In this document: one piece after another, positions 1-64,000 of the stretch | Position numbering within the stretch: the first letter of the stretch is position 1 | How the letters are laid out: each line of letters starts with the position of its first letter | Assembly (NCBI RefSeq): GCF_014199265.1 | Contig: NZ_JACIJG010000012.1 | Span: 62,001-126,000, forward strand | DNA from: Brucella daejeonensis | GTDB lineage: Bacteria > Pseudomonadota > Alphaproteobacteria > Rhizobiales > Rhizobiaceae | Length of the DNA: 64,000 nt | Direction: 5' to 3' | The notes under the pieces: model-generated | Told to the model about the DNA's origin: nothing | The model's database searches: none | What the model saw: the letters and a program-made list of their open reading frames with translations, nothing else | Program-made: the position numbers and the translations under genes

Positions 1-377
1 ATCGGGAACCGCTGGTCTGGCTGGCGCGCGATCCCGACCATGTGTTGCGGCGCGGCGATGCCCTGCCGCTGATCGCATTTCCACCGCCATCGATCACGCG
101 TCGCGTGGCGCAGGAGGCGCTCGAGCGGGAAAAGGTGGCGTGGCGCATCGTCTGCACATGCCGCAGTCTCAGCGGCCTGACGGCTGCGGCGCGGGCGGGC
201 ATGGGCGTGCTTGTGCAGCCGCGCAGCATGGCCCCTTCGGGTCTCAAGGAAATTCCTGCCGGGCGGTTGCCCGCGCTTGAAGATGCCGAATTCGTGCTGG
301 TTTCACGGCGCGGCGCGGACACAGCCCTGATGGAGGCGCTTTCAAACCTGATCGCCACGAAGATGTTTCACAAATAA
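1..377 (+). CDS. LysR-family transcriptional regulator, C-terminal part (5' truncated by window edge)
   Basis: The reading frame is open from base 3 to the stop and encodes about 124 residues. The opening residues REPLVWLA and the later segment VCTCRSLSGLTAAARAGMG are typical of the second half of a LysR substrate-binding domain, including the 'aVraGlGv' motif that precedes the last strand. The DNA-binding helix-turn-helix would lie upstream of the window. The target cannot be told from this fragment. The 3' end overlaps the convergent acetyltransferase gene by 36 bases, so the two messages are antisense at their tails. Family assignment is fairly safe; specific function is unknown. Confidence 0.75.
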   Translation, partial: REPLVWLARDPDHVLRRGDALPLIAFPPPSITRRVAQEALEREKVAWRIVCTCRSLSGLTAAARAGMGVLVQPRSMAPSGLKEIPAGRLPALEDAEFVLVSRRGADTALMEALSNLIATKMFHK

Positions 378-1022
378 CCCTTGGCGAAATTCTTCCAGAC
401 TGCGTTTCGCTCTTCCGTTCTCATCGAAATTCTCATCGGCAAGCCACGCTTCCAGCGCCGCCCTGGCCTGCGGCCATTCGGTATCGAGCATCGAGAAAAT
501 CAACGTGTCCCGGTTGTGGCCCTTTACAAGCATATGCTGCCTCAGCCGCCCTTCCGGCTGGAATCCCAGACGCAGCGCGGCATGTTCCGATTTTGCATTG
601 CGGCTGTCGCACCGCCATTCGCACCGGCGGAGCTTCAACACTTCGAACACATGACGCAGCAGCAGAAAAAGCGCTTCCGTTCCGCCGCGCGTTCGTTGCA
701 AGGCTGGCAGAAAAAGAACGTATCCTATTTCGATGGAGCGGTGCCCGGCGCTGAATTTCATCAAGGCCATCTGTCCCAGCACCGTCGAAGACGCCCGGTC
801 GGTGATGACATAACCGACAAACGAACCGGAAGTGCTGAGATGCGCGAGATGCTCCGTATGGGCTTGCACGTCGGGAAACGGTCCGTCGCGCAGATAACGC
901 CACAACTCCTCGCTTTCCGGGCCATGCGACCCGGCGTGAAGTGATGCGCCGTGAGAAGCCGGGTCGAGAGAGGTCAACTCGACCCACCGTCCGACAAGGC
1001 GCTGTCTGGACATATCTGTCAT
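342..1022 (-). CDS. GNAT-family N-acetyltransferase (RimJ/RimL-like)
   Basis: This 226-residue protein matches the RimJ/RimL (Acetyltransf_3) type of GNAT fold. It has an N-terminal strand LVGRWVELTSLD, a long acetyl-CoA-binding segment around residues 105-125 (QRTRGGTEALFLLLRHVFE, the Q/RxxGxG/A-like loop) and the typical CDSRNAKSEHAALRLGF segment (family pattern 'N..S..v.eklGF'). Such enzymes transfer acetyl groups from acetyl-CoA to amino termini or small amines in the cytoplasm. No partner gene indicates the substrate. The start is uncertain: a second Met lies three codons in, and neither has a strong ribosome-binding site. It is convergent with, and overlaps, the LysR gene. Confidence 0.8.
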   Translation of the reverse strand: MTDMSRQRLVGRWVELTSLDPASHGASLHAGSHGPESEELWRYLRDGPFPDVQAHTEHLAHLSTSGSFVGYVITDRASSTVLGQMALMKFSAGHRSIEIGYVLFLPALQRTRGGTEALFLLLRHVFEVLKLRRCEWRCDSRNAKSEHAALRLGFQPEGRLRQHMLVKGHNRDTLIFSMLDTEWPQARAALEAWLADENFDENGRAKRSLEEFRQGLFVKHLRGDQV

Positions 1023-1169
1023 ATCATTGCCCGAATGAGAAATGAGGGAATTGGTCCCGGTTACAGGCCTGACCCTAAAACCTGTCCCGAAGAATGTGAA
1101 TTGTTTTCAGAGCATAAAGCGGGGGCGTCGCCGCCTCCCGCCTGAAATATGCAATATCTTGCCGAACGA

Positions 1170-2138
1170 TCAGCCGCCAGCGCAAATACGCTGGCGCGCT
1201 TCAACATATTCGCGTTCCAGCCGGTCTATCAGTTGTCCGGCAGGCGCTACTTCATGGATTGCGCCGATGCCCTGACCGCAGCCCCAGATGTCCTTCCAGG
1301 CCTTGGCGCCTTCCTGCTGGGCCTTGTCGAAATCCATCTTGGAAGGGTCGGCTTCGGGCAGATTGTCGGGATCGAGGCCCGACTTTTCGATGGAGGGTTT
1401 CAGGTAATTGCCTGCAATGCCCGTGAAATAGTTGGAATAGACGATATCGGAGGAATTCGAATCGACGATCATCTGCTTGTAGGCGTCGGCTGCGCGGGCT
1501 TCCGTCGTGGCGATGAAGGGCGAGCCGATATAGGCAAGGTCGGCGCCCATGGCCTGCGCCGCAAGGATCGAGCCGCCATTTGCAATGGCGCCCGAAAGGA
1601 GCAGGGGGCCGTCGAACCAGGAGCGTATTTCCTGAACGAGCGCGAAGGGCGACAATGCGCCGGCATGACCGCCAGCACCGGCGGCAACCGCAATAAGCCC
1701 GTCCGCGCCCTTGCGGATTGCCGAATTGGCGTGGCGATTGTTGATGACGTCGTGAAGGACGATGCCGCCATAGGAATGGATCGCGGCGTTCACTTCCGGC
1801 ACGGCGCCGAGCGAGGAAATGACGATCGGCACCTTGTATTTCACGCAGAGGCCGAGATCGTGTTCGAGCCGCCTGTTGGAGCGATGGACGATCTGGTTGA
1901 CGGCAAAGGGCGCTGACGGGCGGTCAGGATTGGCCTTGTCATAGGCCGCGAGACCTTCCGTGATTTCCGCCAGCCATTCATCGAACTGCGCTTCAGGGCG
2001 GGCATTGAGTGCGGGAAAGGAGCCGACGACGCCTGCCTTGCATTGCGCCATCACCAGAGCCGGATGCGAAATGATGAACAGTGGAGCGCCAACCACCGGG
2101 ATGCGCAATCTGTTTTTCAGAATATCCGGCAAGGCCAT
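1170..2138 (-). CDS. Nitronate monooxygenase (2-nitropropane dioxygenase family)
   Basis: This FMN-dependent TIM-barrel enzyme of 322 residues oxidises alkyl nitronates to carbonyl compounds and nitrite. Family marks are the N-terminal LRIPVVGAPLFIISHPALV, the central AVNQIVHRSN and the GAGGHAGALSPF loop that carries the conserved glycines and histidine of class I enzymes. The frame also opens with a TTG two codons upstream (base 2144), but ATG at 2138 is placed about 9 bases from a perfect AAGGAGG and is preferred. A palindromic operator-like site ends about 20 bases upstream of the start, matching one before the beta-oxidation operon. Members of this family are often co-regulated with acyl-CoA catabolism, so the annotated activity may not be the physiological one. 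Confidence 0.88.
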   Translation of the reverse strand: MALPDILKNRLRIPVVGAPLFIISHPALVMAQCKAGVVGSFPALNARPEAQFDEWLAEITEGLAAYDKANPDRPSAPFAVNQIVHRSNRRLEHDLGLCVKYKVPIVISSLGAVPEVNAAIHSYGGIVLHDVINNRHANSAIRKGADGLIAVAAGAGGHAGALSPFALVQEIRSWFDGPLLLSGAIANGGSILAAQAMGADLAYIGSPFIATTEARAADAYKQMIVDSNSSDIVYSNYFTGIAGNYLKPSIEKSGLDPDNLPEADPSKMDFDKAQQEGAKAWKDIWGCGQGIGAIHEVAPAGQLIDRLEREYVEARQRICAGG

Positions 2139-2157
2139 CTTCAATCGTCCTCCTTGA

Positions 2158-2178
2158 TTGACGTTTCCGTAAACGTAA
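2158..2178 (-). promoter_or_regulatory. Palindromic operator, LiuR-like site
   Basis: The half-sites TTGACGTTT and AAACGTAA face each other around a 4-base centre. Read on the opposite strand, this site matches the palindrome at 17223-17244 at nearly every position. It lies just upstream of the nitronate monooxygenase ribosome-binding site, a position suited to repression. The half-site resembles that reported for LiuR, the MerR-family regulator of branched-chain and fatty acid catabolism, and a MerR gene is present at 15879. Binding itself is inferred. Confidence 0.6.
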
Positions 2179-2569
2179 TATTTCTAGCATTTCTTTGCGC
2201 AAGGGCAATATCAAAAGCGCGCGAGCGGGGGAGTATACCGCCCCGGCAGCGAAAAGCCGTTCCGGCGCAGGAGGTTCCGGCGGATATTTCGAAGAGAATC
2301 GGACACCTGCCGGGAGGGCCGAAGCGCATCCTGCAAAGGTCGTTTCGGAGCTGTAAAGACGTACAGGTCGGGGAAAAAGGACTACCCAAAGTTAATAATT
2401 GGTGTTTCTCATACCCTTATCGGGTAGCCAAAGCGGGTGATGAACAGGTAAATGCCTTGATTCAGACGTTAATTTCGCTGAGGCTCATTTAATGTCGGGA
2501 TGGATAAGCGGTTTCGCTTTTCACAAATGACATGGAAGCGGGAAACGCGAACAAGGGAAGACCTGGCCT
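2179..2569. other. Intergenic region between divergent genes
   Basis: About 390 bases lie between the operator and the next gene. They are more AT-rich at 2380-2480 (GTTAATAATTGG and TTCAGACGTTAATTT), which suggests the promoter region of the rightward gene. No convincing coding frame, RNA gene or repeat was seen here. Confidence 0.4.
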
Positions 2570-3595
2570 TTGGAAAGTATCGAACGCGCCATAAGAAACG
2601 CATTTACCAAGGCGGATGCGCATAATCCGGCAACGCGTCAGCGAATCTATGAATCCGCCTGGGGCGCGCATGAACGCGCGCTGGCGACGAATACCGCACT
2701 GAGCGATGCGCAGAAGGAACAGCGCCGCCAGAAGCTGAAGGCCGCCATTTCCGGCATCGAACAGGAATTCAGGGTTGGCGGCAGCACGACGGATCGGCGC
2801 GAACCCTCGCTCGACACGCCGCTCCATAATGACCCGATCCTTGGCGGCACGGCTGCGGAAGCGGCGCCGGCGCTGGACACCGGCGATATTCGCGGAACAT
2901 CGCGGCAGAAGAAGCGGAGCGCGGCGGAACTCGGCTATGAGGGCGGCGTTTCGCGTAAGGACCGCAAGAAAAAGAAGCGTCACTCGCCTTTCTACAGCTA
3001 CGGCATTCCGGCCCTTGTTCTGGTGGTGGCCGGTTTCATCGGCTATTCGCTCTATAACAGTTTCATCGATATGGGCCGGGGGCCATCGGGCAATCCGCTG
3101 CGCAACGACGGAAGCCTGGCGCCCCTGAAGGAAGGCGAGGAAGCGGGTGGACTCAAATGGATCACCGTCTTCCAGCCGTCCGAAGCAACGCGCCTGTCGG
3201 TACAGGGACGCGCGACGGCTGAAATCAGACAGGAAGGCACGCGCAGCTTTGCCCGCATACAGTCTTCCGGCGCGACCGATACGGTTACTTTCGATGTCGG
3301 TGAAGGCATCTTGAACCAGCTCGAAGGAAAGAAGGCGACATTCGACATCGTGGCGCGGGCCGATGGCGGCAAGATGACCCAGATGTCCGTCAATTGCGAT
3401 TTCGGCGGTATGGGCGATTGTGGACGCCGTCGCTACGATGTGCGCGATTCCGTGAGCGATTTTCTTTTCGAGATGGATAATCCGGCAGGAAAGAAGGCAG
3501 GCCGTGCGGGCACGATCACGGTCAATTCCGATCTGGCCGGAACCGGCAAGCCGGTCAATATCTACGAAATCCGCGTCTCGACGGTGGCTGAATAA
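2570..3595 (+). CDS. Single-pass membrane protein of unknown function
   Basis: I do not recognise a named domain in this 341-residue protein. The N-terminal 60 residues form a charged helical region (FTKADAHNPATRQRIYESAW and a following KEQRRQKLKAAISGIE), followed by a basic stretch KDRKKKKRHS. One transmembrane segment lies at about residues 140-165 (YGIPALVLVVAGFIGYSLYN). The C-terminal 170 residues look like a beta-rich extracytoplasmic domain with two cysteines in NCDFGGMGDCGRRRYD. The gene would start with TTG at 2570, about a dozen bases after AAGGGA; there is no nearby in-frame ATG. It is convergent with the DNA ligase, whose stop codon follows directly. Confidence 0.7.
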   Translation: MESIERAIRNAFTKADAHNPATRQRIYESAWGAHERALATNTALSDAQKEQRRQKLKAAISGIEQEFRVGGSTTDRREPSLDTPLHNDPILGGTAAEAAPALDTGDIRGTSRQKKRSAAELGYEGGVSRKDRKKKKRHSPFYSYGIPALVLVVAGFIGYSLYNSFIDMGRGPSGNPLRNDGSLAPLKEGEEAGGLKWITVFQPSEATRLSVQGRATAEIRQEGTRSFARIQSSGATDTVTFDVGEGILNQLEGKKATFDIVARADGGKMTQMSVNCDFGGMGDCGRRRYDVRDSVSDFLFEMDNPAGKKAGRAGTITVNSDLAGTGKPVNIYEIRVSTVAE

Positions 3596-5215
3596 TCAGT
3601 CCAGCAGTTTTTCGAGCGTTTCGAGCCGGTCCGCTTCGCGGGGCGGCTTGTCCCAGCGCAGCCGCGAAAGGCGCGGAAAGCGCATCGCGACACCGGACTT
3701 GTGCCGCGTGGAACGGTTGAGACCTTCGAAGGCCACTTCCACCACCAGCCCGTGATCAGCTTCGGCCCGGACGGACCGAACCGGGCCGAACCGCTCGATT
3801 GTGTTCTCGCGGACGAACCTGTCCAGAAGCTTCAGTTCCTCATCCGTAAAACCGAAATAGGCCTTGCCGACGGGGACCAGAACAGGCGCGTCCTCCGGTC
3901 CCGTCCAGACGGCGAAAGTGAAGTCGGAATAATAGCCGGATCGCTTGCCGTGGCCGCGCTGGGCATAGACCACCACGGCATCGACGGTGAACGGATCGCG
4001 TTTCCATTTGAACCACGGTCCCTTCGGGCGTCCCGGAACATAGGTGCTGTCATGGCGTTTCAGCATGACGCCTTCGATGACCGGGTGGGGCGGATCGCTG
4101 CGCAGGCGGGCAAGTTCCACGAAATCGTTGAAGGGCAGCAGGGGCGAAAGGTCGAAGCGGCGTGGATCGAGCTTCGTTATGAAAGCTTCCAGACGACCGC
4201 GCCGCTCCGAAAAGGGCAGGGCGCGCAGATCGTGCCCGGTCTGCCGGTTTCCTTCGTGCAGGAGATCGTAGGCGCGCACGAAGGCCGGATAATCCCGTAA
4301 CTGTTTCGCGCTGACCGTCTTGCGGTTCAGCCTTTGCTGGAGATCGGAAAAACTTGCGGTGTCGAGGCCGGTCTCGCCGTGACCGCCGACCAGAAGTTCT
4401 CCATCGATGGCCCCCTCGAAATCCATCGCCTCGATAATATCTGGAAAAGCGCCGGAAATATCGTCGCCGGTGCGTGAATAAAGCCGTCTGACACCGTCTT
4501 CCGAAACGGCCTGCACTCGAATGCCGTCCCACTTCCATTCCGCGCTGAAGGCCGAAGGGGCAAGGGTGGGGATTTCCGCCTCATCGAGCGCGGTTGCCAG
4601 CATGACAGGGCGAAAGGGCGCCGCCGCGGTCGCGGCGGGCTTTTCGCTACGGCCTTCCAGCCAGGCGAAAAGCGCCTCATAGGGCGGGGCCTGGCCATGC
4701 CAGAGTTCTTCGATCTCCACCACATCCACCGTGCCGAAATCGGCCAGCGCCTGCTTGACAAGCCGCGCCGAGACACCGACGCGCAGACCACCCGTCACAA
4801 GCTTCAAAAGTGCGTGGCGTTCCGAAATGCCGAGCAGGTCGAGCCATCCGGCAACGAGCATCGGGCCTTCACGGCGGGAAGCGTTCAGCAGTTCGTGCAC
4901 GACCGCGCCTAGCGGCAGATTGGCGCCCGGCGCGGCTTCGCTCGGGCCGGGCCAGATAAGGGATATCGTTTCCGCGAGATCGCCCACGTAATCGTACGAA
5001 TAGGCGAACAATACCGGATCGCTACGCTCGGCGATCAATGTGCGGAGCATTACGGGCTTCACGCTTTGCAGTTCCAGATCGCGCGTGATCGCGGCCAGCG
5101 CCAGACCGCGGTCCGGGTCGGGCGTCGTGCGAAAATAATCGACCAGCAGGCGCAGCTTGCCGTTGCGCTGTGGCGTCAGGACCAGGCGGTCGAGAAGTTC
5201 GGCAAAGGCGCGCAT
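3596..5215 (-). CDS. ATP-dependent DNA ligase of the ligase-associated repair cluster
   Basis: This 539-residue enzyme joins nicked DNA through a lysyl-AMP intermediate. The N-terminal 200 residues are the DNA-binding domain. The nucleotidyltransferase motif I KWDG is at residues 228-231, with K228 the adenylation site. Motifs further on include the DGELLVGG region and PWFKWKRDPFTVDAVVVYA near the end of the adenylation domain, followed by the OB fold. This is the NCBIfam 'cisplatin/ligase-associated' bacterial type (TIGR04120), whose partners are an exonuclease, a helicase and a phosphoesterase, all present here. Its ATG overlaps the stop of the exonuclease gene by one base (TGATG), so the two are translationally coupled. 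Confidence 0.93.
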   Translation of the reverse strand: MRAFAELLDRLVLTPQRNGKLRLLVDYFRTTPDPDRGLALAAITRDLELQSVKPVMLRTLIAERSDPVLFAYSYDYVGDLAETISLIWPGPSEAAPGANLPLGAVVHELLNASRREGPMLVAGWLDLLGISERHALLKLVTGGLRVGVSARLVKQALADFGTVDVVEIEELWHGQAPPYEALFAWLEGRSEKPAATAAAPFRPVMLATALDEAEIPTLAPSAFSAEWKWDGIRVQAVSEDGVRRLYSRTGDDISGAFPDIIEAMDFEGAIDGELLVGGHGETGLDTASFSDLQQRLNRKTVSAKQLRDYPAFVRAYDLLHEGNRQTGHDLRALPFSERRGRLEAFITKLDPRRFDLSPLLPFNDFVELARLRSDPPHPVIEGVMLKRHDSTYVPGRPKGPWFKWKRDPFTVDAVVVYAQRGHGKRSGYYSDFTFAVWTGPEDAPVLVPVGKAYFGFTDEELKLLDRFVRENTIERFGPVRSVRAEADHGLVVEVAFEGLNRSTRHKSGVAMRFPRLSRLRWDKPPREADRLETLEKLLD

Positions 5216-6228
5216 CAGTCGGTCTCGTCTTCATAACCGATGAGATTGAGAGGGCGGGCCGAAAGGCCCCGCAGTTCGCACCAGCGTATCAGCGCCTCTT
5301 CCCGCCCATGCGTGACCCAGACCTCAGCCGGGGCGATTTCAGTGATGGTTGCGGTCAGTTCGTCCCAGTCGCAATGATCGGAGATGATGAGCGGAAGTTC
5401 CACGCCCTGCTGTCTGGCGCGCTGGCGGATGCGCATCCAGCCGGAAGCGAAGGCGGACACGGGATCGGGGAAACGCCGCGCCGAGCGGTCGGAAAAGGCC
5501 GATGGCGGACCGACGACGATCTTGCCGGCGAAATCGACCTCACCCGCGTCGCACTCCGGCGCGGCGGGTTCCAGCCTGCCGAGATCGATCCCTTGCGCCT
5601 GATAATAGTCGCAGATCTTTTCCAGCGTGCCGTGAATATAGATCGGTTCCGCATAGCCCGCATCGCGTATCAGCCTGATGACGCGCTGCGCCTTGCCGAG
5701 CGAATAGGCTCCCACCATATACGTGCGTTCGGGAAAGAGCCGGACCGATTTCAGGAGCGTTGCGATCTCATGCGATGCGTCGGGATGGCGGAACACCGGC
5801 AGCGCGAAAGTCGCCTCGGTGATGAAGACGTCGCAGGCGACGGGCTCGAAAGGCGCGCAGGTCGGATCGGCGGCGCGCTTGTAGTCGCCGGACGCGACGA
5901 TACGCGTGCCGTCCATTTCCACCGCGATCTGGGCTGAACCCAGCACATGGCCCGCACCGTGAAAACTGACGCGGACACCGTTGATCGTGAGGCTCTCCTG
6001 AAGCCGTATCGGCTGCGTGGTTCCGGCAAAACCGTCGCCGTAGCGCAGCGCCATGATGCCCAGTGTCTCCGGTGTCGCCAGCACATGGGCATGGCCCGCG
6101 CGCGCGTGGTCGGAATGGCCGTGGGTGATGAGCGCGCGCTCCACCGGGCGCACCGGGTCGATATAGAAATCGCCGGGCGGGCAATAAAGACCTTTGGGAG
6201 AAGAGCAGAGCAACTGGTTGAAACGCAT
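5215..6228 (-). CDS. Ligase-associated MBL-fold DNA exonuclease
   Basis: This 337-residue metallo-beta-lactamase fold protein resembles mRNA 3'-end processing and SNM1/Artemis-type nucleases (TIGR04122 type). The zinc-binding motif HGHSDH is at residues 36-41, and later ligands are visible in HGAGHVLGS, ASGDY and ISDHCDW. The open frame continues 131 codons upstream without stops, but MRFNQLLCSSPKGLYCPPGD is the usual family amino terminus, and the upstream part would overlap the helicase gene, so ATG at 6228 is chosen. It is first in a two-gene leftward operon with the ligase. The role inferred for the cluster is processing and sealing of damaged DNA ends. Confidence 0.9.
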   Translation of the reverse strand: MRFNQLLCSSPKGLYCPPGDFYIDPVRPVERALITHGHSDHARAGHAHVLATPETLGIMALRYGDGFAGTTQPIRLQESLTINGVRVSFHGAGHVLGSAQIAVEMDGTRIVASGDYKRAADPTCAPFEPVACDVFITEATFALPVFRHPDASHEIATLLKSVRLFPERTYMVGAYSLGKAQRVIRLIRDAGYAEPIYIHGTLEKICDYYQAQGIDLGRLEPAAPECDAGEVDFAGKIVVGPPSAFSDRSARRFPDPVSAFASGWMRIRQRARQQGVELPLIISDHCDWDELTATITEIAPAEVWVTHGREEALIRWCELRGLSARPLNLIGYEDETD

Positions 6229-6351
6229 GGGCTGGAAGATAGGTCGCCTGCTTCGCGAGGAAAAGGGAGGGGGACCTTTCCTGCTGACAAAATGAGAACA
6301 AAAGTGAACAAACATCTTGGCGGCCCGCCCCGCTACGACTAGATTGGCGGC
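6229..6351. promoter_or_regulatory. Divergent promoter region of the repair cluster
   Basis: The 123 bases between the exonuclease and helicase start codons must hold the promoters for both two-gene arms. AT-rich stretches lie at 6285-6315 (AAAATGAGAACAAAAGTGAAC). The repeated GAACAAAAGTGAACAAAC could be part of a damage-regulator site, but no LexA-type GAAC-N7-GAAC with proper neighbours was established. Promoter identity is inferred from position only. Confidence 0.45.
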
Positions 6352-8880
6352 GTGACACTGACCCAGAAGCCCGCCGCCATATCTGCCGCCTTTCCTCTCC
6401 CGGACCGTTTCGTCAAATGGTTTTCCGCGAAGGGATGGTCGCCGCGCGCCCATCAGCTTGAGTTGCTTTCGCGGGCGGAAGGGGCGCAATCCACGCTTCT
6501 GATCGCCCCGACTGGCGCGGGGAAGACCCTGGCCGGTTTCCTGCCGGCGCTGGTCGATCTGGAGCGGCGAGAGCGCCAGAAGCCCGGCCTTAAACCCGAT
6601 ATGGCGCGGCGCGGCGTTCATACTCTTTACATTTCACCCCTGAAGGCGCTTGCCGTCGATATTCACCGCAATCTCACCGTGCCGGTGGAGGAAATGGGTC
6701 TCGATATTTCGATCGAGACGCGGACAGGCGACACACCCGCCCACAAGCGCCAGCGCCAGAAGCTCAGCCCTCCCGATATTCTGCTGACGACGCCCGAACA
6801 GCTTGCGCTCCTGATCGCATCCAAGGGTGCGGAGCAGTTCTTCAGGGGATTGCGCTACGTGGTACTGGACGAATTGCACTCGCTGGTCATTTCCAAGCGC
6901 GGGCATTTGCTGGCGCTGGGGCTGGCGCGGCTGCGCCGCCTGCAACCGCAATTGCAGACGATCGGCCTTTCCGCCACCGTTGCGGAGCCGGACGAACTGC
7001 GCCGCTGGCTGGTGGAGCAGGACGGCACGGAGCCGAAGGCGGGACTCGTCACTGTGGACGGTGGCGCAAAGCCGGAAATCACCATTCTCGATTCCGAGGA
7101 GCGTGTGCCATGGGCGGGCCACTCCTCACGCTATGCCGTTCCCGATATCTACGAGGCAATCCGCCAGCACCGCACGACGCTTCTGTTCGTCAATACGCGC
7201 AGTCAGGCGGAGATGCTGTTTCAGGGTCTCTGGCGCGTCAACGAGGACACGCTGCCCATCGCCCTGCACCACGGTTCGCTCGATGCGGGCCAGCGCCGCA
7301 AGGTCGAGCAGGCCATGGCCGCCAATACGTTGCGGGCGGTGGTCGCCACCTCGACGCTCGATCTGGGGATCGACTGGGGCGATGTCGATCTGGTCATCCA
7401 TGTCGGCGCGCCGAAGGGCGCAAGCCGTCTGGCGCAGCGCATCGGTCGCGCCAATCACCGCATGGACGAACCGAGCCGTGCGATCCTCGTGCCCGCCAAC
7501 CGTTTTGAGGTGATGGAGTGCCGCGCGGCACTCGACGCCAATTATCTCGGCGCGCAGGATACGCCGCCCCTGATAGACGGTGCGCTGGATGTGCTGGCGC
7601 AGCATGTGCTGGGCATGGCCTGCGCCGAACCTTTCAATGCCGATCAACTCTTCCGGGAAGTGCGGAGCGCGGCGCCTTATTCGAGGCTCCCGCGAGAGAG
7701 TTTCGACCGGATTCTCGATTTTGTGGCGACAGGCGGCTATGCTCTCAAGACCTATGAGCGGTTTGCCAAAATCCGCAAGACCGTCGATGGCACGTGGCGG
7801 GTATCCAATCCGCGTATCGCGCAGCAATATCGTCTGAATATCGGCACGATTGTCGAAGCGCCGGAGCTGAATGTGCGGCTCACCCGCGGCGGCAAGGGGG
7901 GAAATGCGAGGGGCGGACGCGTGCTTGGCCGCATCGAGGAATATTTCCTTGAAACCCTGACGCCGGGCGACACGTTCCTGTTCGCGGGCAAGGTGCTGCG
8001 TTTCGAGGGGATTCGCGAGAACGAATGCATTGCCTCCAATGCCGCCGGGCAGGATGCGAAAATTCCCGTCTATGCGGGCGGCAAGTTTCCGCTTTCAACC
8101 TATCTCGCCTCGCAGGTGCGCGCCATGCTGGCTGACCGTACACGCTGGCAGTTCCTGCCCCGGCAGGTGCGCGAGTGGCTCGAGGTGCAGCAATGGAAAT
8201 CGGTGCTGCCCGGTACGGACGAACTTCTGATCGAGACCTTTCCGCGCGGCAACCGCTATTACATGGTCGCCTATCCCTTCGAGGGCAGGCTGGCGCACCA
8301 GACGCTCGGCATGTTGCTGACCCGGCGCCTGGAGCGCATGGGCGCGCATCCGCTGGGCTTTGTCGCCACCGATTACTCGCTGGGGCTGTGGGGGCTTAAC
8401 GACATGGCTTCCATGATCCGTACGGGCAGGCTCGACCTGTCGCGCCTGTTCGACGAGGATATGCTGGGCGACGATCTGGAAGCCTGGCTGGATGAGAGCT
8501 ATCTTCTCAAACGCACCTTCCGCAATTGCGCGGTTATTTCCGGCCTCATCGAGCGCCGCCATCCGGGGCAGGAGAAGACGGGGCGGCAGGTCACGGTTTC
8601 GACGGACCTCATCTATGACGTGCTGCGCGGACACGAGCCGGATCATATCCTGTTGCAGGCGACGCGCGCCGATGCCGCGACCGGGCTTCTGGACATCAAG
8701 CGCCTCGGCGACATGCTGGCGCGGGTGAAAGGCCATATCCTGCACAAGCCGCTCGACCGGATTTCGCCGCTGGCGCTGCCGGTGATGCTTGAAATCGGGC
8801 GCGAACGCGTGGCGGGCGAGGGCGACGAGATGCTGCTTGAAGAGGCGGCGGACGACCTGATCAGGGAAGCAATGCAATGA
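6352..8880 (+). CDS. Ligase-associated DEXH-box helicase (Lhr family)
   Basis: This superfamily 2 helicase of 842 residues belongs to the Lhr-Core, ligase-associated group (TIGR04121). Walker A is APTGAGKT at residues 52-59 and the DEXH box is DELH at 173-176. Motif III-like GLSATV follows, then ATSTLDLGIDWG and QRIGRANHR (motifs V and VI) in the second RecA domain, then a winged-helix and Lhr-specific C-terminal part. Lhr enzymes unwind DNA and RNA-DNA duplexes in repair. The start is GTG at 6352. It overlaps the downstream phosphoesterase gene by four bases (ATGA), forming the rightward arm of the divergent repair locus. Confidence 0.93.
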   Translation: MTLTQKPAAISAAFPLPDRFVKWFSAKGWSPRAHQLELLSRAEGAQSTLLIAPTGAGKTLAGFLPALVDLERRERQKPGLKPDMARRGVHTLYISPLKALAVDIHRNLTVPVEEMGLDISIETRTGDTPAHKRQRQKLSPPDILLTTPEQLALLIASKGAEQFFRGLRYVVLDELHSLVISKRGHLLALGLARLRRLQPQLQTIGLSATVAEPDELRRWLVEQDGTEPKAGLVTVDGGAKPEITILDSEERVPWAGHSSRYAVPDIYEAIRQHRTTLLFVNTRSQAEMLFQGLWRVNEDTLPIALHHGSLDAGQRRKVEQAMAANTLRAVVATSTLDLGIDWGDVDLVIHVGAPKGASRLAQRIGRANHRMDEPSRAILVPANRFEVMECRAALDANYLGAQDTPPLIDGALDVLAQHVLGMACAEPFNADQLFREVRSAAPYSRLPRESFDRILDFVATGGYALKTYERFAKIRKTVDGTWRVSNPRIAQQYRLNIGTIVEAPELNVRLTRGGKGGNARGGRVLGRIEEYFLETLTPGDTFLFAGKVLRFEGIRENECIASNAAGQDAKIPVYAGGKFPLSTYLASQVRAMLADRTRWQFLPRQVREWLEVQQWKSVLPGTDELLIETFPRGNRYYMVAYPFEGRLAHQTLGMLLTRRLERMGAHPLGFVATDYSLGLWGLNDMASMIRTGRLDLSRLFDEDMLGDDLEAWLDESYLLKRTFRNCAVISGLIERRHPGQEKTGRQVTVSTDLIYDVLRGHEPDHILLQATRADAATGLLDIKRLGDMLARVKGHILHKPLDRISPLALPVMLEIGRERVAGEGDEMLLEEAADDLIREAMQ

Positions 8881-9593
8881 GGGCTGCGGTATGGGGAAAC
8901 GGAGAGGCGTATAGTCTGGCACATGCGCAGGTGCGCGGGGTTGCCGCCATATGCGATCCGTCCGGCGCACTGTTCCTGCCCGATCTTCACATGCTGGTCG
9001 TCTCCGACCTGCATCTGGAAAAAGGCTCGTCCTTTGCCCGGCGCGGCCAACTCATCCCGCCTTACGATACGGGCGCGACGCTCGATATGCTCGCGGCAGC
9101 GATCGCGCGTTATCAACCGCGCACGATTATCAGCCTCGGCGACAGTTTTCACGACGCCAGGGCCAGCGAACGCCTGCCGTCGCTCTATGCCATCCGGCTG
9201 AAATCGCTGATGGAACATCGCGACTGGTTCTGGATCACCGGCAATCACGATCCCGAACGTCCGGTCGATCTGCCCGGCGATTGCGTGGAGGAACTGGCGG
9301 TCGGGCCGCTCACTTTCCGGCATGAACCGTCGCGCAAGGCGGGGCAGGGCGAGATTGCCGGTCATCTGCATCCGGCAGCGCGCATCGTCAGGCGCGGACG
9401 CTCGGTGCGCCGCCCCTGTTTCGTCAGCGACGGCGAAAGGCTCATCATGCCCGCCTTCGGCGCCTATACCGGCGCGCTCAACATTCTGGACCGTGCGTTC
9501 CGGGGCCTGTTCGTGGATGAAACGCTGCGCGCCTACCTGCTCGGGCAGGGCAAGGTCTATCCGATAGCGCGCGGCGCGCTTTATGGAGGCTAG
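8877..9593 (+). CDS. pdeM: Ligase-associated DNA damage response endonuclease PdeM
   Basis: This 238-residue calcineurin-like metallophosphoesterase carries the full set of dimetal ligands: DLHLE at residues 44-48, GD at 88-89, GNHD at 122-125 and GHLH at 162-165. It matches the PdeM/TIGR04123 family found beside Lhr helicase, ATP ligase and MBL exonuclease. It probably processes DNA termini in the same pathway. The start codon lies in an ATGA overlap with the helicase stop. Its own TAG stop lies in the CTAG that opens the downstream palindromic element, so the element may have set the exact C-terminus. Confidence 0.88.
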   Translation: MRAAVWGNGEAYSLAHAQVRGVAAICDPSGALFLPDLHMLVVSDLHLEKGSSFARRGQLIPPYDTGATLDMLAAAIARYQPRTIISLGDSFHDARASERLPSLYAIRLKSLMEHRDWFWITGNHDPERPVDLPGDCVEELAVGPLTFRHEPSRKAGQGEIAGHLHPAARIVRRGRSVRRPCFVSDGERLIMPAFGAYTGALNILDRAFRGLFVDETLRAYLLGQGKVYPIARGALYGG

Positions 9594-9696
9594 AGCGGTT
9601 CCTGTTTTGACTGAAACGTTGGAACCGCTCCAACTATTTGTTTTTACGCATTATCCTACGCAAAACCGCTTCGCACTTTTGCTGGAAATGCTCTAG
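9590..9696. repeat. CTAG-bounded intergenic palindromic element, two-hairpin type
   Basis: The element begins CTAGAGCGGTTCC and ends GGAAATGCTCTAG, so its ends are inverted copies. It has an internal hairpin from AGCGGTTCC to GGAACCGCT (9594-9632) followed by an ATTTGTTTTTACGCATTATCC module also seen at 27654 and 33007. It starts on the pdeM stop codon and shares its terminal CTAG with the next element. Related elements in this group are called RIME or Bru-RS; the exact family was not checked. Confidence 0.75.
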
Positions 9697-9770
9697 TGGA
9701 TTGAATTTGATGTTTGAATCCCGACTGAATGGGATGCTGTTTCAAACGTCAAATTCGAAAAATCCGCTAG
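9693..9770. repeat. 78-bp CTAG-bounded palindrome, MITE-like
   Basis: This is a near-palindrome with ends CTAGTGGATTGAATTTGA and TCAAATTCGAAAAATCCGCTAG (the latter in two blocks). It has the same length and the same CTAG ends as the element at 48213-48290. Its right-hand CTAG supplies the TAG stop of the leftward TIGR02186-like gene. Its left CTAG is shared with the preceding element. CTAG could be the target duplication of an insertion-sequence-derived mini-element; this is inference. Confidence 0.7.
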
Positions 9771-10591
9771 TCCTTACGGAATAGTATCCGTCCGAACCAG
9801 CCGGTGAACACGGCGAGAAAGACCGCGAAAAGGCCGTAGAGAAAACTGTTCTGGTGGGCGGCGTCATAGACGCTCTGTTCCAGACCGGCCTTGACGATTT
9901 CAAGGCCGGCATTGGCTTCCCGCAGGAAAACGCCGTTGCGGAACAGAAGCGCGCGGGCCCTGTGGCGGCCCACCGGCACATTGGCGGGCAGGCTCAGCGT
10001 GGCGCGAAACAGGGTGCGCGAGATGAATTCCACCCCGCCGATGCGCTGGCTATAGAGCCCCTGCCGGATTTTTATCTCGCGCAGTTCATTGCCGAATGTC
10101 GCAATATTGCCGGACAGGCTGCCGGGGTATTCGGGCGCGAGGTAGAAATTTCGCACGCCGACCGAAAGCTGGCGATAAATCTGCTCGTCGGCAATATCCT
10201 GAAGGTTGCGGGTGGATGCGAGCGAATAGGAGAGCGGAACGCCCATGAAGGTTTCCGAATCCGCATTGATCCAGACACCGAGATAGCGGTCCTTCTTGCG
10301 CACGACGAGATCGCGCGACGGCCCCTGCAGCACGACGATGATGTCGTAGCGTCCCTGCCGCTGGATCGCCGGGTCGGCATTGTCGAGCGCGCCGAATATG
10401 GTGAGGTCGGTGCCGCCGAAATTCGACGTGATCGCCACGGTTTCGGTCGAAAGTCCGATTTCGATGGTTTCGTCGGACGGATTTTGCAGTTGCGGAATGG
10501 TGTTGCCGTTGCTGTCGGTATCGACTTGCGCCAGCGCGCTTCCTGCCATGAGGCAGAGCAGAAATGCGGAGAAGAACATCAGGCCGCGCAT
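9767..10591 (-). CDS. TIGR02186-like membrane-anchored protein, partner of TauE/SafE permease
   Basis: This 274-residue protein has a cleavable or anchoring signal (MRGLMFFSAFLLCLMAGSAL) and a C-terminal transmembrane segment (LYGLFAVFLAVFTGWFGRIL). The middle is a beta-rich periplasmic domain with ETIEIGLSTETVAITSNFGG and VVLQGPSRDLVVRKK, as in the alphaproteobacterial family TIGR02186. Its ATG starts one base after the stop of the TauE/SafE gene (TGACATG), so they form an operon. A joint role in export of sulfur oxyanions or organosulfonates is inferred from that pairing only. Upstream in-frame Mets would overlap the permease gene and are less likely. Confidence 0.78.
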   Translation of the reverse strand: MRGLMFFSAFLLCLMAGSALAQVDTDSNGNTIPQLQNPSDETIEIGLSTETVAITSNFGGTDLTIFGALDNADPAIQRQGRYDIIVVLQGPSRDLVVRKKDRYLGVWINADSETFMGVPLSYSLASTRNLQDIADEQIYRQLSVGVRNFYLAPEYPGSLSGNIATFGNELREIKIRQGLYSQRIGGVEFISRTLFRATLSLPANVPVGRHRARALLFRNGVFLREANAGLEIVKAGLEQSVYDAAHQNSFLYGLFAVFLAVFTGWFGRILFRKD

Positions 10592-10592
10592 G

Positions 10593-11513
10593 TCACATAT
10601 CCGCAATCGAGATCGAAAACAGATTGTCGGGCCGCACAAACAGGCCGAAGGCGAGACGCAGGCCCACCGCAAGCACCATCAGCGCAAGCAGAAGGCGCAA
10701 CTGTTCGCCGCGCAGCTTCTGCCCGGCCCGCGCGCCATATTGCGCGCCGATCACACCGCCGACCATCAGCAGGAAGGCAAGCACGATGTCGATGGACTGG
10801 TTGGTCGTCGCCTGCATGACGGTGGTGAAGGCGGTCACGAATGTGATCTGGAACAGCGATGTGCCCACGACGACATTCGTCGGCACATGCAGGAGATAGA
10901 TGAGTGCAGGCACCATGATGAACCCGCCGCCGACACCCATGATCGACGACAGAAGGCCGATGAAGAAACCGATGCCCAGAACCGGAATGATGCTGACATA
11001 GATGGTGGAAGCGCGAAAGCGCATCTTGAAGGGCAGGCGGTGTATCCATGTATGCTGGCCCGATCGGCGTACGGCGCCGCCCTGTCCCTTCTTCGCGCGG
11101 CGTAGCGCGCGCAGGCTTTCCACCAGCATCAGCCCGCCGATGGTGCCGAGAAAGAAGACATAGAGGATCGAGACGATCAGATCGAGCTGGCCGAGGTCGC
11201 GCAGCCATGAGAAAACGAAAATACCGAGCAGCGACCCGACCAGGCCGCCAGCGACCAGAAAGAGGCCGAGCTTGATATCGAGCGTTCGCCGCTTGAAATG
11301 CGCAAGCGCACCCGAAACCGATGAAGCGATGACCTGATTTGCCCCGGTGGCCACGGCAATCGCAGGCGGGATGTTATAAAATATCAGGAGCGGTGTGATG
11401 AGAAATCCGCCGCCGACGCCGAACAGGCCCGACAGAAAGCCCACGGCGGCACCCATGCCGAGCAGAACCAGCATGTTGACCGATAATTCCGCAATGGGAA
11501 GGTAAATACCCAA
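10593..11513 (-). CDS. Sulfite exporter TauE/SafE-family permease
   Basis: This 306-residue polytopic inner-membrane protein has about eight hydrophobic segments and the two-fold repeated motif of the family, 'GvGGGfi..P': GLFGVGGGFLITPLL near residue 30 and SIMGVGGGFIMVPALI near residue 200. TauE/SafE proteins export small sulfur compounds such as sulfite or sulfoacetate. It is first in an operon with the TIGR02186-like protein. Nothing in the sequence tells which anion is carried. Confidence 0.88.
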   Translation of the reverse strand: MGIYLPIAELSVNMLVLLGMGAAVGFLSGLFGVGGGFLITPLLIFYNIPPAIAVATGANQVIASSVSGALAHFKRRTLDIKLGLFLVAGGLVGSLLGIFVFSWLRDLGQLDLIVSILYVFFLGTIGGLMLVESLRALRRAKKGQGGAVRRSGQHTWIHRLPFKMRFRASTIYVSIIPVLGIGFFIGLLSSIMGVGGGFIMVPALIYLLHVPTNVVVGTSLFQITFVTAFTTVMQATTNQSIDIVLAFLLMVGGVIGAQYGARAGQKLRGEQLRLLLALMVLAVGLRLAFGLFVRPDNLFSISIADM

Positions 11514-11844
11514 TTCCGAACCCGGCTTTCACGGACGCATGACACACAGCTACTTGCGGCCGCGTTTCTCCGCAAGTTGTTGCAACTTACTAAAGCATTT
11601 CCGACGAAAATATGAAACGGTCGGCGTTCGGAAATGCATGAAAACAAGCAGTTAGAGGCTATGTCACCAATTTTGCAGAAACCGGGCCGCCCACCTTTAT
11701 GTCTTGCTCCGTCATGGAAGCGAAGTCAAACGCGGAATGGCGATAAACTTGACTTTGGGAACTATATTTGAGGAAAAAATCGAGGTGTTGTTTATGAACA
11801 ACATCTGCGTGTCCGTCAGACGCTTCCGGGAGCAGATACCTGCA
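11514..11844. other. Gene-free stretch with two hairpins
   Basis: The 331 bases upstream of the TauE/SafE gene hold a 10-base inverted repeat GCATTTCCGA (11595-11604) with TCGGAAATGC (11628-11637). A second small palindrome GTTGTTTATGAACAAC lies at about 11787-11802. No coding frame here has a convincing start, and no RNA gene was recognised. The first hairpin shares the ATTTCC...GGAAAT core of the palindromic elements elsewhere in the window. Confidence 0.45.
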
Positions 11845-12399
11845 CTATTCCGCCATATTCTGGCGATTGCTGATGACGATATTGACATCTTCTTTCGGCG
11901 TGATGACGGAATAGCCCGCGGAAGGATAGAACTGTGCGCGGATAGAAATATTGTCGGACATCTTATTGTCGGTCAACATGCCGTTCTTGATGACGTAAAG
12001 ATAGGGATTGGTCAGGTTGACGCCGAAATTCCCGGAAAACCGGCTGCTGGATTTGAAGCCGAAGCAGTTCATGCTTTCGGTGTAATAGGTACCGTTCAGC
12101 ACGTTCCATTCCTCGGTCGGCCCGGATCGTGTCAGACAGGTCTTCTTGCCGTCGGGCGTGGTGAAATTGGCGTTGAACGACACGGCCAGGAAGATGTTTT
12201 TCAGTTCGGCGCTGCCGGACAGTATCTTGAAGATGGATTTGTAGGGGTGAATATCTTCGGCAGGTATAAGCTGGTTATCGCCCGAAGAAATCTCGAAATC
12301 TATCGCATCCCCCTGAAAGCTTTTTACGTCTTTGTCGAGCGCGAGAGGGATCTTCGCGATTACGCCGTTTTCCATATCGTTGTTTACATGCAGGAGCAT
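11845..12399 (-). CDS. Hypothetical protein, orphan-like
   Basis: I do not recognise this 184-residue protein. It lacks a signal peptide and transmembrane segments and is rich in Asn, Ser, Phe and Ile, unlike the Ala/Arg-rich proteins around it; base composition is also lower in GC than its neighbours, which may indicate horizontal transfer. It has two cysteines (TCLTRSG and NCFGF) and many beta-strand-like segments, so a small beta-sandwich is possible. The codon phase is open across the whole region and the start at 12399 follows an AAGTTGCAACAGCGAGGGAA-type leader with GAGGG at a workable spacing. It could be an accessory effector or a remnant of a longer protein. Confidence 0.5.
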   Translation of the reverse strand: MLLHVNNDMENGVIAKIPLALDKDVKSFQGDAIDFEISSGDNQLIPAEDIHPYKSIFKILSGSAELKNIFLAVSFNANFTTPDGKKTCLTRSGPTEEWNVLNGTYYTESMNCFGFKSSSRFSGNFGVNLTNPYLYVIKNGMLTDNKMSDNISIRAQFYPSAGYSVITPKEDVNIVISNRQNMAE

Positions 12400-12483
12400 T
12401 GTATATTCCCTCGCTGTTGCAACTTAAATAATAAGGCTCAACGAGTCGTTTCAACCTGTTACTTGATTCAGGCCCCTGACCGG

Positions 12484-12512
12484 AAAAACAAAGGGGCGGC
12501 AATCGCCGCCCC
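12484..12512 (-). terminator. Rho-independent terminator of the SEL1/PodJ-like gene
   Basis: An 8-base stem GGGGCGGC / GCCGCCCC with an AATC loop lies 28 bases beyond the gene stop. On the leftward strand it is followed by a T-rich tract (complement of AAAAACAAA). Confidence 0.85.
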
Positions 12513-12540
12513 CCGTGAAACATGATAATGCTCCAGCCGT

Positions 12541-15537
12541 CTATTTGTTCTTTTCCAGCAGAAGCTGGACCAGTTTCTGGTCTACGTCGCCGGTCGGCTG
12601 CTGGCCGTTGGCCTTCTGGAATGCGGCGATTGCAGTGCGTGTCTTGCCGCCCATAAGACCATCTGCGGAGCCGACATCGTAGCCGTTCTTCTGGAGAATG
12701 AGCTGGATATTGCGAACGGCCTTCTTCATGTCCACCGAGCCTGTCGGCATCGGCTTGTCTTCGGTCCACGCATCCGGCACGTCAATCGAGTTGACGGCCT
12801 GGTCGAGCGGTTTGGCCTTCCATAGGGTCACCATGTCCCTGGCCCGGGCAAGCTGTTCGGGTTTCAGTGCCTTGGCGATCTCGTCGCGTTTGTCGGCGGC
12901 ATCCTTGTCGCCCGCATTGGCGGCGAGCGCGAACCATTTGTAGCTTTCCTCCAGATTGACCGGCATACCAAGGCCCTTGGCGGCGAGGATGCCCAGATTG
13001 AACTGGCTGTCCTTCACGCCGAGTTCGGCGGCATCGGTGAACCAGCGCACGGCCGAAGCATTGTCTGGCGCGCCATTGGCGCCCGTCGCGAAAAGAACGG
13101 CGAGATTGTGCATGGCGCTTGCATTGCCCTGCTGGGCGGAAAGCTGATACCAGGTCTTGGCCTTGTCGAGATCGCGGGCCATGCCGAGGCCCTTCTCGTT
13201 GAAATTGCCGAGACGATACTGCGCCGGTGCGAAGCCCTGATCGGCCGCGATCCGGTACCAGTCGGCAGCCTTGGCAAATTCGGCGGCGACGCCGCGGCCT
13301 TCCGTGTAACGGTTGCCGATTTCGAAAAGCGCACGGGCATCGCCCTTGGCGGCAGCTTCACGCAGCGCGGCAGGCCCGGCTTCTTCCGGTATGGTCGGAA
13401 TGGCAGGCTGTGCGGCAGTTTCCGCGCCTGCATTCGTTTCAGGCGCAGGCTCCTGCGGTTCCGCCTTTGCCGGAATCCCGGCCGTCGTCAGCGGTTCTGC
13501 TTCCGGTTCCGCCGGAGAAGGGGCTGGGGTTGCGGGTTCCTGCGGAGCGGGCGTGGTGGTCGAGGCGATTTTGGCGGCGATATCGTCGATCGGTGCGGCA
13601 GGGGCTTCCACAACCGGCGTCTCGCTTTTCTCGGGAACGGCATCGATTACGCTCCCGGTCTGTTCGTCGCGGTCGAGAAATGCGGAACCGATCTGAAGGC
13701 CCGCCATGGCGATCATCACCGCGCCGATGGCCATGAGGATCGGCTTGCGCTGGCGCTTGATGATCGCGCTGAAAGAGGATTTCTTTCGATCGGTTTGAGC
13801 CGTCGCGCCTTTCTGGAGCTGTTCGGATTCGGTGGCTGCAAGCTGTGCCGCGCGACGCGCGGCGGTGATGAAATCCACCTTGCCTGCTGCCGCAAGGGCG
13901 GCTTCGGCGGTATTTTCGCGATGGCGGCGCTCTTCGCGCACGCGCTTCATGATGGAATTGAGGTCCGGCATGTCCTCGCCCTGCGGGCGAGGGACCGGAT
14001 TCCTTTCCAGTTCCGGTTCCCTTCGGGTGATCGGTTCGATGGCGAGGTCGCCTTCGAGGGCCAGCGCGTCGGACGGCGCATCCGTGCCGTTGGCTGCAAG
14101 CCTTTGCCCGTTTTCGTCCTCCAGCTTGTCGGCACGGCGTCCACGGATTGTCTTGGCAAAGCTGCGGAATGGAGACGGCCTGCCTGTCTCGCCTGCCCCT
14201 GCATCGGCGCGGGCGGCTTCACTTTGAACTGTCGCGAAAGCCGCTTCGGCTGCGGCGGCTGCTGGTGAGCGCGGGGTCAGGGGCCGTGGCGAGACGGTAT
14301 CGGGGTTGGCGAACGGTCGCGACTTGCCGGCGGCGTTCGGGGCGTCCATGGCGTCCGGGGCCTTCGGCCTGCCCGCTACGTCCTGTTCGATCCGCGCCAG
14401 ACGGTCGACGATCTTCGTAAGTGTGTCGTGAACGGTCTCGAATGTCTTGCCATTGCGTTCCTCGGAACTGCGAGCCAGCGCTTCAAGCGATTTCATGTCT
14501 TCGGCAAGCTGGCGGGCGATCACGCTGTCGCCGTGCGAACCATGCTGGAGAACATGGGCGACGGCGCTTTCGGCGGCTTCACGTGCTGCGTCCAGCACCG
14601 TTTCCCGGTTGGAGGCGATGGAGCGCTCGATGGAATCGAGGCGTGGCTTCAGTTCGGCGAGTTCGGCGGCAGGCTGGGCCAGATGACGGGCGATATTGGC
14701 GATCTGGTCTTCGAGGCTGCGGATGGCCTTGCTGTCGATGCTCGGGCCGTCCTGTATAGGGGCCTGAAGAAAGCCCAGCGATATCTGCTGCGAAAGGTCG
14801 TCGAGACGACCTTCCAGCGAATGGATCGTGCCACTATCGACGTGACGGGCGGCATAATGCGCATCGAGGCGTTCGGCCAATTCGGCGAAGCGACGGTCGA
14901 TCGTGTCGAGAACCAAGGGATGGGGTTCCTGTGTGCGGCGTTCGGCGGCTTCCAGCTTTTCGCCGATGGCTTCCAGCCGCTCTTCCATGGCGCGATAGTC
15001 GGACTGGCTCAGGTTTTCGAGCACCTTGCCGACCTGTCTTGCCAGCAGATTGACCTGCTGGGCGAGCTGGTCGACGACCCCGCTCGGCAGGGCGGAACCG
15101 CTTGCAAGTTCATCAATGCGCGAAGAAAGTTCGCCGAGCTTGCGATAGAGGGCATCGGAACTGCGCTGCATGACCGTGGTGGAGACCTGCTCTACCAGTT
15201 CCTCGATACGGCTTTCGAAGCCCTCGCCCTGGATGTGATGCTGGCGCGGCTGTTCCTGACTGTCGCGCATACGGCGCAGGTTCTCCGCGATTTCAGCCAG
15301 ATTGGTGACCATCTCGTCGGATGGACGGGCGGATGCGCGAACGGGTTCCTGTTCGGGCCTCAGAATATCGCGCATATCCGGTGCATCGTCCTGTTCCAGA
15401 TCCATCAGGCGCTTTTCGAGACTTGCCAACGTCCGGTTCAGTTCTTCCATGGCGGATGAGGGCGCGCGCCGCTCACGGCGGGCGTTCAATCCGTCGATGA
15501 TGGACCGTGAACCTGAGGCCAGATCTGGATTTGCCAT
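12541..15537 (-). CDS. PodJ-like SEL1-repeat and peptidoglycan-binding protein
   Basis: This 998-residue protein has four parts. Residues 1 to about 400 are long coiled coil (MEELNRTLASLEKRLMDLEQ and similar). A proline- and acid-rich part follows. One transmembrane segment lies near 598-620 (PILMAIGAVMIAMAGLQIGS). A Pro/Glu linker then leads to four SEL1/TPR-like repeats at about 722-890 (ARALFEIGNRYTEGRG, AQYRLGNFNEKGLG, AMHNLAVLFATG, SQFNLGILAAKGLG) and a PG_binding_1 domain at about 935-997. This is the layout of PodJ-type polar organisers of Alphaproteobacteria. ATG at 15537 follows a GGAAAAAG site; an upstream Met 19 codons earlier is less likely. A role in polarity or cell division is inferred from domain order. 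Confidence 0.8.
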   Translation of the reverse strand: MANPDLASGSRSIIDGLNARRERRAPSSAMEELNRTLASLEKRLMDLEQDDAPDMRDILRPEQEPVRASARPSDEMVTNLAEIAENLRRMRDSQEQPRQHHIQGEGFESRIEELVEQVSTTVMQRSSDALYRKLGELSSRIDELASGSALPSGVVDQLAQQVNLLARQVGKVLENLSQSDYRAMEERLEAIGEKLEAAERRTQEPHPLVLDTIDRRFAELAERLDAHYAARHVDSGTIHSLEGRLDDLSQQISLGFLQAPIQDGPSIDSKAIRSLEDQIANIARHLAQPAAELAELKPRLDSIERSIASNRETVLDAAREAAESAVAHVLQHGSHGDSVIARQLAEDMKSLEALARSSEERNGKTFETVHDTLTKIVDRLARIEQDVAGRPKAPDAMDAPNAAGKSRPFANPDTVSPRPLTPRSPAAAAAEAAFATVQSEAARADAGAGETGRPSPFRSFAKTIRGRRADKLEDENGQRLAANGTDAPSDALALEGDLAIEPITRREPELERNPVPRPQGEDMPDLNSIMKRVREERRHRENTAEAALAAAGKVDFITAARRAAQLAATESEQLQKGATAQTDRKKSSFSAIIKRQRKPILMAIGAVMIAMAGLQIGSAFLDRDEQTGSVIDAVPEKSETPVVEAPAAPIDDIAAKIASTTTPAPQEPATPAPSPAEPEAEPLTTAGIPAKAEPQEPAPETNAGAETAAQPAIPTIPEEAGPAALREAAAKGDARALFEIGNRYTEGRGVAAEFAKAADWYRIAADQGFAPAQYRLGNFNEKGLGMARDLDKAKTWYQLSAQQGNASAMHNLAVLFATGANGAPDNASAVRWFTDAAELGVKDSQFNLGILAAKGLGMPVNLEESYKWFALAANAGDKDAADKRDEIAKALKPEQLARARDMVTLWKAKPLDQAVNSIDVPDAWTEDKPMPTGSVDMKKAVRNIQLILQKNGYDVGSADGLMGGKTRTAIAAFQKANGQQPTGDVDQKLVQLLLEKNK

Positions 15538-15878
15538 GAGAAATTCACTTTTTCCAATGATAGAGATCGCCGGGAGCAAATTTCGCCAGGGCAATAGGCA
15601 ACAATTTGCTCTGCTTACATTTGTACGGACGTGGTAAACAAGTCGTTAATCTGCGCGTTGGGATTGTGTTATAGCGGATCGGGGAGGAGACCTGCGAAGG
15701 AGTGAAGACAGGGGCAGAAAGTGCATCTGTCGGATATGAAAGACGACAATCCATAACGATGGATGTCAATCGAGGCCGCACATTGACGGGGATATCGGTG
15801 CGAGCGGTCATCAATTGTGGTTCACCGCGCAAATTGCGCGATGAGCGGGCGTTTCCGGGGGCGGAAACTGGATAGAGC
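15538..15878. promoter_or_regulatory. Divergent promoter region
   Basis: The 341 bases between the PodJ-like gene and the MerR gene contain AT-rich stretches (15640-15680) and a small dyad GACAATCCATAACGATGGATGTC at about 15745-15767 (arms GACA-TCCAT / ATGGA-TGTC), which could be a regulator site. No coding frame is convincing. No copy of the LiuR-like operator was found here, so autoregulation of the MerR gene by that site is not supported. Confidence 0.4.
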
Positions 15879-16343
15879 ATGATTAAACAAAAAAACGTCC
15901 CAGCGGCTGCGATGGATATGGTCGTCGTGGATTTACTGGCAGGCAGGGGAAGCCACGGGGGAAGAAACAGGCAATCGGGACAATTATACAGGATTGGCGA
16001 TCTGGCCGAGGAGTTCGACCTGACGTTGCGGACCCTGCGTTTTTATGAAGACAAGGGGCTGCTCAGTCCGCGCCGCGCGGGCGTGACCCGGCTTTATGAT
16101 CAAAATGACCATGCGCGGCTGCGCCTGATCGTGTTCGGGCGGCGTATCGGCTTCACGCTCCGGGAAGTCGGGCAACTGATCGGCGTCTGGGAGGACGGCG
16201 CTGCCGATACCGCGCAGGCTGACGCCTTGCGCGATCGTTTCAGGGAAAAGCTGGTCGATCTCGAAAAGAAGAAGGACGCCATCGACCGGTCGGTGGAAGA
16301 GCTTCGGACCATTCTGGCGCGCATGGAAATGAAGCCCGTCTGA
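15879..16343 (+). CDS. MerR-family transcriptional regulator, LiuR-like
   Basis: This 154-residue regulator has the MerR winged helix-turn-helix YRIGDLAEEFDLTLRTLRFY at about residues 36-55, wing RAGVTRLYDQNDHARLRLI, then a short dimerisation coiled coil (LVDLEKKKDAIDRSVEELRT). It has no cysteine, so it is not a metal or redox sensor of the classic MerR type. Short cysteine-free MerR proteins include LiuR, which controls branched-chain amino acid and fatty acid degradation. A beta-oxidation operon with a palindromic site at 17223 lies close by. The first 35 residues are not conserved-looking; a start at the Met near 15912 is possible. Assignment to LiuR is inference from context. Confidence 0.75.
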   Translation: MIKQKNVPAAAMDMVVVDLLAGRGSHGGRNRQSGQLYRIGDLAEEFDLTLRTLRFYEDKGLLSPRRAGVTRLYDQNDHARLRLIVFGRRIGFTLREVGQLIGVWEDGAADTAQADALRDRFREKLVDLEKKKDAIDRSVEELRTILARMEMKPV

Positions 16344-16539
16344 TTTCAGGCTCATGATAAAAATCGGCCAGCGTCGCGGCTGCCGGCAACGAATCCGCAG
16401 GGGAGAATGTTTCAGCCTGTCGCATGAAGTGTGCTCCGTGGACGGAACCAGGCGGCATCGGAACGGTTAGTCCAGCCATTGCAACCGAACGCGTTGCCGG
16501 TCCCCGTTTTCGGGGCTGAACGCGAAAGCGAGGCTGGAA

Positions 16540-17052
16540 ATGAAAAAAGCTCTTGTTCTGACCGCAGCGGTGTTCTTCGCCGGTTCCGGTATTGCCTTGG
16601 CGCAGGACCGGGCGATTATCGAAGTGCCTCAGGCGGCGCGCGACTATGTTATCGCTAACCCTTCCGATCCCGTGGTGATCGAAGGCGAAATCAGCGACGG
16701 TTATGTCATTCCCGATGTCGTTGCCATTCACCCGATCCCCGATAATCCGGATTTCGGCTATATCTACGTCGATGGCGAACCGGTGATCGTTTCGATGCGA
16801 AACCGTGAGGTCGTCTATTATGTCGACGAGCCCAATGCCGGCCCACCCGTGCCGGACGAAGTGGTGACCTATATCGAAGCGAACCCGGTCGATCCGGTCG
16901 TGATCGATGGCCCTCTCGCGGAAGGCATGGTGATTCCTGAAGACGTGCCGCTGGTCGTCGTTCCTGATCAGCCGACCTATTCCTATGTCTATGTGGAAGA
17001 TCGTCCGGCGCTGATCGAGACCGGAACCCGCCGTGTGGTGTGGCTCAAATAG
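16540..17052 (+). CDS. DUF1236 secreted protein
   Basis: This 170-residue protein has a signal peptide (MKKALVLTAAVFFAGSGIAL followed by AQD) and two copies of a DUF1236-like unit. The copies share VP..A..YV..NP.DPVVI.G....G.VIP..V.....PD.P.(F/Y).Y.YV at about residues 28-95 and 103-170. DUF1236 proteins are abundant periplasmic or envelope proteins of Hyphomicrobiales with no proven activity. A GAGGCTGG sequence just before the ATG provides the ribosome-binding site. A strong terminator follows directly, so it is monocistronic. Confidence 0.88.
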   Translation: MKKALVLTAAVFFAGSGIALAQDRAIIEVPQAARDYVIANPSDPVVIEGEISDGYVIPDVVAIHPIPDNPDFGYIYVDGEPVIVSMRNREVVYYVDEPNAGPPVPDEVVTYIEANPVDPVVIDGPLAEGMVIPEDVPLVVVPDQPTYSYVYVEDRPALIETGTRRVVWLK

Positions 17053-17073
17053 GCGAAACGAGGTGAATCGAAG

Positions 17074-17105
17074 AAAGGCGGCAGAAATGCCGCCTTTCCT
17101 TTGTC
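17074..17105 (+). terminator. Rho-independent terminator after the DUF1236 gene
   Basis: A 9-base stem AAAGGCGGC / GCCGCCTTT with an AGAAAT loop is followed by CCTTTGTCTC. It lies 22 bases after the stop codon. Confidence 0.85.
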
Positions 17106-17222
17106 TCATCCTGTCGATATCGGACGATCATCGAGTGTAACCCATTGAATATGAGTCGTAAAAACGCGGGTCCGCCCGCGTTGTCGAGACATTTTTCCAC
17201 CCCGCACGAACTTGTGTAATTT

Positions 17223-17244
17223 TTGACGTTTACGGAAACGTCAA
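17223..17244 (+). promoter_or_regulatory. Palindromic operator before the beta-oxidation operon, LiuR-like
   Basis: The half-sites TTGACGTTT and AAACGTCAA are exact inverted repeats around a 4-base centre. It is the same site as at 2158-2178 in reverse orientation. It lies about 230 bases upstream of the acyl-CoA dehydrogenase start. The rest of the 420-base gap (17106-17472) holds no gene; a TATAAT at about 17383 could be a -10 box. Confidence 0.65.
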
Positions 17245-17472
17245 ATTGCGTTAGCTTCTGCTCGAAATCGGCTGGTCGGGCATGGAATCCGTGAAGCGAC
17301 CGGTCGAAAAGCGGCAAAAAGGGCTGTTTTTCGCAGAAAAGCGTCCCCTTTTGTTGCAACATGCGCACTGTCACAAGATTTCGCTATAATGTGGCGTGCA
17401 GGCATGAAAACGCGGTCGGGAGCATGTTCCGCACATCGCGGAACGGCTCAGGTGGTGAATTGGAGGATTTCG

Positions 17473-19266
17473 ATGCCGAGCTATCGCGCGCCAGTTGAAG
17501 ATACGAATTTCGTTCTCAACGACGTTCTGAATTATCAGCGTTACAATAATCTGCCGGGCTTTGCCGATGCGTCGCCCGATGTCGTCGAGGCGATCCTGTC
17601 GGAAGGCGCGAAGCTCGCCGAAGGCACGCTGTTTCCGGTCAACCAGACGGCGGATCGCGAGGGCTGCAAGCGTGCGTCCGACGGCTCGGTGACAACGCCA
17701 AAGGGTTTCAGGCAAGCCTTTGATCTCTATCGCGAGGGCGGCTGGCTCGGTCTCGCCGTGCCGGAGCAATATGGCGGACAGGGGCTTCCCTATCTGCTCC
17801 ATACCGCTGTCGGCGAATATATGTCTTCGGCCAATATGGCGCTCACCATGTATCCGGGCCTGACGCAGGGCGCGATTGCCGCAATCCTGACGCACGGCAC
17901 AGACGAGCAGAAAGACACCTATCTGCCGAAGATGGTGGAAGGCACCTGGACAGGCACGATGAACCTGACCGAACCGCATTGCGGCACGGATCTGGGGCTT
18001 CTGCGGACCAGCGCGACGCCGCAGGCAGATGGTTCCTACAAGATTTCCGGCCAGAAGATTTTCATTTCCGCCGGTGAACATGACATGGCGGAAAACATCA
18101 TTCATCTGGTGCTGGCCCGTATCGACGGCGCACCGGAAGGGGTGAAGGGCATTTCGCTGTTCATCGTGCCGAAATTCATTCTTGATGAAAGCGGCAATCC
18201 GGGTGAGCGCAATGGCGTCTCCTGCGGTTCCATCGAGGAAAAGATGGGCATCCACGGCAATGCCACCTGCGTCATGAATTATGACGATGCGACCGGCTAT
18301 CTGATCGGCGAGGCGCATAAGGGCCTGCGCGCCATGTTCACCATGATGAACGAGGCGCGTCTCGGTGTGGCGCTTCAGGGCCTTTCCATCGCCGAGACCG
18401 CTTATCAGAACGCTGCGATCTATGCGCGCGAGCGCATTCAGGGCCGCGCGCTTACCGGTGCCAAGGAACCGGAAAAGAAGGCCGATCCGATCATTGTGCA
18501 CCCGGATATCCGTCGTAATCTGATGAATATCCGCGCTTTCAACGAGGCGGGCCGTGCGCTCATCCTCTGGACGGCGCTCAACTCCGACATCGCGCATCGC
18601 TCCGATGATGAAGCAACACGTCAGGCCGCCGACGATCTGATCGGGCTTCTGACGCCGGTGCTGAAAGGCGTTTTGACCGACAAGGGCTTTGAGCACGCCG
18701 TCATGGCGCAGCAGGTCTTTGGCGGTCACGGTTATATCGAAGAACACGGCATGAGCCAGTATGTGCGCGATGCGCGCATCGCCATGATCTATGAGGGCGC
18801 GAACGGCATTCAGGCGCTCGATCTGGTCGGTCGCAAGCTGGCGCTGAACGGCGGGCGAGCGGTGACCGCCTTTTTCAAGGAAGTTGGCGAATTCTGCGAA
18901 GCCAATCGCGAGAACGAAAAGCTCTCCTTCTTCACCAAATATCTGAAGAAAGGCCTCAATGACCTTCAGGCCGCCACCATGTGGCTGATGCAGAACGCGA
19001 TGGCCAAGCCCGATAATGCCGGTGCAGCCTCCAACGACTATATGCATCTTTTCGGTCTGGTGGCTTTGGGTTTCATGTGGGCGCGCATGGCCAAGGTCGC
19101 GGAAGAAAAGCTGACTGCTGGCGAGGGCAACAAGGAATTCCTCGAAGCAAAGCTCGTCACCGCGCGCTATTATTTCGAACGGATCATGCCGGAAAGCGCC
19201 GCGCATCTCGCCCGCATCCAGTCGGGCGCGGATTCGATGATGGCGCTTAACGCGGACGCGTTCTGA
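17473..19266 (+). CDS. Acyl-CoA dehydrogenase with C-terminal extension (FadE-like)
   Basis: This flavoenzyme of 597 residues introduces the trans-2 double bond into acyl-CoA. It is of the long 'DmdC/FadE5-like' class, about 600 residues, with the extra C-terminal domain (Acyl-CoA_dh_C). Visible marks are the N-terminal [16 protein letters not shown], the FAD-binding [12 protein letters not shown] and [10 protein letters not shown] segments, and the catalytic-region [20 protein letters not shown] and [21 protein letters not shown] at 17473 follows TGGAGGATTTCG and is preferred to an upstream Met at 17389. It heads a three-gene operon with thiolase and the FadB-type protein and lies downstream of the LiuR-like operator. 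Confidence 0.92.
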
Positions 19267-19293
19267 TATTCGGTTTGATGGGAAGGATAAAAA

Positions 19294-20502
19294 ATGGCTG
19301 AGGCTTATATTTACGATCACGTCCGTACGCCGCGCGGCCGTGGCAAGAAGGACGGTTCCTTGCACGAAGTGCCTGCCGTCCGTCTGGGCGCAAAGGTTCT
19401 GGAGGCGCTTCGCGACCGCAACGGCATCGATACCGGAAAGGTCGATGACATTATCTTCGGCTGCGTCGATCCGGTCGGCGAGGCAGGCGCGGTCATTCCG
19501 CGCTCGGCGGCTTTCGAAGCCGGTTACGACTTCAAGGCGCCCGGTATTCAGATTTCGCGCTTCTGCGCGTCTGCTCTCGATGCGGTCAATCTGGCAGCCG
19601 CCAAGGTTGCCTTCGGCGCCGACGACATGGTGATCGCAGGCGGCGTTGAAAGCATGTCGCGCGTTGGCATGGGCATGTCGGGCGGTGCGTGGTACATGGA
19701 CCCGTCGGTCGGTTTTCCGGGCTGGTTCATGCCGCAGGGCGTTTCCGCCGATCTGATCGCCACGAAATACGGTTTCAGCCGCGACGACGTGGACGCCTAT
19801 GCCGTCGAAAGCCAGAAGCGTGCTGCAAAGTCGTGGGAAAAGGGCTATTTCAAGAATTCGGTCATCCCGATCAAGGATCAGAATGGTCTCACCATCCTCA
19901 ATCATGACGAGCATATGCGCCCATCGACCGACATGCAGGCGCTGGGCCAGCTCAATCCGTCTTTCGTGATGCCGGGCGAAATGGGCGGCTTCAATGCCGT
20001 CGGCATTCAGGCCCACCCGGAAATCGAGACCGTCAACCACGTCCACCATGCGGGTAATTCGTCGGGCATCGTCGATGGCGCGGCAGGCGTTCTGATCGGC
20101 TCGAAAAAGGCGGGCAAGGCGTTCGACATGAAGCCGCGCGCGCGCATCCGTGCCTTCGCCAATATCGGCTCGGAACCGGCGCTGATGCTGACCGGCCCGG
20201 TCGATGTGACGGAAAAGCTTTTGAAACAGGCCAAGATGAAGATTTCGGACATCGACCTGTTCGAGCTGAATGAAGCCTTTGCCGCCGTGGTTCTGCGCTA
20301 CTGCCAGGCCTTCGACATCTCGCGAGACAGGATCAACGTCAATGGCGGGGCAATTGCCATGGGGCACCCGCTCGGCGCGACCGGCGCGATGATCCTCGGC
20401 ACGGTGCTGGATGAACTGGAACGCCGCGATCTCAATGTCGCGCTGGTGACTTTGTGCATCGGCGCCGGCATGGGCACGGCAACCGTCATCGAGCGCGTTT
20501 AG
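19294..20502 (+). CDS. Acetyl-CoA C-acyltransferase (thiolase)
   Basis: This 402-residue thiolase carries out the last step of beta-oxidation, cleaving 3-ketoacyl-CoA with CoA. The acylated cysteine is in [20 protein letters not shown] (around residue 90), the NEAFA motif is at about residue 326, [15 protein letters not shown] holds the catalytic histidine, and CIGAGMG the second catalytic cysteine. The spacing of 27 bases after the dehydrogenase gene with GGAAGGATAAAA before the ATG indicates one operon. The stop TAG is the first part of the downstream palindrome. Confidence 0.93.
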
Positions 20503-20594
20503 AGCGTTTTGATCTGATAAATCAGATCACGCTCTAATTTTTTAGCTTAGCGCGCATCTTATCCGAAAACCGCTTTGCACTTTTCGGGATGCGC
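20500..20594. repeat. Two-hairpin palindromic element inside the beta-oxidation operon
   Basis: The first hairpin runs from TAGAGCG to CGCTCTA (20500-20536) with an inner GATCTGAT-AA-ATCAGATC. The second runs from AGCGCGCATC to GATGCGCT (20549-20594) around CCGAAAACCGC...TTTTCGG. It starts on the thiolase stop codon and ends 5 bases before the GGAGG of the next gene. Being inside an operon, it could act as an RNA-processing or stabilising hairpin. Confidence 0.75.
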
Positions 20595-20612
20595 TTTGCG
20601 GAGGTTCAGACA

Positions 20613-22829
20613 ATGGCTTATGTAAATTTCAAAGTTGAAACCGATACTGATGGCATCACTCTCGTAACCTGGGACATGCCGGAAAAGTCGATGAACGTCT
20701 TCACCGTCGAGGTGATGCAGGAACTGAACGCCATCATCGATGCGACGAGTGCCGACGACAAGGTCAAGGGTGTTGTTATAACATCCGGCAAGGATAGCTT
20801 CTCCGGCGGTGCCGACCTGACCATGCTGGAAGGCATGTTCAAGGCGTTCCAGAAACAAAAGGCAAAGGACAGCCAAGGCGCGGTCCAGACTCTGTTCGAT
20901 AATGTCGGCAAGATGAGTGGCCTGTTCCGCAAGCTTGAAACATGCGGCAAGCCATGGGTTTCGGCCATCAATGGCACCTGCATGGGCGGCGCGTTCGAAA
21001 TGTCGCTCGCCTGCCATGCGCGTGTGGTGTCGGACGCTTCGGGCGTGAAAATGGCGCTGCCGGAAGTAAAAGTCGGCCTGTTTCCCGGCGCTGGCGGCAC
21101 GCAACGCGTTCCGCGCCTTGCCAACCAGCAGGACGCGCTCCAGATGATGACGACCGGCTCCAGCCTGACGGCACAGCGCGCCAAGGCAATGGGTCTTGTT
21201 ACCGAAGTCGCTCCGGCCAAGAAACTCGTGGAAACGGCAAAGAAGCTCATCAAGGGCGGTCTGAAGCCAGTGCAGCCATGGGACGAAAAGGGCTTCAAAC
21301 TGCCGGGTGGCGCGATTTATTCGGCTGCCGGCGCCAATCTCTGGCCCGCCGCGACCGCCATTCTGCGCCGCGAAACTTCCGGCAATTATCCCGCAGCACT
21401 CGCCATCCTGAAATCGGTCTATGAGGGCCTTCTGGTGCCGTTCGATACTGGCTTGAAGATCGAGCAGCGCTATTTCACCGAAATCCTCCAGACGACAGAG
21501 GCGGGCATGATGATCCGCTCGCTCTTCGTGTCCTTGCAGGAATTGAACAAGGGCGCGCGCCGCCCGGCGGACGAAAAGCCGACCAGGCTCAAGAAGATCG
21601 GTGTCATCGGCGCGGGCTTCATGGGCGCGGGCATCGCCTATGTGACGGCGAAGGCAGGCATTCCGGTCGTCCTGATCGACCGCGATCAAGAAGCCGCCGA
21701 CAAGGGCAAGGCGCACACCGCCGATCTCGTCACCAGGGAAATCCAGAAGGGCCGCGCCACCGAGGCCGACAAGGAAAAGCTCCTGTCGCTCATCACCGCG
21801 ACGCCGGATTATGCACAGCTTGAAGGTGCCGATCTGGTGATCGAAGCCGTGTTCGAGGACCGCGAAGTCAAGCGGGTTGCGACCGAGAAGGCCGAGGAAG
21901 TGCTGAAATCTTCCGCGATCTTCGCCTCCAATACCTCGACCCTGCCGATCACCGGCCTTGCCAAAGTGTCAAAGCGTCCGAAGAATTTCATCGGCATCCA
22001 CTTCTTCTCGCCTGTCGACAAGATGATGCTGGTGGAAGTGATCCTCGGCAAGAAGACCTCGGACAAGGCGCTGGCCGTCGCGCTCGATTATGTTCGCGCG
22101 ATCAAGAAGACGCCGATCGTCGTCAACGACACGCGCGGTTTCTACGTCAATCGCTGCGTGCTGCGCTATATGTCGGAAGCCTATAACATGCTCGTCGAGG
22201 GCGTTCCGGCTGCCATGATCGAAAATGCCGCCCGCATGGCCGGTATGCCGGTCGGTCCGCTCGCGCTCAACGACGAAACGGCCATCGACCTGTCGCAGAA
22301 GATCCTCAAGGCAATGCTTGCCGATCTTGGGCCGAAAGCCGTCGATCCGCGTCATGTGGAACTGGTGGACCGTCTGGTCAACGAGTTCGACCGCAAGGGC
22401 CGCAAGAATGGCAAGGGCTTCTACGATTATCCGGCAAAGCCTGCCAAGAAGCATCTGTGGCCGGGTCTGAAGGACCTCTATCCGCAGCAGGACCCGGACA
22501 AGGTCGATGTGGCGGAACTGAAGGAGCGCTTCCTCGTCACCATGGCTCTGGAAGCCGCCCGCGTGATGGAGGAAGGTATTGTCACCGATCCGCGTGAAGC
22601 CGATGTCGGCTCCATCCTCGCCTTCGGTTTTGCGCCTTATACGGGTGGCACGCTTTCCTATGTCGACGGCATGGGAGCGAAGAAATTCGTCAAGCTCGCC
22701 AAGGATTTGCAGAAGAAATACGGAAGCCAGTTCAAGGCGCCGAAACTTCTTCTCGATATGGCCGAAAATGGCGAAACCTTCTATCAGCGCTTCAACCCCT
22801 ATAAGGCCGAAGCGAAGAAGGCAGCCTGA
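20613..22829 (+). CDS. Bifunctional enoyl-CoA hydratase / 3-hydroxyacyl-CoA dehydrogenase (FadB/FadJ type)
   Basis: This multifunctional beta-oxidation protein has 738 residues. Residues 1 to about 190 are a crotonase domain with the oxyanion-hole segments SGKDSFSGGADLTML and NGTCMGGAFEMSLACHARV, and the catalytic PEVKVGLFPGAGGTQR. From about residue 330 there is the NAD-binding domain (KKIGVIGAGFMGAGIAYVTA), then FIGIHFFSPVDKMMLVEVI with the catalytic histidine, and the C-terminal helical domains. ATG at 20613 follows GCGGAGGTTCAGACA. Third gene of the fad operon; ends before a strong terminator at 22852. Confidence 0.94.
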   Translation: MAYVNFKVETDTDGITLVTWDMPEKSMNVFTVEVMQELNAIIDATSADDKVKGVVITSGKDSFSGGADLTMLEGMFKAFQKQKAKDSQGAVQTLFDNVGKMSGLFRKLETCGKPWVSAINGTCMGGAFEMSLACHARVVSDASGVKMALPEVKVGLFPGAGGTQRVPRLANQQDALQMMTTGSSLTAQRAKAMGLVTEVAPAKKLVETAKKLIKGGLKPVQPWDEKGFKLPGGAIYSAAGANLWPAATAILRRETSGNYPAALAILKSVYEGLLVPFDTGLKIEQRYFTEILQTTEAGMMIRSLFVSLQELNKGARRPADEKPTRLKKIGVIGAGFMGAGIAYVTAKAGIPVVLIDRDQEAADKGKAHTADLVTREIQKGRATEADKEKLLSLITATPDYAQLEGADLVIEAVFEDREVKRVATEKAEEVLKSSAIFASNTSTLPITGLAKVSKRPKNFIGIHFFSPVDKMMLVEVILGKKTSDKALAVALDYVRAIKKTPIVVNDTRGFYVNRCVLRYMSEAYNMLVEGVPAAMIENAARMAGMPVGPLALNDETAIDLSQKILKAMLADLGPKAVDPRHVELVDRLVNEFDRKGRKNGKGFYDYPAKPAKKHLWPGLKDLYPQQDPDKVDVAELKERFLVTMALEAARVMEEGIVTDPREADVGSILAFGFAPYTGGTLSYVDGMGAKKFVKLAKDLQKKYGSQFKAPKLLLDMAENGETFYQRFNPYKAEAKKAA

Positions 22830-22851
22830 TTTCAGCCTTCGATAATGGCGA

Positions 22852-22882
22852 CGCGCGGCATTCCATGCCGCGCGTTTTGTTT
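22852..22882 (+). terminator. Rho-independent terminator of the fad operon
   Basis: A 9-base stem CGCGCGGCA / TGCCGCGCG with a TTCCA loop is followed by TTTTGTTT. It lies about 22 bases after the last stop codon. Confidence 0.9.
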
Positions 22883-23002
22883 CGGGATAAGAAAATTTTC
22901 CCTGTAATATGGCACATCTTGCGCAAAATGGGGTTTTCCGCTAGATTTGGCACCATATAGGACGGGTTGTTAGGTTTAAAATCCTCTTGCGTGGGTCATA
23001 CA

Positions 23003-23659
23003 ATGTTTTCTCATGAGAGCGTCTGGGCGGCTATCGATGCCCTGGCTGAACGCCATTCCCTGAGTGCATCCGGGCTTGCGCGCCGCGCGGGCCTCGATCC
23101 CACGACGTTCAACAAATCCAAACGCTATGCCGCCGATGGCCGCGCGCGCTGGCCCTCGACGGAATCGCTCGCCAAGGTGATGGAAGCCACCGGCGCGACT
23201 TTCGATGAGTTTACACGCCTCATCACCGGCGGGGATAACGCGGCGCGTCCTCTGGGCGAATATACGCAGGACCCGCATCCGATCCCGCTGCTCGGCATGG
23301 CGGAGGCCGGCGCTGGCGGCTATTTCGACGATGCCGGTTTTCCGGCGGGGCAGGGCTGGGACATCGTCGAATTTCCCGCCCGCACGGGAGAGGGTGTCTA
23401 TGCGCTTGAGGTTTCCGGCGACTCGATGTTGCCCCTTTACCGCGATGGCGATACGCTGATCGTCGCGCCCAATGCGGCGGTCCGCCGTGGCGACCGCGTG
23501 GTGGTGCGAACCCGAGACGGAGAAGTGATGGCCAAGATCCTGCATCGCCAGACGCCGCGAACCATTGAGCTTCATTCGCTCAATCAGGAACACCCGAACC
23601 GTATATTCGAATCCAGCGATGTCGAATGGATCGCCCGGATTCTGTGGGCGAGCCAGTAA
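23003..23659 (+). CDS. Helix-turn-helix regulator with S24 (LexA/CI-type) peptidase domain
   Basis: This 218-residue protein has an N-terminal Cro/CI-like helix-turn-helix (SASGLARRAGLDPTTFNKSK, residues ~20-40). The C-terminal S24 domain includes the catalytic-Ser segment ALEVSGDSMLPLYRDGD and the Lys-containing RTRDGEVMAKILHR. No obvious Ala-Gly or Cys-Gly cleavage site of the LexA type was identified with certainty in the linker (GMAEAGAGGYF is a candidate). ATG at 23003 (preceded by AATCCTCTTGCG...) is preferred to one 12 codons upstream. It abuts the next gene, whose ATG follows its TAA directly. Similar single-copy 'S24 family peptidase' genes are common in Hyphomicrobiales; the target is unknown. 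Confidence 0.85.
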   Translation: MFSHESVWAAIDALAERHSLSASGLARRAGLDPTTFNKSKRYAADGRARWPSTESLAKVMEATGATFDEFTRLITGGDNAARPLGEYTQDPHPIPLLGMAEAGAGGYFDDAGFPAGQGWDIVEFPARTGEGVYALEVSGDSMLPLYRDGDTLIVAPNAAVRRGDRVVVRTRDGEVMAKILHRQTPRTIELHSLNQEHPNRIFESSDVEWIARILWASQ

Positions 23660-24610
23660 ATGGCGCATATGCGGGACAGGAGCCATGCGCGGGCCGTTTT
23701 CGGCGGTCTGGCATGTGTGACGGGCGCGGTTTTGCTCGCGGCCTTCATCGCCCCCTTTCATGGCGCGCTGGATCGTCCGGTCGTCGTCATCGATTCCGGG
23801 CAGGCGGGCGGCAAGCAGGCCTCCGGCGGTGGAAACGGCATCGTCGTCGAACAGTTCGATTATGACGAGCCGGGGACACCGTCCGAAACAGGCAATGCGC
23901 CGCAGCAGGGCCATGCCGCCCCAGCCGAAGGACAGCCCCCGGCGTGGAAGGAAGACGGCAAGGTCAACGATCAGGTGAACGATGGCGGGCTGGAGCGCGA
24001 AGCGCCGCGTCCGCCGCTGAGCGATCTCGGCCTTGCCTCGACCCCCAAGCCGCCCGAACCACCGGCGCCTGCCGCCGCGGTCGATGAAGGCGAGCCGATG
24101 CAGCTTTTGCAGCGTCCGGTCGCCGTCGCCGCCGGACGGCTGGAAAGTCAGGGCCGCATCATCGAGTTGCAGGGGATAGAGGTCGTTCCCGTCGAGCAGA
24201 CATGCCGGACGGCATCCGGCGAAAACTGGCCATGCGGTATGCAGGCGCGCACTGCCTTCCGGCAATGGCTGCGCTCACGCGCGATCATGTGCCGCCTGCC
24301 GCAGAACGACAGCGGCGGTGCGGTCGCGACCGAATGCACACTCGGCAATGAGGATGCGGCTGAATGGCTTGCCGCGAACGGCTGGGCCAGGGCTGCTGCT
24401 GGCGGCAAATATGAGGAAGCCGGGCGCAAGGCGGAAGAAACGCGACGCGGTATCTTCGGCGACAAGCCCGACACCACGCTGCCCGGACCTCCGCCGGACA
24501 CGCAATCCCTGTCGCCGCTTGCGCCGGAGCTGGAACCGCAACCTTCCGCGCCGCCATCGCCACCCGCGGAGCCGCAGGGCGATTTTCCGCCAGCGCCTCC
24601 CTTGCAATGA
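23660..24610 (+). CDS. Membrane-anchored protein with degenerate staphylococcal-nuclease-like domain
   Basis: This 316-residue protein has one N-terminal membrane anchor (VFGGLACVTGAVLLAAFIAP, residues ~13-33), a Gly/Pro-rich linker, and an SNase-like domain at about 150-275 with LESQGRIIELQGIEVVPVEQ, the paired cysteines TCRTASGENWPCGMQA, and WLAANGWARA. The C-terminus is Pro-rich. The canonical nuclease residues look lost: the family 'RLxGIDAPE' Arg is replaced in the IELQGIEV segment, and the 'D.YGR' Arg is absent in NDSGGAV. It is therefore more likely a binding or structural domain than an active thermonuclease. It follows the S24 regulator without a gap and ends at a shared terminator. 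Confidence 0.75.
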   Translation: MAHMRDRSHARAVFGGLACVTGAVLLAAFIAPFHGALDRPVVVIDSGQAGGKQASGGGNGIVVEQFDYDEPGTPSETGNAPQQGHAAPAEGQPPAWKEDGKVNDQVNDGGLEREAPRPPLSDLGLASTPKPPEPPAPAAAVDEGEPMQLLQRPVAVAAGRLESQGRIIELQGIEVVPVEQTCRTASGENWPCGMQARTAFRQWLRSRAIMCRLPQNDSGGAVATECTLGNEDAAEWLAANGWARAAAGGKYEEAGRKAEETRRGIFGDKPDTTLPGPPPDTQSLSPLAPELEPQPSAPPSPPAEPQGDFPPAPPLQ

Positions 24611-24634
24611 AAAGCCCCACGTTTGCGGGGCTTT
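24611..24634. terminator. Bidirectional terminator between the SNase-like gene and lysK
   Basis: The stem AAAGCCCC / GGGGCTTT with an 8-base loop directly follows the rightward stop codon and lies 18 bases beyond the leftward lysK stop. Symmetric A and T ends let it work in both directions. Confidence 0.85.
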
Positions 24635-24651
24635 CCAACTTCAGTCGGTGA

Positions 24652-26307
24652 TCAGGCCAGTTCGCCGGCCAGCGCCTTTTTGATCAGGGCGCGGGTTTCG
24701 TCGATGCCGTAAAGCGCAACGAAGGAGCCGAAGCGCGGTCCGCGTTCCTGACCGATCAGCACTTCATAGAGCATCTGGAAGAAGGAAACCGACACGCCGG
24801 GTCCGCCTTCCGGGCTTTTCTTGTTGTGATCCTGATAGCGCTCGATTGCGCGGGCAACGTCCAGAATGGCGTTCTGGATGTGGCTGCCGTCGGTGCCCTC
24901 GGGCAGCGTTGCCAGCTTGGCGTCGAGCGCTTCGAGCGCCGCGCGCTCGACATCGTCGGGGGCGCGGAACTTCTTGGTCGGCTTGACGAAATCGTTGAAG
25001 TAACGGATCGCATAGCCGACGAGCGCGTCCAGCTCCGGGTTGTTTTCAGGCGTGACGCCCGGCACATGGCGCGAGATGAAGCCCCAGAGAACACCCGGAT
25101 TTTCGGCGTTCGAGGCACTGACCAGATTGAGCATCAGAGCGAAGGTGACCGGCAGATCGACCTTTGGCGGGTTGCCGTAATGGATGTGCCAGACCGGATT
25201 GTTCAGTCGATCCTTCCACTCCTGGCGTTCATAAGCGGAAAGATAGGTGAAATATTCGTCCACCGCCTTCGGGATTACGTCGAAATAAAGCTTCTTCGCG
25301 GTCTTCGGCTTCTGGAAATTGTAAAGCGCAAGGCTTTCCGTCGGGGCATAGGCCAGCCATTCATCGATGGCAATGCCGTTGCCTTTCGACTTGGAAATCT
25401 TCTGGCCGATCTGGTCGAGGAACAGTTCATAGACGAAATGTTCCGGCGCGCGACCGCCGAGGATTTCGCAGATGCGGTCATAGATGCCGGCATTGGTCTG
25501 GTGATCCTTGCCGAACATTTCGAAATCGACGCCAAGCGCTGCCCAGCGCATACCGAAATCGGGCTTCCACTGAAGCTTCACCTTGCCGCCGGTGACCGAC
25601 AGGGTGGTTTCCACGCCGTCTTCGTCATCGAAGGTGATCGTGCCTGCCTTGGCATCGACCTTCTTCATCGGCACGTAGAGCACGCGGCCCGACTTCGGCG
25701 AGATCGGCAGGAAGGGACTGTAGGTCGCCTGACGCTCCTCGCCAAGCGTCGGCAGCATCACCTTCATGATGTCGTCATAGCGTTCGACGGCCCTCAGTAG
25801 CACGGCGTCGAACTTGCCGGACTTGTAATATTCGGTCGCGCTCGCAAATTCGTAGTCGAAGCCGAACGTGTCGAGGAAGCGGCACAGCATGGCGTTGTTG
25901 TGGTCGGCAAAGCTCTTGTAATCGCCGCCGAACGGGTTCGGCACCGAGGAAAGTGGCATTTGCAGGAAGGGTTCGAGCGCTGCCTTGTCCGGCACATTGT
26001 CCGGGATCTTGCGCATGCCGTCGAGATCGTCGGAAAAGCAGATCAGGCGCGTCTTGACCTTGTCGCCGGTCAGGATGCGGAAGGCATGGCGCACCATGGA
26101 GGTGCGCGCCACTTCGCCGAACGTGCCGATATGCGGCAGGCCCGACGGGCCATATCCGGTCTCGAAGATCACCGTGTCCGGCAGGCCGGTCTTCTCATAG
26201 CGCTTGAGGATTTTTTTCGCTTCTTCAAAGGGCCATGCTTTCGCCACCGCAGCCGCCTCGGTCAGTTCCGGGGTCAGCGTGATTTCGGGAAGGCGGTGCG
26301 AAGTCAT
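24652..26307 (-). CDS. lysS: Lysyl-tRNA synthetase, class I
   Basis: This 551-residue enzyme charges tRNA-Lys. It is the class I (archaeal-type, sometimes lysK) form found in many Alphaproteobacteria rather than the class II LysS. The HIGH-like signature is PHIG at residues 58-61 in [15 protein letters not shown], and the KMSKS-like signature is KISKS at 303-307. ATG at 26307 follows CAGGAAAAAATC and gives the family start [12 protein letters not shown]; a frame extension of 32 codons upstream is unlikely to be translated. It is monocistronic. Replacement of class II by class I LysRS is normal in this bacterial group, so this is an essential housekeeping gene. Confidence 0.94.
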
Positions 26308-26506
26308 GATTTTTTCCTGATATCCTGTGAAGGGCTTTATTCTCTGAAAACGCCGCGCGGAAGCGCGCTTCTGCTCTATGGCGCGGCAACCCCGTGCCGT
26401 CAACGGTCAGCGCCGAATTTCCTTGCGTAACTGAGTGAGGCTTCCTAATTTTCCGCCAATTCCAATGGAAAAGATGATTCCGATCATGTTGTACAGGAGT
26501 AGCCCG

Positions 26507-26929
26507 ATGAAAAAGATCACACCGCAGGATGCGCTTGTCTACATCATGATCACCACGTCGGCGGCAGACACGACCATGACCGACGCGGAACTGTCGTCCA
26601 TCGGAAATGTCGTTTCGCGCCTGCCGGTCTTTCAGGGTTTCGACAAGGAGCGCCTGCCCAAGCTCGCCAGCGATTGCTACGCGCTGCTGGCCGATGAGGA
26701 CGGTCTGGAAAAGATCCTCGACATTGCCCACGATTCACTGCCAGAGCGGCTCTACGATACGGCCTATGCGCTGGCTGTAGAGGTGGCCGCAGCCGATCTG
26801 CATGTCGAGCAGGAAGAGCTTGAATTTCTCCAGATGCTGCGCGACCGCTGGACGCTGGACGAACTGACCGTGGCGGCAATCGAGCGCAGCGCCCGTGTGC
26901 GTTTCCGCAAGCTCGATCCCGCGGTTTAA
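26507..26929 (+). CDS. TerB-family (tellurite resistance-like) small protein
   Basis: This 140-residue all-helical acidic protein matches the TerB fold. Family features are the N-terminal VYIMITTSAADTTMTDAELS, where acidic residues form the usual metal-associated patch, and the internal repeat YALAVEVAAADLHVEQEELE. ATG at 26507 follows AGGAGTAGCCCG. TerB proteins are cytoplasmic stress proteins; a stand-alone copy does not prove tellurite resistance. The gene ends one base before a tandem array of 56-base palindromes. Confidence 0.85.
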   Translation: MKKITPQDALVYIMITTSAADTTMTDAELSSIGNVVSRLPVFQGFDKERLPKLASDCYALLADEDGLEKILDIAHDSLPERLYDTAYALAVEVAAADLHVEQEELEFLQMLRDRWTLDELTVAAIERSARVRFRKLDPAV

Positions 26930-26930
26930 G

Positions 26931-27139
26931 AGCGCGTCCCGAAAAGTGGGAACCGGTTTTCGGATAAGACGCGCGCCAAATATCAAAGCGCGTCCCGAAA
27001 AGTGGGAACCGGTTTTCGGATAAGACGCGCGCCAAATATCAAAGCGCGTCCCGAAAAGTGGGAACCGGTTTTCGGAATAAGACGCGCGCCGAATATCAGA
27101 ATGCGTCCCGAAAAGTATGAAACGCGCTTCAGATAGTCT
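26931..27139. repeat. Tandem array of a 56-bp nested palindrome
   Basis: Three consecutive units start at 26931, 26987 and 27043, with a diverged partial fourth from about 27100. Each unit is a nested hairpin: GCGCGTC ... GACGCGC outside and CCGAAAA ... TTTTCGG inside, spaced by GTGGGAACCGG. Units 1 and 2 appear identical; unit 3 has one extra A and a few changes. The core is the same as in the second hairpin of the elements at 20549, 33050 and 40950. Confidence 0.9.
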
Positions 27140-27153
27140 GGCAGGCACAAAAA

Positions 27154-27177
27154 AACGGGCGGTCATCCGCCCGTTTT
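27154..27177. terminator. Bidirectional terminator
   Basis: The stem AACGGGCGG / CCGCCCGTT with a TCAT loop is flanked by a run of A on the left and TTTT on the right. It lies 16 bases beyond the leftward stop of the next gene. Confidence 0.85.
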
Positions 27178-27192
27178 CGTTTTGAAACAGGA

Positions 27193-27537
27193 TCAGGGCG
27201 CGACCGGGAGCAGTTGCGCCTTGCGCTTTTCCCATGCAGCCCGCATCAGGCGGGCCGCTTCTGCGAAAGTAGGGTTTTCCTTCCACTGTCCCTGATAGGT
27301 CAGAGCGCATGGAACAATGTCTTTCAATGCTTCGAGCGTGTGGCGCGGCACCATGTCGGTGCAGTTCCACAGACGGCGGAAGACCACGCTGATACGAGTG
27401 GCCTTGCCGTTGATCCGCACGACCGGCTCAGCCGTTTCCGGGCTCCAGCCTTCATAAGCATCGACCGCATCCTGAAATGCGTGATGGAGATAGATCGGTG
27501 CATGACCGTCGTGAAGCGGGGGCAGCAAACTGGACAT
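27193..27537 (-). CDS. Conserved small protein of unknown function
   Basis: I do not recognise a named family in this 114-residue soluble protein. It has a mixed composition with two cysteines (WNCTDMVP and VPCALTYQ) and an amphipathic C-terminal helix (FAEAARLMRAAWEKRKAQLL). A start codon preceded by GAGGAGACAGAA and an excellent terminator at the end show a real, monocistronic gene. Nothing around it indicates a role. Confidence 0.75.
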   Translation of the reverse strand: MSSLLPPLHDGHAPIYLHHAFQDAVDAYEGWSPETAEPVVRINGKATRISVVFRRLWNCTDMVPRHTLEALKDIVPCALTYQGQWKENPTFAEAARLMRAAWEKRKAQLLPVAP

Positions 27538-28064
27538 TTCTGTCTCCTCTCTTCTGTCTGGATTCAGCTATCGGGGCATTTGCGATCGAAATGACGAACA
27601 GGATTCACAAATGCATTTGAAAAAGAGCAGGGGGGATTTTTGCTCTTCTGAAGCTGGAGCAGTTCCGTTCAAATGGAGCCGCTCTATCTATTTGTTTTTA
27701 CACATTTCCGGGGTAAGCCGGTTTTTACTTTTACTGGAAATGTTCCAGACGTGCCGCGTTGAAACAGAGATTTACAAAATATGGCAGCACATAATTAACC
27801 ATGATCTACGAAGGAGGGGCTGTTTGGCAAGGGGTTATTTTTCCAAAATGTGTTTTTCTCGAAAAAAACAATTCAAATCGTTGTCTCGAATTACTTCGAT
27901 AATAAGCTGGCGAACGATTGAGCTGTTGTTTTGACTTTATGGCCAACCGCGTAAAAAGAGAGGGATTTTCGATATTTATTGTCCGGGTGACAGGTTTGAT
28001 CCTGTCATTTGCGCGGGGCGGGTATAGAAGTCATCGAACAGCAACGTGATCACGGGGAAGGGAT
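27538..28064. other. Gene-free stretch upstream of the ABC importer
   Basis: The 527 bases include a palindromic element (27654-27747) and an AT-rich part (27750-27960) likely to hold the promoter of the transporter operon, for example a TTGACT at about 27932. A 107-codon rightward frame (27611-27934) crosses the element and has no family resemblance, so it is not called. Confidence 0.45.
27654..27747. repeat. Palindromic element, diverged copy of the 9590 type
   Basis: It starts TGGAGCAGTTCCG and ends CTGGAAATGTTCCA, giving imperfect inverted ends. It carries the same TATTTGTTTTTACACATT module as the element at 9590-9696, with more substitutions. Confidence 0.65.
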
Positions 28065-29675
28065 ATGGCTCGACTGGTTCTTTCGCGCAGGTTTTTTCTG
28101 GCGGGGACTGCCTCGCTGGCTGCCTTTGCTGTCTGGCCGCAGCGTTCGGAAGCGGCTGACGAGGCGCGAAAGGGCGGACGGCTGGTCGTGGCGGCGGATT
28201 CGGAACCGCGCAATCTCAATCCGGCTATCGTCGCATCGAACGGCGTATTCTTCGTGGCAAGCAAGGTGATCGAGCCGCTGGCCGAGGCGTCCTTCGAGGG
28301 CGAGAACGGTCTTGTTCCCCGCCTCGCCACGGGGTGGGAAGGCTCCGGCGATGGGCTGACGGCGACGTTCCGTCTGCGCGAGGGTGTCAAATGGCACGAC
28401 GGAACGCCGTTCACTTCCGCCGATGTAGCCTTTTCGGCCATGGAAGTCTGGAAGCCGCTGCAAAACCTTGGCCGGGTCGTGTTCAAGGCGCTGGAAAAGG
28501 TCGAAACACCGGACGAGCATACGGCAATCTTCCATTTTTCCGCGTCGACGCCGTTCCAGCTCATCCGCAATGCCTTGCCCGCGCTGACGGCGGTGTTGCC
28601 GAAACATATATTTGCCGGGACGGATATCATGGCCAATCCGGCCAATGAAAAGCTCGTCGGCACCGGCCCGTTCAAATATGCCGGGCACAAGACGGGCGAA
28701 TATTATCGCCTTGAGAAAAATACCGATTACTGGGGCGAAGGTGAGCCTTATCTCGACGAGATCGTCTATCGCGTCCTGCCGGATCGCGCTGCGGCGGCGG
28801 GAGCGCTGGAAGCCGAGGAAATCGATCTTGCAGCTTTTTCCGCCGTGCCGCTTGCCGATCTCGACCGTGTTTCGAAAGTGCCGGGGCTTGAGGTCATTTC
28901 CAAAGGATATGAGGCGCTGACCTATCAGCTTGTGGTGGAGATCAACCATCGCCGCAAGGAACTGGCCGACCTGAAGGTCCGGCAGGCAATCGCCCACGCC
29001 ATCGATCGCGATTTCGTGGTGAAGACGATTTTCCTCGGTTATGCAAAGACTTCGACCGGCCCGGTGCCGCGCTATGACAGTCAGTTCCATAGCGGCGATG
29101 TGCCCCTCTATCCGTTCGATGTGGCAAAAGCCAATGCGCTTCTGGACGAGGCGGGCTATGAGCGCGGCAAGGATGGAACGCGCTTTGCGCTCAGGCTTCT
29201 GCCCGCGCCCTATTTCAACGAAACGAAACAGTTTGGCGACTATCTGCGGCAGGCGCTCGCCGCCATCGGGATCGATGCGCGCATCGTCAACAACGATTCC
29301 GCCGCGCACCAGAAGGCGGTCTATACGGACCATGATTTCGATCTGGCAATCGCGCCGACCGTCTATCGCGGCGATCCGGCCATTTCGACGACAATCCTTG
29401 TCGAAAGCGGTATTCCGGCAGGCGTGCCATTCTCCAATCAGGGCGGCTATGCCAATGCCGAACTGGATGCGTTGATCGCCAGGGCGGCAAGTACCATCGA
29501 CGAGAAGCAGCGGACCGCGCTCTATCACGAATTCCAGCGGATGGTGGAGGCGGATCTGCCGCTGATCAATGTTGCGGAATGGGGATTTATCACGGTCGCC
29601 AGCACGCGCGTGAAGAATGTCTCGAACAATCCGCGCTGGGCGGTTTCCAATTGGGCGGATACGTGGCTGGAATAG
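28065..29675 (+). CDS. ABC transporter substrate-binding protein, family 5 (peptide/opine/nickel type)
   Basis: This 536-residue periplasmic protein has a twin-arginine-like signal (LSRRFFLAGTASLAAFA), then the SBP_bac_5 fold. Diagnostic segments are RNLNPAIVASNG, the family signature region VKWHDGTPFTSADVAFS, GTGPFKYAGHKTGEYYRLEK and the C-terminal ADLPLINVAEWGF. It delivers ligand to the two permeases encoded directly downstream. Ligands of this family include dipeptides, oligopeptides, opines and nickel; the sequence does not allow a choice. An AAGGGATATG leader with GGGG provides the start at 28065. Confidence 0.9.
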   Translation: MARLVLSRRFFLAGTASLAAFAVWPQRSEAADEARKGGRLVVAADSEPRNLNPAIVASNGVFFVASKVIEPLAEASFEGENGLVPRLATGWEGSGDGLTATFRLREGVKWHDGTPFTSADVAFSAMEVWKPLQNLGRVVFKALEKVETPDEHTAIFHFSASTPFQLIRNALPALTAVLPKHIFAGTDIMANPANEKLVGTGPFKYAGHKTGEYYRLEKNTDYWGEGEPYLDEIVYRVLPDRAAAAGALEAEEIDLAAFSAVPLADLDRVSKVPGLEVISKGYEALTYQLVVEINHRRKELADLKVRQAIAHAIDRDFVVKTIFLGYAKTSTGPVPRYDSQFHSGDVPLYPFDVAKANALLDEAGYERGKDGTRFALRLLPAPYFNETKQFGDYLRQALAAIGIDARIVNNDSAAHQKAVYTDHDFDLAIAPTVYRGDPAISTTILVESGIPAGVPFSNQGGYANAELDALIARAASTIDEKQRTALYHEFQRMVEADLPLINVAEWGFITVASTRVKNVSNNPRWAVSNWADTWLE

Positions 29676-29695
29676 TGACTAACTCACTTGAATAA

Positions 29696-30694
29696 TTGTA
29701 TTCTTATGTCGTGTCACAGATTCTCATTCTTTTCCGAAAGCGTTTGATCGGCAGCATCGCGGTGCTGCTGATCGTCGTTGTCGGATGTTTCTTCATGCTG
29801 GAAAGCGCGCCGGGCGACGCGGTCGATGCCTATGCCGTCACCTTTGGCGGCGATGCGGGGCAGATTGCCGAAATGCGTGCCCGCTGGGGGCTGGACCAGT
29901 CGGTCTGGCACAGGCTTGGCGCCTATATGGCCGCGCTGGCGCAGGGCAATCTCGGCTGGTCCGTCAGCTTCAACCGTCCCATACTGGGTGTTATAACGGA
30001 ACGCCTGCCCAACACGCTGCTGCTGATGGGGGTGGCGACGGCGCTTTCCTTTGCGGCAGGCTCGCTGCTCGGTATCGTTGCGAGCGCAAGGCCCGGCAGT
30101 TTTCGCGACCGTTTTCTTTCCGTCACGTCGCTTGTCCTCTACGCCATTCCCGGTTTCTGGCTGGCGCTGGTGCTGGTCATCCTGTTTTCGATCAAACTGC
30201 GCTTTCTCCCTTCGAGCGGGATCGAAACCATTGCCTCGGGCAAGCAGGGGCTGGCGCGGGCGGGCGATATTGCGCGGCACCTGATCCTGCCCGTCGTGTC
30301 GCTGGCGGTGATCTATCTGGCGCTTTACCTGCGGGTGATGCGCGCCGCCATGGCCGATATATGGCGCATGGATTTCGTGCGCGCCCTACAGGCGCGGGGC
30401 ATTGCGCGTCGGCGCATCGTCCTGCGTCATGTGGCGCGCAACGCATTCCTGCCGCTTGTGACCGTGCTGGGCCTGCAGGCGGCTTCCATGCTGGGCGGCA
30501 GCGTGGTGATCGAAAGCGTCTTCGCCGTGCCGGGCCTCGGGCGACTGGCGCAGGAGGCCGTGGCAAGTCGCGACACGCCGCTTCTGCTCGGCGTCATCAT
30601 TGCAAGTGCGGTGATGGTGATCGCGGTCAATTTCCTGATCGATCTCGTCTATCTCTGGCTCGACCCGCGTATTGCGACCGGGGGCAGGACATGA
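29696..30694 (+). CDS. ABC transporter permease 1 (DppB/OppB type)
   Basis: This integral membrane protein has about 332 residues and six hydrophobic segments, with the N-terminal helix RLIGSIAVLLIVVVGCFFML and LESAPGDAVDAYA typical of DppB/OppB. The EAA-like loop is ALQARGIARRRIVLRHVARN with the following PLVTVLGLQAASMLGGSVVI. The frame opens with TTG at 29696; a GTG at 29711 is an alternative, and no strong ribosome-binding site decides. The stop overlaps the ATG of the second permease (ATGA). Confidence 0.88.
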   Translation: MYSYVVSQILILFRKRLIGSIAVLLIVVVGCFFMLESAPGDAVDAYAVTFGGDAGQIAEMRARWGLDQSVWHRLGAYMAALAQGNLGWSVSFNRPILGVITERLPNTLLLMGVATALSFAAGSLLGIVASARPGSFRDRFLSVTSLVLYAIPGFWLALVLVILFSIKLRFLPSSGIETIASGKQGLARAGDIARHLILPVVSLAVIYLALYLRVMRAAMADIWRMDFVRALQARGIARRRIVLRHVARNAFLPLVTVLGLQAASMLGGSVVIESVFAVPGLGRLAQEAVASRDTPLLLGVIIASAVMVIAVNFLIDLVYLWLDPRIATGGRT

Positions 30695-31517
30695 ACGGAC
30701 TGAAACGTTATTTCAGAACAGGCGAAGCCGTAGCAGGCACGGCCCTTTTGGCGGTTCTGGTTCTGGCCGCGCTTTTCGCACCGCTTTTCTTTCCCGGCGA
30801 CCCTTTGAGCATCGTCTCGGCGCCGTTGCTGAAGCCCTTTGAAAATACGGATTTTATCTTCGGTACTGACAGGCTCGGACGTGATGTTCTGGCGGGGCTC
30901 TTTCATGGTGCGCGCACCTCGCTTGCGGTGGGTCTGGCGGCGGCTTTCGCCTCGATTGTGCTTGGCAGCATCGTCGGTACGCTGGCCGGTTTTGCGGGCG
31001 GGCTCGTTGATGAAGTTCTGATGCGCATCACCGAAGCCTTCCAGACCGTTCCGGGTTTCCTGCTGGCGCTGGCGCTGGTCAGCATTGCCGGGCCGTCGCT
31101 GCCGGTTCTGGTCGCGGCGATTGCATTTTCAAGCTGGACGCAGGCGGCGCGGCTTGCCCGGGGGCAGGTGCTTTCCATCCGCGAAAGCGATTATGTGGCC
31201 TCGGCCCGCGTCATCGGAATGCATCCGATGGAAATCGCCTTCCGCCAGATCCTGCCCAATGCCCTGCCGCCGGTGCTGGCGCTGGCGCCGGTCATCGTCG
31301 CTTCCGCGATCCTGATCGAAGCGGCGCTGTCGTTCCTCGGCCTCGGCGATCCCAACCGGGTGACATGGGGCGGCATGATCGCCGAAGGGCGCGCGGTGCT
31401 GCGCTCCGCGCCCTGGCTCTCGGTCCTGCCGGGCCTGACGCTGGCGCTCGCCGTGGTCGGTGTCTATCTGACGGGCGAGGGGCTGACCAATGCCATGTCC
31501 CGGCGCGAGGTGCGGTC

Positions 31518-31521
<4 letters not shown>
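30691..31521 (+). CDS. ABC transporter permease 2 (DppC/OppC type)
   Basis: This 276-residue polytopic permease starts with the DppC-type N-terminal helix and FFPGDPLSIVSAPLLKPFEN followed by the family motif FIFGTDRLGRDVLAGLFHGA. The EAA loop is SARVIGMHPMEIAFRQILPN. The frame is open far upstream, but the ATG at 30691 overlapping the previous stop is the coupled start. The end overlaps the next ATPase gene by ATGA. Confidence 0.9.
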
Positions 31522-32265
<744 letters not shown>

Positions 32266-32273
<8 letters not shown>

Positions 32274-33009
32274 ACCGCTTTTGCAGGCGCAGGACCTTGT
32301 GGTCCGTTATGGCCGCAACCCGGCGCTGGAAGGTGTCAGCCTCGCCATCCAGCGCGGCGAGACGCTGGCATTGGTCGGGCCTTCGGGCAGCGGCAAGTCC
32401 ACGCTGGCCCGCGCGCTCCTGCGGCTTCATCCGCTGGAAAGCGGCACAATCCGCTTCGACGGAGGTGACTGGCTGGCGCTTTCCGGCCGCGCGCTGCGCA
32501 AGCGCCGGGCGCACATGCAGATGGTGTTTCAGGACCCGCTTTCCGCCTTCAACCCGCGGGCAAACCTGCGCGATCTCCTGCACGAACCGCTGCGCATTCA
32601 CAGGATAAGGCGCGACATAAGCGAACTTCTGCAAAAGGTCGGGCTCGATCCGGCCTTGGCAGAACGCGGCGTTCACGAGATTTCCGGCGGGCAGCGCCAG
32701 CGCGTGGCGATTGCCCGCGCGCTTGCGACGTCGCCGTCGCTCGTCGTGCTGGACGAGGCCGTTTCGGCGCTCGATGTCACCGTGCGCCGCGCAATTCTCG
32801 ATCTTTTGCGGGATATACAGAAAGCTGAAAACACGGCCTATCTTTTCATCACGCACGACCTTGCCGTGGCGGCGCAGATGGCCGACCGTATCGCGGTAAT
32901 GGAGCGCGGGCGGATTGTCGAATGCCGCCCGGCGCGGGAATTGATCGCGGCACCGCAAGCGCCGATCAGCAAGGCGCTGATCAAGGCCGTGCCGAGATTG
33001 AAAGCCTAA
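32266..33009 (+). CDS. ABC transporter ATP-binding protein 2 (DppF type)
   Basis: This 247-residue partner nucleotide-binding domain has Walker A GPSGSGKST, Q-loop MVFQDPLSAFNPRA, signature ISGGQRQR and Walker B VVLDEAVSALD, where Ala replaces the usual Pro after DE, a substitution common in DppF/NikE-type subunits. It is the last gene of the five-gene importer. The TAA stop is the beginning of the palindromic element that follows. Confidence 0.9.
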
Positions 33010-33112
33010 AGCGTGTTGCGTTCAATCTTATTCAGGCAACACGCTTTAAGCTTTTGTTTTTACGCATGTCTTTATCCCGAAACCGGTTCCCTTTCGGGAG
33101 ACATGCTTTAAG
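33006..33112. repeat. Two-hairpin palindromic element between two convergent stop codons
   Basis: The first hairpin is TAAAGCGTGTTGC / GCAACACGCTTTA (33007-33047); the second is GCATGTCTTTATCCCGAAA to TTTCGGGAGACATGC (33063-33104). It carries the stop codons of both neighbours: TAA of the ABC ATPase at its left end and TAA of proC (33108-33110) at its right end. It can also serve as a terminator for both genes. Confidence 0.8.
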
Positions 33113-33923
33113 CGTTGCCAAGCTCTACTGAACGCTTGTGCGCGGCTGCAACGGCTTCGGCCAGCAGCTTCTTGAGGCGGTCGCCGCCCATAAGCACTTC
33201 AAGCGCTGCCGCCGTCGTGCCGTTCGGGCTTGTCACCTGTTCGCGCAGCTTGGACGGGCTGTCGGTGCTGGCATCGGCAAGCGCGCCCGCGCCCATCACC
33301 GTCTGCATGGCCAGAAGCGCTGCGGTCTCGCGCGGCAGGCCAGCGCTTTCGCCCGCATCGGTCAGGGCTTCGATGAAATGGAAAACATAGGCGGGGCCGG
33401 ACCCGGAAACGGCGGTCACGACATCCATCAGCGCCTCGTCGTTGACGCTGGCAACCTTGCCGGAGGTTTCCAGAAGCCGGGCGATGAAGGCCTCATCCTC
33501 GTCGGTGACATTGGCATTCCTGTATGTGACCAGCATACCCTTGCCGATCGCGGCCGGTGTATTCGGCATACAGCGCAGCACGGCGGCATCTTCACCAAGC
33601 AGGTTTTCGAAAAGGGCGACCCGGATGCCGGCGGCAACGCTGACGAAAGTGGCGGCGGGCACGAAGCGCTTGTAGGCCGGCAGGGCCTTCGACATGACCT
33701 GCGGCTTGACGGCGACCAGAACCATGCGTGGTTTCAGATCGGCAGGCAGGGCTTCCGCATCGGCATGGACGTGCGCGCCGACGCCTGCCGCCCGTTCGCG
33801 AAGCGTGTCGGCGGGTTCAACGACGTGAACGTCTTCGGCCTTGAGGATGCCGCTGTCGAGCCAGCCCTTGAGCATTGCAAAGCCCATATTGCCGCAACCG
33901 ACCAGAATTACCGTGTCATGCAT
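33108..33923 (-). CDS. proC: Pyrroline-5-carboxylate reductase
   Basis: This 271-residue enzyme catalyses the NAD(P)H-dependent last step of proline synthesis. The Rossmann motif is VILVGCGNMGFAMLKGWL at residues 5-22. Family signatures are MPNTPAAIGKGM around residue 118 and the C-terminal dimer and substrate region AVSGSGPAYVFHFIEALTDA with REQVTSPNGTTAAAL. ATG at 33923 begins the family start MHDTVILVG; an open extension of 25 codons upstream is not expected. The stop lies inside the palindromic element. Confidence 0.94.
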   Translation of the reverse strand: MHDTVILVGCGNMGFAMLKGWLDSGILKAEDVHVVEPADTLRERAAGVGAHVHADAEALPADLKPRMVLVAVKPQVMSKALPAYKRFVPAATFVSVAAGIRVALFENLLGEDAAVLRCMPNTPAAIGKGMLVTYRNANVTDEDEAFIARLLETSGKVASVNDEALMDVVTAVSGSGPAYVFHFIEALTDAGESAGLPRETAALLAMQTVMGAGALADASTDSPSKLREQVTSPNGTTAAALEVLMGGDRLKKLLAEAVAAAHKRSVELGNA

Positions 33924-34112
33924 ATTGATTGTTCCGCCTTTGGATTTCGTTGGGATCGGGTCCGTGGTGGTATAGACCTGCCTCGCCGCCCTCTGCAAGC
34001 TTAACCAAAAACCGATAGGTTCGGATCGTCGAATTTTGGGAGCAAGTCATTGATCGCTCAAATGATATCGACCAATATAGGTCGAATTTGAGTGAAGCTT
34101 CGGAGGGGAAGA

Positions 34113-34715
34113 ATGGATCCGGCTTTGACAACGGGCGTGCCGCCTGCCGAAGCTTTCGGCCATGTCCGCATCATTATCGGCATGATCCTCGGCCTTTGCA
34201 TTTCCCGGCTTCTGACGGGGCTTGCGCGCTTCATCCAGCATCCGGGCAAGCAGAAGATCTATCCCGTCCATCTGGCGTGGGTGGGTTTCGTCCTGCTTTC
34301 GGTCATTCATTTCTGGTGGTTCGAATTCGGCCTGCGGACCATCCCGCAATGGACATTCGAAAAATATCTGTTCGTGATCTTTTATGCCGGGCTCTATTTC
34401 CTGCTTTCCACGCTGCTCTTTCCCGACAGCATGGAAGAATATACCGGCTATCGCGATTATTTCATTTCGCGGCGCAGGTGGTTTTTCGGCATTCTGGCGC
34501 TGGTCCATGTGGTGGATGTCGTCGATACGCTGCTGAAAGGAGCCGATCACTATCGGTTCTACGGCATTGAATATCCGGTCCAGATTGTCGGCTTCGTCCT
34601 GTTCAGCCTCGTCGCGGCTTTCTGGGACAACCGGCGCTACCATGCGGTTTTTGCCACGCTGGCCCTCTTCTACGAGATCACCTTTACCTTGCGGCACTTC
34701 GCGACGCTGGGCTGA
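34113..34715 (+). CDS. Polytopic membrane protein of unknown function
   Basis: I do not recognise a characterised family in this 200-residue protein. Hydrophobic segments suggest five or six transmembrane helices (HVRIIIGMILGLCISRLL, YPVHLAWVGFVLLSVIHFWW, YLFVIFYAGLYFLLSTLLF, WFFGILALVHVVDVVDTL, YPVQIVGFVLFSLVAAFW). It is rich in aromatic residues. ATG at 34113 is placed correctly after CGGAGGGGAAG and is preferred to one seven codons upstream. It is convergent with the HD-domain gene, with only two bases between the stops. Confidence 0.75.
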   Translation: MDPALTTGVPPAEAFGHVRIIIGMILGLCISRLLTGLARFIQHPGKQKIYPVHLAWVGFVLLSVIHFWWFEFGLRTIPQWTFEKYLFVIFYAGLYFLLSTLLFPDSMEEYTGYRDYFISRRRWFFGILALVHVVDVVDTLLKGADHYRFYGIEYPVQIVGFVLFSLVAAFWDNRRYHAVFATLALFYEITFTLRHFATLG

Positions 34716-34717
34716 GC

Positions 34718-35350
34718 CTATCTTTCCTCCGTCCTGCGACGCGTTTCCGCGTCCACCAGATCGCGGAACTGCCGCAGCAGCGGATGGCGCGCGGTCTGTT
34801 TCACGCCATAACCCAGATTGAAGGCATAATCGAAGTCGGGCGGATTGCTTCCGATATTGTGCTGCATCATCGTTTCGAGCTTGTCGAACCCCTTGGCGAA
34901 GATCGCTTCGGTCGAAGCGCCCTCGTTATAATCGGTCCAGAGGTCCATGATCTCGGCGCGCAGATCGTCCGGCAGCGGCTCGCACAGTTTCAGGAGGTCG
35001 GCTTTTTCGCGCATGGCGCGGCCGTCGCCAGCCGTCTGGTGGATGGCCGGAACATCGCCCGAAATCGCCTCGCCGAGATCGTGGACGATGCACATCTTGA
35101 TCAGCCGCAGCCGGTCGCAATCGCCAAGTTCGCGGTCGAAAAGTGTGACTAGAAGACAGAGTCGCCAACTATGTTCCGCTGTGCTTTCCGGCCTGCCCTG
35201 CGACGTGTAGCCGGAGCGAAGCGTGCTTTTCAGCCGTTCCGCATTCTGGATGAAGCGGACAATGGCGCTGAGCCTGTCCGGATCGATCGACTGTTCCGTT
35301 TCGGTGCTCACAGGCGGCCTCCTGAATATCTCCCATTGATTTATCTCCAT
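34718..35350 (-). CDS. HD-domain hydrolase (YfbR/5'-nucleotidase-like)
   Basis: This 210-residue HD-superfamily phosphohydrolase of the HD_3 type has metal ligands in STAEHSWRLCLLVTLF (H of the first motif), MCIVHDLGEAISGDVPA (the HD pair) and the later acidic DKLETMMQH. Related proteins dephosphorylate deoxyribonucleoside monophosphates. The start at 35350 gives MEINQW, with GGAG not obvious upstream; a start at an internal GTG (VSTETEQ) is possible. Confidence 0.85.
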   Translation of the reverse strand: MEINQWEIFRRPPVSTETEQSIDPDRLSAIVRFIQNAERLKSTLRSGYTSQGRPESTAEHSWRLCLLVTLFDRELGDCDRLRLIKMCIVHDLGEAISGDVPAIHQTAGDGRAMREKADLLKLCEPLPDDLRAEIMDLWTDYNEGASTEAIFAKGFDKLETMMQHNIGSNPPDFDYAFNLGYGVKQTARHPLLRQFRDLVDAETRRRTEER

Positions 35351-35438
35351 GAATCATCATGGGGAATTGCAATTTTAACGATTTATCTGCCATGATAAAT
35401 CCAGATCAGTGACCAAGGGCGAAAAGCGGGACGGAGCA

Positions 35439-37133
35439 ATGGTTGAACGGGACGGAGAGGGCAGACATGCGAATGCGCGCCCGCTTCTGGCCTATGCGCC
35501 GGAATTTCTCGAGCCTGCCCGTTTCCCTTCGCCTGCCGAAGATGACGAGGAACGCGAGCATCACAAACGCCGCGCTGAACTGCTGCGACGCAAGCAGGAA
35601 TTGCTCGAGGCGGAGACAAGCGGCGCGACCGATCCGAAAGCCGACATGCAAAACCGGATGGATGCCGTCCGGGACGCCCTGCAAGACAATCTCCGCATTC
35701 TGCCGGAAGAGGCGGAACCCGCAAAGACTGAGCCTTCCCCGCCTTCACCATCGCCGTCACCGCCGCAACAAACACGCCGCAGGCGGCGCTGGGGGCTTCT
35801 CGTCGGTTTCACGCTGCTTGGCGGCATTTTCGGCGTCACTTACGCTTTTCTGGCCCCGCCTCAATATAGCGCCACGGCTTCCATGCAGGTCTTCCCGCCT
35901 GAAAGGCGCAGCGAGGTCGCTTCCGATGCCGTGCTCACGCGCGCCGCGCGCATGGCGCGGGTTCAAACCGTGGCCGATCTTGGCGCTCCGCCCCTGTTGG
36001 AAGAGTTGCGCGTTCGACTGATCTGGATGCTGCCGGAAAGCTTGAGGACGCGCTTCGGTCTTGCGCGGCCGGATATGTCGCCTGCGCAATTGCTGCGCCA
36101 GCGTCTCGATTTCAGTCAGGCGCTCGACAGTGGAACGGTGAATGTCGAGGCGACGGCGGACAGGCCCGCAACGGCGGCCTTGCTGGCCACCGCTGTTGCG
36201 CAGTCCTTCCGCGCCCATCTGCATGGCGCCGCTTCGGATGCCGCGCAGGGCGATCTTCCGTCTCGCTTGCAGGCGCTTGAAGCAGATGCGCAAGCTGCCC
36301 GGCAGGCCGCGACGGCCTTTCGCGCCAGCCGCGATTTCGGCGATGATGAAGACAGGGCCGCGCTCGAACGGGAGTTCGCCTATGCGAAGGCCGAAACCGG
36401 GCGCATCGCTGCGGAGGCCAATGCCCTGAACGGGGCGACCGCCGACAGTCTTGTACGCGATGGCGTGCCGGAAAACATGCGGTCGGGACCGCTTGGCGCG
36501 CTGGTGGAACGTTATGGCGCTGCGGGGCAGGGTGCTGAGGCAAAGAAGATCGCTGCGGAGATCGACGCCGAAATCTCCGGCCAGCGCAGCGCCTTGCAGG
36601 CCGACCTCAAAAATGCGGTCGAGCGCGAGCAGAAGGCCGCTGCCGCCATGGCCGGATCCGGCACGGCGCCCGCCACGGGGGACGACAGAAACCGCCTCCT
36701 GACGCTGGAACGCGACGCGGCGGCGAAGCAGGCGCTGCTGGAAGATTTGCAGATGCGCGCGGCGCGCGGCGAAACTGGCTCGTCCGGCGCATCCGGCTCC
36801 GGTGCAACGGTGCGGATCGTGACGCCAGCGGTCGCGGAGCCGAACCCGAGCGGGCTTCCCGCGCCCGCAACGATAAGCCTCTCCCTGCTGGCCGGTTTTC
36901 TGCTCGGCCTTCTGTCCATGGCGCTGGCCGGCAGGAGCAGGGACGCGTTCGACAGGACCGAGATGGAGCCGGAAGAGGTTCTTGAACCCTATGGCGAAAC
37001 GCGGCTTGCCACGGTTATTCGCGAGGCCAATGCCCGCTGGGAAGCGGAACATGGCCGCATGAATCCGGTGGCGGAAAACGAGGCGCTCGGGCGCGCGCTT
37101 GAGGATGCGCGTTCGCATCGTGCCCGAGTTTGA
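35439..37133 (+). CDS. Wzz/GumC-like chain-length determinant protein with long cytoplasmic N-terminus
   Basis: This protein of about 564 residues has two membrane anchors, near residues 117-140 (WGLLVGFTLLGGIFGVTYAF) and 476-497 (ATISLSLLAGFLLGLLSMAL). Between them is a mostly helical, coiled-coil periplasmic domain, and the segment APPQYSATASMQVFPPERRS after the first helix matches Wzz/polysaccharide co-polymerases. The N-terminal 115 residues are charged and Pro-rich and cytoplasmic. The C-terminus lacks a BY-kinase domain. No glycosyltransferase or polymerase gene is nearby, so it is an orphan. The frame opens earlier with GTG at 35409; neither start has an ideal ribosome-binding site. 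Confidence 0.75.
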   Translation: MVERDGEGRHANARPLLAYAPEFLEPARFPSPAEDDEEREHHKRRAELLRRKQELLEAETSGATDPKADMQNRMDAVRDALQDNLRILPEEAEPAKTEPSPPSPSPSPPQQTRRRRRWGLLVGFTLLGGIFGVTYAFLAPPQYSATASMQVFPPERRSEVASDAVLTRAARMARVQTVADLGAPPLLEELRVRLIWMLPESLRTRFGLARPDMSPAQLLRQRLDFSQALDSGTVNVEATADRPATAALLATAVAQSFRAHLHGAASDAAQGDLPSRLQALEADAQAARQAATAFRASRDFGDDEDRAALEREFAYAKAETGRIAAEANALNGATADSLVRDGVPENMRSGPLGALVERYGAAGQGAEAKKIAAEIDAEISGQRSALQADLKNAVEREQKAAAAMAGSGTAPATGDDRNRLLTLERDAAAKQALLEDLQMRAARGETGSSGASGSGATVRIVTPAVAEPNPSGLPAPATISLSLLAGFLLGLLSMALAGRSRDAFDRTEMEPEEVLEPYGETRLATVIREANARWEAEHGRMNPVAENEALGRALEDARSHRARV

Positions 37134-37340
37134 GCTTGGGCTTGAGGCGGATGGGCGGCCTTTCAGTTCTGGAATTTCATAAAATCCTGCATTGTCGCGC
37201 ATTCGCCAATTGTCATCGGACTTCATGACGCTTATGGGCATGTGTATGGAAAGGATGTCGTGTATCTCCCAGACACGCAATTCCAGACACGCAATTCCTG
37301 ACACTCAGGCCCGATATCGCGAAAGAACGGAGCGCTCGCT

Positions 37341-38240
37341 ATGGCTCAATTGATTGATGGCAAGAAGCTCGCCGAGGATGTGGTTTCCACGGTGAAGACC
37401 GAAACCGAAAAGCTGGTGGCCGCGACCGGCGTGGTTCCGGGCATTGCCGTGGTGATCGTCGGCGAAGATCCGGCGAGCCAGGTTTACGTGGCTTCCAAAA
37501 GCCGCAAGGCCAAGGAATGCGGCTTCCATTCCGTGCAGCACGATCTGCCGGAAACCGCATCGGAGCAGGAACTTCTCGACCTCATCGAGAGCCTCAACAG
37601 CGATCCCGCCATCCACGGCATCCTGGTGCAGTTGCCGCTGCCCGGACATATCGATTCAGGCCGCGTGATCCAGACCATTTCGCCGGACAAGGACGTGGAC
37701 GGTTTTCATTTCATCAATGTCGGAAAGCTCGGCACCGGCGAGATCGAAACGGCCTTCGTTCCCTGCACGCCAGCCGGTGCGATGATCATGATCGACCGCG
37801 TGCACGGACGCGATCTGTCGGGTCTCAACGCAGTGGTGATCGGGCGTTCCAACATCGTCGGCAAGCCGATGTTCAACCTTCTGCTCGCCGCCAACGCGAC
37901 TGTGACGGTGGCGCATAGCCGCACGAAGGACCTGCCCGCGATTGCCCGCACGGCGGATATTCTGGTGGCGGCTGTCGGACGTCCGCAGATGGTCAAGGGC
38001 GACTGGGTCAAGCCCGGCGCGACCGTGATCGATGTCGGCATCAACCGTATTCCGGCCCCCGAAAAGGGCGAGGGCAAGACCAGACTGGTCGGCGATGTCG
38101 ATTTTACGGAAGCCGAAAAGGTTGCGGGAGCGATCACGCCGGTTCCCGGCGGCGTCGGTCCGATGACCATTGCCATGCTGATGGCCAACACGCTTACCGC
38201 GGCTTGCCGCAGTGTTGGCGCAAAAAAGCCCGTTTTTTGA
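37341..38240 (+). CDS. folD: Bifunctional methylenetetrahydrofolate dehydrogenase / methenyltetrahydrofolate cyclohydrolase
   Basis: This 299-residue enzyme interconverts 5,10-methylene-, 5,10-methenyl- and 10-formyl-tetrahydrofolate. Diagnostic segments are [14 protein letters not shown] with the catalytic Tyr/Lys region, the first signature [14 protein letters not shown] and [10 protein letters not shown], the NADP-site [14 protein letters not shown], and the second signature [14 protein letters not shown]. The intergenic region before it (37134-37340) has a direct repeat AGACACGCAATTCC at about 37271 and 37285. It ends before a strong hairpin. Confidence 0.95.
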
Positions 38241-38293
38241 CACAATTGAACAGCGCTTTTTGCGCTGTTTCGTGTCGATTGGCATGATTTGAG

Positions 38294-38324
38294 AGGCAAA
38301 ACAGCGCAAATCGCTGTTTTGCCT
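38294..38324. terminator. Bidirectional terminator between folD and edd
   Basis: A perfect 13-base stem AGGCAAAACAGCG / CGCTGTTTTGCCT with a CAAAT loop lies midway between the convergent stops. A smaller hairpin CAGCGC-TTTTT-GCGCTG precedes it at about 38252-38268. Confidence 0.88.
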
Positions 38325-38343
38325 TAATTCATTTCGGGTCGTT

Positions 38344-40176
38344 TCAGAACACCGAAGCGCCCTCGTCGGCCCGTCCGGCGATCTGGCGGAAGGCGCGGAA
38401 CAATTCGCGTCCGACACCGTGCTCGTTGCCGGAAAGGTCGGGACGGTCTTCCAGCCGGGCGTCGAGCGCCGCCTGGCTGACCAAAATTTCCAGCGTACCA
38501 TTGACGGCGTCGAGGCGGATAACATCGCCGTTGCGGATTTTTCCGATGACGCCGCCGTCGAGCGCTTCCGGCGTGACGTGAATGGCGGAGGGCACCTTGC
38601 CCGATGCCCCCGACAGACGCCCGTCGGTGACGAGCGCGACACGCTGGCCGCGATCCTGCAATATGCCGAGAACGGTCATCAGCTTGTGCAGTTCCGGCAT
38701 CCCGTTGGCTTTCGGACCCTGATAGCGCACCACGGCGACGAAATCGCCGGAAAGGTCGCCCGCCTTGAACGCGGCCTGCATTTCCGCCTGATCGTTGAAG
38801 ACCTTCGCAGGCGCTTCGATGACATGGCGCTCCGGCTTCACGGCGGAAACCTTGATGATGGCATTGCCGATATTGCCGGTCAGGACCTTGAGGCCGCCGG
38901 TTGGCTGGAACGGTGAATGAATCTTGGCGAGAACCTTCTCGTCGCCGCTCTTTTCCGGCACCGGTTCGCGCACGACCGTGCCGTCGGGACCGAGCTTCGG
39001 CTCGATGGCGTAAGGCCGCAGACCTTCGCCCCAGACGGTACGGACATCTTCATGCAGGATGCCGCCGTCAAGCAGTTCGCGGATCAGAAAGCCCATGCCG
39101 CCCGCAGCGTGGAAATGGTTCACATCGGCCAGACCGTTCGGATAGACGCGGGCCAGAAGCGGCACCACATCCGAAATTTCCGAAATATCGTGCCATGTCA
39201 GCTTGATACCGGCGCTGGCTGCCATGGCGATCAGGTGAATGGTGTGATTGGTCGAGCCGCCGGTGGCGTTGAGCCCCACGACGCCGTTGACGAAGGACCG
39301 CTCGTCCAGCATCTCGCCGACCGGCGTATATTCGTTGCCGAGTGCGGTGATGGCCAGCGCGCGCCTGGCGGCTTCGCGGGTCAGGGCGTCGCGCAGCGGC
39401 GTGCCCGGATTGATGAAGGATGCGCCCGGCAGATGCAGGCCCATGATTTCCATCAGCATCTGGTTGGAATTGGCCGTGCCGTAGAAGGTGCAGGTGCCGG
39501 GGCCGTGATAGGATTTCGACTCCGATTCCAGCAATTCGGCGCGGCCGACCTTGCCTTCGGCATAAAGCTGGCGCGTTTTGGCCTTTTCGTCATTGGGAAG
39601 ACCGCTGGTCATCGGACCGGCGGGCACGAAGACTGCGGGCAGATGGCCGAAGGTCAGCGCGCCGGTGATGAGGCCGGGCACGATCTTGTCGCAGACGCCG
39701 AGATAGAGGGCGGCATCGAACATATCGTGCGACAGGCCGACAGCGGTCGCCATGGCGATCACTTCGCGCGAGAACAGCGAAAGCTCCATGCCGGCAAAGC
39801 CTTGTGTGACGCCGTCGCACATGGCGGGCACGCCGCCTGCCACCTGCGCCACGCCGCCCGCCTCGCGCGCGGCCTGCCTGATGAGCGCCGGGAAGGTTTC
39901 GAAGGGCTGGTGGGCCGACAGCATGTCGTTATAGGCGGTGATGATGCCGAGGTTCGGCACTTCGTCGCCCGTCAGCGCCGCCTTGTCGTGCGGACCGCAG
40001 GCGGCAAAGCCATGGGCGAGATTGGCGCAGCCCAGAACGGCGCGTTTCGGCTTCTTTGAAGCGGCCTCGCGAACCCGCCCGAGATAGGCCTCGCGGGTCG
40101 GTTTGGAGCGTTCGCGGATGCGCTCGGTGATTTCCTGTATGCGTTTATGAGCGGACTGCATGGGCATGGGTATCAC
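38344..40176 (-). CDS. edd: Phosphogluconate dehydratase (Entner-Doudoroff)
   Basis: This enzyme of up to 610 residues dehydrates 6-phosphogluconate to 2-keto-3-deoxy-6-phosphogluconate. It is an IlvD/Edd Fe-S enzyme with cluster cysteines in [26 protein letters not shown] and [15 protein letters not shown], and the C-terminal signature [19 protein letters not shown]. Three Met codons lie within the first six residues; 40161 is the most likely start because the sequence [12 protein letters not shown] is where family resemblance begins. It is third in the leftward zwf-pgl-edd set, 31 bases after pgl. Confidence 0.94.
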
Positions 40177-40206
40177 CTGTGTCGGCCAATCCGGCCTGAA
40201 TGGGTT

Positions 40207-40905
40207 TTAACTCGTCCAGTAGAGCTGGATAGGGGCGCGGGCATGGTGGAACACGGCGCGCACGGGCATTTCATTTTCGTCGTCGCCGGAAAGTGCCTTT
40301 TCGAGCGTTGCCTGCTTGGCCGCGCCCTCGATATGCAGCACCACCATTTCCGCCCCGGCGATGAGCGGCAGGGTCAGCGTCAGGCGCTTTTCACCGGCGC
40401 CTTCGGCATGGATCGGCAGGACGAGCGCGCGTGTTGCCGGGTCGATCGCCTGATCGAGCCGGTCGGCATCGGGGAAGAAGGAGGCGGTATGACCGTCATT
40501 GCCCATGCCAAGCACCACCACGTCAAAAGGACGGCGTAACGCATCGATGCGGCTGGCGGCGGCAAGCGCCGCCGTTTCGACCGTCGCCGCCGGATTGTAA
40601 AGGCCGACGAACCTGGCCACGCCCGCATGATCGCGCAAAAGATGCTCGCGCACCAGCTTTTCGTTGGAGCGCTCGTTCTCGACGGGCACGAAACGCTCGT
40701 CCACCAGCGTGATCGTCACGGCATTCCAGTCGATCATCTTGCGCGACAGCACCTCGAACAGCCTGAGCGGCGTGGTGCCACCGGAGACGGCGAGCGTCGC
40801 CTGTCCCCGCTCGGCAATGGCGGCATTGAGCTTGTTCGCAATGGATTCGGAAAGCGCCTGCGCCAGTTCCGATCCGCTGGTGAAATCATGCCGTTCGATG
40901 CTCAT
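40207..40905 (-). CDS. pgl: 6-phosphogluconolactonase
   Basis: This 232-residue enzyme hydrolyses 6-phosphoglucono-1,5-lactone, linking Zwf to Edd. Family marks are LAVSGGTTPLRLFEVLS, the WNAVTITLVDERFVP motif, and DVVVLGMGNDGHTASFFPD with the catalytic histidine. ATG at 40905 has GGAAAGGA at ideal spacing and is preferred to the Met seven codons upstream. A palindromic element separates it from zwf. Confidence 0.92.
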   Translation of the reverse strand: MSIERHDFTSGSELAQALSESIANKLNAAIAERGQATLAVSGGTTPLRLFEVLSRKMIDWNAVTITLVDERFVPVENERSNEKLVREHLLRDHAGVARFVGLYNPAATVETAALAAASRIDALRRPFDVVVLGMGNDGHTASFFPDADRLDQAIDPATRALVLPIHAEGAGEKRLTLTLPLIAGAEMVVLHIEGAAKQATLEKALSGDDENEMPVRAVFHHARAPIQLYWTS

Positions 40906-40916
40906 GCCATTCCTTT

Positions 40917-40997
40917 CCAACGACATGCTTCAAATATTCGTTTTCAAGCATGTCTTTATCCCAAAACCGGTTTCCACTTTCGGGAGACATGCTCATA
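40917..40997. repeat. Palindromic element inside the zwf-pgl-edd operon
   Basis: The first hairpin is ACATGCTTCAAATATTCG... with TTCAAGCATGT; the second reads CATGTCTTTATCCCAAAACC to TTTCGGGAGACATG. The second half matches the element at 33063-33104 closely. The TGA stop of zwf (40993-40995) lies at its right end, and the pgl start follows 12 bases beyond its left end. Confidence 0.75.
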
Positions 40998-42468
40998 GCG
41001 TTTCGTGCCAGGTGCGGCCGTCGCGTTCGATGAGCGCGATGGACGATGATGGTCCCCAGGTTCCGGCGGTGTAGCCCTGCACGGGCTGGCCGTTCTCGTC
41101 CCATCCCTGCAGGATCGGATCGACCCATTGCCATGCGGCTTCCACTTCGTCGCGGCGCATGAACAGCGTCTGGTTGCCGCGAACGACATCCATGATGAGG
41201 CGTTCATAAGCGTCCGGGTTCCGCTCGTCGAAGGATTCGGCAAAGCTCATGTCCAGCGGAACGTGGCGCAGGCGCATACCGCCCGGACCCGGGTCCTTGA
41301 TCATCAGCCACTGCTTGACGCCTTCGTCGGGCTGGAGGCGGATGACGAGCTGATTGGCATGGACCTTGCCCGCTCCTTCTCCGAAAATCGAATGCGGGAT
41401 CGGTTTGAAGGTGACGACGATTTCCGAAACGCGGGTGGCGAGGCGCTTGCCGGTGCGCAGATAGAAAGGCACGCCCGCCCAGCGCCAGTTGGCGATCTCC
41501 GCCTTCAGCGCCACGAAGGTTTCGGTATTGCTGGTATCGCTTTCGAGATCTTCCAGATAGCCCTTGACCGGACCGCCTGCCGAAGCGCCCGCGCGATACT
41601 GGCCGCGCACGGTCAGTTCCTCCACATTGGCTGCGGTAATGGGGTTCAGCGAGCGCAGCACCTTGACCTTTTCATCGTGCACCGCATCGGCGTCCAGCGA
41701 GGAAGGCGGCTCCATGGCGACGAGGCAGAGAAGCTGGAGAATGTGGTTCTGCACCATGTCGCGCAATGCGCCCGCCGTGTTGTAGTAACCGGCGCGCCCT
41801 TCAAGGCCGACGGATTCGGCAACCGTGATCTGCACATGGTCGATATGGGCGGAATTCCACAACGGCTCATAGAGCGCATTGGCAAAGCGCAGCGCCATCA
41901 GGTTCTGCACCGTTTCCTTGCCGAGATAGTGGTCGATGCGGAAAATCTGGTCTTCGCGGAACACGCTGCCCAGCGTGTCGTTCAGCACCATGGCCGATTC
42001 CAGATCGCGGCCGATGGGCTTTTCCACGATGATGCGCGTGTCGCGCGTGATGAGGCCGTGCGCCTTCAGGCGCGTGGCGATATCGCCGAAAAGCGATGGG
42101 CTGACAGCGAGATAAAAGGCGCGGATCTTTTCCGGCTTCTTGCCGATCAGCGTCTTGAGCGCATCCCAGCCTTCCTCGGATTTGGCATCGACGGCGATGT
42201 AGCGCAGGCGGGCGAGAAACTTCTCCACTTCCGCTTCGTCCACTTCCGTGGACTTGACGTGCTCATGGATGGCGGCGCGCGCAAACTGGCGGTATTCATC
42301 ATCGGTCATCTGGCTGCGCGAAGCGCCGATGATGCGCGTGGGGTCGGTGAGCTGGCCCGCACGCTGACGCTGATACAGTGCCGGAATGAGCTTGCGTTCC
42401 GCAAGGTCGCCCGAGCCGCCGAACACGATGCAGTCGAAAGGCTCTACCGGAATTGTCTGGCTGGTCAT
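40993..42468 (-). CDS. zwf: Glucose-6-phosphate 1-dehydrogenase
   Basis: This 491-residue enzyme oxidises glucose 6-phosphate with NAD(P). The N-terminal dinucleotide site is VFGGSGDLAERKLIPALY, the active-site signature is FRIDHYLGKETVQNLMALRF with the catalytic histidine, and the C-terminal part includes PFYLRTGKRLATRVSEIVVT. It is first in the operon feeding the Entner-Doudoroff pathway. The start ATG at 42468 follows AAGAGAGCGAT. No gluconate- or HexR-type operator was identified in the 42469-42738 gap, which also contains the promoter of the rightward SDR gene. Confidence 0.95.
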   Translation of the reverse strand: MTSQTIPVEPFDCIVFGGSGDLAERKLIPALYQRQRAGQLTDPTRIIGASRSQMTDDEYRQFARAAIHEHVKSTEVDEAEVEKFLARLRYIAVDAKSEEGWDALKTLIGKKPEKIRAFYLAVSPSLFGDIATRLKAHGLITRDTRIIVEKPIGRDLESAMVLNDTLGSVFREDQIFRIDHYLGKETVQNLMALRFANALYEPLWNSAHIDHVQITVAESVGLEGRAGYYNTAGALRDMVQNHILQLLCLVAMEPPSSLDADAVHDEKVKVLRSLNPITAANVEELTVRGQYRAGASAGGPVKGYLEDLESDTSNTETFVALKAEIANWRWAGVPFYLRTGKRLATRVSEIVVTFKPIPHSIFGEGAGKVHANQLVIRLQPDEGVKQWLMIKDPGPGGMRLRHVPLDMSFAESFDERNPDAYERLIMDVVRGNQTLFMRRDEVEAAWQWVDPILQGWDENGQPVQGYTAGTWGPSSSIALIERDGRTWHETL

Positions 42469-42738
42469 CTATCGCTCTCTTCTCTTCTTGCGCAAATCAG
42501 GGCGTCTTGGGGCAGGATGCGATTTTAGCGCAGGTCCTGTCTATTATCTAATCGATTTAAATTCAACCGTCGCAATGCCGCATTCGCGTTAATTTGAAGG
42601 TTGCCTGCCATAATTGACGGATTAATCGCTTGCGCATACATGACATGTTCATCTTAGGGCCATATTGGAACAAACAATTTGGATTCAAGTGATTTGGCCA
42701 AGTTGGAGGGTATCCCGGTTCTGCCAAAGGAGAATGAC

Positions 42739-43488
42739 ATGAAAAGGCTGCAGGACAAGGTCGCAATCATCACCGGCGCCGGTTCGGGGTTCGGTTCAGG
42801 CATGGCGCGCCTTTTTGCGGCCGAGGGCGCCAGGGTCGTTCTCGCCGATGTGAATGTGAAATATGTCGAGGACGAACTGGCCGAAATGGGCGCGAACGGT
42901 CTTGCCGTGCAGGCCGACGTTTCGCGGAAGGACGATATGGAGCGCGTGGCGCGCGCCGCCTTCGAGCAGTTCGGGCGCATCGACATCATGGTCAACAATG
43001 CGGGCTTCACGCATCGCAACATGCCGCTGACCGAGGTGGACGAGCACAATTTCGATCTGATCGCGGCCGTGAACATGAAGGCGCTTTATTATTCGACGCA
43101 GATCGTCGTGCCGATCATGGAGCATCAGGGCGGCGGCGTCATCATCAACACCGCATCGGCAACCGCGCTGCGTCCGCGCAAGGGACTCGTCTGGTACAGC
43201 GCATCGAAGGGCTGGATCGTCAGCGCCACCAGGGCGATGGCGCTGGAACTGGCAGAAAAGAACATCCGCGTGAACTGCATCTGCCCGGCGGAAAGCGGCG
43301 GCGAGGGGCTGGCGCTGTTCCTGCCCGAAGATACGCCCGAAGCGCGCGAGGGCCTGAAGGCGACCATTCCGCTCGACCGTTTCTCCACCCCGGAAGACGT
43401 GGCCGAGGCGGCACTCTGGCTCGCTTCCGATGCGGCCTCGATGGTCACGGGCACCGCGCTCAGCATCGATGGCGGCTATTCGATCTAG
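42739..43488 (+). CDS. Short-chain dehydrogenase/reductase
   Basis: This 249-residue classical SDR oxidoreductase has the cofactor motif ITGAGSGFGSGMARLFA (TGxxxGxG), the acidic residue in VVLADVN that favours NAD, the NNAG motif, catalytic Ser in INTASATALRP and the YSASKG Tyr/Lys pair. The C-terminal MVTGTALSIDGG is typical. ATG at 42739 follows AAAGGAGAATGAC. It is convergent with an MFS transporter; the two stop codons share the palindromic CTAG at 43485-43488. With the MFS and GntR genes it probably belongs to an uptake and oxidation cluster for an unknown hydroxy compound. Confidence 0.9.
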   Translation: MKRLQDKVAIITGAGSGFGSGMARLFAAEGARVVLADVNVKYVEDELAEMGANGLAVQADVSRKDDMERVARAAFEQFGRIDIMVNNAGFTHRNMPLTEVDEHNFDLIAAVNMKALYYSTQIVVPIMEHQGGGVIINTASATALRPRKGLVWYSASKGWIVSATRAMALELAEKNIRVNCICPAESGGEGLALFLPEDTPEAREGLKATIPLDRFSTPEDVAEAALWLASDAASMVTGTALSIDGGYSI

Positions 43489-44735
43489 CCGCGGATGTTG
43501 CGGGTAATGGCCCAGTTATAAACCGCGCCCACGGCCATGATCAGGCATGTGCCGAGGAAGACGGCGCGCATTCCGAAATGTCCGCCGACGAAGCCGCCCG
43601 CGACCGGTCCGGCGACCTGTCCGACATATTGCGCCGAGACGGAAAGCCCGAGCACACCGCCCGCCACACGGTCGGGCACATTGTGCCGGATGACGCTCGT
43701 GATGCAGGGCAGCAGCCCGCCGAGCGCCAGCCCCATCAGGAAGCGCAGGCCGATCAACTGCCAGGCCTCGGTTACGAAGGCCTGCGGGATCAGAAGGGCG
43801 CTGGAAGCCGCCAGCGCCACGATGACGACACGGGTGTGGCCGATGCGGTCGGCAAGCCGGCCGAGCCGGGACGACGACAGGATGCTGCCGAGCGCCGCAG
43901 CCGCCATCACCACGCCGGAAATCAGCGTCACCCTGCTCTGGTCGTCCATCAACTGCATGACATAGACGGTGAGGATCGGTTCGATGGACATATTGGCGAA
44001 GAGCAGCAACATGCCCGTTACCAGCATGGCGATTACCGGCTTCCTGTCGGGGATGGCAGCCCAGATGGATTCCGCCTTCTGCTCCCTGGTTGGCTTCGGC
44101 GGCTTGCGCTCCTCGCGGATCAGGAAGGTCGTGGCCAGAAAGGTGAGGAAGATCACGCCGCCCGCAAGCCAGAAAGTGGCGCGGATGCCGATCAGCGGCG
44201 GCAGCGCGCCGCCCAGAAGCGGGCCGGCCAGATTGCCCGCCATGATGCCTGCCGAAAGCGCGCCCAGCGCCCAGCCGGTCTTGTCCTTCGGTGTCTGCGT
44301 GGCGACGAGGATCATCGAGCCGGACGAATAGCCGCCCGCGATGCCGACGAAAAGCCGCAGCGCCACCAATTGCCAGACACTCGTCACCATGCCGATCAGC
44401 GACATGGCGACGGCCATGCCGAAGCTTGCGCGGATCAGCATGAGCTTGCGCCCGTAGCGGTCGCCGAGCCTGCCCCAGAGCGGCGCGACGAAGGCGGCGG
44501 CAAGAAAGGTCGCGCCATAGGCGATGCCGGACCATTGCACGATGGCCGCGTGATCGGTGACGCCGAGCTGTTCCACATAAAGCGGCAGGAAAGGCAGCAG
44601 CAGCGACATGGCGATGAGCGTGGTGAAAGAGCCGATAAGGCAGATGGCGAGGTTCTGCTTCCAGTAGCGTTCGTGGCTTTCTGCATCGCTCATGCCGGCG
44701 GTTTCATCCCCGGCGGCGGATTGGGTGGCGCTCAT
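43485..44735 (-). CDS. Major facilitator superfamily transporter
   Basis: This 416-residue transporter has 12 predicted transmembrane helices and the MFS motif A-like loop WGRLGDRYGRKLMLIR between helices 2 and 3, repeated less well as LGRLADRIGHTRVVI between helices 8 and 9. It resembles the multidrug-efflux branch (DHA1, TetA/MdtG-like). ATG at 44735 is preferred to a start 39 codons upstream that would run through the operator. It is divergent from the GntR regulator, which likely controls it. Confidence 0.88.
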   Translation of the reverse strand: MSATQSAAGDETAGMSDAESHERYWKQNLAICLIGSFTTLIAMSLLLPFLPLYVEQLGVTDHAAIVQWSGIAYGATFLAAAFVAPLWGRLGDRYGRKLMLIRASFGMAVAMSLIGMVTSVWQLVALRLFVGIAGGYSSGSMILVATQTPKDKTGWALGALSAGIMAGNLAGPLLGGALPPLIGIRATFWLAGGVIFLTFLATTFLIREERKPPKPTREQKAESIWAAIPDRKPVIAMLVTGMLLLFANMSIEPILTVYVMQLMDDQSRVTLISGVVMAAAALGSILSSSRLGRLADRIGHTRVVIVALAASSALLIPQAFVTEAWQLIGLRFLMGLALGGLLPCITSVIRHNVPDRVAGGVLGLSVSAQYVGQVAGPVAGGFVGGHFGMRAVFLGTCLIMAVGAVYNWAITRNIRG

Positions 44736-44756
44736 GTCGTTCCCTGCGGATTGTAT

Positions 44757-44790
44757 TGTATTCCATTTTGGGATACCAAATTGGAATACA
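44757..44790. promoter_or_regulatory. GntR-type operator between the MFS and GntR genes
   Basis: An outer inverted repeat TGTATTCCA / TGGAATACA encloses a central TTGGGATACCAA, so three copies of a TGG-ATAC-type element sit in 34 bases. FCD-class GntR regulators bind TGGTATACCA-like sites. It lies between the divergent start codons. Binding by the neighbouring regulator is inferred. Confidence 0.65.
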
Positions 44791-44851
44791 TCCATGCGCC
44801 TGTTGGGTTGGCTTGTCAATCGGCGTGCGCGCAAAGGGAGAACAGGTTTCA

Positions 44852-45517
44852 ATGTCCCAGATGCAGGAAATCGAAACGCAGCTTCGCGACAGGATTCTCG
44901 GGCTTGACCTTGGACCGGGCGAACGGCTGACCGAGCGCTGGATCGAGGCGCAGTTTTCCGCCTCGCGTACGCCGATCCGCGCGGCGCTTCTGCGGCTGGA
45001 GGCGGAGGGGCTGGTCTGCCGGGAGGGGCGAGGATGGACGGTATCGCCGATCAATCTCGGTGAAATCGCCCAGATCGGCGTCTATCGCGAGGCGCTGGAA
45101 ATTGCCGCCTTGAAACTCACCTGCACGCTCGAAGATCGCGGCGGCGTGGAGCCGATTGCGGCCATGCTGGATAGCTGCGACGCGGCAACCTCACGCGAGG
45201 AATGGCATCGTGTGGGCATGGATTTTCACATCGAGCTGGCGCGGCTTTCCGGCAATGAATTTCTGGGCCGTGGCGTGCGTGATGCGATGCAGCGGCTTTC
45301 CCGCGCACGCTGGCTGGAAGTGCGCGACGCGGCGGCGCTTGCCCGCGCCTGGGACGAGCATCGCGCCATTCTGGATGCGGTGCGCGAGGGCGATGCGGAC
45401 AAGGCGACGGGGTTGATGAGCGCGCATCTGGGGCGCAGTCGCGCCCGTCTGGTCGCGAGCCTGCACGAAGACCGTCGCGGGCTGAAGGCGCGGGGTTTCG
45501 CGGTGATCGGCACCTGA
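44852..45517 (+). CDS. GntR-family transcriptional regulator, FCD class
   Basis: This 221-residue regulator has an N-terminal winged helix-turn-helix (LTERWIEAQFSASRTPIRAA and LRLEAEGLVCREGRGW) and an all-helical FCD ligand domain (EIAQIGVYREALEIAALKL, DFHIELARLSGN, EHRAILDAVREGD). Metal-binding His/Asp residues typical for FCD are visible in DFH and DEHRAI. The start at 44852 follows AAAGGGAGAACAGG. It is divergent from the MFS gene across a symmetrical operator and probably represses it. Confidence 0.9.
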   Translation: MSQMQEIETQLRDRILGLDLGPGERLTERWIEAQFSASRTPIRAALLRLEAEGLVCREGRGWTVSPINLGEIAQIGVYREALEIAALKLTCTLEDRGGVEPIAAMLDSCDAATSREEWHRVGMDFHIELARLSGNEFLGRGVRDAMQRLSRARWLEVRDAAALARAWDEHRAILDAVREGDADKATGLMSAHLGRSRARLVASLHEDRRGLKARGFAVIGT

Positions 45518-45521
45518 CCCG

Positions 45522-45737
45522 TTACCGCCATTCGGGCAGCTTGTGTCCCTCGCGCGAATAATGCGGGCGGCGTCCTTCGCGCAGGCCGATGTCGCGCAGC
45601 AGATATTCCGGCGAATATTCCGTTATGACGATACGGGCCTTTCTGCGGGCGAAAAGGCGGCGGAAGAAAGCGCTTGGTCCTGGCCGGGCTGCCGGTACAG
45701 AGGGGGCGGCGATGCAGGCGGAATCGGTGTTTCTCAT
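45522..45737 (-). CDS. DUF1127 small basic protein
   Basis: This 71-residue protein ends with a DUF1127-type motif (YSPEYLLRDIGLREGRRP). The arginine-rich middle (FRRLFARRKARI) is typical of the longer DUF1127 proteins, some of which bind RNA and affect sRNA turnover and phosphate or nitrogen metabolism in Alphaproteobacteria. Met at 45737 is chosen over one four codons upstream. It is divergent from a LysR gene and convergent with the GntR gene, 4 bases apart. Confidence 0.8.
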   Translation of the reverse strand: MRNTDSACIAAPSVPAARPGPSAFFRRLFARRKARIVITEYSPEYLLRDIGLREGRRPHYSREGHKLPEWR

Positions 45738-45868
45738 GATCTCACCCATGAATTTCCAGGCGACGGTGGGAGGCGGTCGCGGTTAAACTGTACCTATCCA
45801 TATGCTCGCGAAATGCGTTGTTTTCCAATTGAATGTCGAGTAGCCTGCATAAGGAGACCTTATGCATT

Positions 45869-46759
45869 ATGACATCACCGCTTCCGCCGCTTTCGGCCAT
45901 ACGCGTCTTTGAATCGGCTGCCCGCCACGCAAGTTTCACACGCGCGGCGGAAGAGCTTGGCATGACGCAGGCGGCGGTCAGCTACCAGATCAGGATATTG
46001 GAGGAGCGTGTCGGCGCGCCGCTTTTCCTGCGCCGCCCCCGGCAGGTGGAACTGACCGAAATCGGCCAGCGTCTCGCGCCGGCGCTGACCGAAGCCTTCG
46101 AAACCATGCGCAACGCCTTTGCGAGCCTGCGCGAGGATATGGAAGGCGTGCTGACGATCAGCGTTCTGGCGACCTTCGCCGCCAACTGGCTGGTGCATCG
46201 GCTGGGCTCGTTCCAGATGCGCTATCCTTCGCTCGCCGTGCGACTGGAAACCTCCGATCAGGTGATCGACTTCGCGACGACGAATGTGGACGTGGCGATC
46301 CGCAGCGGCAAGGGACAGTGGCCGGGCCTTGAGACGCATGAACTGATAAAGGCCGAGTTTACGCCGATGCTGAACCCGGCGCTGGCCGAAAGCGTCGGCG
46401 GCATCCATGAGCCTGCCGATCTTCTGAAGTTGAAGGCCATCGATGCGAGCGATCCGTGGTGGAAAATCTGGTACGCGGCAGCGGGTATCGATCATCCGCA
46501 AATTCAGGGTAACACGCAGAACCGCTTCGGCGCGCAGCATCTGGAGGGGCGCGCCGCCGCATCCGGGCAGGGCGTGGGCATCCTGACGCCTGCCTTCCAT
46601 ATGCTCGAAGTCGCTTCCGGCCAGCTCATTCAGCCTTTCGACCTTGTCTGCGACGATGGCCTTGCCTATTGGCTGGTCTATCCGAAAAATCGCCGCAACG
46701 TGCCGAAAATCCGCGCCTTTCGCCAATGGATACTGGACGAATTGCACGGTCGAGGCTGA
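45869..46759 (+). CDS. LysR-family transcriptional regulator, GcvA-like
   Basis: This 296-residue regulator has the GcvA-type helix-turn-helix LSAIRVFESAARHASFTRAA and ELGMTQAAVSYQIRILEERV, followed by the substrate-binding fold with ISVLATFAANWLVHRLGSF and VDVAIRSGKG. The start at 45869 lies 14 bases after AAGGAG; an out-of-frame ATG is nearer. It is divergent from the DUF1127 gene and upstream of the AhpD/ECF41 pair, but the latter has its own promoter, so DUF1127 is the better candidate target. Confidence 0.88.
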   Translation: MTSPLPPLSAIRVFESAARHASFTRAAEELGMTQAAVSYQIRILEERVGAPLFLRRPRQVELTEIGQRLAPALTEAFETMRNAFASLREDMEGVLTISVLATFAANWLVHRLGSFQMRYPSLAVRLETSDQVIDFATTNVDVAIRSGKGQWPGLETHELIKAEFTPMLNPALAESVGGIHEPADLLKLKAIDASDPWWKIWYAAAGIDHPQIQGNTQNRFGAQHLEGRAAASGQGVGILTPAFHMLEVASGQLIQPFDLVCDDGLAYWLVYPKNRRNVPKIRAFRQWILDELHGRG

Positions 46760-46796
46760 GCGTGAATGGCCAAAGCCAAAAAAAATCGGGCCCGCA

Positions 46797-46823
46797 TGTC
46801 ACATTCGGCGATGCTGGTTCGTC
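46797..46823 (+). promoter_or_regulatory. ECF41-type promoter of the AhpD-like/sigma operon
   Basis: TGTCACA (46797-46803) and CGTC (46820-46823) are separated by 16 bases, which is the published ECF41 consensus architecture. It lies 38 bases before the start codon of the carboxymuconolactone decarboxylase-like gene, which is cotranscribed with the ECF41 sigma gene. Autoregulation is therefore expected. Confidence 0.8.
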
Positions 46824-46861
46824 ATGGTTGTCGGTAACTCTGGAAAATAGAAGGAACGACA

Positions 46862-47356
46862 ATGACTGCTCACTTGAATCCCTTTACCGCCGCGCCTGCC
46901 CAGATGAAGGCCTGGAACAATGCTTCGTTTCTGATCGCGGCCAGCCTCGAACATACGCTGATCGAACTGGTGAAAATCCGCGCCTCGCAAATCAATGCCT
47001 GCGCAAACTGCATCAATATGCATGCTTACGAGGCGCGCTCGCAGGGTGAGACGGAACAGCGTATCTATCTGCTGTCAGCCTGGCGCGAAGCGCCGTGCTA
47101 TTCCGGGCGCGAACGCGCGGCGCTGGGCTGGACCGAAGCCCTGACCCGCCTGTCGCAAGGGCATGATCTGGAAGAAGCGCGTAGCCAGTTGCAGGCGCAT
47201 TTCACGGAGGAGGAACAGGTGAAACTGACGCTGATGATCAATGTCATCAATGGTTGGAACCGGCTCGCGGTCGGCTTCGGCATGTGGATCGACGCGGAGG
47301 CCGCACAGAAACAGGTGAAGGCGATGGCCAGGGAACTGGCGGAGGCGTCCGCCTGA
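46862..47356 (+). CDS. Carboxymuconolactone decarboxylase-family protein (AhpD-like peroxidase fold)
   Basis: This 164-residue all-helical protein has the AhpD core motif CANCINMHAYEAR with the redox CxxC pair and following histidine at about residues 45-57. Such proteins act as alkylhydroperoxidases. This is the usual target gene of ECF41 sigma factors, and indeed the sigma gene follows with a TGATG overlap and a matching promoter lies upstream. ATG at 46862 follows AGAAGGAACGACA. Confidence 0.9.
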   Translation: MTAHLNPFTAAPAQMKAWNNASFLIAASLEHTLIELVKIRASQINACANCINMHAYEARSQGETEQRIYLLSAWREAPCYSGRERAALGWTEALTRLSQGHDLEEARSQLQAHFTEEEQVKLTLMINVINGWNRLAVGFGMWIDAEAAQKQVKAMARELAEASA

Positions 47357-48216
47357 TGGCGACATCCAAACTGCATGGCGGCGCAGCGGAGATTTTCGAT
47401 CCGCTGCGCCCCAGGCTGATCCGTGTGGCCTATCGTATGCTCGGCTCGGTCGCCGATGCGGAGGACATGGTGCAGGAAGCGTTCATCCGCTGGATGAACG
47501 CCGATCGCAGCGATGTGCGCGAGCCGGAAGCCTTTCTGCGGCGCACTGTTACGCGGCTGTGCCTCGACAGGCTGAAATCCGGTCAGAAGCAGCGCGAAAC
47601 CTATTTCGGCCCATGGATTCCCGACCCGGTGGTCGAGGAGGAGGCGGAGGAAGATGTCACCCTGCCGCTGATGCTGGCGCTGGAGCGCCTTTCACCGCTG
47701 GAACGCGCCCCCTTCCTATTGCACGACGTGTTCGGGCTCGATTTCGAGGAAATCGCTCAGACCATCCAGCGCGATGCCGCTGCCTGCCGCCAGCTTGCCG
47801 CCCGCGCCCGCAGGCATGTGCGCGAGGAACGCCCCCGCTTTCAGGTCGACAGGCAGCGCGGGCTGGAACTGGCGGAAGCATTCTTCACCGCCTCGCGCAG
47901 TGGCGACATGAAGGCGCTCGGCTCCATGCTGGCGGCGGATGTGCATATGCAGGCCGATGGCGGCGGCAAACGTCCGGCATTCGCGCAGCCGGTGCGGGGT
48001 TTCGCCGATGTGATGTCGATGCACGAAAGGCTGGCCGGTTATTTCGCCGTCCAAAGCTCTGAACTTGTCCGCGCGGTCTATATCAACGGCCTGCCGGGTA
48101 TCATCACGCGGGAAGCCGACGGGGAAATCCAGACGACCGCGCTCGATATCGAAGACGGCAGGATCGTCGGCATTTATGTGGTGCGCAACCCGGACAAGCT
48201 GAAGCACTTGCACTAG
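47356..48216 (+). CDS. ECF41-group RNA polymerase sigma factor
   Basis: This 286-residue sigma factor has region 2 (VAYRMLGSVADAEDMVQEAF, RWMNADRSDV) and region 4 (LSPLERAPFLLHDVFGLDFE, EIAQTIQRDAAACRQLAARA), then a C-terminal SnoaL-like domain. The ECF41 signatures are all visible: WIPDP in the linker (family WLPEP), DGGGK in the extension and NPDKL near the end. In this group the fused extension replaces an anti-sigma factor. ATG at 47356 overlaps the AhpD-like stop. Its TAG stop lies in the CTAG opening the palindromic element at 48213. Confidence 0.92.
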   Translation: MATSKLHGGAAEIFDPLRPRLIRVAYRMLGSVADAEDMVQEAFIRWMNADRSDVREPEAFLRRTVTRLCLDRLKSGQKQRETYFGPWIPDPVVEEEAEEDVTLPLMLALERLSPLERAPFLLHDVFGLDFEEIAQTIQRDAAACRQLAARARRHVREERPRFQVDRQRGLELAEAFFTASRSGDMKALGSMLAADVHMQADGGGKRPAFAQPVRGFADVMSMHERLAGYFAVQSSELVRAVYINGLPGIITREADGEIQTTALDIEDGRIVGIYVVRNPDKLKHLH

Positions 48217-48290
48217 TGTGGTGGATTTGAAGTTCCTATCATTTGCCTGGCATCTACGTTTAGGAACTTCAAATCCGTAAACCACACTAG
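48213..48290. repeat. 78-bp CTAG-bounded palindrome, MITE-like
   Basis: The ends CTAGTGTGGT and ACCACACTAG are perfect inverted repeats. Inner arms ATTTGAAGTTCCT and AGGAACTTCAAAT are also perfect. Its left CTAG contains the stop codon of the ECF41 gene. It has the same length and boundary as the element at 9693-9770. Confidence 0.85.
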
Positions 48291-48303
48291 ATTCAATATC
48301 TTG

Positions 48304-48379
48304 CTAGTGTGGCTTTGAATCTGAAATTCGTTCGCAACACTGCTCCAAAGTGATATGAATTTCAGATTCACCACACTAG
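48304..48379. repeat. 76-bp CTAG-bounded palindrome, second copy
   Basis: The ends CTAGTGTGG and CCACACTAG are inverted; the inner arms are TGAATCTGAAATTC and GAATTTCAGATTCA. It is 13 bases from the previous element. The arms differ in sequence from its neighbour except for the terminal 9 bases, so the pair is not a simple recent duplication. Confidence 0.82.
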
Positions 48380-48648
48380 GGTCTAAACCCAATCAGGATT
48401 TGGAGCGTGGTATGGTCGAAAATGGCACAGTTTCAGGAGCGGAACCGAAGGTGGAGTGTTCCTCCATCGAGGTTTCGCGACGCCAAAATGGGTTATTTTC
48501 GTCATATCCCTTCGGGACGTGGCGGATTTTGCCCCCGAATGCGTCGAAAAACCCTCGTGGTGGGGGACACCACGTCGGCCTTTCCTCCTGTTCAGGAACA
48601 AAATCCGGCTCACGCCACGCCCGAAACCTGATTGAGTTTAGACCCTAA
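48376..48648. repeat. 273-bp element with 21-base inverted ends
   Basis: CTAGGGTCTAAACCCAATCAG-type left end (48376-48396) and its inverse CTGATTGAGTTTAGACCC at the right (48628-48648) match at 19 of 21 positions. The interior contains smaller inverted repeats such as ACCCTCGTGGTGGGGGACACCACG. Short open frames on both strands cross it but none is credible. It shares its left CTAG with the 48304 element and ends 13 bases before the azlD stop. Confidence 0.7.
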
Positions 48649-48660
48649 AGCGAAGTGCCG

Positions 48661-48960
48661 CTACCCGATCAGGTAGCGGCAAAGACCTGCCGCGCCGATG
48701 CCGATCAGCACTGTCGGCAGCATGGAAAAGCGCGTTGCGGCGAAGATCGTGATCGCAAGCGCGACGAGGTCCGCCGGCTTGTCGGAGACGAAATCGGGGG
48801 CGATGACCGAAATCAGGACACAGCCGGGAGCGGCTTCCATCACTGCCGTCGCGCGCTTGCTGAGCGTGCGGTTGCGCAGCAGCACATAGCCGCCGATGCG
48901 GGTCAGATAGGTGACGCTTGCCATCAGGACGATGGTGAGAACGGCTAAGGGATCGATCAT
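48661..48960 (-). CDS. azlD: AzlD-family branched-chain amino acid export subunit
   Basis: This 99-residue membrane protein with three or four hydrophobic helices matches AzlD. Marks are LTIVLMASVTYLTRIGGYVL at the N-terminus and VLISVIAPDFVSDKPADLVA in the middle. With AzlC it forms an exporter for branched-chain amino acids (BrnFE-type). Its ATG overlaps the AzlC stop by four bases. Regulation by the divergent Lrp-type regulator is likely. Confidence 0.88.
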   Translation of the reverse strand: MIDPLAVLTIVLMASVTYLTRIGGYVLLRNRTLSKRATAVMEAAPGCVLISVIAPDFVSDKPADLVALAITIFAATRFSMLPTVLIGIGAAGLCRYLIG

Positions 48961-49697
48961 TCTTCACCTGCCAGCAGATAGGCAGCGACCAGGCCGGAAA
49001 GGGCGCCGGCGGCGACATACCACGCGCCGGGAACGGCGAGATAGGTCAGCGCGGCGACCACGAGGCTGACCAGCCACGGGCGCGCCGCCGCAAAGCCTTT
49101 CCACATGCCCGCGAGCAGCACCAGAAACACCGCCGGAAACGCCATGTCGAAACCATAGGGGCGCAGGTCTCCCATCATCGGGCCGAAGGCCGCGCCAAGC
49201 GTGGTGAAAACCACCCATGCCAGATAGAAGGGGATGGCCACACCGGCGTAAAAGGTCAGGCTCAGCGCCGGGTTGACGCCCTTCGACTGACGGCGCTTCG
49301 CATCGGCAAGGCCGAGCGCCCAGCTTTCATCGCACATGAGGAAAAGGCTTGCGAAAGCCTTGCGCCTGGGCAGATGGCGGATGAACGGAGCCAGTGCGGC
49401 GCCCATCAGGAGATGGCGGCTGTTGACCAGAAGGGTGATCGCCGCGATCAGCAGCACGTGCGGCGGCGAGGTCCAGAGCTGGATGGCCGCGAATTCGGAA
49501 CCGCCAGCAAAGTTCAGCCCGGTCATCAAGGGCACTTCGACGACACTGAGGCCCTTCTGCGCCGCCTGCGCGCCCAGAACGAGCGCGTAGGGAATGATGC
49601 CAAGCAGAACCGGCAGGCCGGCTGCGGCCCCACGACGAAATTCCGAGCCGCGCCCGGACCTGCTTTTCTGTGGCACATAGGCCTGTGAAATATCCAT
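48957..49697 (-). CDS. azlC: AzlC-family branched-chain amino acid export permease
   Basis: This 246-residue permease has about six or seven hydrophobic segments. The N-terminal EFRRGAAAGLPVLLGIIPYA and FAGGSEFAAIQLW are standard for AzlC/BrnF, as is LMCDESWAL. It is the large subunit of the exporter. It is divergent from the Lrp-type gene at 49961 across a 263-base gap. Confidence 0.92.
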   Translation of the reverse strand: MDISQAYVPQKSRSGRGSEFRRGAAAGLPVLLGIIPYALVLGAQAAQKGLSVVEVPLMTGLNFAGGSEFAAIQLWTSPPHVLLIAAITLLVNSRHLLMGAALAPFIRHLPRRKAFASLFLMCDESWALGLADAKRRQSKGVNPALSLTFYAGVAIPFYLAWVVFTTLGAAFGPMMGDLRPYGFDMAFPAVFLVLLAGMWKGFAAARPWLVSLVVAALTYLAVPGAWYVAAGALSGLVAAYLLAGEE

Positions 49698-49873
49698 GAA
49701 ATTCCCGTTGGCTGGCCAGCGAGTGGCCGCCCCCTAATCCGTGCCTTACGTATATGCTTGAGTGTCTGCTGGCAAAAGTCGCCGTGCCGGTCCTCGAAAA
49801 TTACCATTTTCGCCGCGGCCTGCCGCTTTTTGCTTCAGACACTGAGAAGTTTCGCAATTATAACCAATCCCGT

Positions 49874-49897
49874 GAGCAATTTGGTTGCGAATTGCTC
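49874..49897. promoter_or_regulatory. Inverted repeat in the azlC-lrp intergenic region
   Basis: The arms GAGCAATT and AATTGCTC are perfect inverted repeats with an 8-base spacer. A second dyad CTATTG / CAATAG surrounds 49899-49933. AT-rich dyads of this kind are typical of Lrp-family binding regions. The remaining bases of the 49698-49960 gap hold no gene. Confidence 0.55.
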
Positions 49898-49960
49898 GCT
49901 ATTGCCTCAAGATTTGGCAGGTAATGCCAATAGCGTCATGAAAAATGGAATCGTGAACCA

Positions 49961-50419
49961 ATGAAGCTGGATGAGACCGACAAGCGGATTCTGCGCGTGC
50001 TGCAACGTGACGGACGGATCGCCAATAACGATCTGGCGCGTGAGGTCGGGCTGTCGCCGTCGCCCTGCCTGCGGCGGGTGAGGCTTCTGGAAGAAGCGGG
50101 CGTGATCGACCGCTATGTGGCCGTGCTGAACCCGGCCAAGATCGGCAAGGGGCTGACCTTCTTTACCCGCATCCGGCTGGACCAGCAGGATGAGGAGACG
50201 CTGCAAACCTTCGCCAGGGAAATCCTCAAGCTGCCGCAGGTGCTGGAGTGTTATTTCATGCTGGGCGATTACGATGCGATGATCCGCGTCGTGGCGGCGG
50301 ATATCGAGGAATATCGCCGTTTCCAGTCGGAATATCTGAGCCGGATCAAGGGCGTGCAGAACCTCAAGACCGACGTGCCGAGCCAGACGGTGAAGCAGAC
50401 ATCGGCAATGCCGCTTTGA
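49961..50419 (+). CDS. Lrp/AsnC-family transcriptional regulator
   Basis: This 152-residue regulator has an N-terminal helix-turn-helix (LDETDKRILRVLQRDGRIAN and LAREVGLSPSPCLRRVRLLE) and a RAM ligand domain (VLECYFMLGDYDAMIRVVAA). It is divergent from azlCD, as in other azlB/lrp arrangements, so it very likely senses branched-chain or other amino acids and controls their export. The start ATG at 49961 is preceded by GTGAACCA, a weak ribosome-binding site. Confidence 0.92.
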   Translation: MKLDETDKRILRVLQRDGRIANNDLAREVGLSPSPCLRRVRLLEEAGVIDRYVAVLNPAKIGKGLTFFTRIRLDQQDEETLQTFAREILKLPQVLECYFMLGDYDAMIRVVAADIEEYRRFQSEYLSRIKGVQNLKTDVPSQTVKQTSAMPL

Positions 50420-50447
50420 TACCGCCCGGCTGAAACCGGGCCTGCCG

Positions 50448-50795
50448 TCAGGGATGGGGCAGGGGAAAGCCGTGCCGCTCGGAAAGAGCGGCGAGAATGG
50501 CATCCTTGTCGCTGATGAAGGCCCGTCCGCGATATTCGCCCGTCTGATGCACGGAGCGCTCGCCCTCCCGCAGGATCAGAAGGGGCAGCGACTGGTTTTC
50601 CTCGCCCACGAGTGCGACGATCTCCGGCCGGGGCCTCGGCCAGGCGATGCGTTCGACATCGAGGCGGCTCGCCTGGTCTGGAAATGACGCCAGCATGCCT
50701 TCCATGAGAACGCAGTGCCAGCAATAGAAACGTTGGCCGGGAAAAGCCGGATCTTCGAAACCCGGTCGCAGCAGAAAGAGCTTGTCGCGCTTCAT
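50448..50795 (-). CDS. DUF3088 thioredoxin-like protein
   Basis: This 115-residue protein matches DUF3088, a small family with a thioredoxin-like N-terminus. Marks are KLFLLRPGFEDPAFPGQRFY and CWHCVLMEGMLASFP with a CxxC pair at about residues 27-30. The function is unknown. ATG at 50795 follows GGAAAGGCCCTTCA and is preferred to starts up to 29 codons upstream. Confidence 0.85.
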   Translation of the reverse strand: MKRDKLFLLRPGFEDPAFPGQRFYCWHCVLMEGMLASFPDQASRLDVERIAWPRPRPEIVALVGEENQSLPLLILREGERSVHQTGEYRGRAFISDKDAILAALSERHGFPLPHP

Positions 50796-50871
50796 TGAAG
50801 GGCCTTTCCGTGGGATAGCCATGAGAACCTGATCATAAATCACCATTTTCGCGCGCATGTCGCTTTTTGAT

Positions 50872-51696
50872 TCAGGCTTCAAGCGGCAACGTATGATCGC
50901 TATGGCACGGTCGATCCGTCGATGAAAGGCATCGACCGTTCAATTCTTCATTGATGCGGGCCGCAACCTCGAAGAAGCGTTCGCGCATTTCCGGCGCAAA
51001 AGGGTTGGCGTGCTCGATGGCGTGAAACACTTCCGGCGCATCGTGGCGCACCATGTCGACCGCCTGCATCAGCAGGTCGAAGCTTCTGGTCGTCATGCGG
51101 GCGGGCAGCGGCTCCATCTGAACCAGAACCCTGGCGATCAGATGGGTCAGCCCCTGCACCATGGCCGCTTCGCGGTCATGATCTTCCGGCGTCGTCACGA
51201 TGACGTCGAGGGCGAGGCGCGTTTTCAGGAATGCCGCGACGCTTCGCGTCCGGTTGCCGCGCACGGGGCAAAGGGCGATTTTCAGACCGGCAACGCCGTC
51301 GCGCGCGCTTTGCGGGCCGAAAAGCGGGTGGGTGGCGACGATATCGACATGCGCGGGCAGGCGCCGCCGCATGATGTCGGCGGGCGCGACCTTGACCGAA
51401 CCCACGTCGAGAACAAGCGCGCCGGGGCGCAGATGCGGCGCGATTGCTTCCACCACGCCGCCGAGGCTCGCGACTGGCGTGGCGAGGATGACCATATCGC
51501 AGCCTGCGGCCTCTTTTTGGCCGACGCGTTCGACGCCAAGCATCTGTGTCGTGTGTTCAAGGCTCGCTTCAAGGCCCGCGGCGGGATCGTGGGCATAGAG
51601 CCGGAAATACGGGTTCAGGTAGCGGGCGACAAGCTGCCCGAACGCACCGAAGCCGATGATCCCGATTGTCATTTGCTGATTTTTGTCGCGAGACAT
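50872..51696 (-). CDS. Prephenate/arogenate dehydrogenase-family protein
   Basis: This 274-residue TyrA-like protein has the NAD site IGIIGFGAFGQLVARYLNPY and the family segment IVATHPLFGPQSARDG with the catalytic-site histidine (of HPLFGP), then an all-helical dimerisation domain. It would oxidatively decarboxylate prephenate or arogenate in tyrosine synthesis. It may not be the only TyrA of the genome: no aromatic amino acid gene is nearby and it lacks ACT or chorismate mutase domains. Start choice among Met at 51738, 51696 and 51672 is uncertain. The gap 51697-51889 shows a small hairpin CCGCTG..CAGCGG. Confidence 0.82.
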   Translation of the reverse strand: MSRDKNQQMTIGIIGFGAFGQLVARYLNPYFRLYAHDPAAGLEASLEHTTQMLGVERVGQKEAAGCDMVILATPVASLGGVVEAIAPHLRPGALVLDVGSVKVAPADIMRRRLPAHVDIVATHPLFGPQSARDGVAGLKIALCPVRGNRTRSVAAFLKTRLALDVIVTTPEDHDREAAMVQGLTHLIARVLVQMEPLPARMTTRSFDLLMQAVDMVRHDAPEVFHAIEHANPFAPEMRERFFEVAARINEELNGRCLSSTDRPCHSDHTLPLEA

Positions 51697-51889
51697 GAAC
51701 TGACCTCTATGGGGCCGCATGGCCAGAGGTGCTGTCATTGAAACGAAACCGCTGGCAATGCAGCGGTTGAAGATTATGACAAAGCAAACCCGCCGCTATA
51801 TGAGCGGGGCGTAATAAGACCGGGTGCTGACAGGTGCCTTGTTCATGCGGCTTAGCTATTCCCGCTTCGGACAGATGTCAACACACCGT

Positions 51890-52165
51890 CTATTTCAGAT
51901 AGGCGCGGACCACGTCGACCAGTTCGCCAGCGCCTTCGTCTCGTTCGTTCTGCGGCAGGTCGCCGTCCGCGACATGCATCAGGATATGATCCTCGATCAC
52001 TTCCGCCATCAGCCCGTTGACCGCGCCGCGAACCCCGGCGATCACCTGCATGACCTCGGCGCAGCCTTTCTCATCCTCCAGCATCCGTTCCACACCCTCA
52101 AGCTGTCCGCGAATGCGGCGCACGCGGTTGATGAGCTTCTGTTTTTCGCGGATGGTGTGGGTCAT
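51890..52165 (-). CDS. dmeR: CsoR/RcnR-family metal-responsive repressor, DmeR-like
   Basis: This 91-residue all-helical repressor of the DUF156 family contains NRVRRIRGQLEGVERMLED and the ligand-bearing stretch GCAEVMQVIAGVRGAVNGLM followed by EVIEDHILMHV. The combination of an N-terminal His (MTHT), the conserved Cys and the later His fits the RcnR/DmeR cobalt-nickel type. It follows dmeF directly in the leftward operon. In Rhizobium the order is dmeR then dmeF, so the order here is reversed. Confidence 0.82.
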   Translation of the reverse strand: MTHTIREKQKLINRVRRIRGQLEGVERMLEDEKGCAEVMQVIAGVRGAVNGLMAEVIEDHILMHVADGDLPQNERDEGAGELVDVVRAYLK

Positions 52166-52188
52166 GAATGCTCCTGAAATCTGAATGG

Positions 52189-53151
52189 TCAGGCGGGGCG
52201 GGCTTCCACCTCCACCGTCACATGCGACAAATCGTGGATGGCTGCAAGCTTTTCGCGATAATAGGACGGCGCCCGCGGATCGGGCGTGACAATGGACACG
52301 ATGGCGCTGTGATGGCCCGGACCGATCTGCCAGACATGCAGGTCGGCGATTTCGCCGCCTTCCTTCGCGATGATTTCGCCGATTTCCTGCGGCAGGTCTT
52401 CATCTTCGGGAATGTAGTCGAGAAGCGTCGCGCCCGCATCGCGGATCAGGCCCCACGACCAGCGTGCAATCACCAGTGCGCCGATGATGCCCATGGCCGG
52501 GTCGAGCCACAGCCAGCCATAGGCGCTGCCCAGCAGAAGCGCCGCAATGGCGAGCACCGAAGTCAGTGCGTCGGCCAGTACATGCAGATAGGCGGCACGC
52601 AGGTTCTGGTCATGTCCGTGATGGGTGTGCTCATGTCCATGGTCGTGCCCATGCCCATGATGATGGTGGGCGTGATCGTCTTTCAAAAGCCATGCGCAGA
52701 CGAGGTTGACCACCAGTCCGACGACGGCCACCAGAATGGCTTCATGGAAATCGATGGCGACGGGAGCCGCAAAACGCTGGAAGCTCTCCCAGCCGATCAG
52801 CAGCGCAATCAGCGCCAGAACGATGGCGCTGGCGAAGCCTGCCAGATCGCCAAGCTTGCCGGTGCCGAAGGTGAAGCGGGGATCATGGGCATGTTTGCGG
52901 GCGTAAAGATAGGCGAGGGCGGCTATGAGCATCGCGGCTGCATGGGTGGACATATGCCAGCCATCGGCCACCAGCGCCATGGAACCATAGATGTTTCCGG
53001 CGACGATCTCGATCACCATCATCGCGGCGGTAATGGCGATGACGATCCATGTACGCCGCTCATTGCGCCGGTGATTGTCGCCCAGGAAAACGTGGTCGTG
53101 CCTGGCGGACAGGCGATGGGCGTGATGGTCCGAATGACGATGGTCGTTCAT
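52189..53151 (-). CDS. dmeF: Cation diffusion facilitator, Co/Ni efflux DmeF
   Basis: This 320-residue CDF transporter has six transmembrane helices. The metal-site motifs are ALVADGWHMSTHAAAML in helix 2 and LHVLADALTSVLAI in helix 5, both in the HxxxD form typical of DmeF. The N-terminus (HRHSDHHAHRLSARHDH) and the loop between helices 4 and 5 (HAHHHHGHGHDHGHEH) are His-rich. It exports cobalt and nickel with proton antiport. An RcnR-type operator lies 14 bases upstream. Confidence 0.9.
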   Translation of the reverse strand: MNDHRHSDHHAHRLSARHDHVFLGDNHRRNERRTWIVIAITAAMMVIEIVAGNIYGSMALVADGWHMSTHAAAMLIAALAYLYARKHAHDPRFTFGTGKLGDLAGFASAIVLALIALLIGWESFQRFAAPVAIDFHEAILVAVVGLVVNLVCAWLLKDDHAHHHHGHGHDHGHEHTHHGHDQNLRAAYLHVLADALTSVLAIAALLLGSAYGWLWLDPAMGIIGALVIARWSWGLIRDAGATLLDYIPEDEDLPQEIGEIIAKEGGEIADLHVWQIGPGHHSAIVSIVTPDPRAPSYYREKLAAIHDLSHVTVEVEARPA

Positions 53152-53164
53152 TATGCCGGTCTCC

Positions 53165-53191
53165 CTATTAAAATAGGGGGGTATACTATTT
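53165..53191 (-). promoter_or_regulatory. RcnR/DmeR-type operator with G6 tract
   Basis: CTATTAAAATA-GGGGGG-TATACTATT has a run of six G at 53176-53181 flanked by AT-rich inverted blocks (TATT / AATA-like). This is the form of RcnR and DmeR sites (A/T-rich repeats around G6 or C6). It is placed immediately upstream of dmeF. Confidence 0.75.
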
Positions 53192-53274
53192 TCGGCATTC
53201 GTACAAGCCTGCCCGAAAGCAGGCTGGTCTGCCGGAAGCGCGTCGGCCCGCCGGAAGTGCGTCGGCCAGATCGC

Positions 53275-53386
53275 CTGAACGCAAGATGTGCAAAAGGCGC
53301 AAGGCTTCTCCCCCGGAGGTATGGCCTACGCCTATTCGGCGTGGCCCCTGTCCCGATTGCGGGAATCTTTTCGCATTTGCGTTCAG
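53275..53386. repeat. 112-bp palindromic element
   Basis: The ends CTGAACGCAAGATGTGCAAA and its inverse TTTCGCATTTGCGTTCAG match imperfectly over about 20 bases. Inside there is GGCCTACGCC-TATTC-GGCGTGGCC, a second hairpin. It resembles a different family from the CTAG-bounded elements. Confidence 0.65.
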
Positions 53387-53550
53387 CTAAGATGCTCCCT
53401 CAGTCTTGGGGCAAAACCAATGGAGCGCCGCTGTCCGGCAACAGGAAACAGCGCTTTCAGTTTTGAAGCTGCGCATCGCGCCTGCAAATCCACGCCGGGC
53501 ATATGGCCGGTACGGGCAGATGCGACAACGAGCGAAGAGCGGAGGGATTT

Positions 53551-54366
53551 ATGTCTTCAGACGGAAATGGTCATACGCCTCGCAGCCGTGCCCGACGGCA
53601 CTTTCTGGGGCTTGCGGCCGCTGCCGCTGCAAGGGCTGCGGCGGTGGGGGCGCTGGCGTCGTCGGTCTGGTCGCTGCCCGCGCGTGCGCTGGGCACGAAA
53701 TGGTGGGAGCATGGTGACGGCGGGTCCGGCGGCTCCAATTGCCTGCTGAAGGGAACGCTGGTCGCCACGCCAGACGGCGCGGCGGCGATCGAGAGCCTGA
53801 AGCCCGGCGACCTCATCATCGGCGTTTCGGGAGAAACGATGCCGGTAAAATGGGTCGGACGGCAGAGCCTGCGGAAGGGCGGTGCGGTCTGGAACGACGT
53901 CATGATGCCGGTCCGCATCATGCGACATGCCATCGACGGCAAGATTCCGCATCGCGATCTTTATCTTTCGCCCAATCATGCGCTGTTCATCGACGGCGTG
54001 CTGATCCGCGTGAAAGATCTCGTCAATGGCGAAACCATAGTGCGCGCTCCGATGGAAGACGCGGTCGATTATTACAATATCGTGCTCGACCGTCATGCGG
54101 TGGTGCTGGCCGAAGGGGCGGCTGTCGAAACGTTTCTGTTGCGAGGCGACAGCTACCGGACCTTCACCAATTTCGCCGAATATGAGCGGCTTTACGGCGA
54201 GGAGCCGGGCATGGTGATGCAGCCTTGCGCGCCGGTGCTCGGTTATGAGGGTGCCCGCCAGCATATGCGCGCGCTGATGTGTATGAGCGGCGTTCTTCCG
54301 ATGCGCGACAAGGTCGAGGAAACCTACCAGCGTCTGGCTGCAAGAGCCGGAAAGTGTGCGGCGTAA
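53551..54366 (+). CDS. Exported Hint-domain (hedgehog/intein-type) protein
   Basis: This 271-residue protein has a twin-arginine-like signal (RSRARRHFLGLAAAAAARAA) and then a Hint_2 domain. The nucleophile Cys64 is in NCLLKGTLVATPDG, followed by AIESLKPGDLIIG and the family-typical YLSPNHALFIDGVLIRVKDL with histidine. Hint domains catalyse autoproteolysis or splicing, but here no large flanking extein is present: about 60 residues precede Cys64. Such stand-alone Hint_2 proteins are frequent in Alphaproteobacteria, usually fused to adhesins. ATG at 53551 follows GGAGGGATTT. Confidence 0.85.
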   Translation: MSSDGNGHTPRSRARRHFLGLAAAAAARAAAVGALASSVWSLPARALGTKWWEHGDGGSGGSNCLLKGTLVATPDGAAAIESLKPGDLIIGVSGETMPVKWVGRQSLRKGGAVWNDVMMPVRIMRHAIDGKIPHRDLYLSPNHALFIDGVLIRVKDLVNGETIVRAPMEDAVDYYNIVLDRHAVVLAEGAAVETFLLRGDSYRTFTNFAEYERLYGEEPGMVMQPCAPVLGYEGARQHMRALMCMSGVLPMRDKVEETYQRLAARAGKCAA

Positions 54367-54436
54367 CGGTAACAAAAGGCTGGTAGACCGGAACGGCAGG
54401 GTGCCGCGAGCGCCCTGTCGTTTTGTTGCGGGCGCG

Positions 54437-55723
54437 TTACAGCCGATCCATCAGCGCATACCATGACAGCGCGAGAAAGAGCAGCGGAGCGCGGAAGCTG
54501 CGCCCACCGGGGAAGGCGGGGATACGCAGTTCCTCGAAAAGTTTCAGCTTGTCGCGCTTGCCGGAAAGGGCTTCCGCGTAAAGTTGCCCCATATAATTGG
54601 CCAGCATCACGCCATGGCCGGAATAGCCGCCCGCCGAAATGACGCCGGGCATGACTTCGCGCACGAAGGGCTGGCGCGGCATGGTTATGCCGACCGAGCC
54701 GCCCCATGCGTGGGTGATCTCGACATTTTCCAGCGCCGGATAGATTTCAGCAATCTGGCGGCGGATATGGGTGCTGATGTCGCGGGGATTGTCCGCCGTA
54801 TAGGCTTCGCGTCCGCCAAACAGCAGCCGACCGTCCTTTGAGCGGCGGAAATAGCGCACGACGAAACGGGAATCGTCCACCGATTCACCACCTGGAATGA
54901 CTGTACTATCGTCGCCAAGCGGTGCTGTGGCCCCGATGAAGGAGCGGATCGGCATGACATGCGAGGCGCTGACGGGTTCCAGCAATCCGCCATGGGCGTT
55001 GACCGCGATAAAGGCGTGTTTTGCCGTGAGAGTGCCACGCCCGGTCTCGACCGTTATGCGACCGCTTGCCGTACTGATTCCTTTGGCTTTGGTGTTCTCG
55101 AAGAGATGCGCGCCTGCTGCCTTGGCGGCTTTGGCCATGCCGACCAGCAGTTTGAGCGGGTGAATATGGCCGGTGCCCGCATCGTAGACGCCGCCGTGAT
55201 AGCGGCTCGAACCGAGAAGTGCAGCCATCTCCGCCTGTTCGACAAACCGGATATGCGGGTAGCCAAAGCGAGTTGCCATTTGTTCGGCATGGTCGCGATA
55301 GTGTTTGAGATAGCGCGGCTTGTGCGCCGCCGAAATCTGTCCCGGAACATATTCCATGTCGATTTTGTGTTGATCTGCGAAGGCGAGGAGGGAAGCTTTG
55401 GCTTCTTCCGCGACATCGAACAGGGCTTTGGCGCGCTCGAAGCCATATTCGGCTTCAAGGTCCTCGGCCCATGTACGCTGGCCGGTGCCGAACTGGCCGC
55501 CATTGCGTCCCGATGCGCCGTCGCCAAACCGCGCGGCTTCGATCAGAACCACATCTGCGCCTTGCCTGGCCAGATGATAGGCCGCTGACAGGCCGGTATA
55601 ACCACCGCCGATGACGACGACATCCGCCTGCCGCGAGCCGTTGAGTTCGGGATAATGCGGGCGTTCGGTAACGCTTGCCTCGTACCAGGAATAGCCGGGG
55701 GAGATGGGGCTTTGATAGGGCAT
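54437..55723 (-). CDS. puuB: Gamma-glutamylputrescine oxidase-like FAD-dependent oxidoreductase
   Basis: This 428-residue DAO-family flavoenzyme has the dinucleotide site VVVIGGGYTGLSAAYHLA, EAARFGDGASGRNGGQF and the C-terminal ISAGGYSGHGVMLANYMGQL. Its N-terminus (SYWEA-like YSWYEASVTERPHYPELNGS) is characteristic of PuuB/OrdL. It would oxidise gamma-glutamylputrescine made by PuuA. It is transcribed from puuA through the inserted four-helix-bundle gene; whether transcription crosses the inverted repeat arrays is unknown. Confidence 0.87.
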   Translation of the reverse strand: MPYQSPISPGYSWYEASVTERPHYPELNGSRQADVVVIGGGYTGLSAAYHLARQGADVVLIEAARFGDGASGRNGGQFGTGQRTWAEDLEAEYGFERAKALFDVAEEAKASLLAFADQHKIDMEYVPGQISAAHKPRYLKHYRDHAEQMATRFGYPHIRFVEQAEMAALLGSSRYHGGVYDAGTGHIHPLKLLVGMAKAAKAAGAHLFENTKAKGISTASGRITVETGRGTLTAKHAFIAVNAHGGLLEPVSASHVMPIRSFIGATAPLGDDSTVIPGGESVDDSRFVVRYFRRSKDGRLLFGGREAYTADNPRDISTHIRRQIAEIYPALENVEITHAWGGSVGITMPRQPFVREVMPGVISAGGYSGHGVMLANYMGQLYAEALSGKRDKLKLFEELRIPAFPGGRSFRAPLLFLALSWYALMDRL

Positions 55724-55738
55724 GGGTGGGTCCGTTTT

Positions 55739-55770
55739 AGGGGAGTAAGGGAATAAGGGAGTAGGGGAGT
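55739..55770. repeat. Left octamer array AGGGGAGT x4 (degenerate)
   Basis: Successive octamers are AGGGGAGT, AAGGGAAT, AAGGGAGT and AGGGGAGT. Two units are diverged. It lies between the four-helix-bundle gene and puuB. Confidence 0.9.
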
Positions 55771-55774
55771 ATGT

Positions 55775-56143
55775 TTAGCTATCCGATAGCTTGCGGATAA
55801 GAAGCCTGAGCAATTTACCAATGCTTTCGCTCATAGCCATAATTGGTTCAATTGCTTCTCTTTTAATAAAGCCCAATCTTTCGGCAATCAGCATATGAGT
55901 TTCTACTTCCTTCAACGAACCCTGAGCGATACGCAGGAATTGCTGATAGGCGCCACGCGTATCGCGCCCATAGCCTTCTGCAATATTGGCCGGTATTGAG
56001 ACAGCAGCACGACGAACCTGACTTATCAGTCCAAAGGTTTCCTCCTTGGGCCAACGTTCAGTTGATTTATATATGACCGTCACTAACTCCATTGTCTGCT
56101 GCCAAACGAGAATATCCCGATAGGAATTGATTGCCATATCCAT
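55775..56143 (-). CDS. Four-helix-bundle protein (S23/23S rRNA-intervening-sequence-protein and Avd-like family)
   Basis: This 122-residue protein matches the 'four helix bundle' TIGR02436/S23-like family. Typical segments are YRDILVWQQTMELVTVIYKS, the FGLISQVRRAAVSIPANIAE region and GYGRDTRGAYQQFLRIAQGS followed by LKEVETHMLIAERLG. Members are encoded in 23S rRNA intervening sequences and, as Avd, in diversity-generating retroelements, where they bind nucleic acid. The gene sits alone between two putrescine genes to which it has no functional link. It is framed by inverted octamer arrays. Start at 56143 or two codons later. Confidence 0.9.
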   Translation of the reverse strand: MDMAINSYRDILVWQQTMELVTVIYKSTERWPKEETFGLISQVRRAAVSIPANIAEGYGRDTRGAYQQFLRIAQGSLKEVETHMLIAERLGFIKREAIEPIMAMSESIGKLLRLLIRKLSDS

Positions 56144-56160
56144 GCCCCCGCATATTTTAT

Positions 56161-56216
56161 ACTCCCCTACTCCCCTACTCCCCTACTCCCCTACTCCCCT
56201 ACTCCCCTACTCCCCT
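56161..56216. repeat. Right octamer array ACTCCCCT x7 (perfect)
   Basis: Seven identical tandem octamers, followed by AAAC and 4 bases later by the puuA stop codon region (CTA at 56220-56222). The perfection suggests recent expansion or continuing slippage. It is the inverse of the left array. Confidence 0.95.
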
Positions 56217-56219
56217 AAA

Positions 56220-57650
56220 CTAAACATTGAGCAGCAGGAACTCGCGTTCCCACGGGCTGATGACTTCCATGAAGGTTTCGAACTCGGCGCGCTTGATGGC
56301 GGCATAGGTCGTCATGAAGGAGGGGCCAAGCAGGTTGCGCAGTTCCGTGTCGCTCTCGAACAGTTCCACTGCGTCGATCAGGCCACGGGGAAGCTCCACT
56401 TCCTTGGTGTTGACGCTTGTGGTTGCCGGCTGTTCCGCGCCGGTCTTGTTGACAAGGCCGATCAATCCGCAGGCGAGCGACGCCGCCAGCGCCAGATAGG
56501 GATTGGCGTCCGAAGACGGAATGCGGTTTTCCACGCGGCGCGCATTGGGGTCGGAGCGCGGAACGCGGAACGCGGTGGTGCGGTTGTCGTAGCCCCATTT
56601 GACATTGACCGGCGCGGAGGCGCTCGGCGTCAGGCGGCGATAGGAATTCACGTAGGGAGCGAACATCACCAGCGCGTTGGGCACATGACGCTGCATACCG
56701 CCGATGAAGTGGCGGAACGCCTCGCTCTCGCTGCCGTCCTCATTGGTGAAGATGTTGCGGCCGGTCTTCTTGTCGATGATCGACTGATGGATATGCATGG
56801 CCGATCCGGGTTGACCCTGAATGGGCTTGGCCATGAAGGTAGCATACATATCGTGCTTGAGCGCTGCCTCGCGGATCGTGCGCTTGAACATGAAGACCTG
56901 ATCGGCAAGCTCGACGGGATCGCCGTGGCGCAGGTTGATTTCAAGCTGGCCCGCGCCTTCCTCGTGGATCAGCGTGTCGATCTCCAGCCCCTGTCCCTCG
57001 GAGAAATGGTAGATATCGTCGATCAGTTCGTCGAATTCGTTGACGCCGGCGATCGAATAGCCCTGTCCGCCGCCGATGGCGCGCCCCGAACGGCCAACCG
57101 GCGGGGTCAGCGGATAGTCGGGGTCCGGGTTCTTTCGCACCAGATAGAATTCGATTTCCGGCGCCACGACCGGTTTCAGGCCGCGCTTGCTATAGGCGGC
57201 GATAACGTTGCGCAGCACGTTGCGCGGGGTGAATTCGACCGCGCGCCCGTCCTGATAGACGAGATCGCAGATTACCTGCGCCGTCGGGTCGGATTCCCAT
57301 GGTACGGCGGAGAGGGTCGAAAGGTCCGGCAGAAGCTTCAGGTCGCCATCGTCTTCCGGGTATTGGAACCCGTTGCCGTCTTCCGGGTAGTCGCCGGAAA
57401 TCGTCGTCATGAAAACCGCCGAAGGCAGGGCCAGCGACGTGTTGGAGGTGAATTTCTTCGACGGCATCATCTTGCCGCGCGCAACGCCAGCCTGATCGGG
57501 CGTGATGCATTCGATATCTTCGATGTCGCGCCAGGCGAGCCATTCCGTCGCCTGTTTCCAGTTTTTCACACCGCGAAGGGATTTGACATAAGTAGGCGTA
57601 CGGCGACGCGGTGCGCGCGTGACCTTCTTTTCCGTCGTATCAGCAGACAT
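56220..57650 (-). CDS. puuA: Gamma-glutamylputrescine synthetase (glutamine synthetase family)
   Basis: This 476-residue glutamine synthetase-fold ligase has VAPEIEFYLVRKNPDPDYPL, the EEGAGQLEINLRHGDPVELA glutamate-site motif, MAKPIQGQPGSAMHIHQSI, and PSASAPVNVKWGYDNRTTAF with RVPRSDPNARRVENRIPSSD. It is of the PuuA/GlnA3-4 type rather than the nitrogen-assimilating GlnA, since it lacks the adenylylation-site region. It couples putrescine to glutamate using ATP. Neighbours puuB and potFG support this substrate. Confidence 0.88.
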   Translation of the reverse strand: MSADTTEKKVTRAPRRRTPTYVKSLRGVKNWKQATEWLAWRDIEDIECITPDQAGVARGKMMPSKKFTSNTSLALPSAVFMTTISGDYPEDGNGFQYPEDDGDLKLLPDLSTLSAVPWESDPTAQVICDLVYQDGRAVEFTPRNVLRNVIAAYSKRGLKPVVAPEIEFYLVRKNPDPDYPLTPPVGRSGRAIGGGQGYSIAGVNEFDELIDDIYHFSEGQGLEIDTLIHEEGAGQLEINLRHGDPVELADQVFMFKRTIREAALKHDMYATFMAKPIQGQPGSAMHIHQSIIDKKTGRNIFTNEDGSESEAFRHFIGGMQRHVPNALVMFAPYVNSYRRLTPSASAPVNVKWGYDNRTTAFRVPRSDPNARRVENRIPSSDANPYLALAASLACGLIGLVNKTGAEQPATTSVNTKEVELPRGLIDAVELFESDTELRNLLGPSFMTTYAAIKRAEFETFMEVISPWEREFLLLNV

Positions 57651-57788
57651 CCATCACCAGAAAACGATTTCGATGACCGCATGATAGCTGCGCCGTTCAC
57701 CAATGACAAATGGAGCGTCGCGCTTTTATGTGTGTCTCAGATGGTGTCGAACCGCGGCCGGAATGCAGGCAGAAGACTATCTTCCGGC

Positions 57789-57822
57789 GAAAAAAAGCCC
57801 CGGCTGGAATAGCCAGCCGGGG
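57789..57822 (-). terminator. Rho-independent terminator of the aceA operon
   Basis: A perfect 10-base stem CCCCGGCTGG / CCAGCCGGGG with loop AATAG is followed, on the leftward strand, by a run of T (complement of the A run at 57789-57796). It ends transcription coming from aceA and the small genes after it. Confidence 0.92.
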
Positions 57823-57862
57823 AGGTCAGTTGAGGAGATCCGAACATAAAGCGGGTGGTATA

Positions 57863-58021
57863 TCAAGTGCGTTTCATCGATTTTCGTCGGCGATGACCCG
57901 GATGGACATTCTGTCGCTGCCCCCGCGCTGCCGCAGGCACGCAAAAGACAAGACCGCGTTGCCGAAGGCACGCAAAGGAGAAGACCATGGCGGCGAAGGC
58001 GAGGGTGACGAGCGCCGTCAT
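57863..58021 (-). CDS. Small ORF, coupled (ATGA) copy 2 in the aceA operon
   Basis: A 52-codon frame starts MTALVTLAFAAMVFSFACLR, a possible membrane segment, and ends with a basic tail (GHRRRKSMKRT). Its ATG overlaps the stop of the previous small frame as ATGA. It lies between the tandem duplication and the operon terminator. It was probably the original second small gene before the duplication. Translation is unproven. Confidence 0.35.
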   Translation of the reverse strand: MTALVTLAFAAMVFSFACLRQRGLVFCVPAAARGQRQNVHPGHRRRKSMKRT

Positions 58022-58200
58022 GGGTTGTGCGTGACGATGACGGGGATCATCAGATCGCCCCAGTTGCCTTCGCCGTTCCCGCGTTGCCGAAGGCACGCAA
58101 AGGAGAAGACCATGGCGGCGAAGGCGAGGGTGACGAGCGCCGTCATGGGTTGTGCGTGACGATGACGGGGATCATCAGATCGCCCCAGTTGCCTTCGCCG
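57954..58200. repeat. 125-bp tandem duplication across a gene junction
   Basis: Bases 57954-58075 are repeated without a mismatch seen at 58079-58200 (122 bases, period 125). The copy includes the last codons of the 78-residue gene (EGNWGDLMIPVIVTHNP), the ATGA overlap and the first 22 codons of the next frame. A shorter, diverged third copy of its left edge (GCCGCAGGCACGCAAAAGAC) lies at 57930-57949. Confidence 0.93.
58018..58146 (-). CDS. Small chimeric ORF created by the tandem duplication
   Basis: A 42-codon frame starts with the same MTALVTLAFAAM as the downstream frame and ends with the same EGNWGDLMIPVIVTHNP as the upstream gene. It overlaps both neighbours by ATGA. It is therefore a fusion of the two genes' parts made by the 125-bp duplication, whose length of 125 is not a multiple of three but keeps both overlaps intact. 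Whether it is translated is unknown. Confidence 0.4.
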   Translation of the reverse strand: MTALVTLAFAAMVFSFACLRQRGNGEGNWGDLMIPVIVTHNP

Positions 58201-58379
58201 CCATGATGCCGGGCCGAGCGGACCAGTTCCACCGAGACGCCCGCCTCGACCGCCTTCATGACGGTATAGTTGAGACGATGCAGGTCGTTGGCGAGCATAC
58301 GGATGATGGTCTGCTGATCCGTGGTCATGCTCGAAGATTGTTCTTCTGCTCTTTCCTTGACGCGTGCTGGCGAATTCAT
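58143..58379 (-). CDS. Small conserved-looking protein downstream of aceA
   Basis: I do not recognise this 78-residue protein. It starts MNSPARVKERAEEQ at an ATG with a perfect AAGGAGGA site 34 bases after aceA, has a helical middle (IIRMLANDLHRLNYTVMKAV) and ends with LMIPVIVTHNP. The strong ribosome-binding site and operon position support a real gene. Its end is the part duplicated at 57954-58075. Confidence 0.65.
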   Translation of the reverse strand: MNSPARVKERAEEQSSSMTTDQQTIIRMLANDLHRLNYTVMKAVEAGVSVELVRSARHHGGEGNWGDLMIPVIVTHNP

Positions 58380-58413
58380 GGGACTGTTCCTCCTTGTTTG
58401 ATGGTCCCGGCTG

Positions 58414-59703
<1,290 letters not shown>

Positions 59704-59951
59704 TTCGGTGTCTCCTCGTGTGATGCCATTCGATTTCAGAGCGGTTCGTGGTGGCTCCTGTCTGTGACGAGATTTACAATCGACTGACCGCAAGGGCCAT
59801 AAAAACCGGATTTTTGGCGCCGAAATTGAGGTAATGCTGTCAGTGTTTTGACTTGATGGGGCTGTAAATTTGTAAATCTTGTCAAAGATGAAGAATGCAG
59901 CTATTTTGTCATGAATTGTAAAATCGCGATGATTGCCGGGAGGATACGCCT
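59704..59951. promoter_or_regulatory. aceA-regulator divergent promoter with TTGTAAA-type repeats
   Basis: Three copies of a TTGTAAATC-like motif occur: at 59771-59780 (inverted, GATTTACAAT), at 59863-59878 (a double CTGTAAATTTGTAAATC) and at 59915-59925 (ATTGTAAAATC). RamB-type regulators bind AAAGTTTGCAAA-like motifs, and the neighbouring gene is of that type, so these are candidate operators for joint control of aceA and the regulator. This is inferred from repetition and position. Confidence 0.5.
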
Positions 59952-61364
59952 TTGAGCGAGCGCAAGATTTTCGCCGGTCCGCGCATCCGGCGCATTCGCA
60001 ACGAACTGGCCCTGACCCAGACGGCAATGGCCGAGGCGCTCGGCATTTCGCCTTCCTATCTCAACCTCATCGAACGTAATCAGCGGCCTTTGACGGTGCA
60101 GCTTCTTTTGAAGCTTGCAAGCGTCTACAAGCTCGATCTGGACAGTCTTCAGACAGAAAGCGGTGCGACCATTGCCGGCCTCAAGGAAGTGTTTTCCGAT
60201 CCGCTCCTGACCGGCGAACTTCCCGGCGATCAGGAGCTGGTGGAGATCGGCGAGGCCGCGCCCAATGCCGCCGCCGGTATCATGAAGCTTTATCGCGCCT
60301 ATCGCGAGCAGCAGCAGCGTCTTTCCGATCTTTCGCAATTGCTGTCGCATGAGGGGAACGGGGCGCAGCTTTCGGCCACGCGCCTGCCGCTGGACGAAGT
60401 GCGCGACGTGATGGCGCGGCGCGCCAATCATTATCCGCGTATCGAGGAGGAGGGGACAAGCTTTTACACCCTGCTGAAGCCAGATGGCGATCTTTTGGCC
60501 GCGTTGAAAGACTGGCTGCGCCGCGAACACGGCATCACCGTGCGCACGCTGCCGGTGGCGACCATGCCCAACTGGCGCAGGCGCTACGACCGGCATTCGC
60601 AGCGTCTTTTCGTTTCGGAGCGCCTTTCGCCCTTCGATCAGTTGCAGGAAATCGCCATGGAGGCGGCGCTGATCCGTATGCAGGTGGTGATCGGCGCGGA
60701 AACGGAAAGCCTGAAGCTGTCATCCGGCGAGGCGAAGCGCATCGCCCGTTTCGAACTGGCGCGCTATGCCGCGCAGACGCTGATGATGCCCTATCGCCAG
60801 TTTCGCGATGCGGCGGTGCGGGCGCGTTACGATATAGATGTGTTGCGCACGCGTTTCGGCGTTTCGTTCCAGCAAGCGGCAAACCGGCTCACCACCTTGC
60901 AGCGGCAAGGCGCCAGCGCGCTGCCTTTTTTCGTGATGGAAATCGACCATGCGGGCAATCGCCTGCGTGTGGCGGGGGCGGAAGGTTTTCCGATGCGTTT
61001 CGGCGGGCAATGCCCGAAACTTCCGGTCTATGCCGCCTTCGCGCAGGCGGGCCAGGTTCTGGTCGAGCCGGTGGAATTGCCGGACGGTTCGGCATTCCTG
61101 ACGATTGCCCGCACGCTGGAAGGGCCGCAGGGGGCCTTCGACGAGCGCCCGCGCCGCACGGCAATATTGCTTGGCTGCGCGCTGGAGGCCGGAGCCGAAA
61201 CCGTCTATGGCGCATCTCTTTCAAAAGCGGGAAATACGGAAACCGGACCGGCCTGCCGCCTCTGCGAGCGGCAGGGCTGCATCACCCGCGCCGAACCGCC
61301 CCTGACCCGCCCGCTCGGTCTGGACGAGATGGTGGCGGGGCTGTCCGCCTTCGACTTCCAGTGA
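59952..61364 (+). CDS. Short-chain fatty acid-type XRE regulator (ScfR/RamB-like)
   Basis: This 470-residue regulator has an N-terminal XRE helix-turn-helix ([40 protein letters not shown]), a middle ImmA/IrrE-like part with loss of the HExxH metal site, and a C-terminal DUF2083 domain with four conserved cysteines in [19 protein letters not shown]. The family controls acetate/propionate and glyoxylate-cycle genes (RamB, ScfR/MccR). Its position back-to-back with aceA makes aceA the probable target. The start at 59952 follows GGGAGGATACGCC. Confidence 0.9.
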
Positions 61365-61495
61365 AATGCAATTTTTATGTTCGTCCTGTCACGGGACAGT
61401 TGACGAACGCGGTGCAATCTAAAAAAGTGCAATAAAGAAACTGTATATCCACCTTGAACCTGCACTGAAAATAATCGTGCAAGATGGAGCACAAA

Positions 61496-62599
61496 ATGGG
61501 GATCAAATCCTTTCTTCTGACGACGACCATGATTACGGGTCTTGTCGCTGCGACGACGCTTCCGGCCGGTGCGCAGGAGCGGGTGGTCAATATCTATAAC
61601 TGGTCGGATTATATCGATCCTCAGATTCTTGAGGATTTCAAAAAAGAGACCGGTATCAACGTTGTCTATGACAACTATGACTCCAACGAGATTCTGGAGA
61701 CAAAGCTTCTGGCCGGTGGTAGCGGCTACGACGTCGTGGTGCCGTCGGGCGAGTTTCTCGGTCGCCAGATTCCGGCAGGCGTGTTTTTGAAGCTCGACAA
61801 GGACAAGCTGCCGAACATCAAGAATATGTGGGACGAAATCTCGACCCGCGCCGCGACCTACGATCCGGGCAACGAATATTCCGTCAATTATATGTGGGGC
61901 ACCACGGGCATCGGCTATAACAAGGCCAAGATCAAGGAAGCGCTCGGCACCGATACGATCGACTCGTGGGATGCGCTGTTCGACCCCGAAAAATCGGCCA
62001 AGCTGAAGGATTGCGGCATTTATCTGCTCGATTCCGCCAGCGAAATGCTGCGCCCGGCGCTGAATTATCTGGGTCTCGACCCGAATTCGCCTTCGGCGGA
62101 GGATTTGCAGAAGGCGCAGGATCTTTATCTCAAGATCCGCCCGAATATCCGCAAGTTCCATTCGTCAGAATATATCAATGCGCTGGCCAATGGCGATATC
62201 TGCATGGCCGTCGGCTATTCCGGCGACATCTTCCAGGCGCGCGATCGCGCGGAGAAGGCCAAGCAGGGCGTCGAGATCGGCTATTCGATCCCGAAGGAAG
62301 GCGCGCTGATATGGTTCGACCAGATGGCGATCCCGGCCGATGCCAAGCATGTGCCGGAAGCGCTTGAATTCATGAACTACATCATGCGTCCCGAAGTGGC
62401 GGCCAAGGCATCGAACTATGTCTTCTATGCCAATGGCAACAAGGCCTCGCAGGAGTTCATCGAGAAGGAAATTCTCGAAGACCCGGCGATTTACCCGACG
62501 GAAGACGTCATGAAGAAGCTGTTCGTGCCGACCCCCTACGACACCAAGACCCAGCGCGTCGTGACCCGCGCCTGGACGAAGGTCGTCACAGGCCAGTAA
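61496..62599 (+). CDS. potF: Polyamine ABC transporter substrate-binding protein (PotF-like)
   Basis: This 367-residue periplasmic protein has a signal peptide (FLLTTTMITGLVAATTLPAG, then AQE) and the PotD/PotF fold. Marks are VVNIYNWSDYIDPQILEDFK, the ETKLLAGGSGYDVVVPSG segment and MWGTTGIGYNKAKI. It binds putrescine or spermidine. ATG at 61496 follows GATGGAGCACAAA; an upstream Met at 61484 is out of register with that site. It is followed by potG and the start of potH, so it heads the importer operon, supplying putrescine to puuAB. Confidence 0.92.
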   Translation: MGIKSFLLTTTMITGLVAATTLPAGAQERVVNIYNWSDYIDPQILEDFKKETGINVVYDNYDSNEILETKLLAGGSGYDVVVPSGEFLGRQIPAGVFLKLDKDKLPNIKNMWDEISTRAATYDPGNEYSVNYMWGTTGIGYNKAKIKEALGTDTIDSWDALFDPEKSAKLKDCGIYLLDSASEMLRPALNYLGLDPNSPSAEDLQKAQDLYLKIRPNIRKFHSSEYINALANGDICMAVGYSGDIFQARDRAEKAKQGVEIGYSIPKEGALIWFDQMAIPADAKHVPEALEFMNYIMRPEVAAKASNYVFYANGNKASQEFIEKEILEDPAIYPTEDVMKKLFVPTPYDTKTQRVVTRAWTKVVTGQ

Positions 62600-62743
62600 G
62601 CGCCAAAATAGTATGGGACCCATCTGTCCCGCCCGACATCGTGAAGAGCGGCCCACTGTGCAGACGGAGGGCCGTTCTGCGTCTTGTAACGGTGGGTTTT
62701 GCCCGCGGGGGATCGGGTTCCGGTTAGTTTATAGGGGAACGGA

Positions 62744-63889
62744 ATGGAATCTTTTGGCAGTTTTCGCCGCAAATTTGCGCCCTGGAACGACCCGGCGGCC
62801 AAACCCTTCATTTCTTTTGAGAATGTGACGAAAATCTTCGGCGATTTCACCGCCGTCGATGATCTGTCGCTCAATGTCTTCAATCGCGAATTCTTTGCGC
62901 TGCTGGGCGCTTCGGGCTGCGGCAAAACCACGCTGATGCGCATGCTGGCGGGTTTCGAGGAGCCGACATCGGGCCGCATCACGCTTGACGGTCAGGATCT
63001 GCGCGGAATTCCGCCCTACAAGCGCCCGGTCAACATGATGTTCCAGTCCTATGCGCTGTTCCCGCATATGACGGTGGAGAAGAATATCGCCTTCGGTCTG
63101 AAGCAGGACGGCATGGCGAAATCGGAAATCGACGACCGCGTCGCCGAAATGCTGAAGCTCGTGAAGCTGGAACAGTTCGGCAAGCGCAAGCCGCACCAGC
63201 TCTCCGGCGGTCAGCGCCAGCGCGTGGCGCTTGCCCGTTCGGTCGCCAAGCGCCCCAAGGTGCTGCTGCTGGACGAACCGCTTGGCGCGCTCGACAAGAA
63301 GCTGCGCGAGCAGACCCAGTTCGAGCTGATAGATTTGCAGTTCAAGCTCGGCATGACCTTCATGGTCGTCACTCATGATCAGGAAGAAGCCATGACCATG
63401 TCCGACCGTATCGCGGTGATGGACAAGGGGCGTATCAGGCAGGTGGCGACGCCGGCGGAAGTTTATGAAGCGCCGCGTTCCAAGTTCGTCGCGGACTTCA
63501 TCGGCAATGTGAACATCATCGAAGGCGAGGTGGTGAAGGCGGGCGGTGGCGCGGCGGAAATCGCCACCGAGAAATTCGGCTTCCATATCCAGACCGAAAC
63601 CCGCGAGGAACTGAGCCCCGGCCAGAAGGTCTGGTATGCGGTGCGCCCGGAAAAGACGCGTATTTCACGCGAAAGGCCGGAAGAGGCATCCGTGAATGCG
63701 GTTGACGGGGAACTCTGGGATATCGCCTATTTCGGGGACATGACGGTTTTCCATGTGCGCCTCGACAATGGCCGCACCGTCAAGGCCGCAAGCCTCAACG
63801 CGGTGCGCCGGACGGAAAACCCGCTCACCTATGACGAGCGTGTCTGGGTTTCCTTCGATACCGACGCCGGTCTGGTGCTGACGGCCTGA
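62744..63889 (+). CDS. potG: Polyamine ABC transporter ATP-binding protein (PotG-like)
   Basis: This 381-residue ATPase has Walker A GASGCGKTT, signature LSGGQRQR, Walker B LLLDEPLGALD and the switch VTHDQEEA, followed by a TOBE-like regulatory domain in the last 130 residues (VWYAVRPEKTRISRERPEEA). This architecture is that of PotA/PotG. It follows potF by 145 bases with no terminator seen and precedes the permease potH by 13 bases. Confidence 0.93.
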   Translation: MESFGSFRRKFAPWNDPAAKPFISFENVTKIFGDFTAVDDLSLNVFNREFFALLGASGCGKTTLMRMLAGFEEPTSGRITLDGQDLRGIPPYKRPVNMMFQSYALFPHMTVEKNIAFGLKQDGMAKSEIDDRVAEMLKLVKLEQFGKRKPHQLSGGQRQRVALARSVAKRPKVLLLDEPLGALDKKLREQTQFELIDLQFKLGMTFMVVTHDQEEAMTMSDRIAVMDKGRIRQVATPAEVYEAPRSKFVADFIGNVNIIEGEVVKAGGGAAEIATEKFGFHIQTETREELSPGQKVWYAVRPEKTRISRERPEEASVNAVDGELWDIAYFGDMTVFHVRLDNGRTVKAASLNAVRRTENPLTYDERVWVSFDTDAGLVLTA

Positions 63890-63902
63890 GGAGGGCAAGC
63901 CC

Positions 63903-64000
63903 ATGCAGAAGCTGATTGCTTCCATCGCCAGCCGCCTTGTCATCGCGGTGCCCTATTTCTGGCTGCTGGTTTTCTTCCTTGTCCCGTTCTTCATCGTCTT
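63903..64000 (+). CDS. potH: Polyamine ABC transporter permease, N-terminus (PotH-like, cut by window edge)
   Basis: The first 32 residues are visible (MQKLIASIASRLVIAVPYFW, then LLVFFLVPFFIV). They form the cytoplasmic start and first transmembrane helix of a PotH/PotB-type permease. ATG at 63903 follows GAGGAGGGCAAGCCC. The operon position leaves little doubt about the role. Confidence 0.85.
   Translation, partial: MQKLIASIASRLVIAVPYFWLLVFFLVPFFIV

What the first reader, a model, noticed from the sequence alone, without database searches (positions are those of the whole stretch)
55737..56219. Four-helix-bundle gene caged between inverted arrays of an octamer
A stand-alone S23/Avd-type four-helix-bundle gene lies between puuA and puuB, where it has no metabolic role. 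Seen directly: left array AGGGGAGT (4 units, two diverged), right array ACTCCCCT (7 perfect units). They are inverse to each other, have matching outer borders GTTT(T)AGGGGAGT and matching inner borders GGGGAGTAT. Known: this protein family occurs in 23S rRNA intervening sequences and in diversity-generating retroelements as the nucleic-acid-binding Avd. Inference: the unit is a small mobile or repeat-spreading cassette in which the bundle protein, possibly with a host or trans-acting enzyme, recognises the octamer arrays. The inverted arrays could also pair in RNA and isolate the gene from the puu message.
Basis: partly seen in the sequence, partly recalled or inferred. Interest (0 to 1): 0.87.

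Follow-up and report, generated by a model that had tools for sequence, protein, structure and literature searches.

The report
Helix-bundle gene with matching repeat arrays
A tiny bacterial gene sits between two mirror-image arrays of an 8-letter repeat, and relatives of the gene in very different bacteria sit between mirror-image arrays of their own, different repeat, which suggests a small protein that recognises, keeps and spreads one particular short DNA repeat.

Summary
The 122-aa gene (PF05635/TIGR02436, S23-type four-helix bundle) lies between inverted arrays of AGGGGAGT, inserted between puuA-like and puuB-like genes.

Of 171 distinct relatives examined, 157 have a 6-9-mer array on at least one side and 118 on both (single control windows: 6.2%). 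In those 118 the two arms match as reverse complements (mean unit identity 0.88; permuted 0.33), although 53 different units occur. Elements of one genome carry different, internally matched units. Genomes with the gene tend to carry arrays of its unit elsewhere, often as gene-less inverted pairs; most genomes without it do not. In the genus the site is filled in 13 of 13 gene-bearing members and empty in 14 of 15 gene-less ones read. The protein is under purifying selection.

Best reading: an element whose bundle protein recognises its own unit and maintains and spreads arrays with host enzymes. Binding and movement were not shown. A Brucella typing marker (Bruce16) maps onto this very array, and TAACTGA repeats share a unit of the family. 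Ten searches of the held library found no description of the link.

The parts
55735..56219 (-). whole element (array - bundle gene - inverted array); outer limits approximate
   Evidence: present in gene-bearing genus members, absent from the compact puuA-puuB junction of gene-less ones
55775..56143 (-). four-helix-bundle gene, 122 aa (PF05635/TIGR02436)
   Evidence: nearest solved relative 2gsc (XCC0516), E 2.1e-23
56161..56216 (-). gene-upstream array, 7 perfect AGGGGAGT units read on the minus strand; the array that the published marker Bruce16 spans in relatives
   Evidence: primers of Bruce16 map to both sides of it
55739..55770 (+). gene-downstream inverted array, 4 units (2 diverged)
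55763..55776 (+). inner border AGGGGAGTATGTTT, shared by eye with many gene-less pairs of the genus
   Evidence: by eye
54437..55723 (-). host gene downstream of the element, puuB-like FAD oxidoreductase
56220..57650 (-). host gene upstream of the element, puuA-like glutamine-synthetase-type gene

Best explanation
A small self-contained repeat-spreading element: one gene plus its own cognate terminal arrays. The bundle protein, presumably a pentameric ring like its solved relative XCC0516, recognises one particular 7-9-nt unit in single-stranded nucleic acid (RNA, or DNA exposed at replication), perhaps one unit per protomer. It keeps arrays of that unit alive and lengthens them through host replication and repair, and in trans lets gene-less inverted pairs (MITE-like derivatives) and single arrays establish elsewhere in the genome. 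The mirrored arms can fold back on each other, so that one arm templates the other; this would explain why both arms carry the same unit even where the next element in the same genome carries another. Shown here: anatomy, matched arms, element-specific units, association of genome-wide arrays with the gene, gene-less pairs, filled and empty sites, purifying selection on the protein. Inferred: binding, ring-on-array geometry, fold-back copying, use of host enzymes, movement.
For: 157 of 171 distinct family members have an array on at least one side and 118 on both, against 6.2% of 580 single control windows; arms match as reverse complements (0.884; direct 0.417; permuted 0.332, highest 0.431) with 53 different units. 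Arms of one element agree (0.858, n=19) while arms of different elements in the same genome do not (0.308, n=26). Genus: three-unit arrays in 12 of 13 gene-bearing and 2 of 22 gene-less genomes, p 1.3e-6. AGGCAGT arrays: 10 of the 11 Pseudomonadota genomes that hold them have the gene, which 50 of 299 have, p 7e-8. The ATCAGTW unit read from the gene flanks of G441 and G443 gives 479 and 326 overlapping hits there, at most 47 in any other of 117 genomes and none in 103. Three gene-less genomes nested among gene-bearing ones (G019, G034, G002) have no three-unit array, while G010, G018, G033 and G008 near them have 6, 11, 21 and 34 hits. Gene-less inverted pairs: 9 of 12 scored orphan arrays in the genus and 9 of 13 in Mesorhizobium. 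dN/dS median 0.057. Protein pairs at least 80% identical share the unit in 97% of 301 pairs, pairs at 55-65% in 20% of 1272.
Against: No movement, binding or target-site duplication was seen. The gene-bearing copy keeps one site through the genus and into Phyllobacterium and Mesorhizobium, so it is inherited or exchanged with its flanks rather than often hopping. 14 of 171 genes have no array by this measure and 9 of 118 pairs are discordant. Exceptions to gene-array association: G029 has the gene and no such array, G026 and G028 have arrays and no gene found, G324, G368, G433 and G462; for ATCAGTW alone the presence test is weak (11 of 14 against 45 of 103, p 0.02). Related genomes are not independent, and the tests, apart from the three nested genomes, do not correct for that. 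In the ATCAGTW genomes single arrays outnumber pairs in the six stretches looked at; three orphans outside Brucella and Mesorhizobium have no inverse partner.
Confidence: 0.58

Rival explanations
1. Regulator and target sites. The bundle protein is an RNA- or DNA-binding regulator; the arrays beside its gene are autoregulatory sites and the dispersed arrays are its regulon. Arrays are kept by selection on regulation and nothing moves.
For: Arrays go with the gene; single arrays are common in the ATCAGTW genomes; several orphan positions are shared between species (by eye); a regulatory network was suggested for TAACTGA repeats (PMC4679880, passages).
Against: At one orphan site 12 of 30 genus members have a pair and 13 of 30 have nothing; neighbours of orphans look functionally unrelated (by eye); mirrored arms on both sides of the gene and gene-less inverted pairs are not needed for autoregulation; the unit changes on both arms together.
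Confidence: 0.22
2. IVS-like passenger. The arms pair in the transcript and RNase III cuts the element out of the host message, so it is harmless between (or inside) genes. The protein assists RNA processing; arrays elsewhere are decayed copies.
For: Same protein family as the S23p of 23S rRNA intervening sequences (PMC4990558, passages); a 36-bp closing stem, z -6.2, no shuffle of 100 as good.
Against: Does not explain why arms are tandem arrays, why units differ between elements of a genome, or hundreds of dispersed arrays; none of 20 relatives scanned has an rRNA match.
Confidence: 0.15
3. Chance neighbours: ordinary microsatellites or G-quadruplex repeats that happen to lie beside the gene.
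For: G-rich heptamers are abundant in some genomes and form G4 in vitro (PMC4692102, abstract, introduction and passages).
Against: Control windows of the same loci reach the score in 6.2%; arms match as reverse complements far beyond permutation; units such as ATCAGTT, GTGAATA and AAGTTACT have no G-run.
Confidence: 0.02

Closest known systems
23S rRNA intervening sequences with an S23p reading frame (e.g. PMC4990558)
   Same: Same protein family; one small gene between inverted arms that can pair in RNA; called selfish or possibly mobile in that paper, with origin unclear (passages)
   Different: Here the site is between protein genes; the arms are tandem 7-9-mer arrays; arrays of the same unit are dispersed in the genome. 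Whether rRNA-located copies have array-like arms was not tested
Avd of diversity-generating retroelements
   Same: Related four-helix-bundle fold
   Different: Avd model far below cut-off (19.9 of 80 bits); 4 of 13 gene-bearing genus members have no RVT_1 match
RAYT/REPIN and IS/MITE pairs (recalled)
   Same: An autonomous gene-bearing copy, gene-less inverted derivatives, and derivatives that depend on the gene
   Different: No transposase or HUH gene; the ends are tandem arrays; no target-site duplication found
Heptamer repeats of Xanthomonas and Nostoc (PMC4692102) and TAACTGA repeats (PMC4679880)
   Same: Dispersed, mostly intergenic tandem heptamers with a preference for four units; 70 and 75 inverted pairs in two Xanthomonas genomes; TAACTGA is a rotation of the reverse complement of the ATCAGTT unit found beside bundle genes here
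   Different: Seen passages name no bundle gene; PMC4679880 asks for an unidentified repeat-binding protein. Xanthomonas, Nostoc 7120 and Beggiatoaceae themselves were not examined here
Brucella octamer VNTRs (HOOF-Print / MLVA panel 2)
   Same: Same octamers: AGGGCAGT for Bruce04, 09, 30 and TAAGGGAG for Bruce16 (PMC11434918, passages); Bruce16 primers map to the puuA-like end and to the bundle gene
   Different: Known as typing markers; the passages seen do not link them to an element or to this protein. The classical Brucella genomes were not examined
Bru-RS1/Bru-RS2 palindromic elements of Brucella
   Same: 103-106-bp palindromic intergenic repeats, similar in size to the gene-less pairs (PMC10800456, PMC2267715, PMC2266754, passages)
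   Different: Sequence identity was not tested

Membership tests
TIGR02436 / PF05635 four-helix-bundle (S23/IVP) proteins | Score above the curated cut-offs | tested here: met
   120.5 bits against 24 and 124.2 against 33.8
23S rRNA intervening sequence | Insertion in 23S rRNA | tested here: not met
   The element lies between two protein genes; 20 relatives scanned with Rfam, no match
23S rRNA intervening sequence | Inverted arms that pair around the S23p frame | tested here: met
   36-bp closing stem, z -6.2
23S rRNA intervening sequence | Excision from the transcript by RNase III | not testable with these tools
   Needs RNA experiments
Diversity-generating retroelement (Avd) | Avd model above cut-off | tested here: not met
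   19.9 bits against 80
Diversity-generating retroelement (Avd) | Reverse transcriptase in the genome | tested here: not met
   No RVT_1 match in the window's genome
Transposon / IS with MITE derivatives | Transposase or recombinase in the element | tested here: not met
   The bundle gene is the only gene recognised in about 485 bp
Transposon / IS with MITE derivatives | Gene-less derivatives with the same ends | tested here: met
   Second inverted pair in the same genome; 9 of 12 genus and 9 of 13 Mesorhizobium orphans have an inverse partner; reversed-unit control 0 and 1
Transposon / IS with MITE derivatives | Target-site duplication | tested here: inconclusive
   Filled and empty junctions compared; the ends merge with TTAG/TTAA and flanks have diverged, no clear duplication
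Brucella marker Bruce16 | Both published primers map in order around the array | tested here: met
   18/22 and 18/22 in the window, spans 167-199 bp in 9 sequences; best elsewhere in the first 55 kb of the window 15/22; the reverse primer is only 13/22 in Mesorhizobium L025

The most novel reading that the evidence does not exclude
A repeat-writing system: a recombinase-free element whose ring protein dictates the sequence of a short tandem repeat and makes and spreads cognate 7-9-mer arrays through the genome, with a specificity that drifts as the protein diverges. Whole classes of unexplained bacterial heptamer and octamer repeats (Brucella octamer VNTRs, TAACTGA repeats, possibly the G4-forming heptamers of Xanthomonas and Nostoc) would be its products.
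Probability: 0.35. Interest if true: 0.95.

Novelty: categorically new. Interest (0 to 1): 0.88.

Why it matters
It gives a protein family of unknown function, with solved structures, a predicted target that can be read off the DNA beside each gene. It offers one source for several unexplained bacterial repeat families, among them a widely used Brucella typing marker. It makes an old question, what the S23 protein of intervening sequences does and how these sequences spread, directly testable: read the unit, test binding, delete the gene, watch the arrays. If the protein does set the repeat, it is a way to spread DNA without a known transposase, and a code between a small ring protein and a 7-9-letter unit.

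Tried and rejected
Reverse transcriptase as a necessary partner: RVT_1 is absent from 4 of 13 gene-bearing genus members and present in 10 of 22 gene-less ones. G-quadruplex as the common property: units without G-runs are frequent. Location in rRNA: no Rfam match in 20 relatives. Fixed direction relative to the host operon: crude neighbour calling gave both neighbours co-directional in 68 of 163 loci with both called; that script also had the strand fault below, so nothing is claimed. Promoters and terminators: 3 promoter-like matches (0.9 expected), no terminator-like site. The backward-read pattern as a null control: clean (one genome with 15 hits), but it hit 17 of 117 genomes, up to 579 times, and 16 of these 17 have the gene; it appears to be another unit of the same kind (compare L183), so it is no null there.

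Faults found and corrected: minus-strand loci of the genome search are stored unturned, and some genes had been fetched twice. and the protein-unit part of 87 were run before I saw this. (turned, de-duplicated: 188 loci, 171 genes) supersedes 54 and 77, and (164 of 171 proteins, 115 with units) the protein-unit part of 87. The conservation profile uses 121 of 167 sequences. One search is not affected, since the arms are mirror images. Rows dropped: dN/dS uses 38 of 55 pairs; one of 13 genus orphans (L134) was not scorable; unit comparison uses the 118 of 171 with both arms. One search cut its listing, so orphans of G030 and G033 were not seen. One search kept the best 80 of 575 relatives, so that set leans to close kin; one search took 20 of the remaining hits, mostly full-length ones.

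Full report
What is there. The gene at 55775-56143 (minus strand, 122 aa) is a stand-alone TIGR02436/PF05635 four-helix-bundle protein; the nearest solved relative is XCC0516 of Xanthomonas, 2gsc, E 2.1e-23. It lies between a 7-unit AGGGGAGT array on its upstream side (56161-56216) and a 4-unit inverted array on its downstream side (55739-55770), about 485 bp in all, between puuA-like and puuB-like genes. All nine AGGGGAGT octamers of the window are in these arrays.

It is a family trait. Relatives came from genome contigs (best 80 of 575), an even draw of 299 Pseudomonadota genomes (50 with the gene; 20 further stretches), 14 genomes reached through named loci and 117 genomes of the cyanobacterial phylum (56 with the gene). 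After turning and removing repeats, 171 distinct genes remain of 188 loci. With a measure that knows no motif (best self-match at period 6-9), 157 of 171 have an array on at least one side and 118 on both; 6.2% of 580 control windows in the same loci reach the score (at a stricter score 139 and 94, control 2.1%). By source (both / either / n): close relatives 67/77/80, Pseudomonadota 20/40/48, handles 10/14/14, cyanobacterial phylum 21/26/29. In the 118 the period agrees in 116, and the upstream unit equals the reverse complement of the downstream unit with mean identity 0.884 (direct 0.417; permuted between loci 0.332, highest of 1000 permutations 0.431); 101 reach 0.85 and 9 fall below 0.7. 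There are 53 different units, mostly of 7 or 8 nt. The upstream arm, read towards the gene, has more G than C in 108 of 118 and fewer in 4. Arrays hold a median of 4.4 units, most often 4-5 (275 arrays). 14 genes have no array by this measure.

The unit belongs to the element, not to the genome. Where several elements of one genome could be scored, arms of one element agree (0.858, n=19) and arms of different elements do not (0.308, n=26). The unit follows the protein: pairs of proteins at least 80% identical share it in 97% (301 pairs), pairs at 55-65% in 20% (1272 pairs) (kinship not removed).

The rest of the genome answers to the gene. In the genus, arrays of three AGGGSAGT units occur in 12 of 13 gene-bearing and 2 of 22 gene-less genomes (p 1.3e-6); at least 10 of the 13 have arrays away from the gene. 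AGGCAGT arrays occur in 11 of 299 Pseudomonadota genomes, and 10 of these 11 have the gene (p 7e-8). The unit ATCAGTW, read from the flanks of the gene in G441 and G443, gives 479 and 326 overlapping hits there; the next genome has 47, and 103 of 117 have none; by presence alone this unit is a weak test (11 of 14 holders have the gene, p 0.02). The backward pattern run there as a control hit 17 genomes, 16 of them with the gene (p 2.7e-5), and appears to be another unit of the same kind. On a tree of two gene fragments three gene-less genomes (G019, G034, G002) nest among gene-bearing ones and have no three-unit array, while nearby gene-bearing G010, G018, G033 and G008 have 6, 11, 21 and 34 hits. 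Exceptions: G029 (gene, no such array; its arms are AAGGGAGT, 84-free reading for L014), G026 and G028 (arrays, no gene found; at the puuA-puuB junction G028 ends in an array at a contig end), G324, and G368, G433 and G462.

Gene-less copies. The second array of the window's genome (L010, about 2979-3068) is a pair of inverted arrays around some 30 bp, without a gene. Orphan arrays often have an inverse partner within 150 bp: 9 of 12 scored in the genus, 9 of 13 in Mesorhizobium, 0 of 3 elsewhere; with the backward unit as control 0, 1 and 1. In six stretches of the ATCAGTW genomes most arrays are single. At the place of the window genome's own orphan, 12 of 30 genus members read have a pair and 13 of 30 nothing. 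[quoted passage not shown]

Filled and empty site. All 13 gene-bearing genus members have the gene between the puuA-like and puuB-like genes. Of 22 gene-less ones, 14 were read and have stop and start codon 10 bp apart; G028 shows an array fragment at a contig end, two were not resolved and five not fetched. Phyllobacterium, Paramesorhizobium and many Mesorhizobium have the gene at the same junction; other Mesorhizobium elements lie before mmsB-like genes, and those of Bosea, Chelatococcus and others between nuoC-like and nuoD-like genes (gene names by eye, not from a call). So the gene-bearing copy is mostly inherited, or exchanged with its flanks, while arrays and gene-less pairs come and go faster.

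The protein is in use. dN/dS among the window gene and ten relatives has a median of 0.057 (38 usable of 55 pairs, range 0.02-0.17). A block around PANIAEGYGR and a later GSL.E.ET stretch are nearly invariant (121 of 167 sequences).

Mechanism. Shown: one-to-one matching of protein and unit, mirrored arms, and arrays that go with the gene. Inferred: a ring protein that holds its unit as RNA or single-stranded DNA, protects and lengthens arrays, and lets them seed elsewhere through host enzymes; the arms can pair (36 bp without interruption in RNA, z -6.2) and so correct one another. A reverse transcriptase is not needed. That XCC0516 is a homopentamer is taken from PMC4990558 (passages); together with the 4-5-unit mode it is suggestive only.

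Literature. Ten searches of the held library returned nothing that I recognised as this link; most subscription journals and bioRxiv are not held, so absence from print is not shown. TIGR02436/PF05635 and related names occur in 4 papers, seen as a listing only. PMC4692102 (abstract, introduction, passages) reports heptamers with 70 and 75 inverted pairs in two Xanthomonas genomes and heptamers in Nostoc, says they were generally not associated with mobile elements, and has no hit for 'four helix', 'S23' or 'xcc0516'. PMC4679880 (passages) reports TAACTGA repeats and considers that an unidentified repeat-binding protein might be the mobile element. PMC11434918 (passages) lists octamer markers; the Bruce16 primers map to the end of the puuA-like gene and into the bundle gene. 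PMC1513380 (passages) equates Bruce04, 09 and 30 with HOOF-Print loci; PMC1183211 (passages) describes those. Resemblance of Bruce09 and Bruce30 primers to the gene-less pairs is by eye.

Noticed in passing
L069, L074, L081, L086, L178, L206: In 6 of 171 relatives the bundle gene lies inside a longer open frame that reads straight through the element in the +2 frame. Five of the six host frames match Eco57I modification methylases (Pfam PF07669) at three different insertion points, the sixth DUF1156; L074, L081 and L086 (three phyla by record title) share one point. The arms of L081 and L206 are weak.
   Followed up: partly
window 56161-56216 and 56220-56260: Published Brucella typing marker Bruce16 corresponds to the gene-upstream array of this element in relatives: forward primer in the end of the puuA-like gene, reverse primer in the bundle gene.
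   Followed up: partly
L217, L218 and genomes G441, G443: The unit ATCAGTT beside these bundle genes is a rotation of the reverse complement of the TAACTGA repeat of PMC4679880.
   Followed up: partly
L136, L137, L139, L144: Nested gene-less pairs: an outer AGGGCAGT-type array followed by an inner AGGGGAGT-type array and a short hairpin, as if one unit type had been inserted into or had replaced another (by eye).
   Followed up: no
L330: A gammaproteobacterial-looking relative (organism unnamed) with unit GGGATTC on both arms, close to but not the same as the GGGAATC of Xanthomonas.
   Followed up: no
window 57954-58200: A 125-bp unit repeated twice at 100% identity beyond the puuA-like gene.
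   Followed up: no
window 26931-27116: A 56-bp unit repeated 3.3 times at 96% matches.
   Followed up: no
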